A stretch of 44,019 bases of DNA from Verrucomicrobiota bacterium (lineage in GTDB: Bacteria > Verrucomicrobiota > Verrucomicrobiia > Verrucomicrobiales > Verrucomicrobiaceae), in the NCBI GenBank assembly GCA_026397715.1, contig JAPLUN010000292.1, positions 1 to 44,019 of the forward strand. The letters are read 5' to 3'. A model generated the notes under the pieces. It was not told where the DNA came from, made no database searches, and was given only the letters and a program-made list of their open reading frames with translations. Of this stretch, positions 1 to 44,019 are shown piece by piece (position 1 is the first letter of the stretch; every line of letters begins with the position of its first letter). The position numbers and the translations under genes were made by a program.

Positions 1-240
1 AGCGCCGCCTGCGAACATCAAGCCTTTCAAATCGGCCCCAATGCAATGGGCCTGCAATTTCACTTGGAGACCACGCACGAAAGCGCCCATGCCATCATCA
101 CCCATTGCAGGGATGAACTGGTGGCGGACACTTTCGTGCAATCAGAAACCGCCATTCGCGCCGTGCCACCTGAGGCCTATGAGCAGATCAATGACTTGAT
201 GACAAAGGTGCTGGACTACCTCGTCCGGTCTCAAAGGTAG
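1..240 (+). CDS. Class I glutamine amidotransferase, C-terminal fragment
   Basis: The reading frame is open from base 1 to a TAG at 238-240, so the gene begins upstream of the window and only about 79 C-terminal residues are present. The fragment carries GLQFHLE, the region that supplies the catalytic His and Glu of the Cys-His-Glu triad in class I (GuaA-type) amidotransferases. It is preceded by an EHQAFQIG stretch typical of stand-alone GMP-synthase-like amidotransferases. Such proteins hydrolyse glutamine to deliver ammonia, but the acceptor cannot be named from this piece. The tail after the HxE motif is about 55 residues, normal for small stand-alone members. An ATG at 46 is internal to the conserved core and is not the start. 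Confidence 0.8.
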   Translation, partial: SAACEHQAFQIGPNAMGLQFHLETTHESAHAIITHCRDELVADTFVQSETAIRAVPPEAYEQINDLMTKVLDYLVRSQR

Positions 241-268
241 CAATGGTGTGCACAGCTAAAACCAAAAG

Positions 269-377
269 TCACCTCGCACCCGCTGGATCACCACCCGTCT
301 CGGCAGGCAGTGATTTGCCATTGAGCCAGACGTATTCCTTCCATGCTCCTTCGTAGAGACGCACCGACTCAGCCGCC
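269..377 (-). pseudogene. Possible C-terminal remnant of a rhodanese/sulfurtransferase
   Basis: On the minus strand a short frame ending in TGA at 269-271 reads ESVRLYEGAWKEYVWLNGKS followed by a short tail. The pattern VRLYEGxWxEY resembles the end of the rhodanese fold (VxxYDGSWxEW). Upstream the frame turns into unrelated sequence inside the neighbouring membrane-protein gene, and no active-site Cys loop is found. It therefore looks like a leftover about 30 residues long rather than a gene. The match is short and chance similarity is possible. Confidence 0.28.
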
Positions 378-1007
378 CGCCAGCAGCTTCCGCGCACGCT
401 CCTGACAGATGTGAAAGGCCAGACCTAGGCCGGCACCGAACCCGAGGCCATAAAAGACGCCCCAGCTCAGCTTCGCGTACAACGGATACTGTTTGATGAA
501 CGCGGCCTCCGAAATGCCGCCGACGAAATAACCAATCGAGTTCAACACGAACAGCGAGAGAAAAACTTTGACCACCACACGCAGCGCATCAAAGGCGGCC
601 ACCAGCATGCAGGCCATCACCATTGTACCTGCGGCCAAGCCCACGATGCTGCCAAGGTGACCGCGCAGCGCCATCCAGCCAGCGATCCACACCACCGAAT
701 ACGCGGTGAAGGAAAGGCCAAAGACCTTGTAGAAACGTGACACCGAACCCGGCCCGATGATCAGCCGGTGCAGCAGCGGTGAAGTCAAAGCGAGGAACAC
801 CACTGCACAGACCGCATACATGCCCGCCTCCCCCAACTGCCGGTGGAACCATTGACCGAACACCGCCCAGGGCACGAAGCCAGCCACGCTGACAATGGTA
901 AAACCAATCATACCGCGCATGAGTGAAGCCCCGAGTGAAGGCACAGGAGAACCTGCTGCACGGGCGCGTTTGGCAATGCTTGGGGGATCGAGTTGGAACC
1001 AGCTCAT
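369..1007 (-). CDS. Multi-pass membrane protein of unknown function
   Basis: The 212-residue product starts at ATG 1007 with a 27-residue cytoplasmic-looking N-terminus. It then shows about five or six hydrophobic segments (near residues 30-55, 62-80, 92-113, 120-143, 145-165 and 180-200) and ends in a basic tail containing QERARKLL. No catalytic motif or known family signature was recognised. It is divergent from the TPR gene at 1150 across a 142-base spacer that holds no further gene. The minus strand beyond its stop holds only the possible rhodanese remnant. Coding status rests on the length, the sustained hydrophobic periodicity and the absence of a better frame. Confidence 0.7.
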   Translation of the reverse strand: MSWFQLDPPSIAKRARAAGSPVPSLGASLMRGMIGFTIVSVAGFVPWAVFGQWFHRQLGEAGMYAVCAVVFLALTSPLLHRLIIGPGSVSRFYKVFGLSFTAYSVVWIAGWMALRGHLGSIVGLAAGTMVMACMLVAAFDALRVVVKVFLSLFVLNSIGYFVGGISEAAFIKQYPLYAKLSWGVFYGLGFGAGLGLAFHICQERARKLLAGG

Positions 1008-1149
1008 GGGGATACGTGCAGATGAATATTCACTATGACAACAGCCACTTCAGCCAGAACGCTCCTGCCCGCCTGATTCGTTCGCTGTTCGCTGGAATGT
1101 ACCCGGCATCTCGTGCGTTCTTTGTCTCCACCCCTCACCCGCTCCTCCC

Positions 1150-1695
1150 ATGACTCACTCGCGCCTTGCCTTCCTCTACCTCGCCTTGGCACTGTCCGCC
1201 GCAGCCGCAGACGCCCCCACCTCCGTGCAGACCACGCCCAAGCTGGAGATCCTCAACAAGCAGATCGCGGAAAATGCCGAAAACGCCCAGGCCTATTCCA
1301 ATCGTGGGTATGTGCTCACGCTGCTGGGACGCAAAGACGAGGCACGTGCGGATCTGAAAAAAGCGCTGTCTCTCAATGACAAGGCCCCCATGCACAACCG
1401 CGCCGGCTGGGCCTACTTCAACCTGGGCGACTACGCCGATGCTGTGCGCGAATTCGAGATCTCCTCAAAGCTCAGCGGCTTTCAGGCCCACTACGACTAC
1501 TACTCCTTCGTCCTCGCCTACTGGGGCACCGGCGACACCCAGAAAGCCATCGAGAACTACCAGCTCGCCGTGGAAAAAGACCCCCGCCTCGGCAGCGCCA
1601 AAACCCTGGTCGAACGCACCCTCGAATGGACTCCGCTCGAGCAGCGCGCCATGCACGAAATCTACGTGCTCTGGAGCAAGGCCTGGAAGCCTTAG
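1150..1695 (+). CDS. Secreted tetratricopeptide-repeat protein
   Basis: The 181-residue protein begins with a signal peptide (MTHSRLAFLYLALALSAAAA, probable cleavage after the Ala run). About three TPR units follow. They show the usual pattern of Asn/Ala at helix A and Asp-Pro or Asn-Asp at turns: AYSNRGYVLTLLGRKDEA near residues 47-65, MHNRAGWAYFNLGDYADA near 79-97, and DTQKAIENYQLAVEKDP near 123-140. TPR proteins are protein-protein interaction scaffolds, and export suggests a periplasmic role. It converges with the arsenic-type fusion gene, whose stop codon is 7 bases away, so no operon link exists. The partner is unknown. Confidence 0.82.
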   Translation: MTHSRLAFLYLALALSAAAADAPTSVQTTPKLEILNKQIAENAENAQAYSNRGYVLTLLGRKDEARADLKKALSLNDKAPMHNRAGWAYFNLGDYADAVREFEISSKLSGFQAHYDYYSFVLAYWGTGDTQKAIENYQLAVEKDPRLGSAKTLVERTLEWTPLEQRAMHEIYVLWSKAWKP

Positions 1696-1702
1696 CCCCT
1701 AC

Positions 1703-2866
1703 TCAACAGCAGCTGCTGCCCGGCTTGCACCCGCCCTTGGTTTCCATCACCACTTCCCCATCGCGATGCGTCGGCGTGGGTTTGCCGGGGCGGAAATGTT
1801 CCTCGTGATCCAGCGTGGCTTTTAGGCCAAAGAAATTCAGCGTGGCTTCTGCCAGCCCGTCCTTCACCGCTTCCATCAGCGATGCGGGGTCGGCTTCGGC
1901 ACGCAGGTTCACGATCAACTGACCACCCGTGGTCGGCTCGTCCAATTCCATTCCAAGCTCAGCCACATAATCGCTCCGTACTAGATTGATGCTGGCCAGT
2001 TCACCGGCAATGCCATCGTCAGGACTGAAGGTCATTTTGAAATGAGCTATCTCGGCACCATTCTGCTGGAGTCGTGCCTGCACGATCAAGGCGAGCTGCT
2101 TGAGAAACGCATTCGCATCAAACTCATCATCCGCCTTCAGCGTCACCGTGGCATTCAGCCAGCCCAGCAGCGCCTCGCCGTCGGCATAGACTTCGTAATC
2201 AACCGCCATCGGATTGCGCCGCGCCTGCTCATCCGTCATCAAACTCGCAAACAGCTCATCCAGCCCCGTCTCCTGCCGTGGTGAGGCGATCACTATTTTG
2301 GCCAGCGGAAACTCCTTCGCCAGCACAGCGCGCAGATCCTCACGCTGCGCGTCCTCCACGAGATCGCTTTTGCTGATGACAATGATGTCCGCCTCTTCGA
2401 GCTGCTTCTTGAAGATGTAAGCCACCTTGGCGGAAAAGGTGCCGCCTTGATCCAGACCAAACACACGCCGCGCACGGATGGGATCCACCAGCACACTCAG
2501 AGGAGCGACCGTGAATGCATCGCCATACATGCGGCGCAGCGGATACGTCACAGTGGCCACGAGATCCGTGCAGCTTCCCACCGGCTCGGCGATGAAGACA
2601 TCCGGCTTCGCTTCATTCGCCAGCTTGCTCGCTGCGTCGACGAGGGTGTTGAAACGGCAACAGAAACATCCTCCCGCGATCTCCTCCGTCGCGTAGCCCT
2701 GCCCACGCAGCAGCTTGGTATCCACCAGACCGCCGGCTTGGTCGTTGGTGATGAGACCAACTCGGAGTCCCTGATCGCTGAGATGCTTGGCCAGACGGCC
2801 GACAGTAGTCGTTTTTCCGGCGCCAAGGAAACCGCCGATCATGATGTAACGTGCTTTAGTGGACAT
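1703..2866 (-). other. COG0523 GTPase module, possible internal start
   Basis: This is the 387-residue C-terminal part of the fusion above. It opens with ATG at 2866, immediately before the P-loop region (MSTKARYIMIGGFLGAGKTT), exactly where stand-alone G3E GTPases begin. The preceding bases lack a Shine-Dalgarno motif, and the translated linker (LVETPNLPTHS) looks like unconstrained sequence. It could therefore be a recently fused neighbour, a fusion with internal re-initiation, or two genes whose intervening stop codon has been lost. COG0523 proteins use GTP hydrolysis to load or sense metals through the CxCC motif. Confidence 0.45.
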
Positions 2867-3916
2867 GGAGTGGGTTGGAAGATTGGGAGTTTCGACAAGC
2901 GGCTGCAACAACGCAAACGACGATGCAGCCGTGTTTTTCAGCGACTGCCAGTCATGCATGTTCAGCGCCACCGGACTGCCTTTGACGAAACGGTTGCCAA
3001 AATCATCCTCCACCGCGTTTTGCGGTCCGAGGTAAACAACCGTTTGATCTTTTTTAGCCGACCGGAAGCCGGGCTTCACTGCGCTGATCAGCACCTCCCG
3101 CAGCGGCACGCCTTCGGCCTCGAAATAGCCCTTCTCGGAGAGCTTGGTGAAGCGCGCATTGCGGAATCCGACACAAACCAAAAGCGGTGCTAGGCTCGGA
3201 AAATCCGGCACAAACTGCACTACGGCAGCCGGGCCTGGCAAAGCCGGTCGCGAATCCACCAGCGGACGATCCGCGACGAGGCCATGCAAGGAGATGGTGC
3301 CGCCAGGTTTGAGAATGCGCAGCGCCTCTCTAAGCAAGGCGGGAAGGTCAATGCCGGTGGCATTGAGGGTGCCTTCCAGCACGACTTCCTGAACGCTGAA
3401 GGCATCCTGCGCGAGCGGCAGGGTGAGGGCTTCACCAAGACGGTGTGTCCACGTCACAGCAGGTGTGGCGGCTTCAGCCTCGCCCCCCATGAGAGTAGGC
3501 AGCTCACTTTCCGGCGCATGGTGGTCCCCATGATCGTCGAGGTCTTCATGGAAAACATACAGCTCCAGCAGCACCCCATCCGGGTCCCTCACCCAAAATT
3601 TCGTCTGGCGGGAGTAACAGCAGGCCACGCCGTCCTCGCGCAGGGTTTTGTGCCCGGCTTGTTCCAGCCGCAGCTGAATGGCGACGAGTTCCTCCGAGTC
3701 GAGCAGGCAGAGACCAACGTGATTGAGCGAACCTCCGCCACCCGCACGGCCAGGAATGAGCGAGAAAACCGTGGGGGGTGACTCGACTTCGAACTTGGCG
3801 TAGTCGGCGTGGTGCTTGGCGGGATCGAGGCCAAAGAGCACACGATAGAAGGCCACCGAGCGGGTCAGGTCGGAGACATTGAGGGAGAGATGAAATTTGC
3901 GGACGGGAGCGCTCAT
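1703..3916 (-). CDS. Three-part fusion: ArsI-like C-As lyase, ArsM-like half domain, COG0523 GTPase
   Basis: The start is ATG 3916, which overlaps the MFS stop as ATGA and gives 737 residues. Residues 1-125 form a vicinal-oxygen-chelate domain matching ArsI, the Fe(II) dioxygenase that cleaves carbon-arsenic bonds. H9, H66 and E118 sit where the metal ligands are expected, and the adjacent pair C99-C100 (ACCYSRQTKFWV) sits where ArsI binds trivalent organoarsenic. Residues about 140-345 resemble the second half of an ArsM-type methyltransferase (ALRILKPGGTISLHG, then VVYLGPQNAVEDDFG) but lack the SAM-binding glycine motif. Residues 351-737 are a G3E GTPase with P-loop GFLGAGKTT, GGCFCC metal-binding motif (Cys at 417, 419, 420) and a CxxxxxCC tail. 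No stop separates the parts. Metalloid substrate and metal delivery are inferred from family and context. Confidence 0.85.
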   Translation of the reverse strand: MSAPVRKFHLSLNVSDLTRSVAFYRVLFGLDPAKHHADYAKFEVESPPTVFSLIPGRAGGGGSLNHVGLCLLDSEELVAIQLRLEQAGHKTLREDGVACCYSRQTKFWVRDPDGVLLELYVFHEDLDDHGDHHAPESELPTLMGGEAEAATPAVTWTHRLGEALTLPLAQDAFSVQEVVLEGTLNATGIDLPALLREALRILKPGGTISLHGLVADRPLVDSRPALPGPAAVVQFVPDFPSLAPLLVCVGFRNARFTKLSEKGYFEAEGVPLREVLISAVKPGFRSAKKDQTVVYLGPQNAVEDDFGNRFVKGSPVALNMHDWQSLKNTAASSFALLQPLVETPNLPTHSMSTKARYIMIGGFLGAGKTTTVGRLAKHLSDQGLRVGLITNDQAGGLVDTKLLRGQGYATEEIAGGCFCCRFNTLVDAASKLANEAKPDVFIAEPVGSCTDLVATVTYPLRRMYGDAFTVAPLSVLVDPIRARRVFGLDQGGTFSAKVAYIFKKQLEEADIIVISKSDLVEDAQREDLRAVLAKEFPLAKIVIASPRQETGLDELFASLMTDEQARRNPMAVDYEVYADGEALLGWLNATVTLKADDEFDANAFLKQLALIVQARLQQNGAEIAHFKMTFSPDDGIAGELASINLVRSDYVAELGMELDEPTTGGQLIVNLRAEADPASLMEAVKDGLAEATLNFFGLKATLDHEEHFRPGKPTPTHRDGEVVMETKGGCKPGSSCC

Positions 3917-5115
3917 GTGGCAGACGGGCGCGGACGCAAAGTCAGCACCAGAAGGCCGAGTAGAACGCACATCGGCGCCGCAATCATCAGCGTATTTGCG
4001 TAACCATGCAAAAATCCTGCTCCGCGCTCCAGCAGCAGGGGGCCGAGTGCGGAAGCCAACACAGTACACATCTGTGCGACACCCTGGATGCGCCCAAGAT
4101 GACGTTTGCCAAAGGAGTCGCCCCAAATGGCGAAAAATGCGACGGTAATGATGCCGCCGGATATGCCCATGAGGGCCGCGAGAGTCCACATGCCAGCGCT
4201 GGTATGAATGAACTTGTAGGCGGCCAGCGCCGCCGCCTGAATGAACAAGGCCCCGCCCAGCCAGAAGCGGATGGGCCGCCAGCGGAGGCCCGCGCCGCAG
4301 ATCATCTGGCCGAGCAAAGCAATGATCGCAGAACCGGCGAGGAAATGATAAGCCGCCTCCTGATCAAACCCGCGCTCAGCCAGCAGCGCCTGATTGAACA
4401 GGCCGGTGGCGGTGGAGATGGCCGCGAAGGCTGATATGCCCGCGCTGTAAGCCCAGAACGCGGGAATGCGCATGCATTGCGCCAGTGTGAGATCGGCGTC
4501 CGTGCCGGCTTCGACCTGCTTTTCGGCACTCGTGTTGTGCAGCCAGAAGGCAACCGGCAGCACCACCAGGAGGCCGAGGCCGATGTCCCTCCATGCCACG
4601 CGCCAGCCGTGGTCTTTCACAATACCGCCGACAACGTAAAAAGAGAGCATGAACAACACGGACATCAGCACGGCATAAGCACCTGCGGCGGCACCGGAAT
4701 TGTGCCTGAAGGCACGACCTGCCACGGCGAGGCTGAGCACGGACATGGCCCCCTGCCCCAGCGCGCGCGTGAGCAGCACCAGAACGAAGAGACCCATGGC
4801 CGCCACATGCATGCCGCTCATCACAAGTACAACGAGGGCCAGTGCGGGCAGAAGCACGAGCGCGCCGGTTTTAAGCCCGCAGCGGTCCAGCCATGCCCCA
4901 ACGGGCAGGCACACCAAGGCACCGCCCAGTGTGGCCCAGAGATTGATCTGCGCGAAGGTGTCGCGTGAGAGCTGCAACTCCTGCAGCAGCGGCTCGGTGA
5001 CGAGCCCCAAACCATGCGAACGGCCCGGTAGAGTGGCGAGCATCAGCAAGGCGCCGGCGATGACCTGTGTCCACACGGCGGGCGCAGCGGAGGCGCTGTG
5101 TTTGGACTCGCTCAT
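3913..5115 (-). CDS. MFS transporter in the metalloid-type operon
   Basis: The 400-residue protein has the hydrophobic profile of a 12-helix major facilitator. It shows the helix 2-3 loop signature GAWLDRCGLKTG near residues 75-86 and a second-half equivalent (GLRWRPIRFW). The chosen start is ATG 5115, which overlaps the TGA of the PhyH gene as ATGA; the frame stays open to 5166 but that extension lies inside PhyH. Its own stop overlaps the start of the ArsI-like fusion in the same way, so the three products are probably translationally coupled. The likely role is export or import of the compound handled by its neighbours across the inner membrane. Substrate and direction cannot be read from sequence; efflux of a cleaved trivalent product is an inference. 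Confidence 0.85.
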   Translation of the reverse strand: MSESKHSASAAPAVWTQVIAGALLMLATLPGRSHGLGLVTEPLLQELQLSRDTFAQINLWATLGGALVCLPVGAWLDRCGLKTGALVLLPALALVVLVMSGMHVAAMGLFVLVLLTRALGQGAMSVLSLAVAGRAFRHNSGAAAGAYAVLMSVLFMLSFYVVGGIVKDHGWRVAWRDIGLGLLVVLPVAFWLHNTSAEKQVEAGTDADLTLAQCMRIPAFWAYSAGISAFAAISTATGLFNQALLAERGFDQEAAYHFLAGSAIIALLGQMICGAGLRWRPIRFWLGGALFIQAAALAAYKFIHTSAGMWTLAALMGISGGIITVAFFAIWGDSFGKRHLGRIQGVAQMCTVLASALGPLLLERGAGFLHGYANTLMIAAPMCVLLGLLVLTLRPRPSAT

Positions 5116-5873
5116 CGGAAATAGGTTTCCGTTTTGCCATACTCCGCGTAGCGCTCCTGCAGCCACTGATGGAAGAAAGTGTAATGCGCGCTGCGCACGT
5201 CGCCACCATCACGCGCTGCATTGAAGCTGAGGTAGAGCAGGCGGCGGGAGTGACCAGATTTGTTGGGCGCGGAGCGGTGCGGCGTGAAGCCGCTGAAGAA
5301 GGCCACATCGCCAGGCTGGAGTTCAAGCACGACGCTTTGGCTCAAATCCACCTGATCCTCCTTCAGCGTGTGGTACATGCCGTCACGCGGACTCATGCAG
5401 CCCTGCTGATGGTAGCCGGGGAAGACCTCCGTGGCGCCGCTGTCAGCATCTGAAGGATCGATGGCCACGATGACCGTGAGAAACGAATCCGGAAAACTCT
5501 CCCAGGAGATGTAGTCCTGGTGCATGTCGTAACCCTTCGCACCCGGTGGCTTGAAGATGAGCTTGTCTTTGAAAAGGAAGGCGGGCTCTCCGTAGAGCTG
5601 GGCCGCCATGTCGCTCAGCATAGGCGAACGGGCGATGCGTTCGCACGCAGGACTGATGTCGATCACCGGATCAAAGCAGTCGAAACGGCACTCGCCGGTC
5701 TCCGCATGATCCTGCCAACGGCATCGAATGTTGTTCACGTCGATGAGCGGTTTCAGCTCCGTGAGCCGCGTGGCTTCGTTTTGGAGTTCGGCAGCTTCAG
5801 CCGAGAAGACGCCGTGTGCCGTGACAAAGCCATCACGATGATAGGCTGCGATTTGTTCTGGAGTGAGTGGCAT
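5112..5873 (-). CDS. PhyH-family Fe(II)/2-oxoglutarate dioxygenase
   Basis: The 253-residue protein matches the phytanoyl-CoA dioxygenase family. An N-terminal YHRDGFV motif (residues 11-17) is followed by the iron-binding HxD in YDMHQDYISW and by a distal His in FTPHRSAPNKSGHSRR, with the trailing Arg placed to hold 2-oxoglutarate. PhyH enzymes hydroxylate small molecules, lipids, phosphonates or natural products. This one lies 77 bases downstream of the TonB receptor gene and overlaps the MFS gene by four bases, so it most likely acts on the imported compound before the ArsI-like step. No acyl-CoA gene is nearby, which argues against a lipid catabolic role. The substrate is unknown. Confidence 0.88.
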   Translation of the reverse strand: MPLTPEQIAAYHRDGFVTAHGVFSAEAAELQNEATRLTELKPLIDVNNIRCRWQDHAETGECRFDCFDPVIDISPACERIARSPMLSDMAAQLYGEPAFLFKDKLIFKPPGAKGYDMHQDYISWESFPDSFLTVIVAIDPSDADSGATEVFPGYHQQGCMSPRDGMYHTLKEDQVDLSQSVVLELQPGDVAFFSGFTPHRSAPNKSGHSRRLLYLSFNAARDGGDVRSAHYTFFHQWLQERYAEYGKTETYFR

Positions 5874-5950
5874 GGGAAGAGAGGTAAACGCACATCGGCG
5901 GCTGACAGCGTGTGATCGCCATCAACCGCCGGTGCACCAACTTTAACCGA

Positions 5951-8146
5951 CTAAAATTTGATGCCCGCGCGGACGCCGAAAGTCATCGGAGCACCGCTTT
6001 CACCGAGGTAGCCTGAGGGAGCGGAAGCCGGGTTAGGATAAGGAATGGCGATGGGCACATACCGGGTGTTGAAGGCGTTGTTCAAGAAAAACTCGCTATA
6101 CCAGGACTGCCTGCGGATACCGACGCGGAAGTTTGCCAGCGTGTAGGCATTCTGTCCGGCGGCATTGGAGCTGTCATAGACAAAGCCGCCGAGGAACTGC
6201 ACGTCACCACGAGCATAGAGAGTCCAGCCCTGACTCAGCTCCCAGTTGTACTGGCTGCCGACTGCCGCGGTGTAGTTCGGCGTGTAGGGTACTTTGTTGC
6301 CGCCAATGGCTGCGCCGCTGTCCATGCTGCCGGAGAGGAAGCGTGCAGTCTGCAGACCAGCGCTGCCGAACACCGTCCAACTGGAAGTCGCCTGATAGTT
6401 GGCTGAAAGCTCCAGACCCTTGGACACTGCGTTGCCGGCATTGATGACGTCGAAGGTGGCGAGGGAGGCGGCGTTGGGCGTGTTGAGCTGGAGGTTTCTC
6501 CAGTCGGTGTAGAAGGCGGCGAGTTGGAAGCCGAGCTTGTCCTGCAGGGCACGGCCTTTCAGACCGATCTCATAGTTCCAGCTACGCTCCTGGTCGTAAT
6601 TGGTGCGCCCGGTCACTGAAGCGGTGTTGAAGCCGCCTGCCTTGTAGCCACCGGAAAAACCGGCGTAGGCCATAAGACCTGGCGTGAAACGGTAGGCGAT
6701 GGATGCCTGAGGCGTCACCTGGCTGTACGTTTTCGCTGTCCGTGAGGAGGCATCGAGCGAAGGCAGGAACGGAGGAGCGATGGGATTGCGGCTGGCGGAC
6801 AGATCTGCCTGCTTGTGTTCATAGTCCCAGCGCAGGCCGGCGGTGATGTCCAGCTTCTTCCAGGCCGTCAGAGTGGACTGGGCATAGAGGCCCATGCCCT
6901 GATCATGCAGCGCGGCACTGGTGTTGGTGGTGTTTGCTGGAATGAAGACAGGGAAGAAGACATTGTCCTGATTCTGCGCGGTGGTCTGCTGATACGTCTG
7001 GTCAAAGAAGAACGCACCGGCCTGCCAGGTGAGGAAGGCCGAATCGCTGAGGGTGATCGGAACATTCTTGGGATTGGAGAAACGGAACTCCTGGCTCCAG
7101 GTGGTCTGCTGCTGGCGGTTGTTGCGCAGCAGGAAGGTGTTGCCCGGTATGAAGTTGAACGTCGAATAGTCGAGGTCCGTGACATCCTGCGTTTTCCACC
7201 AGACCAGACCGGTGGTGGAGGTGAAGTCGAAGGAATCACCGTGCCAGGTGACCTGCAGAGTAGGCATCAAAACATCACGCTTGGTGAAGCCGCCGAAGTC
7301 GCGGGCGGACTGGCGTGGCGTGGCACGCAACTGCGCCACATCATTCAGTGCGTAGTCGCCGTCACGGGCGGTTTCGCCTGCGATGATGAGACGCACTTCC
7401 AGTTGTTTGGTCGGGGTCCAAAGGAACTGCGTCTTGCCAAACCACGAACCACGATTGTCGATCGGCTGACCGTTGACGGTGTTCTTGGTGTAACCGTCGC
7501 GCTGATTGTAGCCGCCCATGAAGCTGAAGCCCAGCACGTCTTCAATGAGAGCGCCACTGACCCGTCCACGATAGTCCTGCAGGTTGTAGTTGCCGATCAT
7601 GGTCTGCAGTTCGCCTTCCCAGCCCTGCAGGGTGGGGCGACGGCTGGTGATGTTGACAAGACCTCCGGCGGTGTTCCGGCCGTAGAGCGCACCGACAGGC
7701 CCGCGCACCATGTCGATCTGCTCAACATCGATCAGCATGATGCTGGAAGAGTTGCCATTGAACTGCGGCACGCCGTCGATGTAGGTGGTGACGCCCGGAT
7801 TGGTCGGGGATCCGCCGATGCCTCGGAAACGGGGAGTGCTGATGGCACGTGCACTGAACTCGGTGATATAAGTGTTCGGCGCGTACATAGCCGCATCCTT
7901 CACAGTATACATGCCGGCATCCTGAAGCGTCTTGCGCGGGACGGCAGTGGCGCTGATCGGCGCTTCGAGCAGGCTCTTGGTCGACAGCTTTGGCGCGGAA
8001 ATGACGATCTCATTGAGATCCACCGGCTTGGTTTGTTCTTCTTTTTTCACGTCTCCCTGAGCCAAGGCGGAGCAGGTGGACATCAGAGCGGTCACGGCAA
8101 GAAGACGTGACAGCCCACAACGCGGGGATGAGTTCGGGAGAATCAT
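5951..8146 (-). CDS. TonB-dependent outer-membrane receptor
   Basis: The 731-residue protein has a signal peptide (about residues 1-29, ending SALAQ) and a TonB-box-like stretch VDLNEIVISAP near 42-52. A plug domain follows (APISATAVPRKTLQDAG; TPRFRGIGG; VEQIDMVRGPVGALYGRNTA), then a long beta-barrel ending in Phe (TFGVRAGIKF), as outer-membrane proteins do. It resembles receptors of the FyuA/pesticin and related groups used for siderophores and small organic ligands. It is the first gene of the minus-strand operon and diverges from the ArsR-family gene, so ArsR control of uptake is likely. The ligand is not identifiable; an organometalloid or a metal complex is inferred from the downstream genes. 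Confidence 0.9.
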   Translation of the reverse strand: MILPNSSPRCGLSRLLAVTALMSTCSALAQGDVKKEEQTKPVDLNEIVISAPKLSTKSLLEAPISATAVPRKTLQDAGMYTVKDAAMYAPNTYITEFSARAISTPRFRGIGGSPTNPGVTTYIDGVPQFNGNSSSIMLIDVEQIDMVRGPVGALYGRNTAGGLVNITSRRPTLQGWEGELQTMIGNYNLQDYRGRVSGALIEDVLGFSFMGGYNQRDGYTKNTVNGQPIDNRGSWFGKTQFLWTPTKQLEVRLIIAGETARDGDYALNDVAQLRATPRQSARDFGGFTKRDVLMPTLQVTWHGDSFDFTSTTGLVWWKTQDVTDLDYSTFNFIPGNTFLLRNNRQQQTTWSQEFRFSNPKNVPITLSDSAFLTWQAGAFFFDQTYQQTTAQNQDNVFFPVFIPANTTNTSAALHDQGMGLYAQSTLTAWKKLDITAGLRWDYEHKQADLSASRNPIAPPFLPSLDASSRTAKTYSQVTPQASIAYRFTPGLMAYAGFSGGYKAGGFNTASVTGRTNYDQERSWNYEIGLKGRALQDKLGFQLAAFYTDWRNLQLNTPNAASLATFDVINAGNAVSKGLELSANYQATSSWTVFGSAGLQTARFLSGSMDSGAAIGGNKVPYTPNYTAAVGSQYNWELSQGWTLYARGDVQFLGGFVYDSSNAAGQNAYTLANFRVGIRRQSWYSEFFLNNAFNTRYVPIAIPYPNPASAPSGYLGESGAPMTFGVRAGIKF

Positions 8147-8164
8147 GGCGGCGCGTGTTTTATC

Positions 8165-8188
8165 TTATTTGCGCATGTTGGCAATTAT
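8165..8188. promoter_or_regulatory. Candidate ArsR-type operator in the divergent promoter region
   Basis: The 103 bases between the TonB-receptor start (8146) and the ArsR start (8250) include an AT-rich imperfect dyad. TTATTTGC (8165-8172) and GCAATTAT (8181-8188) are separated by eight bases, with six of eight positions complementary. This is the size and AT character expected of an ArsR/SmtB operator. No convincing -35/-10 pair was seen, so the assignment rests on position and symmetry only. Confidence 0.4.
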
Positions 8189-8249
8189 TATTTCACTTCC
8201 GTTCGCCGGGATTCTTGCGGGAGCAAGGCGATCTGCTAATGATCAAGGC

Positions 8250-8573
8250 ATGCCATCACGCACCGTGACACGTTCATTCGACTGCCTCACCGCCATGCGC
8301 GCGCTGGGTGAGCCGACACGTCTCCGTCTGGTGCGTCTCCTCATCGGTGGCGCTAAGCCGGTGACCGAACTGTGTGAAACTCTGAACGTCACGCCCTACA
8401 ACGTCTCCAAGCACCTGCGGGTCCTCAAAGAAGCATGCCTGCTCAAAGTCGAGAAGCAGGGTCAGCAGCGCATCTACGCGCTCGCGGAAGCGTTCAGCGA
8501 AAAACTCGCGAAGAACTCCAACACCCTCGACCTCGGCTGCTGCCAGTTTCATTTCGATAAGCTGCCTGAGTAG
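8250..8573 (+). CDS. ArsR-family winged-helix regulator with C-terminal Cys pair
   Basis: The 107-residue protein is chosen from ATG 8250. The longer open frame to 8076 runs into the divergent receptor gene and its extra residues do not resemble ArsR proteins. The core LGEPTRLRLVRLLIGGAKPVTELC and VTPYNVSKHLRVLKEACLL is the classic ArsR/SmtB winged helix. Cysteines at 12, 42, 63, 97 and 98 are candidate sensors. The C-terminal GCCQFHF pair recalls the C-terminal Cys ligands of the Acidithiobacillus-type arsenite sensor, although the third Cys of that site is absent. ArsR proteins repress DNA until trivalent arsenic, antimony or a metal binds. It probably represses the divergent receptor operon and itself. 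The sulfatase gene begins 47 bases downstream and may be co-transcribed. Confidence 0.88.
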   Translation: MPSRTVTRSFDCLTAMRALGEPTRLRLVRLLIGGAKPVTELCETLNVTPYNVSKHLRVLKEACLLKVEKQGQQRIYALAEAFSEKLAKNSNTLDLGCCQFHFDKLPE

Positions 8574-8620
8574 GCGCAATTCAGCGAAAGCATGGGAACC
8601 TGCCGGCGTTCTCACCACCC

Positions 8621-10276
<1,656 letters not shown>

Positions 10277-10293
10277 CTTCGCAGCGCTCAGCT

Positions 10294-11283
10294 CTACTCC
10301 TTTTGCCTTTTCCAGATCTGGCACATGTACCAAGCCTTGAAGGTGGCCGCCAGCTCCCGGTAATTGGAACAGCCTTTCAGCATTGTCCCGGCAAAACCTG
10401 CGGCCAGAAACTCAGCTGCAAACTGGCTGCGGTCAGCGCGTGAGACGTTCCCCTTGCGCATCTTGCCCAGGAAGTGACCCATCTCACGCACGACCTGCTT
10501 ATGCAGGGCACCGCGCAGTGCTGGCGGCTGCGCCTTCGCAAAATCTTTCAGCAGCCCCGCGACTTTGAGATAGCTGGCGATGCGATGATGCACTTTGGCT
10601 GCATCGCGCGACTGCGTCAGCGAGCTTGGATTGCTCCGGTAGCCATAGCGCGGCGGCTGTGAAAACCCCATGCGTTTGGCTGCCAGTGCCAGCTGCACCG
10701 TCCAGGGAATGTCCTCATGGATCATGTCACGCCTGAACCGCATCTGCGCCGCTTCGATCATGCTGCGACGGCAAAACTGCAGCCACACATAGTGGGGCCA
10801 CTCGCGCTGTTTGACGCCCTGCACCAGCCACTCAGATCCAGTCAAAATAGACTCCCAGGACTGTCGATTAAGAATGGCCGGCGGCTTTGAATCAAGGAAC
10901 GCCTGCGGATCTGCCCTGAAGCTGAAACCATTGCACAACAAGCAATCCAGCTCCCCCTGCTCAGCCTGCTGATGCCACGCCGCCAATGAGCCGGGAGCGA
11001 TCCAGTCATCACCATCAAGAAAGGCCAGCCATTTTCCTGAAGCACGGTCCAGCCCGGCATTCCGCGCCGCCGAGACGCCTTGGTTGGCCTGCTCGATCAC
11101 GATGATCCTGGGATCACGCTCTGCGTGCGCTTTGATCTTGCTCAGCGACCCGTCAGTGGAGCCGTCATCGATGATGATGATCTCCAGCGAGAGTTCCCCC
11201 TGCACACACGCCGCCGACAGGGATTCATCCAAATACGGCTCGTTGTTGAATACGGGAATGATGAGTGAGACGTCGGGTTGCAT
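10294..11283 (-). CDS. Family 2 glycosyltransferase
   Basis: ATG 11283 gives 329 residues beginning MQPDVSLIIPVFNN, the normal GT2 opening. A GTG at 11316 would add 11 unremarkable residues. The GT-A fold motifs are present: IIIIDDGSTDGS, the NQGVSAARNAGLDRASG strand-loop and the metal-binding LDGDDW. The C-terminal part is helical and basic with no membrane span, so the enzyme is cytoplasmic or peripheral. GT2 enzymes transfer a sugar from a nucleotide donor to polysaccharide, lipid or protein acceptors; the donor and acceptor cannot be read here. It converges on the sulfatase gene (17-base gap) and lies 57 bases downstream of the AraC-type gene on the same strand, but a shared function is not evident. 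Confidence 0.88.
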   Translation of the reverse strand: MQPDVSLIIPVFNNEPYLDESLSAACVQGELSLEIIIIDDGSTDGSLSKIKAHAERDPRIIVIEQANQGVSAARNAGLDRASGKWLAFLDGDDWIAPGSLAAWHQQAEQGELDCLLCNGFSFRADPQAFLDSKPPAILNRQSWESILTGSEWLVQGVKQREWPHYVWLQFCRRSMIEAAQMRFRRDMIHEDIPWTVQLALAAKRMGFSQPPRYGYRSNPSSLTQSRDAAKVHHRIASYLKVAGLLKDFAKAQPPALRGALHKQVVREMGHFLGKMRKGNVSRADRSQFAAEFLAAGFAGTMLKGCSNYRELAATFKAWYMCQIWKRQKE

Positions 11284-11340
11284 GAAGGATGGGGCGCTAA
11301 AAGAGTCCAAGAGCACCCATCCAGCAATCGACTTTACTGA

Positions 11341-12213
11341 TCACGCCGCCTGCTCCACCCCGCTCAAGCGATATTCAGACGGCGACACTCCGGTGTGGCG
11401 GCGAAACCAGGCGGTGAAGTGGGAAGCATGGCGAAAGCCCAGCGCGAAGGCGACTTCTTTGAGCGTGTCCTGATCCGCCACAATGCGCTCGCGTGCCACG
11501 TCAAGCCGCCGCCGCTCCATGAACATGCGCAGCCCGATGCCAAACTGCTGCTGCATCAATTGTTCCGCACGGCGGCTGCCGATCGGGAAATCCGGCGGCA
11601 AACTCGGCGTCGTTTGATCCAGCGGCAGCGCCTGCAGCCATTCAACGATTTGATCCACACGGCGGCGGCGTGCTCTCACCTGAGGTTCAGGCTTCACGCC
11701 GAGCTCTTGCAAAGTTTCCATCCACACCGCAAACCAGGCGGCGAATGCGGCTTCTCGTGCGGCCCATTCACTCGCAGAATACGAAGCGGCTTCTATGGCC
11801 TGACGATAGGGGACGGCTTTCTGCGCACCGTGAATACTGGCAAAAAGCTGCCGTGTGGCTTTCTGCAATGCGGGAGCCTCAGCAGCGAAATTGAGCGCAT
11901 CGCGGAACAACGATGTACCATCCGGCCACTGGCTGCGGAAGCCGACGGATAACAGCCGTGTGTTCGCTGCAAACCAATGGCGCCGCAGCCGGGGCGAAGA
12001 GAAAAACGCATGCCCTCCTGGCACAAGCGTCTCCTTGCCATCCGCCCGGATGCGCACTTCACCACGCTCCACGAAGAAGACTCCCGCAGGCACCGGGATC
12101 TCGGCAGACCACACCCCGCACTGCGGCACAGGTCCGCGATACACCCACAGCCACTCATGGCGCAGGCTGCGCCAGACATCAGCGGGAAGTTGGATGACCT
12201 GCTTTTTTGGCAT
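11341..12213 (-). CDS. AraC-family transcriptional regulator
   Basis: The 290-residue protein has an N-terminal cupin-like ligand domain (about residues 20-110; IPVPAGVFFVERGEVRIRADG). The C-terminal AraC/XylS DNA-binding domain is clear. Its second helix-turn-helix reads LKEVAFALGFRHASHFTAWF, followed by RRHTGVSPSEYR, the family signature. The first HTH is less typical (RAEQLMQQQFGIGLRMFMERRRL). Such proteins usually activate sugar-use genes when a small ligand binds. The gene is divergent from the secreted protein gene at 12302 across an 88-base spacer, which makes that gene a plausible target. The inducer is unknown. Confidence 0.88.
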   Translation of the reverse strand: MPKKQVIQLPADVWRSLRHEWLWVYRGPVPQCGVWSAEIPVPAGVFFVERGEVRIRADGKETLVPGGHAFFSSPRLRRHWFAANTRLLSVGFRSQWPDGTSLFRDALNFAAEAPALQKATRQLFASIHGAQKAVPYRQAIEAASYSASEWAAREAAFAAWFAVWMETLQELGVKPEPQVRARRRRVDQIVEWLQALPLDQTTPSLPPDFPIGSRRAEQLMQQQFGIGLRMFMERRRLDVARERIVADQDTLKEVAFALGFRHASHFTAWFRRHTGVSPSEYRLSGVEQAA

Positions 12214-12301
12214 CGGGCAGCTATGCGGGGGATGTAAGCGATTTCAATCCGACATAATTCACCCCGGTTGCCAGAACCACATGCATGGCTTTGATCCATT
12301 C

Positions 12302-14635
12302 ATGAAATCTAATCTCCTGCTGCTCGCGGCATTCACAGGCTTTCTCGCCGCCGAGGAACCGCGCCATATCAGCGGCATCTACCCAAGCCTCGCCATGTTC
12401 AACAACGAAGGCGAGTGCGGCACGGGGGCCGTGGTGCCCTGGGCGGACCGGCTCTGGGTTATCACCTACGGGCCTCATCTGCCCTTCGGATCAAGCGACA
12501 AGCTCTATGAGATCACACCAGATCTGAAACAGATCGTGCGCCCAGAGAGCGTGGGCGGCACCCCCGCGAACCGCATGATCCACCCCGAGTCAAAGCAGCT
12601 TTTCATCGGGCCTTATGTGATCGGCTCCGATCGCGCCGTGCGGATGATTCCACCGAACAAGATGCCAGGCCGGCTCACGGGCAATGCACGCCACCTGACC
12701 GATCCCGCCGGCAAAATCTATTACGCAACGATGGAGGAAGGCCTCTACGAAGTGGACGTGAAATCGCTGGCCGTCACCTCACTAATCCGCGATGGCAACC
12801 CTTTGAAGCAAGACTTCAAAGTCTCGACACCTCTCACTAAACTGGAGTCTCAACTGCCCGGCTATCACGGCAAAGGACTCTATTCGACCCAAGGCCGCTT
12901 GATTTACGCCAACAATGGCGACCGTGACAAACGCGTGCTCACGGACCCCACCACCCCCAGCGGCGCTCTGGGAGAATGGCGCAAACCCGGAGACGACTGG
13001 CAGCTCGTTCGGCGCAATCAATTCACCGAAGTCACCGGCCCCGGCGGCATCCAGGGCAGCGCGGCAGACGCACCGGCATGGAGCATCGGCTGGGATGCGA
13101 AATCTCTCATCCTGATGCTGCTGGATGGCGGCAAATGGCAGTCGTTTCGTCTGCCAAAAGTCAGCCATAGCTATGACGGCGCGCATGGCTGGAACACCGA
13201 ATGGCCGCGCATCCGCGACATCGGTGAAGACGACCTGCTGATGACGATGCATGGCGCGTTCTGGCGCTTCCCACGCACCTTCTCTGCGACCAACACGAAC
13301 GGCATCCGCGTCCGCAGCGCCTACATGAAGGTGATCGGCGACTTCTGCCGCTGGAACGACCGTCTGGTCTTCGGCTGCGATGATTCGGCGAAGTCGGAAT
13401 TCCTCAACAAACGCAAAGTCAAAGGCGGCATCGACAGCGTGGGTCAGTCCCAGTCGAATCTGTGGTTCACAAGTCCTGAGACGCCGGACAAGCTCGGCCC
13501 CGTGCATGCAAGCGGTGCGGTGTGGCTGCATGAGAGTGTGAAGGCGGGGGATGTGGCTGACCGCTTTCTCGTCGGCGGCTGGAAGCATCATCGCGTACAT
13601 GCCATCAACCACGCAGGTGGCAGCGCCGGAAAGATCAGTCACACGGTTCTTGGCGACTGGTTGAAGGTGACCGCCAATGAGGACTGCAAAGACCTCAGCG
13701 TCATCATCACGCTCACGAACGGCGATCCACGCGGCACCGAAGCTGACCCCATCTTCGACGGCCTGTCACGCATCGGTGATGCCCAGTCACAGCAGGGCGT
13801 CTTCCGCCCGCGGGGTGAAAACAAACGCACGCTGAGTTTTGCGACTGACGCCGGTTATTACGAGATGGATGCGGATTTGAAATTGAAACGTGTCGAGGAT
13901 GCCAAGGCGGAGGAGTTCACCCAAACCAGAGTCGCGATTCCGAAGAACGTCATCACGCTCGACGATGCCAGCGTACTCGTCGTCGATGATCGTGGCCGCC
14001 GCTGGCGCCTGCCACGTGCTTCAAAGGCCTATGACGCCGCCACGAATGCAGGTGAGCTGCGCATCTGCCGCGAAGTCGCCACGGAGCGCGACATGCTCAG
14101 CGCTTGCGGCACCTTCTTCGAGCTGCCTGCCGAAAACGCCGACGGCTTCGCCAAGATCCGCCCCATTTGTTCGCACAATCTGCGCGTGACTGACTATGGC
14201 GGTTATCGCGGTCTCTTTTTGATGAGCGGCATCAAACCAGACGCCAAGGCGGGCGGGCACATCCTCCGCAGCGACGACGGCAAGGCCGCGCTCTGGGCCG
14301 GAGCCATCGATGACCTCTGGAAACTCGGCAAGCCGCACGGCGAAGGCGGCCCCTGGAAAAACACCACCGTGAAAGCGAACGAGAAGAGCGACTCCTACCT
14401 CATGTGGGGTTACGACAAGCGTACACTCTCACTGAGCCATGATTCAAAGGAGCCCGTTTCATTTCAGATCGAAACAGACCTTACCGGCACTGGCATGTGG
14501 GTCACCTTTCAGCATTGGGTAGTCCAGCCCAATGAAACCCGCGATGTCGTCTTTTTCGAAGACTGGCAGGCGCGCTGGGTGCGCGTTTCAGCCGACAAAG
14601 ACTGCACCGCCACGGCTCAGCTCAAATACGAGTGA
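12302..14635 (+). CDS. Large secreted protein, probable beta-propeller, unknown function
   Basis: ATG 12302 gives 777 residues starting with a signal peptide (MKSNLLLLAAFTGFLAAEE). An in-frame ATG at 12281 would add seven residues before it. The frame stays open upstream to 11855, but that part is antisense to the AraC-type gene and is not coding. The mature protein shows repeated beta-strand-rich blocks with GxxY/W and Asp turns (for example LWVITYGPHLPFGS, GKIYYATMEEGLYEVD, DDLLMTMHGAFWRFPRTF), suggesting one or two propellers, and a C-terminal beta-sandwich-like stretch. No catalytic signature was recognised. Divergence from the AraC-type regulator suggests induced expression for an extracellular substrate. 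Its TGA directly abuts the stop codon of the convergent hydroxylase gene. Confidence 0.8.
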   Translation: MKSNLLLLAAFTGFLAAEEPRHISGIYPSLAMFNNEGECGTGAVVPWADRLWVITYGPHLPFGSSDKLYEITPDLKQIVRPESVGGTPANRMIHPESKQLFIGPYVIGSDRAVRMIPPNKMPGRLTGNARHLTDPAGKIYYATMEEGLYEVDVKSLAVTSLIRDGNPLKQDFKVSTPLTKLESQLPGYHGKGLYSTQGRLIYANNGDRDKRVLTDPTTPSGALGEWRKPGDDWQLVRRNQFTEVTGPGGIQGSAADAPAWSIGWDAKSLILMLLDGGKWQSFRLPKVSHSYDGAHGWNTEWPRIRDIGEDDLLMTMHGAFWRFPRTFSATNTNGIRVRSAYMKVIGDFCRWNDRLVFGCDDSAKSEFLNKRKVKGGIDSVGQSQSNLWFTSPETPDKLGPVHASGAVWLHESVKAGDVADRFLVGGWKHHRVHAINHAGGSAGKISHTVLGDWLKVTANEDCKDLSVIITLTNGDPRGTEADPIFDGLSRIGDAQSQQGVFRPRGENKRTLSFATDAGYYEMDADLKLKRVEDAKAEEFTQTRVAIPKNVITLDDASVLVVDDRGRRWRLPRASKAYDAATNAGELRICREVATERDMLSACGTFFELPAENADGFAKIRPICSHNLRVTDYGGYRGLFLMSGIKPDAKAGGHILRSDDGKAALWAGAIDDLWKLGKPHGEGGPWKNTTVKANEKSDSYLMWGYDKRTLSLSHDSKEPVSFQIETDLTGTGMWVTFQHWVVQPNETRDVVFFEDWQARWVRVSADKDCTATAQLKYE

Positions 14636-15784
14636 TTATTTCTTCCGCCGGAATGGATGGAGAAACTGCTGCCAGTAGCCCTTGGGCACCGGATGGCCGC
14701 CGATGCCGTAACCTTCGGGCCAGCGGCCGTTTTCCGGCATGTGGTGGGTGCCGAAGAGCTTGTCGAACAGCGGAAAGTGAATGGAAAAATTCACGTCGAT
14801 GGCTTCCTTCTCAATGCCGTGATGCCAGTGATGGAAGCGTGGCGTAACGAAGAATTTCTCGAAGATGCCGAGCTTCCAGCCAAGGTTTGAGTGCGCGAAG
14901 GTGGCGAAGAGATAAACGACCAGCACATACGCATTCACCGCCGTCTGGCTGAAGCCGAGCAGGATCATGGGAAAGACCGTGGTCCCGCGCAGCACGAGGA
15001 TTTCGAAGAAGTGCATCCGCGCTCCGGCCATCCAGTCCATGCTCTGCGCCGAGTGATGCACTGCATGGAAGCGCCACAGGGCCGGGATGCGGTGAAACAG
15101 CCGATGCACCCAATACTGCACCAGATCCGTGAGGAACATGATGGCGATGAGTTGCACAAGAAACGGCAGCGCCGCCACCCAGGCGCGCATCTCCGTCCAT
15201 GGCGTGTGCTTAAACAACGTCTGTGCCGGCATGAAACTCAGCCAGGTCAGGACCTGTACCATCATGCTGCTGACGAGGTAGTAAAACAGATCCTCGCGCC
15301 ATTCCTGGCGGAAGATCCCCTGCTCCGCCCGGTGCGGGAAAATCGTCTCCATGGGGATGAAAAGGAAACCGGTGAAGAGCAGCCGCAGGATGAAGAAATC
15401 GAGCCCGAAATACAGTGGCGTCAGATCGGAGGCCACCGCAGACGCCGAAGTGCCGCCAAAAGTCACTGCCAGCAGCGTCGCCACCATGCCGGTGAGGCCG
15501 AGAGCCTTGCCCAGACGCAGCAGGAGGCTGAGCAGTGAAAAAACAAACGCCAGCACCATCAGGACAAACATGCCCGTGCGGAAGGCCGGATGCCCGATCA
15601 ATGCCGCATTCTCCTTCATGGTGAACACCCCCGGAAAACGCATCATCACCACGCTGCTGAGCGCCGCCAGACCGAACATCAAGCCCAGAACGCCGCTGAT
15701 CCACCCGCTGCCGAACTTTCTCAAAGCAGGCGGTGCCTCCAGTTCACGACGAATCTTTAGACGGGTCTCGTGGAGAGCTTTCAT
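14636..15784 (-). CDS. Membrane fatty acid hydroxylase / sterol desaturase family protein
   Basis: The 382-residue integral membrane protein carries the three histidine clusters that bind the di-iron centre of this superfamily: HRLFH (227-231), HAVHH (240-244) and HHWHH after residue 310, plus an additional HH near the C-terminus (GTHHMPEN). Around five to seven membrane spans precede and separate them. Members hydroxylate or desaturate lipids or sterols, or cleave ether lipids, using O2. About 110 N-terminal residues of extra hydrophobic sequence precede the core, making it longer than the usual 250-300 residues. The stop codon is immediately next to that of the convergent gene. The lipid substrate is not known. 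Confidence 0.85.
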   Translation of the reverse strand: MKALHETRLKIRRELEAPPALRKFGSGWISGVLGLMFGLAALSSVVMMRFPGVFTMKENAALIGHPAFRTGMFVLMVLAFVFSLLSLLLRLGKALGLTGMVATLLAVTFGGTSASAVASDLTPLYFGLDFFILRLLFTGFLFIPMETIFPHRAEQGIFRQEWREDLFYYLVSSMMVQVLTWLSFMPAQTLFKHTPWTEMRAWVAALPFLVQLIAIMFLTDLVQYWVHRLFHRIPALWRFHAVHHSAQSMDWMAGARMHFFEILVLRGTTVFPMILLGFSQTAVNAYVLVVYLFATFAHSNLGWKLGIFEKFFVTPRFHHWHHGIEKEAIDVNFSIHFPLFDKLFGTHHMPENGRWPEGYGIGGHPVPKGYWQQFLHPFRRKK

Positions 15785-15871
15785 AGCACGATTTTAGTAT
15801 TCCTTGCTTTGATTACAAGACCACCGGGAATAATCCCCCGCTGTTTTTCTGCCTTTTGTGTCAGGAGGAGC

Positions 15872-15973
15872 ATGAAAAAATTCATCGCATCCACGTCCGG
15901 TGATGTCACAATTGACGTATTCCCACCAAACCATGACTGCAACCTTCGGCCGAATGCTCATCGCTGCGCGTGA
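15872..15973 (+). CDS. Possible 33-residue leader ORF upstream of the HTH gene
   Basis: An ATG at 15872 is preceded by AGGAGG with three intervening bases, the strongest ribosome-binding site noticed in the window. It opens a 33-codon frame (MKKFIASTSGDVTIDV...) ending at TGA 15971-15973. The frame overlaps the first 41 bases of the HTH gene in another frame, and that gene has no Shine-Dalgarno of its own. The arrangement would allow coupled re-initiation. The peptide has no recognisable family, so it could be a leader, a real microprotein or a chance frame. Confidence 0.4.
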   Translation: MKKFIASTSGDVTIDVFPPNHDCNLRPNAHRCA

Positions 15974-16532
15974 AAAACGCGGCATGTCCATTGAGGACGC
16001 TGCGCATGAGACACGCATTCCGGCGCAGCGCCTGCGTTACCTGGAATCCGGCAACATTGCGGCATTTGGCAGCCTGACGTATGCGCGTTCGTTCATGCGA
16101 CAGTACAGCGATTTTCTCGAAGTGGACGCATCCTCCATGCTGGAGGAACTGCCCGAAGGCGCCTTGGGCGGAGAGCGGGATTACCGTTACCTGACACAAT
16201 CACAGGGGCCATGGCTGCGTGAGCCTGCCTCCCGCCATGAGCGCATCACAGCGCCTGCAGATGGCCGGGTGCGCTCCATCAAGTCCCCGCTGCCGGCGGC
16301 CCTTGCGGTCTTTCTCTTCGTTCTCGCCGGCACCGCCATGTGGGGAAAGCATGTGGCTGACATGCGCAGCCAGGTGGAGCATGCCGCGCTGAAGGCGCTG
16401 CCAGCAGAGGATAAAAACACCTCCCCACCAGCCTCTCTGGTGGCCTCCCCAGGCACGGGAAGTGCGACGAATGCAAAAACGAAACAGCTGGATTTTCCGG
16501 GCACCGCCCATAAAGCTACTCCTGTAAACTGA
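15933..16532 (+). CDS. RodZ-like membrane-anchored helix-turn-helix protein
   Basis: ATG 15933 gives 199 residues. ATG or GTG codons at 15900-15905 would add about ten residues that do not belong to the HTH domain. Residues 1-65 form an HTH_25-type domain (GRMLIAAREKRGMSIEDAAHETRIPAQRLRYLE, split here by its turn), as in RodZ/YmfM. A basic stretch and one membrane span follow near residues 117-137 (PAALAVFLFVLAGTAMWG), then a Ser/Thr/Ala-rich tail. RodZ links the MreB cytoskeleton to the cell wall; this protein is shorter and lacks an obvious periplasmic RodZ_C domain. A small membrane-protein gene follows after 7 bases and is probably co-transcribed. Confidence 0.75.
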   Translation: MTATFGRMLIAAREKRGMSIEDAAHETRIPAQRLRYLESGNIAAFGSLTYARSFMRQYSDFLEVDASSMLEELPEGALGGERDYRYLTQSQGPWLREPASRHERITAPADGRVRSIKSPLPAALAVFLFVLAGTAMWGKHVADMRSQVEHAALKALPAEDKNTSPPASLVASPGTGSATNAKTKQLDFPGTAHKATPVN

Positions 16533-16539
16533 TCTGCGA

Positions 16540-16881
16540 ATGCCTGCGCCTGAAACCATTCCCCAAAAATCCCTGTGGTGGCTCGAATCACTGCTCTGGT
16601 CTGCTGCCATCATCATTGGCGTGACCATTGCGGCTTATGTGAATGAAACCGCACGTGAGATCGTGACCCAGGGGCTGGCCTATTTCTTCACCTTTTTCTC
16701 CACTCCGTTTGTGCTGGAGACCAGCACGGCATTTGTCGGCTTCTGCATCGTGATGTTCATCAACGCCCGTCGTCTCGAACGCGAAGGCGACGGCTGGGTA
16801 GAAATGGAGATCAAGGACCCTGCCGTGCCGGAAAATCTCAGCCTAAGCCAAACGCACAGCGACAAAGCTTCCGAAGTCTGA
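16540..16881 (+). CDS. Small membrane protein, unknown function
   Basis: The 113-residue protein has two hydrophobic segments (about residues 13-34, SLLWSAAIIIGVTIAAYV, and 48-75, with FFTFFSTPFVLETSTAFVGF) and a charged C-terminal tail of about 35 residues. No family was recognised. It starts seven bases after the stop of the RodZ-like gene and so is likely translated from the same message. That makes a cell-envelope or shape-related role possible but unproven. Confidence 0.65.
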   Translation: MPAPETIPQKSLWWLESLLWSAAIIIGVTIAAYVNETAREIVTQGLAYFFTFFSTPFVLETSTAFVGFCIVMFINARRLEREGDGWVEMEIKDPAVPENLSLSQTHSDKASEV

Positions 16882-16950
16882 AGTCTGACTGGTCTTCGGC
16901 ACGTACCTGTTTCACCCTTCGGACCCGCCGAATGTGAACCTGACGCCTGC

Positions 16951-19398
16951 ATGACTTCCGCCACCCCTTCTGCCTCCCTTCCGCCCGTGAGCCACGGGCA
17001 GCGCGTGGTGGCGGCAGGAAAGTTCCTGCAACTGGTCGATGGCACCACTCATTTCATGCGGGGCGTCACCTACGGCCCGTTCAAACCGAACTCGCGTGGC
17101 GAGCCCTTCCCTGAAGACTCCCAGCTGGCTGCCGACCTGCGCCACATCGAGGCGCTGGGGTTCAATACCGTGCGGCTGTACGAGCCGCCGACAGCAGCCG
17201 TGCTGCGTGAAGTCGAAGCCCTCGGCCTGCGCCTGATCGTTGGCATCCCCTGGAGTGAGCATGTCGATTTCCTCGCCAGCCGCTCTCTCTGCCGTGAGAT
17301 CGAAACCCAGGTCGCCGCCACATGTGCCAGACTGGGTGATCACTCCTGCATCACCGCATTCCTCGTCGCCAATGAGATCGAGAAAACGCTGGTGCGCTGG
17401 ATGAAGCCCCGGCGCGTGCGGGCTTTCATCGAAAAACTTATCGGGATCGCCCGCCGCCATGCGCCGCACACGCTCATCAGCTACGCCACGTATCCGTCCA
17501 CTGGCTATCTCGTGCCGCGCAATGCCGACTTCATCGCGGTGAACGTGTACCTGGAATCCGCTGAAGCATTCAGCGCCTGCCTCGCCCAATGGCAGAATCT
17601 CGCAGGCAACCAGCCGCTGCTCATCACGGAATTCGGTCTCGATGTCGCTTCCCACGGGCCAGAGCGACAGGCGGAAGTGATGCGCTGGCAGCATGACTGC
17701 CTGCTGAGCGGCGGATGTGCGGGCGGAGTCTGGTTTGCCTACACGGATGAATGGTTCCGGGGCGGCAGGGAAATCACCGACTGGCAGTTTGGCCTCGTGG
17801 ATCGTGAGAGAAAGGAACGCCCTGCCTGTGTGCTGCAGCGCGAGCTGGCAACCGTCTGGCTGCCGCCTGCCGCAGCGCCGCGCATCTCCGTCGTGGTCTG
17901 CACTCACAACGGTGCCGCAACGCTGAGCCAATGCTTGGATTCATTGGTGGCGCTGCGCTATCCCGACTTCGAAATCCTGCTCATCGACGACGGTTCCGGT
18001 CTCAGTGTGGCCCGCAATCTCGGTGCCCGGCTCGCCACCAGCTCCATCATCGCCTACACGGATGATGACTGCATCGCGCACCCCGACTGGCTCCTTCACC
18101 TGAGCCATGCCTTGGCGGATGAAACCGTCGCTGCTGCCGGAGGTCCCAACATCCCTCCGCCACCACGCAATCGCATCGAGCACATCGTCGCCGCAGCCCC
18201 AGGCGCACCGGCGCATGTACTGCTTAATGACACCGAAGCCGAGCACCTGCCGGGCTGCAATCTCGCCATTCGCAAGGACGCGCTCGAACTCATCGGCGGC
18301 TTTCGGGTTGAATTCAAAACAGCGGGTGATGATGTGGACATCTGCTGGCGGCTGCGTGAAACCGGCAGGCGGCTGCTCTTCGTGCCCGGAGCGATGGTCT
18401 GGCACCATCGGCGTTTCACCATTCGGGCCTACTTGACACAGCAGTTTGGCTATGGCTGCGCGGAAGCCTTGCTGATGAAGACGCATCCTGAACGCTTCGG
18501 CTTTCTCGGTGGCGCGCGCTGGCGTGGCGGCATCTATGGGGATCAGCATCCGGCGGATTATCCTGTCGAAGGCAGCATCTTTCATGGCCCCTTGGGGCTC
18601 GGGGCCTTCCAGGTGATCTACTCGTCCTCCAGCTTCCGCTGGTGGGAGTGGTTCACCGGCCTGCTATGGCTCGCAATGCTGCTGCTGGCGCTGGTTTGTC
18701 AGCAGCCGTGGCTGGCCCTGGGACTGCTGGGATTTGCCAGTTGGTCTGCCTGGCAGGTCAGTGCTCGCAATGCCGCCGCAGCCGGCATCCAGGACCCGCT
18801 GGATCGCCTGCTGATCTGGTGGCTGAGCTTCCTGCAGCCCGTGGTGCGCGAGTGGGCACGGCTGCGTGGCATGCTGGCCTTGGGTGCACGGCCCAGCCGT
18901 CATCCGCTGCTGCCAGATATCATTCCGCCCACGCGACCGCATAAAATCACTCTCGGTCTGGGAACGCTGTGCTTCTGGAGCGAAACCGGCATCACACGTG
19001 ACGCCTGGCTGCAGGAGCTGCGCAAGGCGCTCCGAGCGGCGCACATCATCTTTCGTGAGGACGACGGCTGGCGCTGGTTTGACATCGAGGCCTGGCCTTG
19101 GTCAGAGGTTTCCCGCGCCTTCTTGAGCGTCACGGAGTTTCATGCCAACGGACGCTGCCTCACGCGGGTGAAGTTGCTCCTGCGCATCCGCCGCAGCTTC
19201 GGGTGGAACATGCTGCTGTGGCTCATCGTCACCTCGATTTTGATGGCGGCAGGTTTGCACATGCTGCTCGTGCTGGGCCTGGTGGCGGTCCTCGCCATCG
19301 TCCTGCTGGTCCCGCTCGGCGTGTGGTTCATCCGCCGTGAAATGCGCAGGCTCGCGCGTTCAGCGGCTGCCAGTGCCGGATTGATCGAAATGCGTTAG
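16951..19398 (+). CDS. Glycoside hydrolase (clan A-like) fused to membrane GT2 glycosyltransferase
   Basis: The 815-residue protein has an N-terminal TIM-barrel-type glycosidase domain (about 15-300): MRGVTYGPFKPNS, FNTVRLYEPP, the putative acid/base pair N141-E142 (FLVANEIEK) and the putative nucleophile E227 (PLLITEFGLD). This is the clan GH-A layout seen in glucan-active families. Residues about 308-600 are a GT2 domain (ISVVVCTHNG; LLIDDGS 343-349; YTDDDC 369-374; PGCNLAIRKDALE; GDDVDICWRLR). Hydrophobic segments follow near 570-600, and two near the end (about 755-795). The loop between DDGS and LSVARN is missing about 20 residues compared with close GT2 relatives. A single protein carrying synthesis and cleavage domains suggests glucan-type polymer assembly with built-in trimming. 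Its stop overlaps the convergent gene by four bases. Confidence 0.82.
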   Translation: MTSATPSASLPPVSHGQRVVAAGKFLQLVDGTTHFMRGVTYGPFKPNSRGEPFPEDSQLAADLRHIEALGFNTVRLYEPPTAAVLREVEALGLRLIVGIPWSEHVDFLASRSLCREIETQVAATCARLGDHSCITAFLVANEIEKTLVRWMKPRRVRAFIEKLIGIARRHAPHTLISYATYPSTGYLVPRNADFIAVNVYLESAEAFSACLAQWQNLAGNQPLLITEFGLDVASHGPERQAEVMRWQHDCLLSGGCAGGVWFAYTDEWFRGGREITDWQFGLVDRERKERPACVLQRELATVWLPPAAAPRISVVVCTHNGAATLSQCLDSLVALRYPDFEILLIDDGSGLSVARNLGARLATSSIIAYTDDDCIAHPDWLLHLSHALADETVAAAGGPNIPPPPRNRIEHIVAAAPGAPAHVLLNDTEAEHLPGCNLAIRKDALELIGGFRVEFKTAGDDVDICWRLRETGRRLLFVPGAMVWHHRRFTIRAYLTQQFGYGCAEALLMKTHPERFGFLGGARWRGGIYGDQHPADYPVEGSIFHGPLGLGAFQVIYSSSSFRWWEWFTGLLWLAMLLLALVCQQPWLALGLLGFASWSAWQVSARNAAAAGIQDPLDRLLIWWLSFLQPVVREWARLRGMLALGARPSRHPLLPDIIPPTRPHKITLGLGTLCFWSETGITRDAWLQELRKALRAAHIIFREDDGWRWFDIEAWPWSEVSRAFLSVTEFHANGRCLTRVKLLLRIRRSFGWNMLLWLIVTSILMAAGLHMLLVLGLVAVLAIVLLVPLGVWFIRREMRRLARSAAASAGLIEMR

Positions 19399-20033
19399 CG
19401 CTTGAGCACCCGCGCCGCGCCCAGCCATAGCACGACAGGAACAAGGGCACTCAATGCAAAAGCCCAGCCGGGCTCGCTCTGCCCGAGGTGGCCGATCGCT
19501 GCGAACACAAACCCCGTGGGCACCGAGCCGCAGGCCAGCGCCGGCAAAAAAACGCGCCAGCGCATGCTGGAAAGCCCCGCGAGGCAGGCCACCGCCTCTG
19601 GCAGCACCGGCATCCAGCGCGAGAGCGCCACCAGCCAGCCACCGCGCCGCTCGAAAATTTCCTCGCCTCTGCGCAACCCCTCCTCGCCAGCAATCCTGCG
19701 CGCCGCGACACGCCCCAGCCAGCGGCATGCAGCGTAGGCGATGACGCCTGAAAGCATTGACCCGGCCGCACAGATCAGACCGCCCAGCCACCACCCATAC
19801 ATCCACCCCAGCGCCGACATGACCACCGTCGAAGGCACCGGCAGCACAATGTCAGCCACCAGCAGCATGATCCCTGCCGCCCACGCCCATGCGCCGTAGC
19901 CTTCCATCCACTTGCGCGCGCCGGCGAGGCTCAGGGTCTGGTCAAACTGCGCCCCCCAAATCATAAACGGCACGATGATCCCCGCGAGGATCACGAGAAT
20001 CAGAAGAAGGAGCGAACGGCTGCCACGGGTCAT
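19395..20033 (-). CDS. VTT-domain (DedA/TVP38-like) membrane protein
   Basis: The 212-residue membrane protein has the VTT/SNARE-associated-type core: VLPVPSTVVMSALGWMYGWWLGG near residues 63-85, AGSMLSGVIAYAACRWLGR near 90-108, an amphipathic ERRGGWLVALSRWMPVLPEA region and a final GSVPTGFVFAAIGHLG. About five membrane segments are visible. DedA/TVP38-type proteins move lipids across membranes or affect envelope homeostasis and proton balance; the cargo here is unknown. It is convergent with the GH-GT2 fusion gene, sharing four bases at the stop codons. Confidence 0.82.
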   Translation of the reverse strand: MTRGSRSLLLLILVILAGIIVPFMIWGAQFDQTLSLAGARKWMEGYGAWAWAAGIMLLVADIVLPVPSTVVMSALGWMYGWWLGGLICAAGSMLSGVIAYAACRWLGRVAARRIAGEEGLRRGEEIFERRGGWLVALSRWMPVLPEAVACLAGLSSMRWRVFLPALACGSVPTGFVFAAIGHLGQSEPGWAFALSALVPVVLWLGAARVLKR

Positions 20034-20104
20034 GCGGCAACACAGCAGGCAATGCGCCTCAGGGCAAGAGCAGTCAGGGTAGAGACATCATGCGTCTGAA
20101 GTGA

Positions 20105-21046
20105 TCAAGGCACGCCGGGAAACGGATCTGCATTCAAACGGAGCTGTGCTTCTTGTTTGAGCGAAATTCCCTGTGCAAACTCAGGCGGCATCACCTGTAT
20201 CGAGGCCATGAGAAGTGCAGCGCCGATGATGAGAGTGAGTGCCGTCAGCCAACGCGCAGAGAGTATCCACCGGGAATCCCGGCGGGTTTCAAACAGGCGT
20301 TGAATGCGGACGCGCAAGCCCGAGCGACGGGCAAAAGACAGGGTGAATGCCGGCATCGGCATCTGGGTGGCGTGGGCCAGCAGCATTTCTCCATACTCAC
20401 GTCGACTGCAGGCCGTGGCAGCCACCTCGTCACAACAAACTTCGGACTCCGCCTCATAGATGCCGCAAAGCACGTGCATGGCAGGATTCCACCAGAAGCA
20501 GGCACGGACGAGCGCCGCGCAGAAGCGGTGCAGCCCGTCCATCTGGCGCGCATGCTGGCACTCATGCCGCAGAGTGGCACGCAGCGTGCCCTCAGGCCAG
20601 GAGGCAGCAGCCAGCGGCAGCAGCACACAGGGCCGCAGCCAGCCCGTCATGCAGGGGCCTTCGATTTCCGCCGTGAAGCGCACTTCGACAGCGCCATCCG
20701 GATTCAGCGTGGACTTCTCGGCCTGACGTACGAGTCGCAGGATGCCAGCGACGTCGTTCACCACTCGCAGGAGCAAGATCAAGCTGCCAACAGCCCAGAC
20801 CCCCGTTAGAATCGGCCACCACCAGCCAGACTGAACGGTGCTGTCAGTCCCAACAGCAATCGAAGCCGTTGGAAGACCTTGCCATGGCAGTGGCAGCCAG
20901 GGAAGCACCCACAGCCCCCACATGCCCAGCAAAGCAAACCGACGCCTCACCTGCGGATGTTGTGCCGGCACCACCAGTGCAGCAACACTCGTGAGCGCCG
21001 CCCACAGCGTTGCTTTGAGAGCGATGGCAATCCAGCAGGCAGTCAT
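20105..21046 (-). CDS. BlaR1-type M56 membrane metalloprotease lacking a sensor domain
   Basis: The 313-residue protein has N-terminal membrane helices (residues 5-27, 34-54, 74-94) and the M56 zinc site HECQH at 161-165. The downstream IYEAESEVCCDEVAA supplies the third ligand region. One last membrane span (about 266-288) is followed by a tail of only about 25 residues. Classic BlaR1/MecR1 proteins are near 580-600 residues and carry a penicillin-binding sensor domain; that part is absent, so beta-lactam sensing in the classic way is unlikely. The gene lies 17 bases downstream of the BlaI-type gene, the usual pairing in which the protease triggers loss of repression. The signal is unknown. 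Confidence 0.85.
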   Translation of the reverse strand: MTACWIAIALKATLWAALTSVAALVVPAQHPQVRRRFALLGMWGLWVLPWLPLPWQGLPTASIAVGTDSTVQSGWWWPILTGVWAVGSLILLLRVVNDVAGILRLVRQAEKSTLNPDGAVEVRFTAEIEGPCMTGWLRPCVLLPLAAASWPEGTLRATLRHECQHARQMDGLHRFCAALVRACFWWNPAMHVLCGIYEAESEVCCDEVAATACSRREYGEMLLAHATQMPMPAFTLSFARRSGLRVRIQRLFETRRDSRWILSARWLTALTLIIGAALLMASIQVMPPEFAQGISLKQEAQLRLNADPFPGVP

Positions 21047-21063
21047 GACGTGTGTAAAGTGGA

Positions 21064-21444
21064 TCAGGAAGGCGACTGCTCGTCCAGCAATTTTCGGATC
21101 GCTGCGACTTCCTCCGGCGGCAGCTTGCGGTCTTTCGTCTCCAAGAGAGATGCCATCAGCTTGCCGGGAGAGCCATCAAAAAAGGTACGCATGATCTTGC
21201 GCAGCGCGGTATCACGCGCCTTTTCACGCGAGATGGCCAGTTCATAAACATAGCGGCGCGACTCACGCGTGTGCTTGAGCAGTTTCTTGCCCACCAGGAT
21301 GCTCAGCAACGCACGCACCGCAGAGTAGGACGGGCTGTCCGGCATTTCCTCCTGGATCTCTTCCGCCGTCGCCTTGCCCAGCCGATAGACAATGTCCATC
21401 GCCTGCCGCTCGCGTTTGGAAAGTTGATCGTCTTTGACTGCCAT
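21064..21444 (-). CDS. BlaI/MecI-family repressor
   Basis: ATG 21444 gives 126 residues (MAVKDDQLSKRERQAMDIVY...). An ATG at 21462 would add six residues and would lie inside an operator, so the downstream start is preferred. The winged helix follows the family pattern: LSKRERQAMDIVYRLGKATAEEI, YSAVRALLSILVGKKLLKH and SRRYVYELAISREKAR. A helical dimerisation tail follows. Such repressors bind dyads in their own promoter and are inactivated by a partner M56 protease, which is encoded next. Three matching dyads occur upstream, one ending at this start codon, which indicates autoregulation and joint control of the divergent lipoprotein gene. Confidence 0.88.
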   Translation of the reverse strand: MAVKDDQLSKRERQAMDIVYRLGKATAEEIQEEMPDSPSYSAVRALLSILVGKKLLKHTRESRRYVYELAISREKARDTALRKIMRTFFDGSPGKLMASLLETKDRKLPPEEVAAIRKLLDEQSPS

Positions 21445-21464
21445 GTGCTGAAAATGCTGCATTT
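21443..21464 (-). promoter_or_regulatory. BlaI-type operator, site C (at blaI start)
   Basis: On the minus strand this reads AAATGC, ten bases (AGCATTTTCA), then GCACAT, a slightly degenerate copy of the dyad at sites A and B. Its right end runs into the ATG of the BlaI-type gene at 21444. It also contains the compact palindrome AAATGC-T-GCATTT (21452-21464 on the plus strand). Binding here would block transcription or translation start of the repressor gene. Confidence 0.6.
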
Positions 21465-21530
21465 AAGCAGGATCGCAAGTGCAGATTGCGGTAGGTCTCC
21501 ACGCTGGGCGTATTCGCTGGCCTTCAATTT

Positions 21531-21552
21531 AAATGCATATTTTTCAGCATTT
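21531..21552. promoter_or_regulatory. BlaI-type operator, site A
   Basis: A perfect 6-base inverted repeat, AAATGC (21531-21536) and GCATTT (21547-21552), is separated by ten AT-rich bases. It lies mid-way in the divergent region between the BlaI-type and lipoprotein genes. Its centre is 39 bases from that of site B, close to an integral number of helical turns (3.7). Confidence 0.68.
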
Positions 21553-21569
21553 CATCTTGCCAGAATTCC

Positions 21570-21591
21570 AAATGCTGATATTTCTGCATTT
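21570..21591. promoter_or_regulatory. BlaI-type operator, site B (at lipoprotein start)
   Basis: A perfect dyad AAATGC (21570-21575), ten bases (TGATATTTCT), GCATTT (21586-21591) ends at the base before the ATG of the lipoprotein gene at 21592. The same geometry is seen at the BlaI-type start codon on the other strand, which supports one protein acting on both genes. Confidence 0.68.
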
Positions 21592-22410
21592 ATGAACCCA
21601 GCCCAAATCCGCCGTTCGCTTGCCCGCTGTTCCGCCGTCTTGTCCATCACCTTGATGGCGTCATGCAGTACAATGTATTCTCCGGCCCCTCCGCCACCAC
21701 CGCCGGCGCCCGTCCATGCGGATTCGGGCAGCAGCCGATCAGACAGTTACGCTTCCAAGCTTCGAGTCGATGAACGTCCCGGTCTCGGGACCTCCGCAGG
21801 TAGTGAGCAGTATTCCCGTCTGGAGCAGACACGAATGATCCGGAAGTCGAACACGCCAGATGCGGTGGAGTCATTTCACTACAATGACGAAGTGGGTGCG
21901 AAGGCCATGGCGGAAATCATGGGTGGCAGCATCACCAAACGCAGCGGCTTGTTCCCGGCGGCAGGAGAACGCCTGAAGGTGGGCCTGGTCCGTTACAGCA
22001 GCATCTACCCGCATTATGATGTCAGCGCGAAGCACATCGTCATCGGGGAGAACGGCAGCCACTATGAAATCAGACTGGAAAACCATTCCAAGAAGCGGCT
22101 CGAAGTCGTCTTGAGTGTTGACGGTCTGAATGTTCTCTCTGGAAAGGCGGCGAGCCCGAGCCAGAATGGCTTCGTATTAGAACCAAAACAGTCCTACAAT
22201 GTCGATGGCTTCCGCAAAGACAGCTCCACCGTAAGATCATTCCTGTTTGGCAGCGTATCCCGCTCCAAGGCCGCTGCCAAAGGCGCTGCGGGCAATGTGG
22301 GTGTCATCGGACTGGCTGTCTTCGAAGAAGATGAAGTCAGAACCAAGGCGATTCTACGCCAGGAGCAGCTCGCCCGTGAAAATGCCAACGCGTTTCCGGT
22401 CTCCCGCTGA
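21592..22410 (+). CDS. Lipoprotein, probable target of the BlaI-type repressor
   Basis: ATG 21592 gives 272 residues. The frame is open further upstream to 21271, but that part is antisense to the repressor gene. A lipobox LMASC near residue 25 follows a basic, hydrophobic leader (RRSLARCSAVLSITL), then a Pro-run and a Ser-rich linker. The C-terminal 170 residues form a beta-rich domain (YEIRLENHSKKRLEVVLSVD, GLNVLSGKAAS, GFRKDSSTVRSFLFG) with no catalytic motif. The protein is probably an envelope lipoprotein. Shared operators with the BlaI/BlaR1-type pair suggest it is the effector, or part of the response, of that sensor. It converges with the sialidase-like gene, one base apart. Confidence 0.8.
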   Translation: MNPAQIRRSLARCSAVLSITLMASCSTMYSPAPPPPPPAPVHADSGSSRSDSYASKLRVDERPGLGTSAGSEQYSRLEQTRMIRKSNTPDAVESFHYNDEVGAKAMAEIMGGSITKRSGLFPAAGERLKVGLVRYSSIYPHYDVSAKHIVIGENGSHYEIRLENHSKKRLEVVLSVDGLNVLSGKAASPSQNGFVLEPKQSYNVDGFRKDSSTVRSFLFGSVSRSKAAAKGAAGNVGVIGLAVFEEDEVRTKAILRQEQLARENANAFPVSR

Positions 22411-22411
22411 C

Positions 22412-23491
22412 TCAGGGTGCCGGAGCATCCCAAGCCGCCACCCCCATGTGGTAGTGATCACATTCGGGCGCGGCTTTGGAGTAGTAGGCGGTGACGATCT
22501 TTCCATTTGCGAGCTGAACGCTGGAGGGGTAGCCGCAGTCGCCGACCTCACTGCGTGCGAGACGGATGGGAGCGCTCCAGGTCTTTCCCTCGTCGCTACT
22601 GAACTTCGCGCAAACTCCGTGCTGCCCGGCAATGCGCACGCCATAGCTCAGCAGCAACCGCTTGTCCGCCAGACGGGTGAGGTGGCCGTTGATCTCATTG
22701 CGTGCGGTCACCTTGAGAGGTGAGCCCCAGGTCGCACCATCATCATCGCTGCGAAAGAGTTCCATCTGCGTGGTGCGTGCGGCGGCCAGCCAGCTTTTGC
22801 CGCCAAGGGGAAAAATGTCCGTCTCATTGTGCGTGGCACCGATGATGGACTGAGGCTTCCATGTGACGCCATCGTCATCGCTGCGGAAACACCAGGAGCG
22901 CCAGCCTTTGGTCTTGGACGATTTCGTCGGATCGGTGATCTGACCCTGATAGCATGAGGTGCGCAGCGTACCGTCCTGCGCCATCCAGATGTCGCCAAAC
23001 GGAATGTGCTCGGTCCATTCTTCGGACTCAGTCGCGGGAAAGAAATCGCTCTTGCTCCAGGTGCGGCCTGCATCCTTTGAGCGCAGGACCCAGCTGCGCA
23101 GCACTGCATCACGAAACGGCTCCTGCTTGGGCCGCTGCGGCTGTTTCAAGTTTGTCCAGCCTGAGCAGAGCACGAGCAGATCGCCATTTTTCGCGAGACC
23201 CGCCGCGTGGTTCATGCGGATGGTGTCCTGCACATGCTGCGTGACGGTGCTGCGCTTCTCCCATTTCACACCGTCGCTGCTGGCGTAGCAGTCCACATCC
23301 CCCTGCATGGTGCCGTGGCCCGGCTGATTGAAAAGGATGGCGATGATCGTGCCATCTGGCAACAACGTGAGATTTGGCCACGCACACACATTCTCGATGG
23401 CGACGATGCGTTGCAGGCTTTTGGGCTCAACATCCTGCGCGACTAACCCGGACAACGACAATGCGAACAGAGATGCAGCGAAGATTTTCAT
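22412..23491 (-). CDS. Secreted sialidase-like (BNR/Asp-box) protein
   Basis: ATG 23491 gives 359 residues with a signal peptide (MKIFAASLFALSLSGLVAQ); a TTG two codons earlier is less likely. Four Asp-box motifs mark the blades of a six-bladed propeller: SKDAGRTW, SDDDGVTW, SDDDGATW and SSDEGKTW. A conserved Arg stretch (IRMNHAAGL) and the late VGDCGYPSSVQLANGKIVTAYY are typical of the bacterial exo-sialidase-like group. These proteins cleave terminal sialic or related acidic sugars, or just bind glycans; many members in these phyla have undefined substrates. It is the last gene of the operon that starts at 29243, 30 bases after the TolB-like gene. Confidence 0.83.
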   Translation of the reverse strand: MKIFAASLFALSLSGLVAQDVEPKSLQRIVAIENVCAWPNLTLLPDGTIIAILFNQPGHGTMQGDVDCYASSDGVKWEKRSTVTQHVQDTIRMNHAAGLAKNGDLLVLCSGWTNLKQPQRPKQEPFRDAVLRSWVLRSKDAGRTWSKSDFFPATESEEWTEHIPFGDIWMAQDGTLRTSCYQGQITDPTKSSKTKGWRSWCFRSDDDGVTWKPQSIIGATHNETDIFPLGGKSWLAAARTTQMELFRSDDDGATWGSPLKVTARNEINGHLTRLADKRLLLSYGVRIAGQHGVCAKFSSDEGKTWSAPIRLARSEVGDCGYPSSVQLANGKIVTAYYSKAAPECDHYHMGVAAWDAPAP

Positions 23492-23521
23492 GGGCAACCA
23501 ACGCTGCGAACCCGGCGCACT

Positions 23522-24682
23522 TTACGGACGTTCCGCCACCATCAGACGCGTGAAGGGGCCATCGCTGACATTGTAGTAGATGCGCTTGCCGTCCGCGCTG
23601 AAGACGGGATGCGGGTGATTGCGCCGCCATGATTTGGCACCGCCGTTTTGCGCAAAGCTGTGCAGCAGCACCCATTTGCCGCCATTCATGTCCGCCACCT
23701 GAATGCCCCACTCGTCGCCTTTGCCGCCGACGTTTTTGCTCATGCCATCGGTGACCATGAGGGAGCCATCTGGACTCACCGAGGGATGCGTGCCACTGAG
23801 TACGGGCACGTCTTTGAGGCGAGCGTATTTGGCGGATACTTCGTCAATGTTGAAGGTGATGTTTCCGGCTTCAAAAATATGCTTCGAGTCGGGTGTCCAG
23901 GCGGGGTGTCCCCACTGGTTGCGCTGCCAGACACAGGCGGCTTTTTCGAAATCATAGACGACGGTGCCCTGACGATGGCTGGCAGCCTTGGACATGAAGT
24001 CGTCCCCGCCATTGCCGGCGGCGACTTTGAAAAACACGCGCTTCATATCGGGGCTGAGGACAGGGAAGAAGACGGAGCAGGGCTTGCCAGCAAACTCCTT
24101 CTGCAACCAGTCGCCGTACTTGGACTCCACCTCGGAAATCTTGGCGTAGGTGGTGGTCTTGCCGGTGGAGGCGTCCCAGACTTCGAGATCGCGATACGGG
24201 CCGGGATTCCAATGGCAGCCATACATGGGAACGAGATCGCCTTCGGGTCTGCCGAAGCCGACTTGATGGTTCTCCGCGACGATGGTCTTGGCGAGGGTGA
24301 CGACGTCCACGACGACCACACGCCATTTTTTATCGATGACTTCGTGGTAGGCCACGCGCTTGCCACCGGAGAGCCACTGCTGACAGGCGACACGGTGGGC
24401 GTCTTCGGTGTGGATGTTGTCAGCGAGCACGGTTTCTTTTCCAGTGGCGCGCTCGATCATGCGGATCTCGCCGAGATGGCCCCGGGGATCGGTGGAGGTG
24501 AAGAACAGCACGCGGGTGCCGTCCGGGCTTTCAGGATTGGTGAGGTAGTAGCTGTGGGTGGTGTGCCGGCCCTCGATGGCTGACACCGGCTTGATGGTGA
24601 CATCTTTGGACCAAGCTGCGACAGGATCGGCTGCAAGGCCGTGCGCAGTCACCAATGAAAGGAATGCAACAATAGATTTCAT
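23522..24682 (-). CDS. Secreted TolB/oligogalacturonate-lyase-like beta-propeller
   Basis: The 386-residue protein has a signal peptide (MKSIVAFLSLVTAHGLAAD) and WD40-like/PD40 repeats with SPDG and DGK turns: NPESPDGTRVLFFTSTDPRG, LSPDMKRVFFKVA, HPAWTPDSKHIFEAG, THPSVSPDGSLMVTDGM and PVFSADGKRIYYNVSDG. His residues near the strands (TTHSYYL, GCHWNPGPYRDLEVW, HPHPVF) are compatible with a metal site as in oligogalacturonate lyase (PL22), which splits pectin oligosaccharides. The family assignment is by resemblance, and catalytic activity is not proven. It lies 33 bases after the DUF1501 gene and 30 bases before the sialidase-like gene. Confidence 0.75.
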   Translation of the reverse strand: MKSIVAFLSLVTAHGLAADPVAAWSKDVTIKPVSAIEGRHTTHSYYLTNPESPDGTRVLFFTSTDPRGHLGEIRMIERATGKETVLADNIHTEDAHRVACQQWLSGGKRVAYHEVIDKKWRVVVVDVVTLAKTIVAENHQVGFGRPEGDLVPMYGCHWNPGPYRDLEVWDASTGKTTTYAKISEVESKYGDWLQKEFAGKPCSVFFPVLSPDMKRVFFKVAAGNGGDDFMSKAASHRQGTVVYDFEKAACVWQRNQWGHPAWTPDSKHIFEAGNITFNIDEVSAKYARLKDVPVLSGTHPSVSPDGSLMVTDGMSKNVGGKGDEWGIQVADMNGGKWVLLHSFAQNGGAKSWRRNHPHPVFSADGKRIYYNVSDGPFTRLMVAERP

Positions 24683-24715
24683 GGTGCTAAGAAGGAGCGC
24701 GTACGGCGTGTCAAT

Positions 24716-26107
24716 TCAAGCTGTCAACTCGCGCAGCACGCGCCCATGCACGTCGGTGAGGCGCTGATCGCGACCACCGTGGCGAAAGATGAGTTTTTCA
24801 TGATCCACACCCATTTGATGCAGAAGCGTGGCGTGGATGTCATGGATGTCCACGGGATCGCTGGCGACGGAGTTGCCGAACTCGTCAGTTTCACCGAAGG
24901 CCATGCCGCCTTTGAAACCGCCGCCGGCCATGAAGATGCTGTAGCCGTTCACATGGTGATCGCGGCCACACGCCTCGCTTATTTTGGGCGTATGCGGAGT
25001 GCGGCCCATCTCGCCGGCCCAGAGCACGATCGTTTCATCAAGCAGGCCGCGCTGATCAAGATCGCTGATGAGAGCGGCGACGGATTGATCGGTGATGCGC
25101 GCATTCTTGGCGTGGTTTTGGCGAATCTGCCCGTGCTGATCCCAAGGCGAATTGTTGCCATCGAAACTCGGACAGGTGATTTCCACAAAGCGCACGCCGG
25201 CTTCCACCAAGCGCCGCGCACGCAGGGCCTGGGTGGCATAAAAACGCTGATGTTCGTCCGTGGAATCCACGCCGTAGAGCTTGCGAATGTATTCAGGTTC
25301 GCCGCCGATGTCTGCAATGCCGGGAACCGCGCTCTGCATGCGAAACGCGGTCTCATAGTTCGCGATCGCCCCTTCAATAATTTGCGCGTCCGAGGCGCCC
25401 GCCGCGAACTCGGCGTCCTGCCGTGCCAGCAACGCGAGTTTGCGCCGCTGGATGACCGCCTCATCATGCGGAGCGATGTTGTCGACCGGAACGCCCTTGG
25501 CGCGAACCATGGTGGCCTGATGACTCGCGGGCAGGAAAGAACTGCCGAAGTTTTCGAGCCCGCCGTTTGGCACCCAGTCGTTGTTGAGAACGACGTAGCC
25601 CGGCAGATTGTGATTTTCCGTGCCCATGCCATAGGAGACCCAGGAGCCGATGCTCGGCGCTTGGCCAAGGATGCGACCCGTGTGGAGCAGCAAATTCTGC
25701 TGACCATGCAGCGGCAGTTCACCGACCATGGAACGGACGACACACAGCTTGTCCGCCACCTGCGCGATGTGCGGAAAAAGTTCACTCACCCACAAGCCGC
25801 TCTGCCCGCGCTGCTTGAACTCCCACGGACTGCCAAACCAAACGCGGCCCGCATTTGACTGCGAGCGCTTTGACACCGCGCCACTGCCAATGGCTTTGCC
25901 CTCGAACTTCTTGAGCATGGGCTTGGGATCAAAGGTGTCCACATGGCTGGGACCGCCGTCCATGAAACAGAAGATGATGTTCTTCGCCCGTGCTCGGCGG
26001 TGCAGCGGCACACCCGCCATCGCACGCAGCGCAAGCATGCCAAAGCCCGCGGAAGCACCTGCCAGAATCTGGCGGCGCGTGCAAAGATGATGATCATGCG
26101 GCTGCAT
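24716..26107 (-). CDS. DUF1501 Tat-exported protein (sulfatase-fold relative)
   Basis: ATG 26107, one base after the upstream PSD1 stop, gives 463 residues. The N-terminus has a twin-arginine signal (CTRRQILAGASAGFGMLAL). Hallmarks of DUF1501 are present: FMDGGPSHVDTFDPKP, NHNLPGYVVL, the WDQHGQIRQNHA region, IVLWAGEMGRTP, GRDHHVNGYSIFMAGGGFKG and the C-terminal HATLLHQMGVDHEKL. DUF1501 shares the alkaline-phosphatase/sulfatase fold but its function is not established. In Verrucomicrobiota and Planctomycetota it nearly always follows a PSCyt/PSD1 gene, as here, suggesting a shared periplasmic process. Confidence 0.92.
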   Translation of the reverse strand: MQPHDHHLCTRRQILAGASAGFGMLALRAMAGVPLHRRARAKNIIFCFMDGGPSHVDTFDPKPMLKKFEGKAIGSGAVSKRSQSNAGRVWFGSPWEFKQRGQSGLWVSELFPHIAQVADKLCVVRSMVGELPLHGQQNLLLHTGRILGQAPSIGSWVSYGMGTENHNLPGYVVLNNDWVPNGGLENFGSSFLPASHQATMVRAKGVPVDNIAPHDEAVIQRRKLALLARQDAEFAAGASDAQIIEGAIANYETAFRMQSAVPGIADIGGEPEYIRKLYGVDSTDEHQRFYATQALRARRLVEAGVRFVEITCPSFDGNNSPWDQHGQIRQNHAKNARITDQSVAALISDLDQRGLLDETIVLWAGEMGRTPHTPKISEACGRDHHVNGYSIFMAGGGFKGGMAFGETDEFGNSVASDPVDIHDIHATLLHQMGVDHEKLIFRHGGRDQRLTDVHGRVLRELTA

Positions 26108-26108
26108 T

Positions 26109-29100
26109 TCAGCGGTAGTAGAGAAACTCCTTGGTGTTGAATAACGCATGGGCAAGCCGTTCCCATGCATCCGGCGTGTCACCGCCAAAATCCTGCAAGG
26201 CTTCTGTCCAGCGTTTCAGTTCGGCGGCGTCCGGCACACGAGCCAAAGCCTGACCGAACATCTGACGCACGCGGTCTTCCCGGTTCACGTCCTTATCCTT
26301 AAACAAACCAGCCGACCAGCATTTCGCCATCTCGTTCACAAACGGATCATTCAGCATGATCAGCGCCTGGGAGGGAACATTCGTCACGTCTCGTCTGCCA
26401 GCAGGCAGTTTCAGATCTGGAAGATTGAAACCGACGAGAAATTTCGGCGGGTCCATGATGGACATCTGCAGGTAGATCGAGCGGCGGCCATGACCATCGA
26501 GCGGACCGCTGAAAAGGCGCTTGGCAGCGTCCTCGGCACTGCGAAACGGCAGTACAGGGCGGCCATAAAGCTGGGAGTCTAGACGACCGGAGATCGCCAG
26601 CAGTGAATCGCGAATGGCCTCCGCCTCCAAACGCCGTGTAGCGTAATGGTGCAGCAGTCGGTTCTCTGGATCACGTTCACGCGCGGCATCTGTCACGAGA
26701 CCGGACTGGCGGAAGGTCTGGCTTAAGACAAGTCGCCGCACCAGTTTCTTCGTCGACCAGCCTTCGCGAATGAACTCGCGTGCCAGCCAGTCGAGCAGCT
26801 CAGGATGCGAAGGCTTGACTCCGAGCCGTCCGAAATCATCCGGGGTGGCCACGAGTCCGGTACCGAAGAGCCACTGCCAGACTCGGTTCACATAGACACG
26901 GGCCGTCAGCGGATGCTCGGGATCCAGCAATGACTCTGCAAGCTCCAGTCGGTCCGTCACTCGCGCCCTGGGGTCCAGCATTTTCAAAAATCCTGGCTGC
27001 ACCAAAGTGCCGGGCACATCCACATTTCCGCGCACGTTAAGCGGGTAACTGGCCTGGGCCGTTTCCCGCTGGTCCATGCTGTTGACCGTTCGCGGAAAAT
27101 TGATCCCCGCCTCGACGCGCCGATATTCGGCCACGAGAGCCGCGAGCCTGCTTCCGGGTTCAGCCTTGTTTGGCAGCAAACCGCTGGTGAGCAGCCAGTC
27201 TATCACAGGCTGATCTCCCGGCTGCGTTTTGCCTTCGCACCACCGAGCAACGGCAGAGTTGAACCAGGCCGCGATGCGCTGCCAGGAGTCCGGTGAATCG
27301 GCAGCGTCATACAAACCGGCAAACGAATCCTGTTCATCCTGCGGCGTGCCTGCCTTCTCATGCGAGACAATGCCACAGACGCTCAGCCAGCTGCGTTTAT
27401 CGTAGCCGAAGTCGTCATTTTTGAGCCCCTTTGCCAGACCGGTTCGCGGTGGGAAATTCGGGTTCAATGAGGAAGTGGCAAACTCCACGGTGACCTGCTG
27501 CACCCCATTCTTCAGCTCGGCATCCGAGAAGGTCTTCCACTCGGAAAGGGTGTTGGTGTAGAAAGTGATGGTTTCGTTTTGAAACGCATGGTCATCGATC
27601 ACGAGCTGGCCGCCGAATTCCCCGCCTGCGAGGTCAAGGCTCACAAACCTGCCCGGGATGAGATGCTCAGGCGGCATGCGCAGCGCTCCGGGCAGCTTGG
27701 AGGACAAGGCATGCGTGTGCCAGCCACGCGGCAGAAGACTCGCAATAACGGCATCGCCTTCGAGGGCGATGAGAGGCGTGCCCGCTTCAGCAAAGCCGTG
27801 CTTCATCCCGTCGCCCTCCGTCACCCAGCCGTGGGGAAGCTGCGCCTTGGCGGGATCAGCCAAGGGTTTGAAACTGGTATTGGCATTTTGCGCGGCCACA
27901 CGGGCCTTGCGCCATTCGGCAGCTTTTTGTGTGAACTGATCTGGCGCTGCCAGCGGTGCACCGACTCCCTTCAAGGCGGCGCTGTGCGTCTCCGCCCACT
28001 GTTTGAGGAAAGCCGCCTCGAACGGCCTTTTCCACGCAACTGCCAACTCGGCTCGGATCGCCGTGCGCAGGTCTTTCAGTTTCGCGATGGCCGCATCATT
28101 TTTTCCCGGCGCATCGATCACGCGGGAGGTCCAGCGCGGTGTGGTGAAGATGGCGGCGAGAGCATAGTAGTCGTGCTGCGAGACGGCTTCGAGCTTGTGA
28201 TCGTGGCAGCGTGCACAGGCCACGGTGGTGGCGAGGAAGGCTTTGGAAAAGGCGTCGATCTTGTTGTTCACCATGTCCTGGTGAATGCCGTTGAACATCA
28301 GGCTGCTACCGTGGCGGTGTTCCCCCAGATGATAAAACATGGGACCGATGAGACTTTCGTTGGTTTGTGAGGCAGTGTTGATGCGCGGCACCGGCAGAAG
28401 ATCTCCCGCGATCTGTTCGCGCAGGAACTGAGCGAAACTGATGTCGTCATTGAAGGCGCGGATGAGGTAATCACGGTACTCATAGGCACCCTTGGCCGGA
28501 TTGTCCCATTCGTAGCCGTAGGTGTCCGTGTAGCGCACGACGTCCATCCAGTGCCGTGCGAAGTGCTCGCCAAAGCGCGGGCTTTGCAGCAGCATGTCCA
28601 CATAGGCCTCGTCAGACAAGGATGCTGATGCCGAGGATGGCGGCAGCCCCGTAAGCACAAATGAAAGCCGCCGCCTCAGCACGCCAAGCTCCGCAGAGGG
28701 CGCAGGCTGGAGTTTGGCGGCAAACAACGCCGCACGCACGAAACGGTCCACCGGCTCTTTAGACCATGCCACATCATCCACCTTCGGCGGTTCGACTTTG
28801 CGCATGGGCTTGAGGCTCCACCAGTCGAGCCGCTTGTGGAACTCAACGTCCCAAGTGTCGTCCACAGCAAGATCCTGTGAATTCTTCGCCACTGACACGC
28901 GCGGATCGGGAGCCCCGCTCCGGATCCATTCCGCAAACACGGCTATCTCCGCAGCAGGAAGCATCTTCTTCGGCGGCATTTTGACATCCTTTTCGGCATG
29001 ACTCAGCGCCTGCATCAGCAGGCTTGCTTCCGGCTTCCCTGGAACAATGGCGGGGCCGCTCTCGCCTCCTTTTTCCCAGCCTGACTTTGAATCAAGAGCG

Positions 29101-29243
29101 AGGCCGCCTTTGATTTTTCTCTCATGTGAGTGGCACTCAAAGCAGCGCTGTTTCAATAGGGGCTCCACCTTGGAGACGAAGAGGTCCTCCGCCCTCATGA
29201 CTAAGGCGGTGAGCAGACATGCAATGGTGGCGAACAACTTCAT
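26109..29243 (-). CDS. PSCyt1-PSCyt2-PSD1 protein (DUF1549/DUF1553)
   Basis: ATG 29243 gives 1,044 residues with a signal peptide (MKLFATIACLLTALVMRAED); a longer frame to 29282 is open but adds no expected sequence. A cytochrome-type heme motif CFECH (34-38) with a later KMPPKK Met region forms PSCyt1. DUF1549 follows (FARHWMDVVRYTDTYGYEWD; CARCHDHKLEAVSQHDYYAL, a second CxxCH), then a central beta-rich insertion. The C-terminal PSD1/DUF1553 has VYVNRVWQWLFGTGLVATPDDFG, SQTFRQSG and LPDLKLPAGRRDVTNVPSQA. The family is thought to act in periplasmic electron-transfer-linked carbohydrate processing, but no reaction is proven. It heads the operon to 22412. Confidence 0.92.
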   Translation of the reverse strand: MKLFATIACLLTALVMRAEDLFVSKVEPLLKQRCFECHSHERKIKGGLALDSKSGWEKGGESGPAIVPGKPEASLLMQALSHAEKDVKMPPKKMLPAAEIAVFAEWIRSGAPDPRVSVAKNSQDLAVDDTWDVEFHKRLDWWSLKPMRKVEPPKVDDVAWSKEPVDRFVRAALFAAKLQPAPSAELGVLRRRLSFVLTGLPPSSASASLSDEAYVDMLLQSPRFGEHFARHWMDVVRYTDTYGYEWDNPAKGAYEYRDYLIRAFNDDISFAQFLREQIAGDLLPVPRINTASQTNESLIGPMFYHLGEHRHGSSLMFNGIHQDMVNNKIDAFSKAFLATTVACARCHDHKLEAVSQHDYYALAAIFTTPRWTSRVIDAPGKNDAAIAKLKDLRTAIRAELAVAWKRPFEAAFLKQWAETHSAALKGVGAPLAAPDQFTQKAAEWRKARVAAQNANTSFKPLADPAKAQLPHGWVTEGDGMKHGFAEAGTPLIALEGDAVIASLLPRGWHTHALSSKLPGALRMPPEHLIPGRFVSLDLAGGEFGGQLVIDDHAFQNETITFYTNTLSEWKTFSDAELKNGVQQVTVEFATSSLNPNFPPRTGLAKGLKNDDFGYDKRSWLSVCGIVSHEKAGTPQDEQDSFAGLYDAADSPDSWQRIAAWFNSAVARWCEGKTQPGDQPVIDWLLTSGLLPNKAEPGSRLAALVAEYRRVEAGINFPRTVNSMDQRETAQASYPLNVRGNVDVPGTLVQPGFLKMLDPRARVTDRLELAESLLDPEHPLTARVYVNRVWQWLFGTGLVATPDDFGRLGVKPSHPELLDWLAREFIREGWSTKKLVRRLVLSQTFRQSGLVTDAARERDPENRLLHHYATRRLEAEAIRDSLLAISGRLDSQLYGRPVLPFRSAEDAAKRLFSGPLDGHGRRSIYLQMSIMDPPKFLVGFNLPDLKLPAGRRDVTNVPSQALIMLNDPFVNEMAKCWSAGLFKDKDVNREDRVRQMFGQALARVPDAAELKRWTEALQDFGGDTPDAWERLAHALFNTKEFLYYR

Positions 29244-29413
29244 CGGTCTTGTGCAAATGAACCTACGCCACCAGGAAGCCATCTCTCTTTGGCCATACCC
29301 GCAAAAAATGGGAATATCCGATCATCTGCCGTGGAACAGACTGCTTGCGACTGGCAGTGGAATGATCGAAATGCCGTTGAACTGCGCCTGCTTCCTGCTC
29401 TTGGTGAGGCCCG

Positions 29414-31399
29414 ATGGTTCACTCTCTGCGCCGCCTCCTCCTGGGCATCTTCCTGATCATGGCCGCTGCGGCCGTGCTGCTGCTGTCTGACCTCGGCTCT
29501 CGCGACAAAACCGCCTCGGCTCCGAAATCGGGCCGCACCATGCGGGTGGCGCTGCTGCAGCATGCGTCACAGGCAATTCTGGATCAGGGCCGCGCAGGAA
29601 TGATCGCGGGATTGAAGGAAAAAGGCTGGGAGCAGGGCCGAAACCTGGAACTCAAGATCTACAATGCCGAGGGCGACAACGCCGTATCTCAGACGATCGC
29701 GAAGGAGATGGCCGGAGGCGGCTACGACTTGCTGATGACGATCAGCACGGTCTCGCTGCAGGCGGTGGCCAATGCGAACAAGGCAGGCGGCACGCCGCAT
29801 GTTTTTGCGCTGGTGTCTGATCCTTCCGTGACAGGTGTCGGCGTCAGCAAGACGGACCCGCTCGATCATCCGGCTCATCTCGCAGGCTTTGGCACCATGC
29901 AGCCCATTCCTCAGGCCTTCAAAATCGCACGTGAGATGAATCCCGCGCTGAAAAAGATCGGCGTCGTCTGGAATGCTGCGGAGGCCAATTCCGAGGCGCA
30001 GGTGAAGCTGGCGCGGAAAGTATGCGCGGATCTCGGCATCGAGCTGATGGAATCGACCGTGGACAATTCCTCCGGCGTTGCCGAAGCCGCAGGTGCCCTG
30101 GTGGCACGCGGTGCGGAGGCGCTGTGGATGGGTGGCGATGTCACGGTGATGACTGCCGCGGACAGCTTGATCTCCACGGCAAAGAAAGGCCGCATCCCGG
30201 TCTTCACCGTCATTCCGCCAAACGTGAAGAAAGGATCGCTCTTCGATCTCGGTGCGGATTATCCCGAAGTCGGCCGCCTCGCCGGAAACCTCGCTGGCGA
30301 AATCCTCAATGGTCGCAAACCGGCGGATGTGCCGATCACGAACGTGATGCCTGAAATGCTTGCCGTGAACCTGCAGGCCACGAAGGATCTGCAAACGTCG
30401 TGGCAAGTCAGCGATGAGCTGCAGAAGCGTGCGAATCTCCTCATTGATGATGCGGGTGCAGAACAGACGAAGCCCACCGCCGGCGCACCGAATCCCTCGG
30501 GAAAGAAGTGGAAGATCGCTATTGTGAACTACATCGAGTCCGGTCCTTCAGAAGACACGCTGGCAGGCATGAAAGTCGCCTGGAAACGCAGCAAGCTCGT
30601 AGAAGGCAAGGACTACACCATCAGCTACCGCAGCGCACAGGGAGACATCGCCTCCCTCAATGGCATCTTCGATGCGGTGCTCACCGAGAACGCCGACATC
30701 GTCGTGCCGCTCTCCACGCCGACGCTTCAATCGGCTCTGCAAAAAATCCGCGACAGGCCCATCGTGTTTTCCGTCATCGCCAATCCCGTCGTCGCAGGCG
30801 CAGGCAAGAGCTACACAGACCACAAGCCAAACGTGACCGGCGTCTCCGTGCTCGCACCCGTCAGCGAAGCGCTGACGATGATCCAAAAGTACTTCCCGCA
30901 GTATAAGCGGCTCGGCACCTTGTTCTGCCCTGCGGAGGCGAACTCGGTCGATTTGAAAGAGTCGTTTGAAAAGCTCTGCAAGGAGCACGGTCTCACTCTC
31001 GAATGCGTCGCAGCGAACACTTCAAGCGATCTTTCAGATGCCTCGCTCTCGCTCGTCTCGCGTCCGATTGACGCCGTGGTGCAGATTTCCGACAACCTCA
31101 GCAGCACCGGATTCAATGCGATCGCCAAAGCCGCGCGGCAGACGCAGAAACCCCTCATCAGCCTGAACAGCACCACTGTTCCACTCGGTGCGCCGATCGC
31201 ACTAGGCCGCGACTACCACAACTGCGGCGAAGTCACGGTGGAGATGCTCGAGCGCGTCATTCGTGGCGAAGATCCATCCAAGATACCCTTCGTTCTGCCA
31301 CCCCGTTTGTTTTACAGCGCCAGCCCGGCAAATGCCGCCGCCGTGGGCATGACCTTGCCGCCCGAACTGCTCAAGGAAGTGGACATAGTGATCAAGTGA
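29414..31399 (+). CDS. Membrane-tethered tandem ABC substrate-binding protein (COG2984 type)
   Basis: The 661-residue protein starts at ATG 29414 after a GGTGAGG site. One N-terminal hydrophobic span (residues 7-26) without a lipobox would tether it to the inner membrane. Two consecutive ABC_sub_bind (TrpX-like) domains follow: about 40-350 (MRVALLQHASQAILDQGRAG; LLMTISTVSLQAVANA) and about 365-661 (WKIAIVNYIESGPSEDTLAGM; DIVVPLSTPTLQSALQ; PIVFSVIANPVVAGAG). Most family members have one such domain. The known TrpX relative binds tryptophan; the ligand here is unknown. It is the first of five plus-strand genes separated by 3-6 bases, ending with the HATPase-STAS gene. Confidence 0.88.
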   Translation: MVHSLRRLLLGIFLIMAAAAVLLLSDLGSRDKTASAPKSGRTMRVALLQHASQAILDQGRAGMIAGLKEKGWEQGRNLELKIYNAEGDNAVSQTIAKEMAGGGYDLLMTISTVSLQAVANANKAGGTPHVFALVSDPSVTGVGVSKTDPLDHPAHLAGFGTMQPIPQAFKIAREMNPALKKIGVVWNAAEANSEAQVKLARKVCADLGIELMESTVDNSSGVAEAAGALVARGAEALWMGGDVTVMTAADSLISTAKKGRIPVFTVIPPNVKKGSLFDLGADYPEVGRLAGNLAGEILNGRKPADVPITNVMPEMLAVNLQATKDLQTSWQVSDELQKRANLLIDDAGAEQTKPTAGAPNPSGKKWKIAIVNYIESGPSEDTLAGMKVAWKRSKLVEGKDYTISYRSAQGDIASLNGIFDAVLTENADIVVPLSTPTLQSALQKIRDRPIVFSVIANPVVAGAGKSYTDHKPNVTGVSVLAPVSEALTMIQKYFPQYKRLGTLFCPAEANSVDLKESFEKLCKEHGLTLECVAANTSSDLSDASLSLVSRPIDAVVQISDNLSSTGFNAIAKAARQTQKPLISLNSTTVPLGAPIALGRDYHNCGEVTVEMLERVIRGEDPSKIPFVLPPRLFYSASPANAAAVGMTLPPELLKEVDIVIK

Positions 31400-31402
31400 C
31401 TC

Positions 31403-32614
31403 ATGGAAATCTCCCGCCAAACCTCCGGTGATCTGATCATCCTGCAGCTCGCAGGACGGCTGGATGCGAACTGGTGCAACCACGTCGAGTCCGCGCTCTC
31501 CGCCGCAGTTCGCAATGGCGAGCACCGCCTGCATCTCGACATGAACGCGGTGAGCTACATCAGCTCAGCAGGCATCCGCGTGCTGCTGGCCTGCTACAAG
31601 CAGCTCCGCGCCATCAACGGCCTGTTCGGTGTGATCCGTCCGTCTGAGGCGGTGCGCTCCGTGCTGGAACTTTCCGGCCTGCAGATGCTCATCACCTCTG
31701 AAATCGCCGCGAGCACCATCAACGATGACACTGGCAAAAAACTAACCTCCCCGAGCGCCGCCTACGAACTCTTCACGCTCGGCACTGGCGGCATGAAAGT
31801 CGAAGCGGTGGGTGATCCCGCCCTTCTGGCTCAAGGCAGCAGCGCGCAGCCTGCAGCTCGTCGTTTTGATTCAACCACCGTCTCTCTCGGCATTGGTGCC
31901 CTCGGCGGCAACTTCGCAGAAAGCGCCTCCCGCTGCGGTGAACTGCTCGCCGTCGAAGGCGTGGCCGCGTTTCAACCAGCGGACGGCTCCAGCCGCCCCG
32001 ACTTCATGCTCAGCGAAGGCGCACTTGTGCCTGAGGGCCATCTCATGCTCGGGTTGTCGGCACAGGGCAGCTTCACCTCCCTGCTGCGTTTTGAAGCGAA
32101 CGATGAAGACCGCCGCATCGGCATCACTGAACTGATGCAGACAGCGCTGGAGTCCAGCGGCGCCAATGCGGCCGTCATTGTTGCCGTCACCGAAACGGCA
32201 GGACTCGTCGGCGCAACCTTGCGCCAATCTCCCACGACAAACGCAGCCACGCAGGATGAACGCTTCCGCTTCCCTCAGATTCGCGAGTGGTTGTCCTTCA
32301 CCAGCGAGCGTTCGTTTCGCGATACCACCTCACTGATTGTGGGTGTCATCGCCAAACCCGGCACGGCTTTTGATGCGCTGCTACGACCGCTCGCAAGCGG
32401 CACAGGTCTGCTCGGCCATCTGCACGCAGCTGTGTTTCCCTATCGCCCGCTGCGCAAAGGCCGCATCGATTTGCAGCCTGCCGTCACCAGCCTGTTCGAC
32501 GGCCAGTCATTGCAGAGCGTTCTACACCTGATCTCTGACCCGCGCGGCTTCAATGGAGCAGGCGAGAGCGAGCTCTATCGCGGCGCGGTCTGGATCGCCC
32601 CCATCACCAACTGA
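31403..32614 (+). CDS. STAS-domain protein with an unassigned C-terminal domain
   Basis: The 403-residue protein begins three bases after the binding-protein stop. Residues 1-105 are a STAS domain of the anti-anti-sigma type (ISRQTSGDLIILQLAGRLDA; LDMNAVSYISSAGIRVLLAC) that keeps the Ser in the SSAG loop phosphorylated in partner switching. Residues about 150-400 form a region of mixed alpha/beta character (VSLGIGALGGNFAESASRCG; GHLMLGLSAQGSFTSLLRFE; TSLIVGVIAKPGTAFDALL) that I do not recognise. Its place between the binding protein and the permease suggests it links transporter state to the switch. The protein is predicted cytoplasmic with no signal or membrane span. Confidence 0.78.
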   Translation: MEISRQTSGDLIILQLAGRLDANWCNHVESALSAAVRNGEHRLHLDMNAVSYISSAGIRVLLACYKQLRAINGLFGVIRPSEAVRSVLELSGLQMLITSEIAASTINDDTGKKLTSPSAAYELFTLGTGGMKVEAVGDPALLAQGSSAQPAARRFDSTTVSLGIGALGGNFAESASRCGELLAVEGVAAFQPADGSSRPDFMLSEGALVPEGHLMLGLSAQGSFTSLLRFEANDEDRRIGITELMQTALESSGANAAVIVAVTETAGLVGATLRQSPTTNAATQDERFRFPQIREWLSFTSERSFRDTTSLIVGVIAKPGTAFDALLRPLASGTGLLGHLHAAVFPYRPLRKGRIDLQPAVTSLFDGQSLQSVLHLISDPRGFNGAGESELYRGAVWIAPITN

Positions 32615-32617
32615 CGC

Positions 32618-33547
32618 ATGACTCTTCTCATTGGCGCATTGATCATCGGCCTCATCCTCTCGCTCCTGGCGCTGGGCGTCCTGGTGTCGTTCCGCATCTT
32701 TTCGATGCCGGACATCACCACCGACGGCTCCATCACCCTCGGTGCCTCCATCGCCGCCATCCTGCTGGTCAAAGGTGTGAATCCGGTTTTGGCAACAGCA
32801 GCAGGCGCCCTCGGCGGTGCGGCGGCGGGTGCGGTCACCGGCATCCTGCACACAAAATTCAAAATCAACTCGCTGCTCTCCGGCATCCTCGTGATGACCG
32901 CGCTGTATTCGGTGAATCTGCACGTCATGGGCCGCAGCAATGTCCCGCTCATGCAGGCCACCACCGTAGCGAGCTACGGTGAGCATCTCGGCGAATGGCT
33001 CGCAGGTGGCAAAACAATCCACATTCTCGGCTGGCCGGTTTCCTCGGCAGATGCGGCAGTTCTCTTCCTCGCGCTCCTCTTCACTACGGCGGCTGGTGCC
33101 GCAATGTTTGCCTTCTTCCGCACGCAGCTCGGCACCGCCATGCGTGCCACAGGCGACAATCCGCAGATGATCCGCGCACTGGGTGCCAATGTGGAGCTCA
33201 ACATCATCCTCGGCCTCGCGCTCTCGAACGGCTTCGTGGCCTTGGCAGGTGCGCTGCTCGCGCAGTATCAAGGCTTCGCGGATGCGCAGATGGGCATCGG
33301 CATGGTGGTATGGGGACTTGCCAGCGTGATCATTGGCGAAGCGCTTACAGGCACGCGCAGCCTCGGCCTGACCATCGTCGGCACCATCATGGGTTCCGTG
33401 CTGTTTCGCCTGCTCGTCGCCATCGCTCTGCGCTGGGGTTTGAATCCGAACGACCTCAAGCTCATCACCGCTCTCTTCGTTTTCGCGGCCCTCGTGCTGC
33501 CCGGCTTCCTTGATCGCTTCAAACCCCGGCCCACCTCCGCCACCTGA
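32618..33547 (+). CDS. ABC transporter permease (COG4120 type)
   Basis: The 309-residue protein begins three bases after the STAS gene and has eight or so membrane segments. It matches the BPD_transp_2 family: FRIFSMPDITTDGSITLGASIAAILL near residues 24-50, an internal MRATGDNPQMIRALGANVE loop that contacts the ATPase (about 172-190), and GLALSNGFVALAGALLAQYQGFADAQMGIGM. It should pair with the ATPase encoded next and with the tandem binding protein. By analogy with TrpY it would move a small hydrophobic or amino-acid-like ligand, but the substrate is unknown. Confidence 0.9.
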   Translation: MTLLIGALIIGLILSLLALGVLVSFRIFSMPDITTDGSITLGASIAAILLVKGVNPVLATAAGALGGAAAGAVTGILHTKFKINSLLSGILVMTALYSVNLHVMGRSNVPLMQATTVASYGEHLGEWLAGGKTIHILGWPVSSADAAVLFLALLFTTAAGAAMFAFFRTQLGTAMRATGDNPQMIRALGANVELNIILGLALSNGFVALAGALLAQYQGFADAQMGIGMVVWGLASVIIGEALTGTRSLGLTIVGTIMGSVLFRLLVAIALRWGLNPNDLKLITALFVFAALVLPGFLDRFKPRPTSAT

Positions 33548-33553
33548 CCCGCC

Positions 33554-34366
33554 ATGCTTGCGCTCTCCGGCATCCGCAAAACATTCAATCCCGGCACGGT
33601 CAACGAAGTCCGGGCCCTGCAAGGCGTCGATCTCACCATCGAGCCCGGCTCGTTCGTCATCGTGCTCGGCATGAACGGCTCCGGCAAATCCACGCTGCTG
33701 AATGCCGTCGCCGGTTCGTTCTACGTCGATGAAGGCACCATCCGCCTCGCCAATCACGACGTCACGAAATGGCCGGAGCACAAACGCGCCAAGCTCATCG
33801 GTCGCGTGTTTCAAAACCCCTTCAGCGGCACTGCACCCACGATGTCCATCGCGGAGAACTTCGCGCTGGCCAGCAGACGCGGTCATGCGCGCGGCCTCGG
33901 CTGGGCTTTGTCGCCGCATTTGATGAAGCCGCTGCGCGAACGCATTGCCACGCTCAAGATGGGGCTCGAAGGCCGTCTCGACAACGCCATCGGCTCCCTC
34001 TCTGGCGGCCAGCGTCAGGCGCTCACGCTGCTCATGGCCACATGGTTGAAACCCGAGCTGCTCCTGCTCGATGAACACACCGCCGCACTCGATCCCAAGA
34101 GCGCCGATCAAGTCATCCAGCTCAGCGACGAAGTCATCCAGCGCGACAACCTCACCACGCTCATGGTCACCCACTCCATGCAGCAGGCCGTCAGCCTCGG
34201 TGACCGCATCATCATGATGCACCGTGGCCGCGTGCTGCATGACATTCGCGGCGCAGAAAAGAAACGCCTGCGCCCCGAGGACCTGCTGGACCGTTTCGAC
34301 GAAGTGCGCCGCCGCGAACTTCTGGATGAAAGCGCCGCCGCCATGCTCAACGAGCTCTACATCTGA
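33554..34366 (+). CDS. ABC transporter ATP-binding protein (COG1101 type)
   Basis: The 270-residue ATPase has a complete set of motifs: Walker A GMNGSGKST (about residues 38-46), Q-loop VFQNPFSG, signature LSGGQRQ, Walker B LLLLDEH with the D-loop TAALDPKS, and the switch His in VTHSM. It starts six bases after the permease stop. A four-gene transporter order interrupted by a STAS gene and followed at once by a HATPase-STAS gene indicates joint translation and likely functional linkage. Cytoplasmic, membrane-associated with the permease. Confidence 0.93.
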   Translation: MLALSGIRKTFNPGTVNEVRALQGVDLTIEPGSFVIVLGMNGSGKSTLLNAVAGSFYVDEGTIRLANHDVTKWPEHKRAKLIGRVFQNPFSGTAPTMSIAENFALASRRGHARGLGWALSPHLMKPLRERIATLKMGLEGRLDNAIGSLSGGQRQALTLLMATWLKPELLLLDEHTAALDPKSADQVIQLSDEVIQRDNLTTLMVTHSMQQAVSLGDRIIMMHRGRVLHDIRGAEKKRLRPEDLLDRFDEVRRRELLDESAAAMLNELYI

Positions 34367-34372
34367 TCTAAC

Positions 34373-35128
34373 GTGTCAGCGAAATCTCAAACTCTCACCA
34401 TCGCCGCCGATCTCGCCGAACTGGCGCGGGTGATGCAGGCGATCGATGAGTTTTGCGCCAGTATCGCAGTGAGCGCCGCCGATGTCTCCGCGCTGCATCT
34501 CGCGCTGGAGGAAATCGTCACCAATGTCATCACTCACGGTTATCACAGTGATCCGGCGTACTCCTTAACCGTCCGGCTTGAAACAATCACGCCTGATCGC
34601 ATTCGCGCCGTCGTCACCGATGATGCTCCCGCTTACAACCCGCTCGCCCGGCCCGAGGTGAATACCACACTGCCGCTCGAAGCACGCCCCGTGGGAGGCC
34701 TCGGCGTGCATCTCGTGAAGAAGCTCATGGATGTCTGCGTGTATGAGCATCGCGATGGGCAGAACCTCTTCACCATCGAGCGCAAACTCAGCCGCGAGCC
34801 CGGAACCTCCGCGACCATCAAAATCGCCACCTCCAGACTCGCCTCCTCGGCTACACTCTCACTCACCGGACGTCTTGACGGCCTTTCGAGCCCCGAGCTC
34901 GAACAGCAGGTCAGTGCTTTGATCACCTCCGGCGTCCGCACACTCACCCTTGATCTCTCGGGCCTCGACTATGTCAGCAGCGCCGGACTGCGCGTTTTCA
35001 TCATCGCCGCCAAGAAGCTCAAAGCCTCCGGAGGAGCCGCTCACTTCACCTCGCTCACACCCACCGTGCGTGACGTCTTCCACATCTCAGGTCTGCTCAC
35101 GGCACTCGGCGTAGCGCCACCAGCGTGA
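34373..35128 (+). CDS. RsbW-like HATPase fused to a STAS domain
   Basis: GTG 34373, six bases after the ATPase stop, starts a 251-residue protein. Residues about 1-140 are an anti-sigma-type HATPase_c_2 domain with N-box LEEIVTNVITHGYHS, G1-box TDDAPAYNP and G2-box GGLGVHLVKKLMD. Residues about 145-250 are a STAS domain (SLTGRLDGLSSPELEQQV; LDLSGLDYVSSAGLRVFI) with the acceptor Ser in VSSAG. Normally the kinase (RsbW) and its substrate (RsbV) are separate; here they are one chain. The last 32 bases overlap the convergent phosphatase gene, and both frames are conserved at that point. No sigma factor gene is nearby. Confidence 0.9.
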   Translation: MSAKSQTLTIAADLAELARVMQAIDEFCASIAVSAADVSALHLALEEIVTNVITHGYHSDPAYSLTVRLETITPDRIRAVVTDDAPAYNPLARPEVNTTLPLEARPVGGLGVHLVKKLMDVCVYEHRDGQNLFTIERKLSREPGTSATIKIATSRLASSATLSLTGRLDGLSSPELEQQVSALITSGVRTLTLDLSGLDYVSSAGLRVFIIAAKKLKASGGAAHFTSLTPTVRDVFHISGLLTALGVAPPA

Positions 35129-36494
35129 TGTCATCCGCCTGCGCCGCATTCCCTTGATGCGACAGCACGGCCGCAACGACACGATCCACGGTTTGCGCAC
35201 TGTCGCTGATCGCACCACTCGCCAGACATTGCTGAATGCGCTCGCTGCCGAACAAGTTGGACTGTGCATCCATCGCCTCCGAGACGCCGTCTGAATACAC
35301 CAGCAGCGTTTCATGCGGGGCAAGCACCTGCCGCTGCGTGACAAACTGCATTTCTTCAAACACCCCCAGCGGTGCCTGCCGAGGTCCTTCGAGCCAGGTG
35401 AGATTACCCTTTGCGGAAATCACTGCCGCAAGCGGATGCCCCGCATTGGCCCACGTCAGCTCACCGCTGAGTGGATCAAAGAAGACCGCGCAGGCCGTCA
35501 CAAACTGCATCGTCTCATTGCGCTCACACAGCAGACGATTCACCTGAACCAGCAATTCGCCGGGATCGCTCAGTTTGCGTGCGAGCGTTCGCACCGCCAT
35601 CGCCGCCAGGGCCATGAACACCGCCGCAGAGACTCCTTTGCCCGACACATCGCCCACCAAGGTGAAGAACCGGCCATCCGGTAGAAAAAATCCATCGTAG
35701 AGATCACCTCCCGCCTCGCGCGCAGGTTTGATGAAAGCGGAAAAATCCACGCGCTGCCTTTCTGCCGCGTTGAGCGGTGGCGGCAGCAGGCTGGATTGAA
35801 TGTCACCCGCAATTCGCAGCTCGCTTTCAATCGCCTCTCGCACTGCGGTCTGCTGCCGCAGCGCCGCGATGTGCTCCTGCAGATGGCTCGCTAAAAACTC
35901 CATGGCCTGCGCCACCGCGCCCACTTCATCCACACGTCGTGCCTCTTGCGCCACACCGGAATGATCCCAGCCAGCGCCGGAGAAATCACTCGTCGCCAGT
36001 CCACGCAGTGCATGCGCGAGACGCGCCAGCGGCTGCTTCAATTCCACATTGCTGAACGACACACGCTCTGCCAGCAGCGATGCCACATGCCGGTGCAGGG
36101 CAATGGCCAGTTGCGGATGGCATCCCTCCACCTCGCGCAGTTTCTCCGCCGTCAGCCGCCAGAGTTTCACCTCTCCCACAGCCTCCACCGTCGCCGTACG
36201 CAGTTCGGATCGATACAAAGCCATCTCACCCAAAAACTGCCCGGCACCGAGCCTGCGCAATTCGGAGCGTCCAGCGCCTTCCACTTCCAGCACCACCGCG
36301 AGCACTCCGGCCTCGATCAGGAACATTGCATCTGCCGCATCGCTCTCACGAAACAGCACCTCTCCCGGTGCCAGCGAAACAGTCTCCAAGGATTCCATCC
36401 AGACGCGCTGGTCCGCTTCATCTGGAGCGAATGCCGCGAGCGAGGCCGATGGAAACTGTGCGGGAGGATTCACGCCTCTTGTTTCCCACGCCAA
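35097..36494 (-). CDS. cNMP-binding/HAMP-like/SpoIIE PP2C-type phosphatase
   Basis: The frame gives 465 residues from TTG 36494; a GTG at 36473 (MNPPAQFPSAS...) is an equally plausible start. Residues about 20-140 are a cyclic-nucleotide-binding fold (LAPGEVLFRESDAADAMFLI; GAGQFLGEMALY). A HAMP-like helical linker follows (about 155-220). Residues about 225-465 are a SpoIIE/RsbU phosphatase with metal-binding acidic residues in AREAGGDLYDG and LVGDVSGKGVSAAVFM, then ANAGHPLAAVI, LVYSDGVSEAMD and the terminal QADDITLVALRR. It should dephosphorylate STAS proteins encoded next door and thereby switch the HATPase partner. The GEMALYR loop lacks certain proof of cAMP binding. Cytoplasmic. Confidence 0.9.
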   Translation of the reverse strand: MAWETRGVNPPAQFPSASLAAFAPDEADQRVWMESLETVSLAPGEVLFRESDAADAMFLIEAGVLAVVLEVEGAGRSELRRLGAGQFLGEMALYRSELRTATVEAVGEVKLWRLTAEKLREVEGCHPQLAIALHRHVASLLAERVSFSNVELKQPLARLAHALRGLATSDFSGAGWDHSGVAQEARRVDEVGAVAQAMEFLASHLQEHIAALRQQTAVREAIESELRIAGDIQSSLLPPPLNAAERQRVDFSAFIKPAREAGGDLYDGFFLPDGRFFTLVGDVSGKGVSAAVFMALAAMAVRTLARKLSDPGELLVQVNRLLCERNETMQFVTACAVFFDPLSGELTWANAGHPLAAVISAKGNLTWLEGPRQAPLGVFEEMQFVTQRQVLAPHETLLVYSDGVSEAMDAQSNLFGSERIQQCLASGAISDSAQTVDRVVAAVLSHQGNAAQADDITLVALRRVP

Positions 36495-36532
36495 TGCGTC
36501 CGCCGCAACTCACGATACAAACAATGACGCCC

Positions 36533-37789
36533 TCACTCGCGCCAGTACAGCGATTCCTTCGGCACGGTGTATGCCACCCCCATCTCCGGCGTCTGAATGA
36601 CTTCGCCCTTGCGATACAAGGACTCCACCGCCGCAATCAGCATGCCGGAAGTCAGCAGTGTACGCTCCACAGGATAGGGCGCACGGTTGTGCAGAATCAT
36701 GTCCTCGATGTGATGGATGAGCGGATTGAAAAAGTCGGCGGTGGTCGCGCTGGATCCCGGCATCGGCAGAAACATCTGGCAGGAGGTGATTTCGCCCGTC
36801 TCGGAATTCAGGCCCGCATAGTTGAAGTCACGTACGGGCAGCATGAAGAGCGTGGTGTGAAAGCCGTCACGATGTTCGATGAAGTAGGCGAAGGCATCAG
36901 GGAAGGTTTTGCGCGCCCACTCAAAACTCACCGGCTCCAAAGGATACCCCTCCACCGGCCACGTGTGGCTGCGCGTGAGAGCAGCGCCAAGCAGGCGCTG
37001 CGTGTTCTTCCGCGTAGCAGCATGCTCCCACATCTTCGCGCCGCGCAGGGCCAGCACGCTCTTGATTCCCACCTCGCCACCACGGCGGCGCTCTGACATG
37101 CACTGCGCGGTTTCGAGACCGTGGTAATCGTATTTCTCGACGCCCCCGTAACCAACGGCCACACTCTCAGCGAGCGGCGTGCCCCAGGGCAGATCCACCG
37201 CAGGCAGACGCCGCGTCACGGGCAGTGAGGATCCCGCGAGAAAGGGAAAACCAAGCCGCTTTGCATCGGCCACCATCTCGGTGCATTTGCTCCACTCGGT
37301 GGAGAGATGCTTGTCGTTGAAGACGGGCACGCTGCGCCCGCTGGCCTCGAAGACCTTCACGATTTCTTTAAAGAACTCGTAGCGCGGATACAGCGTCTGC
37401 CCTTTCTCATTCTCAGGGTAGTCGCCGTGCTCACCGATGAGGACGACCCCATCCACCGCGAGATTCCCAGTGCCGAGCGTTAGCGCCTCGGCAATGCTGG
37501 AATAGATCGGAATGTGATAGCGCTCGGAACGCCCGCGCGCGAGATCGCCCTCGGGAAACTGCGCAACGTACAGCGACACCAGATCCGTCTGCGGCGGCAG
37601 CCACTGCCCGGCCCACACGTAGCCCATGGCAAGCCGGTCCACGAAATGCATCGCATGCGAGTTCTTGAACATCACCGTGGCAATGAGCGCGACTTTTTTG
37701 CGTGCTGGCGAGGGTGCGGCATGAGCCGTGGCTGCGGCGGCAGCACCGGCCATGAGAAAGGAGCGGCGGGTCCAGGATGATGAGCTCAT
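36533..37789 (-). CDS. Tat-exported protein of unknown function
   Basis: ATG 37789 overlaps the MFS stop (ATGA) and gives 418 residues; the longer frame to 37861 is inside the MFS gene. The twin-arginine signal SSWTRRSFLMAGAAAAATAHA is clear. The mature part starts KKVALIATVMFKNSHAMHFVDR, a Rossmann-like beta-alpha opening. Conserved-looking blocks follow: DGVVLIGEHGDYPENEKGQ, HTWPVEGYPLEPVSFEWARK and FYHRDGFHTT-like EHRDGFHTTLFML. No catalytic residues can be assigned. Translational coupling to a transporter of the hexuronate type and the upstream DUF1501/PSD1 genes suggest a role in sugar or sugar-acid processing in the periplasm. Confidence 0.78.
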   Translation of the reverse strand: MSSSSWTRRSFLMAGAAAAATAHAAPSPARKKVALIATVMFKNSHAMHFVDRLAMGYVWAGQWLPPQTDLVSLYVAQFPEGDLARGRSERYHIPIYSSIAEALTLGTGNLAVDGVVLIGEHGDYPENEKGQTLYPRYEFFKEIVKVFEASGRSVPVFNDKHLSTEWSKCTEMVADAKRLGFPFLAGSSLPVTRRLPAVDLPWGTPLAESVAVGYGGVEKYDYHGLETAQCMSERRRGGEVGIKSVLALRGAKMWEHAATRKNTQRLLGAALTRSHTWPVEGYPLEPVSFEWARKTFPDAFAYFIEHRDGFHTTLFMLPVRDFNYAGLNSETGEITSCQMFLPMPGSSATTADFFNPLIHHIEDMILHNRAPYPVERTLLTSGMLIAAVESLYRKGEVIQTPEMGVAYTVPKESLYWRE

Positions 37790-39048
37790 GATGATGAAGA
37801 ACGTTCCGATTTGTTTTCCCAAAACAGCCACAGCGGCAGCACCGCGATGAGCGGCAGGCACGAGGCCAGCATCAGTCCCTGATCAAACGAATGCGTGCGA
37901 TCCGCGAGCCTGCCAAAAAACTGCTGCGCCTGCGCCGGCAGCACCCATGCAACGACTCCGGCGATGCCCGTGATCTTGCCCTGATGCCTTCCCGACAAGT
38001 CCTGCGTGAAGGCATGATACAACGGAAACACACCCAGCGCCCCGGCACCCGCGAGCATGAACACCGCGAGCAACACCCACCCATGCTCCAGCCATGGCGT
38101 GAATGCGCAGGAGGCACACAAGGCTCCGCAGCCCGCAAAGACAATCACACGCGCCGCATGCACCGAAAGTTTGCGCTTACCCAGCCACACCGCGAGCGCC
38201 CCGGCACCGAGACAGCCCACATCCGTGGCCAGATACCAAGCCGAGGTGAACCACAGCGTGTCCGCTTCGGAGTAGCCACGGCCTTCCTGCAAAATCTTCG
38301 GCAGCCATGCACGCAGGATCTGCCAAGTCGTGTTGATCCCCGCGATGACCACAAAGATGATGAGCATCCGTCGGCTGAAAATGACGCTCCACAAGCTGGT
38401 GCCATCAATCTGTTCCGAGGCCTCACTCACACGAACCGGCGCAGGCAGGTCCGCCTTGCGCACGAGGGCAAACCAAAGCACCAGCCAGCCAAAGCCGGTG
38501 ATGCCGACCACTTGAAACGCCGTGCGCCAGCTTCCTAGTTCGGCTGTCATGAGGCCGCTCATGATCAGCGGCGTGATGATCGCCCCCACGGATGTACCGC
38601 TCTGCAGCACGCTGTTGCCAAACGAGCGCTCTCGCGCATCCAGCAGCGCCCGCGTGGTGCGAATGCCGCAGGGCCAGTGACCCGCCTCAAAAAATCCCAG
38701 CGCCATGCGGCACCACAGCAGTTCCTGCTCATTGTGCACAAATCCCGTGGCCAGTCCGGCGAGCGACCACATCGTCAGCACAATGGCATACAGCCAGCGC
38801 ACGGAGAAACGATCCGCCGCCCATCCGAAGACGATGGAACCCGCCGCGAACGCATAGGCAAACACCGCCTCGATGTGGCCATACTGCTCCTGCGACAGCC
38901 GAAACTCCTTGGTGATACGCACCGCCGCATTCGCCAGTGTCTGGCGGTCCATGTAATTGATCGCCGAAGCGAGCAGCAACAGGCCGCAGATCGTCCACTT
39001 CCAGGTCGCCGAACGATGCAGTGGATTCGGATCAGCGTCGGCAGTCAT
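37786..39048 (-). CDS. MFS transporter, anion:cation symporter (ACS/ExuT-like) family
   Basis: The 420-residue protein has a 12-helix MFS profile with ACS-type motifs. These are ASAINYMDRQTLANAAVRI near residues 27-45, the loop GWAADRFSVRWLY near 74-86 and GFFEAGHWPCGIRTTRALL near 117-135, where the ACS family usually has a PxxxR pattern after an EA motif. Relatives carry hexuronates, aldonates and other organic acids. It begins 23 bases after the DUF1501 stop and overlaps the following Tat-exported gene by four bases. Import of a sugar acid produced outside the cell is the likely role, but the substrate is not certain. Confidence 0.86.
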   Translation of the reverse strand: MTADADPNPLHRSATWKWTICGLLLLASAINYMDRQTLANAAVRITKEFRLSQEQYGHIEAVFAYAFAAGSIVFGWAADRFSVRWLYAIVLTMWSLAGLATGFVHNEQELLWCRMALGFFEAGHWPCGIRTTRALLDARERSFGNSVLQSGTSVGAIITPLIMSGLMTAELGSWRTAFQVVGITGFGWLVLWFALVRKADLPAPVRVSEASEQIDGTSLWSVIFSRRMLIIFVVIAGINTTWQILRAWLPKILQEGRGYSEADTLWFTSAWYLATDVGCLGAGALAVWLGKRKLSVHAARVIVFAGCGALCASCAFTPWLEHGWVLLAVFMLAGAGALGVFPLYHAFTQDLSGRHQGKITGIAGVVAWVLPAQAQQFFGRLADRTHSFDQGLMLASCLPLIAVLPLWLFWENKSERSSSS

Positions 39049-39071
39049 ATCGGATGATCGCTGGTCAAATG

Positions 39072-40523
39072 TTAGGCCAGCAGTTCATCCACCACCTTGG
39101 CGCCCTGATTGTCTGTGAGCGATGCGGCGAGGCCGTTGCGCTTGTAGGTGAGCTTGGTGTGGTCGAGACCAAAGGTCTTCAGCAGCGTGGCGTGGTAGTC
39201 GAAGTGTTTAACCTCGTCGATGACAGCCTTGTGGCCAAATTCATCCGTCTCGCCATGCACATAGCCTTTCTTGAATCCGCCGCCGGCCATCCACATGCTG
39301 AAGCCATAGGTGTTGTGGTCGCGGCCCCACTTGTCGCGGCCCGCATCATTTTGCAGCACAGGCAGACGGCCCATTTCGCCGCCCCAGTGAACAACAGTAG
39401 AATCAAGCAACCCACGCTGCTTGAGATCAATGAGCAGCGCAGCGCTCGGCTGATCGGTGGCCTGGCAATTCTTGGGTAGCGCCGTGATGAGCGAACCGTG
39501 CTGATCCCATGACTGGCCCGCATTGAGCACCTGCACGTAGCGCACACCGCGCTCGACGAGACGGCGCGCGATGATGCAGCGTGTGGCGTAATCTTTGGTG
39601 ATCGGATTATCGACGCCGTAGAGTTTTTTGACGTACTCAGGCTCCTTCGAAATATCGAGCGCCTCCTTCGCAGCGACCTGCATCTTGGCCGCGAGTTCGT
39701 AGCTGGAAATACGCGCCTGCAGATCAAGCTCACCGGGGTGCAGGGCGAGATGGTCTTCGTTGAAAGCCTTCAGCAGATCAAGCTGGCGCTGCTGCGGCGC
39801 ACCGGCCAGCGAAGGCGGCGGATCGAGATTCAAAATGCGCGGCTCGGTGGCTCGCACCAGCGTACCCTGAAACAGCGAGGGCAGCCAGCCATTGGTGAAG
39901 TGCTCACCACTGAAGGTGGGCAGGCCTCCGGGGTGCGAGAGCACCATGTACGCAGGGAGTTCGTCCGTCTCGCTGCCGAGACCATAAGTCAGCCACGAAC
40001 CCAGCGCCGGACGACCAGCGGTGATGCGTCCCCCGTTCATCGCATAGAGACCCTGCGCGTGATTGCTCACACCGGAAGTCATCGAGCGGATCAGCGTGAT
40101 CTCATCAACCACCTTGCTCAGATTCGGCAACAGCTCACTGATCTCCATGCCGCACTCGCCATGCTTCGCGAACTTCCATGGCGAGCCAAAGCACTTCGAT
40201 GAAGCCTGCGCGAGGTTGTCATACTTGATCTCACCGGGAAATTTCTGCCCGTCGTACTTCGTAAGCATCGGCTTCGGATCAAAGAGATCCATTTGCGACG
40301 GCCCGCCCATCATGAACATCGAGATCATCGCCTTCGCCTGCGGCTCGAAGTGCGGCTTCTTCGGATGCAGATCATAGCGCATCTCACCGGTGATGCTCTC
40401 CGGCTTCACCGGTGCGGCGAGCAGCCCATCGCGCTCCAGTAGCGAGGCAAGCGCCAGCGTGCCAAGGCTGTAGCCATTGGCATGCAGGAAGTGACGGCGT
40501 GAGCAGAGCTGAGGGCGGTTCAT
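39072..40523 (-). CDS. DUF1501 Tat-exported protein (second copy)
   Basis: ATG 40523 gives 483 residues with a twin-arginine leader (MNRPQLCSRRHFLHANGYSLG). DUF1501 hallmarks are present: FMMGGPSQMDLFDPKPMLTK, SNHAQGLYAMNGG, SWDQHGSLITALPKNC, VVHWGGEMGRLP, GRDHNTYGFSMWMAGGGFKK and HATLLKTFGLDHTKLTY. It is clearly paralogous to the protein at 24716-26107 but not a recent duplicate, being about 20 residues longer with many substitutions. It follows a TPR gene and a PSD1 gene on the same strand, so the usual PSD1-DUF1501 pair is separated by the TPR gene. The molecular function is not established. Confidence 0.92.
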   Translation of the reverse strand: MNRPQLCSRRHFLHANGYSLGTLALASLLERDGLLAAPVKPESITGEMRYDLHPKKPHFEPQAKAMISMFMMGGPSQMDLFDPKPMLTKYDGQKFPGEIKYDNLAQASSKCFGSPWKFAKHGECGMEISELLPNLSKVVDEITLIRSMTSGVSNHAQGLYAMNGGRITAGRPALGSWLTYGLGSETDELPAYMVLSHPGGLPTFSGEHFTNGWLPSLFQGTLVRATEPRILNLDPPPSLAGAPQQRQLDLLKAFNEDHLALHPGELDLQARISSYELAAKMQVAAKEALDISKEPEYVKKLYGVDNPITKDYATRCIIARRLVERGVRYVQVLNAGQSWDQHGSLITALPKNCQATDQPSAALLIDLKQRGLLDSTVVHWGGEMGRLPVLQNDAGRDKWGRDHNTYGFSMWMAGGGFKKGYVHGETDEFGHKAVIDEVKHFDYHATLLKTFGLDHTKLTYKRNGLAASLTDNQGAKVVDELLA

Positions 40524-40625
40524 GAGGGGGTGGAAATCATACGCTCGAACTGGCGACAATCTCACAGCCGCTGCAAACGTGGAACAACCAAGAAAATCCG
40601 TACCGCCCGGCGCGACAATGCCGCC

Positions 40626-41651
40626 TTACTTGTCTGAGGTTTTCAAATACTTCGCAGCAAACTCTGCCGCAACATCCTTACCGGCCTTGATCCAGCCGAG
40701 TTCATCCTGCCGGACTTTGGCAGCAAGGCGGGCACCCTCCGCCACAGCTGCGTCGAGAGTGCGCATGGTGTCGCGTGGTTTGTATTCATCTACAGTGCCT
40801 CCGACTGACTGCATCAATCCCCAGAGACGCTGTTTTTCAGCCGCCATCTTGGATTTGCGGCTGGCAAGGAGATAGGCCTGGGCGGCGAGCAATGTGGCAT
40901 TTTCCGTGTCGATACCAGCTGCAAGCACGTCACCCAAAGCCTCCAGCAGCAAAGGGTTGTCATGGTCGGCGAAACGCATCATCCCTGAGATACCACGCAA
41001 CGCGTCGGCTCTGCCGTCTTTCCACTCTTGAGACACTCGAACAACTCCCGTCTTCTCCATAATAAAAGCCGCCAACCCTCTGCCACCCCCTGTCTTCTCC
41101 ACGATAAAAGCTGCGAAACCTCTGAACCCAAGCCCTCGTTCAATGGATGTTTCCTTGCCAAGCCCTGGCTTCCCGGCCTTCATCCACTGCACCAGCCAGA
41201 GCTGATATTGTTCACGGCCAAAGTGGGCGTTTTTATTGATATCCAGAGCCTGTTGAATCCACTTCTCCGCCTGATCAAGGTCATTGGTATAAATGTAGAA
41301 CGTGCCAAGATTCGAACATGTCTCATAGAGTCCCGGATGGACTTTTTCCTTGGCCTGCATCGTCGCGATGGCGGCGAGATGATCCCCCAGTTTGTGCTGA
41401 GACACGGCAAGGTCATCATAGACAACAGGAGCTTGATCACCACTCGCAAGCGCCGCCTCGCAACGAGTCTTGCGCCATTCATAAAATTCCTTCGAATGAC
41501 GGGGAAAGTTGCCGGAGATCAGATCAGCGATGCCTGGAAACCGCGCTTTTTCCATGGCGATGGTGTCCGTATCCCAAAGGCATGCCTGCGCATGCAGGCA
41601 GATAAGCAAGTGGGCTGCGAGGATCGCGCGGCAGTGCTGTAAAAGACTCAT
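40626..41651 (-). CDS. Secreted TPR-like protein
   Basis: ATG 41651 gives 341 residues with a signal peptide (about 1-23, ending LHAQA). TPR-type helices follow: VVYDDLAVSQHKLGDHLAAIATMQ near residues 75-100, YETCSNLGTFYIYTNDLDQAEKWIQQALD near 108-138, and later ALGDVLAAGIDTENATLLAAQAYLLA. A 14-residue unit (AAFIVEKTGGGRGL, AAFIMEKTGVVRVS) is tandemly duplicated near 183-210. Most helices look like protein-interaction surfaces. Its place between PSD1 and DUF1501 genes suggests it helps assemble or scaffold that periplasmic system. No enzyme motif was seen. Confidence 0.75.
   Translation of the reverse strand: MSLLQHCRAILAAHLLICLHAQACLWDTDTIAMEKARFPGIADLISGNFPRHSKEFYEWRKTRCEAALASGDQAPVVYDDLAVSQHKLGDHLAAIATMQAKEKVHPGLYETCSNLGTFYIYTNDLDQAEKWIQQALDINKNAHFGREQYQLWLVQWMKAGKPGLGKETSIERGLGFRGFAAFIVEKTGGGRGLAAFIMEKTGVVRVSQEWKDGRADALRGISGMMRFADHDNPLLLEALGDVLAAGIDTENATLLAAQAYLLASRKSKMAAEKQRLWGLMQSVGGTVDEYKPRDTMRTLDAAVAEGARLAAKVRQDELGWIKAGKDVAAEFAAKYLKTSDK
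41050..41133 (-). repeat. Two-copy 42-base tandem repeat inside the TPR-like gene
   Basis: Two adjacent 42-base units (41050-41091 and 41092-41133) agree at 28 of the first 33 positions and encode the doubled block AAFIxEKTG. The unit is a whole number of codons, so the frame is kept. It looks like a recent local duplication within the coding sequence. Confidence 0.7.
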
Positions 41652-41678
41652 GCAGCGAATCTAGCAAAACATGGCTCT

Positions 41679-44019
41679 TCACTCTACGTACAAAAAGCGG
41701 TTTGAGCTGCAAAGGATCTGGCACAGGCTGGCCATGGCTTCCTGCGGCGGATTGGGCACGACACCTTTCGGGTGCTGGATGTCGTGGTGATACTGGGCGA
41801 GCGCCTTGGTCTGCTCATCGAGATACTCGATGCCGCGTGTGACGTCAGCCTGAGTCGCCGGTTTGCCAAAGAGCAGTTCCCAGGCGCGCTTTATCTGCTC
41901 CGTGCGATTGCCAGGGGCCGCAGCCTCCAGGCGATCAGCAAGACGGAGCGAGCTGTCGAGCACGAAGGTGTCGTTCATCAGCAGCAAGGACTGCGGAGCG
42001 ACGGTGGTCTGAGCGCGCAGTTCGCAGTTCGGCGTCATGATGGGCGCGTCAAAGGTGTCGAGCACGGTGACTGGTTTGCTGCGGCGCACCTGCACGTAGA
42101 TGGAGCGGCGGAAATCATCTGCACCACCCGGATCCACCTTGTTCAGAGTGATCGTTCCTTTGTCGATGCCCGTGACCACGCGGCCCTGCGGATCCCGACC
42201 AATGCCACTCGGCGGACCGTAGCTCGACTGCACCAGCGTGCCGGTCACGGCCAGCAAGGAGTCGCGCAGTGTCTCGGCATCCAGACGGCGCAGTTTGAAA
42301 CGCGCATAGAGCTTGTTCTCAGGATCACTGTGCAACGAAGCGTCGTTCACCGAGGACTGCCGGTAGGCATTGCTCAGCATGATGAGGCGGTGCAGCGATT
42401 TCAGCTTCCAGCCGCTCTTCACAAACTCATCGGCAAGGTAGTCGAGCAGTTCCGGATGCGTGGGCAGTTCGCCCTGACGGCCGAAATCACCCGGCGTATT
42501 CACGATGCCACGTCCCATGTGGTTCATCCAAAAACGATTCACAAGCACTCGCGCCGTGAGCGGATGCTTGCCGCTGGTCAACCACTGCGCATAGGCTAGG
42601 CGGCGGCCGCTGGACCCGCTGCTCACCGGCACCGGTTTGAAAGGCTCGATCTGCGGACTGGCCAGGATGCTCAGCTCACCGGGAGTCAAAGCTTGCTTCG
42701 GCTGATCATGATCGCCGCGATTGAAGAGCTTTGTCACAGGCACTTGCCCCTTCACTTCCGTCAGCGCCATCACAAAGCCTTCCACCGGCTTCGTCTCACG
42801 CAGCTTTTTGGCTTCGGCCATCTTCGCATCCACGATGTCCTGCTTCTTCTTGTCGTAGAGATCGAGTGAGTAGGTCGCGAGCGCGGAAGGGTACTTTTTG
42901 ATGAGCGTCTTCTGCTCCGGGGTCTGTTTGGCGACCGGCGTGTCACGGGCGACGCGGAAGGCCGCCTGCTCGGCCTCGGGCACCTTCTTGATCTCGACCT
43001 CGAAAATCTCATCGAGGAACTTTTTGCTCATCGCACGCGCCTCGGCCTCGATCTCCTTGGCTTTGACTTCAATCTCCGCCGCCTTGGCGCGCTCTTCAGG
43101 AGTGTAAAGTGAGTACAGCCTCTGCGCCGGTGCCCGCCAGGCCTCCCAGTTGTAGGCCGGATCAAACACCGCGCGCAGCCGGTAGTAGTCAGCCTGCGTG
43201 ATCGGATCGTAGCGGTGATCGTGGCACTGCGCGCAGGCCACCGTCATACCCATGAGCGACGAGGTCGTGACCTTCATCTGCTCGGCAATGACTTGGTTTT
43301 TCGCGAGCTTCGCATCATCAGGCGCATCGCCCGTGCCATCGGGTGCCATGCGCAGAAACGCAGTGGCTATGAGCTGATCAGTCCTCTGCGGATCCAGCAC
43401 AGCCTGCTGGAAGTCTGCATGCGTCGCCCCGGCGAGTTCGTCACCCGCCAGCTGCTCCTGAATGAATTCATTCCACGGTTTGTCCGTGTTCATCGCACGG
43501 ATCACATAATCCCGATAACGCCACGCCTGAGGCCGCACCGAGTCAGCCTCCGAATAGCCGTTGGAGTCCGCATAGCCCACCACATCCAACCAGTGCCGCG
43601 CCCAGCGCTCGCCGTAGTTTTTCGAGGCCAGCAGGCGCTCCACCAGCTGCTCATAGGCCAGCGGTGATTTGTCACTCACAAAGGCCTCCACCTCCTCCGG
43701 CGTCGGCAGCAATCCGGTCAGATCGAGCGACACACGGCGGATCAAAGTTCTGCGGTCAGCCTCAGACGCAAAGGTAAGCCCCTTGTCCGCCATCGATTTG
43801 AGCAGGAAGGCATCCACCGGGGTGCGCACCTTCTTGGCATCCACATTGGCAGGCACCGCAGGACGTTTCACCGGCTGAAAGGCCCAGTACTCGCGGTCAT
43901 CGTCTGAAATCATCGGCCCGGGAGCGAGCGCCAGCGGCTCCGGCCGCGCGGTCTTGGCCCCTTGGGCGATCCATTGCTCAATGATCGCCAGTTCCGCCTC
44001 GGAGACCTGCTTGCCCTTC
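41679..44019 (-). CDS. PSCyt/PSD1 protein (DUF1549/DUF1553), N-terminus outside the window
   Basis: The frame is open to the right edge, and the residues before the first ATG (43913) read KGKQVSEAELAIIEQWIAQG, the end of a PSCyt1 domain, so that ATG is internal. About 779 residues are visible. DUF1549: FLLKSMADKGLTFASEADRR, RWARHWLDVVGYADSNGYSE and CAQCHDHRYDPITQADYYRL with a CxxCH. A charged coiled-coil-like insertion lies near 330-420. DUF1553: ARVLVNRFWMNHMGRGIVNTP, NAYRQSS, FRRSIYVQVRRSKPVTVL and a final LLFGKPATQADV block. It heads the five-gene operon ending at 36533. Family function is unproven. Confidence 0.92.
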   Translation of the reverse strand, partial: KGKQVSEAELAIIEQWIAQGAKTARPEPLALAPGPMISDDDREYWAFQPVKRPAVPANVDAKKVRTPVDAFLLKSMADKGLTFASEADRRTLIRRVSLDLTGLLPTPEEVEAFVSDKSPLAYEQLVERLLASKNYGERWARHWLDVVGYADSNGYSEADSVRPQAWRYRDYVIRAMNTDKPWNEFIQEQLAGDELAGATHADFQQAVLDPQRTDQLIATAFLRMAPDGTGDAPDDAKLAKNQVIAEQMKVTTSSLMGMTVACAQCHDHRYDPITQADYYRLRAVFDPAYNWEAWRAPAQRLYSLYTPEERAKAAEIEVKAKEIEAEARAMSKKFLDEIFEVEIKKVPEAEQAAFRVARDTPVAKQTPEQKTLIKKYPSALATYSLDLYDKKKQDIVDAKMAEAKKLRETKPVEGFVMALTEVKGQVPVTKLFNRGDHDQPKQALTPGELSILASPQIEPFKPVPVSSGSSGRRLAYAQWLTSGKHPLTARVLVNRFWMNHMGRGIVNTPGDFGRQGELPTHPELLDYLADEFVKSGWKLKSLHRLIMLSNAYRQSSVNDASLHSDPENKLYARFKLRRLDAETLRDSLLAVTGTLVQSSYGPPSGIGRDPQGRVVTGIDKGTITLNKVDPGGADDFRRSIYVQVRRSKPVTVLDTFDAPIMTPNCELRAQTTVAPQSLLLMNDTFVLDSSLRLADRLEAAAPGNRTEQIKRAWELLFGKPATQADVTRGIEYLDEQTKALAQYHHDIQHPKGVVPNPPQEAMASLCQILCSSNRFLYVE

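Follow-up and report, generated by a model that had tools for sequence, protein, structure and literature searches.

A conserved PhyH-MFS-ArsI:ArsM-C module linked to ArsR in Verrucomicrobiota and Planctomycetota as a good candidate for a hitherto undescribed route of organic-arsenic breakdown

The described systems closest to the locus reported here include the ArsI/CadI family, the textbook ars operon and PhnY-dependent oxidative phosphonate breakdown. ArsI/CadI proteins (NF041414; structures 5d4f and 5c4p) combine a VOC fold with a vicinal Cys pair, metal-ligand positions and a lysine following the pair; the textbook operon (arsR-acr3-arsC with arsI) unites ArsR-type control, a C-As lyase and a transporter; in the PhnY system (NF052437), hydroxylation beside the heteroatom precedes cleavage, with the HD-domain protein PhnZ as partner. 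To our knowledge, no bacterial genes have been assigned to the breakdown of arsenosugars or arsenobetaine. According to PMC10579292, the way in which dimethylarsenate is demethylated 'remains unclear', unlike the demethylation of MAs(III) by ArsI.

In the 44,019-nucleotide stretch of DNA analysed here (the window), five genes encode an ArsR regulator, a TonB receptor, a PhyH oxygenase, an MFS transporter and a fusion protein, each backed by Pfam or NCBIfam profile matches (Table 1). The ArsI domain shares all the features listed above with the ArsI/CadI family, but differs by its fusion to the C-terminal half of ArsM (ArsM-C) and to a COG0523 GTPase, and by its PhyH and MFS partners. With respect to the textbook ars operon, the window's genome, the locus included, has no detectable acr3 or arsB; the locus does not match that operon's make-up of arsB or acr3 efflux plus arsC, and PhyH, another type of MFS and an LGCC-tailed ArsR are added. 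The logic of the PhnY system would match, but the partner here is ArsI, and the scanned neighbours yielded no phosphonate genes. The C-terminal half is shared with the ArsM/AS3MT arsenite methyltransferases by profile and fold, whereas the SAM-binding half is lacking and alignment A7 holds no invariant cysteine. Similarly, the G3E GTPase with its GGCFCC motif is common to COG0523 proteins (CobW, YjiA, ZigA), whereas the C-terminal region is not recognised by Pfam, the domain is fused to ArsI, and its unfused state is divergent with ArsR.

Table 1. Features of the locus, with positions in the window
Feature	Position	Strand	Basis
Three-domain fusion, 737 aa	1703-3916	-	ArsI + ArsM C-terminal half + COG0523 GTPase
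ArsI (C-As lyase) domain, residues 1-140	3497-3916	-	NF041414 2e-33; structures 5d4f/5c4p 3e-31
ArsM C-terminal half, about residues 149-345	2882-3472	-	profile match 8xt7; fold matches 4fr0, 6cx6, 5evj
Fusion linker, about residues 330-350	2867-2929	-	leader alignment + in-frame translations
COG0523/CobW-type GTPase, residues 351-737	1703-2866	-	PF02492 (cobW) 2e-23; alignment A6
ATGA overlap MFS/fusion	3913-3916	-	sequence
MFS transporter, 400 aa	3913-5115	-	PF07690 (MFS_1) 3e-30; NF049980 3e-8, below cut-off
ATGA overlap PhyH/MFS	5112-5115	-	sequence
PhyH-type Fe(II)/2-oxoglutarate oxygenase, 253 aa	5112-5873	-	PF05721 3e-26
TonB-dependent outer-membrane receptor, 731 aa	5951-8146	-	PF00593 + PF07715
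Probable ArsR operator, TAATTGCC-N6-CGCAAATA	8166-8187	.	palindrome conserved across loci
ArsR/SmtB regulator, 107 aa	8250-8573	+	HTH_metalloreg NF033788 6e-21; HTH_5 5e-10

The open reading frames and the profile matches bear out the genes, the domains and the divergent ArsR of the preliminary description, and direct reading of the sequence confirmed the ATGA coupling that it had claimed for the last three genes. Both overlaps are also kept in two relatives, and a 77-bp gap, with no overlap, separates the TonB receptor gene from that of PhyH. The ArsR start was placed at the ATG at 8250, the start proposed by the ORF caller (8076) being too early and overlapping the tonB start. Comparison with the relative G013 gave dN/dS values of 0.02-0.14 for every cassette gene or domain and for CobW, indicating that all of them are under purifying selection. 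No Rfam match was found anywhere in the window.

The fusion is a single open frame in the window and in three relatives (G002, G013, G032), and its three parts also form one open frame in G237. In the ArsI domain, which matches Glyoxalase (2e-11) and scores 115 bits against a curated cut-off of 116 for ArsI_CadI_VOC (NF041414), we located H9, H66, C99, C100, K106 and E118; H9, H66, C99, C100 and E118 are invariant or nearly so in alignment A3, as expected for the vicinal Cys and metal ligands of the VOC fold. The label 'ArsM-half' given to the second domain is justified by its profile match and by the presence of ArsM structures among its top fold matches (4fr0, 7e-10). Since the SAM-binding N-terminal half is absent, the protein does not qualify as a full ArsM methyltransferase, and ArsM-C works at most as a binding domain. 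The AlphaFold model of these first two domains (mean pLDDT 80) has the C-As lyase 5v0f and ArsM 4fr0 as top structure matches; with a pTM of 0.46, the relative placement of the domains in it is not reliable. The third domain is a P-loop GTPase carrying the CxCC motif in 7/7 sequences of alignment A6, with YjiA (1nij) as its nearest structure. The fusion also hints at what a COG0523 GTPase may serve, few partners being known for this family.

PhyH carries the HxD...H iron triad and the 2-oxoglutarate-binding Arg of Fe(II)/2OG oxygenases (H118, D120, H199 and R210, invariant in the ten relatives of alignment A4), and its AlphaFold model (pLDDT 92) matches Fe/2OG hydroxylases. The nearest NCBIfam model is the methylphosphonate hydroxylase NF052437 (2e-26), where PhyH obtains 93 bits and does not reach the curated PhnY score of 500, so that the similarity would denote kinship only. 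This low score, together with amino-acid and ectoine hydroxylases as nearest solved relatives, implies that the PhyH substrate may be something other than an organoarsenical.

ArsR scores 74 bits against a cut-off of 55 for NF033788, and the HTH, the Cys ligands and the operator palindrome agree with its family membership. Its C-terminal tail reads LDLGCCQFHF, and a tail of the L(D/N)(L/F/I)GCC type ends 9/9 module-linked planctomycete ArsR proteins found and none (0) of the ArsR proteins linked to ordinary ArsI. The palindrome between arsR and tonB, whose genus consensus is TATTTGCC-N6-GGCAAATA, is probably the ArsR operator, judging from its conservation: of 22 loci examined, nearly all keep it in the interval that separates arsR from cobW or from tonB. 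At 2 mismatches the pattern occurs at 3 places in the window's own genome, the reversed-pattern control giving 1. A different gene set stands between an LGCC ArsR and COG0523 in L056 (8001-12629) and also in L046: a LysR-type HTH protein (ModE-like by eye), a TonB receptor and a protein with a molybdopterin-binding domain.

Across 84,980 species genomes, the scan for ArsI:ArsM-C returned substantial matches at 4 Verrucomicrobial and 14 Planctomycetota loci, plus one weak match in Chloroflexi. PhyH, MFS and ArsI:ArsM-C follow one another in one order and on one strand at no fewer than 11 Planctomycetota loci (at least L089, L090, L092-L094, L096, L097, L099 and L116-L118), and L102 shows the arrangement ArsR-PhyH-ArsI:ArsM-C. 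As a control, this PhyH or MFS was sought at loci of ordinary ArsI and was present at 0/15. The reciprocal test, on a sample of 392 Planctomycetota genomes, found full ArsI:ArsM-C in five (G436, G437, G576, G677, G789) and PhyH above 380 bits in exactly the same five, each time no more than some 2 kb away; the next-best PhyH score was 226 bits. The match is partly by construction, the A3-A5 profiles deriving from linked genes; three of the five genomes (G576, G677, G789) took no part in profile building and are independent, and in these PhyH and MFS adjoin ArsI:ArsM-C (L116-L118). Therefore, conserved order, the 15-locus control and the reciprocal search rule out a chance neighbourhood, and we conclude that PhyH-MFS-ArsI:ArsM-C is a conserved module in two phyla.

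Of the neighbours with which the fusion gene had been said to form a unit, PhyH and MFS are accordingly retained by both locus comparison and reciprocal search. The gene neighbourhoods in relatives rule out the TonB receptor and CobW as core parts: the receptor is present in the Verrucomicrobial copies and in one Planctomycetota copy, being mostly missing from the latter phylum, and most relatives have the ArsR-COG0523 pair but no cassette. A gene for a DUF1559 pseudopilin-like protein lies directly upstream of PhyH in 9/12 Planctomycetota loci (L090, L092-L094, L096, L097, L116-L118), and its product could be the equivalent, at the cell surface, of the receptor found in Verrucomicrobia; DUF1559 genes are common in Planctomycetota, so the weight of this recurrence is uncertain. 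Full ArsI:ArsM-C was found on 0 of 72,556 plasmids, where only ordinary ArsI occurs, and the PhyH matches on plasmids are at most 32% identical among the matches listed. PhyH relatives in other Verrucomicrobiota (L075-L077, 34-39%) have no ArsI nearby. L091, L098 and L100 carry ArsI:ArsM-C in tandem, and in some of these copies a single Cys replaces the pair; L091, from Limnoglobus roseus, has an MFS gene as well. In L091 and L098, one ArsI of the tandem has CGYAKQ, not CCYA, one Cys of the pair being missing.

ArsR and COG0523 are present in most genomes of the window's genus; in 17 loci (16 in the genus, one in the same order), the two genes are divergent and immediately adjacent, mostly with the palindrome between them. 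In this genus, the divergent ArsR-COG0523 pair with its conserved operator is the older arrangement, and the cassette lies between the two genes in few species. The cassette lies between the operator and cobW in the window, G002, G013, G032 and JANYCZ010000021 (L087), and G237 has the cassette with no ArsR beside it. In L087 (8356-10000), the MFS is 58% identical, against 90% for PhyH and 95% for ArsI, and a 450-bp gap precedes ArsI; this transporter seems to have been exchanged.

The leader alignment shows the linker bases of the fusion in cassette-free relatives too, ahead of a cobW gene that stands alone. In five genomes (G001, G012, G027, G029, G030), the short cobW leader contains, in frame, a sequence such as DASSLSALLQPLVETPN, which corresponds to AASSFALLQPLVETPN in the fusion; in most of those leaders this sequence comes just after a TAA. 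Cassette-free congeners (L032-L036) contain an in-frame ArsM-C scrap about 100 bp upstream of the stand-alone cobW. The linker peptide AASSFALLQP can be aligned to the last residues of Planctomycetota ArsM-C, and together with the in-frame scraps cut off by a TAA this fits cassette loss better; a scar left by that loss is the preferred reading of the scrap. A linker arising by translation of the old cobW leader is disfavoured, in view of the match of AASSFALLQP to the Planctomycetota ArsM-C end and of the TAA that cuts it off in most of the cassette-free relatives carrying it. A single clade of fused CobW genes was not seen: fused copies are spread over three parts of the CobW tree, consistent with loss or exchange having happened repeatedly.

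The link to arsenic is reinforced by two Planctomycetota copies of the module lying beside a textbook arsR-acr3-arsC-arsI operon. Specifically, L116 has the order arsI, arsC, acr3, arsR, LGCC ArsR and then the module, with 369 bits for acr3, 147 bits for arsC (below its cut-off of 174) and 140 bits for the ordinary arsI; in L117, the module, ArsI and the regulators are laid out in the same way. The initial view of an arsenic-linked, apparently undescribed gene set is upheld by these copies and by the recurrence of the module. In mostly non-subscription literature, which is weak evidence of absence, we found no described ars operon with this gene set and no PhyH in an ars context, and COG0523 appeared with arsenic only in passing mentions. 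The gene set is new as an ars-system variant with an unusual enzyme partner.

Taken together, these data make the module a good candidate for an undescribed organic-arsenic breakdown route, and we consider it somewhat probable that the PhyH-MFS-ArsI:ArsM-C core is a pathway of Planctomycetota and Verrucomicrobiota, controlled by LGCC-ArsR, for the oxidative breakdown of organoarsenicals. In such a pathway, ArsR would occupy the conserved operator and be released by a trivalent arsenical; the TonB receptor in Verrucomicrobia, and possibly the DUF1559 surface protein in Planctomycetota, would help the substrate to reach the cell, and MFS would move a small anionic organoarsenical, or a product of it, over the inner membrane. 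PhyH, with its conserved active-site residues, may then hydroxylate the carbon adjoining arsenic, as PhnY does on methylphosphonate, and, acting after PhyH, the ArsI domain, whose residues and fold are in place, would cut the C-As bond. ArsM-C, given its fold, may hold or pass on the trivalent arsenical, and the fused COG0523 domain, from its family role and the fusion itself, would supply ArsI, and perhaps PhyH as well, with a metal, Fe(II) being the likeliest. In the window's genus, the cassette lies between the two genes of the older ArsR-COG0523 pair, downstream of its operator. An aerobic catabolism in which a biological organoarsenical (for example dimethylarsenate or what results from arsenosugar breakdown) is imported, oxidised by the dedicated 2OG oxygenase and cut at its C-As bond, by analogy with oxidative phosphonate use, is a tentative extension that we hold to be rather unlikely; if true, it would supply the missing genes of organoarsenical demethylation. 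If PhyH acts on an arsenical, this would be a new pathway. With a conserved unit of oxygenase and C-As lyase in two phyla whose members abound in the environment, the question of organoarsenical demethylation becomes directly testable.

The receptor, in which plug and beta-barrel domains were found (barrel profile 6e-39), has as its nearest solved structure the pesticin receptor FyuA (4epa, 2e-31), with CntO and FoxA also among the nearest. Since these are metallophore receptors, organoarsenical capture is only one of two readings, and the receptor may instead help to provide PhyH and ArsI with iron. It is quite possible, if short of an even chance, that it imports a metallophore and is unrelated to arsenic, with COG0523 delivering iron to PhyH and ArsI, which are both enzymes of the iron type. 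The CxCC motif of the COG0523 metallochaperones (PMC7689651) is present here. Against this speak the position of the receptor gene under ArsR control, within the cassette and not among iron genes, and its scarcity in Planctomycetota copies. This reading overlaps with oxidative organoarsenical breakdown, as the remaining module may still act on arsenic.

It is unlikely, in our judgement, that the locus confers ordinary MAs(III) resistance, with ArsI as demethylase, MFS as efflux pump, PhyH as an unrelated or repair accessory, and no uptake or catabolism. ArsI chemistry on MAs(III) is established (PMC10579292), and MFS transporters are known in ars operons (PMC4435449). No match to acr3 or arsB was found in the whole assembled genome of the window's organism (93% complete), so that their absence, already remarked at the locus, extends over that assembly and the role of pump could fall to MFS; what would become of the arsenite set free in such a genome is a point against oxidative organoarsenical breakdown. 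However, within the module PhyH shows the same tight conservation as ArsI, and it is absent at ordinary ArsI loci, the TonB receptor points toward uptake, and MFS matches no named NCBIfam arsenic exporter; its nearest named families, distantly, are lactate and oxalate/formate transporters, which makes uptake possible as well as export. It is improbable that the locus makes and exports an arsenic-containing product, with ArsI protecting the producer: one operon does combine an ArsM-like half with an oxygenase and an MFS carrier, and the ArsM half weakly matches (5e-6) the ArsM model of arsinothricin, a known arsenic antibiotic, but the ArsM part is without its SAM-binding half, no C-As bond-forming gene was recognised among the part of the neighbouring genes scanned, and the fixed partner is a C-As lyase.

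As for COG0523 in Planctomycetota, CobW lies beside the module in only two loci (L089, L118), and that of L089 seems to belong to another cluster; the CobW homologues of other members of the phylum (L113-L115) do not sit with ArsR. In L089 (11600-18800) and L114 (6900-13400), the COG0523 homologue is near genes for a GcvH-like protein and an Fe-S protein and squalene-hopene-cyclase-like genes. In two Planctomycetota genomes (L113, 2693-5243; L114, 6901-9335), it is divergent from a gene whose product resembles DegT-type aminotransferases.
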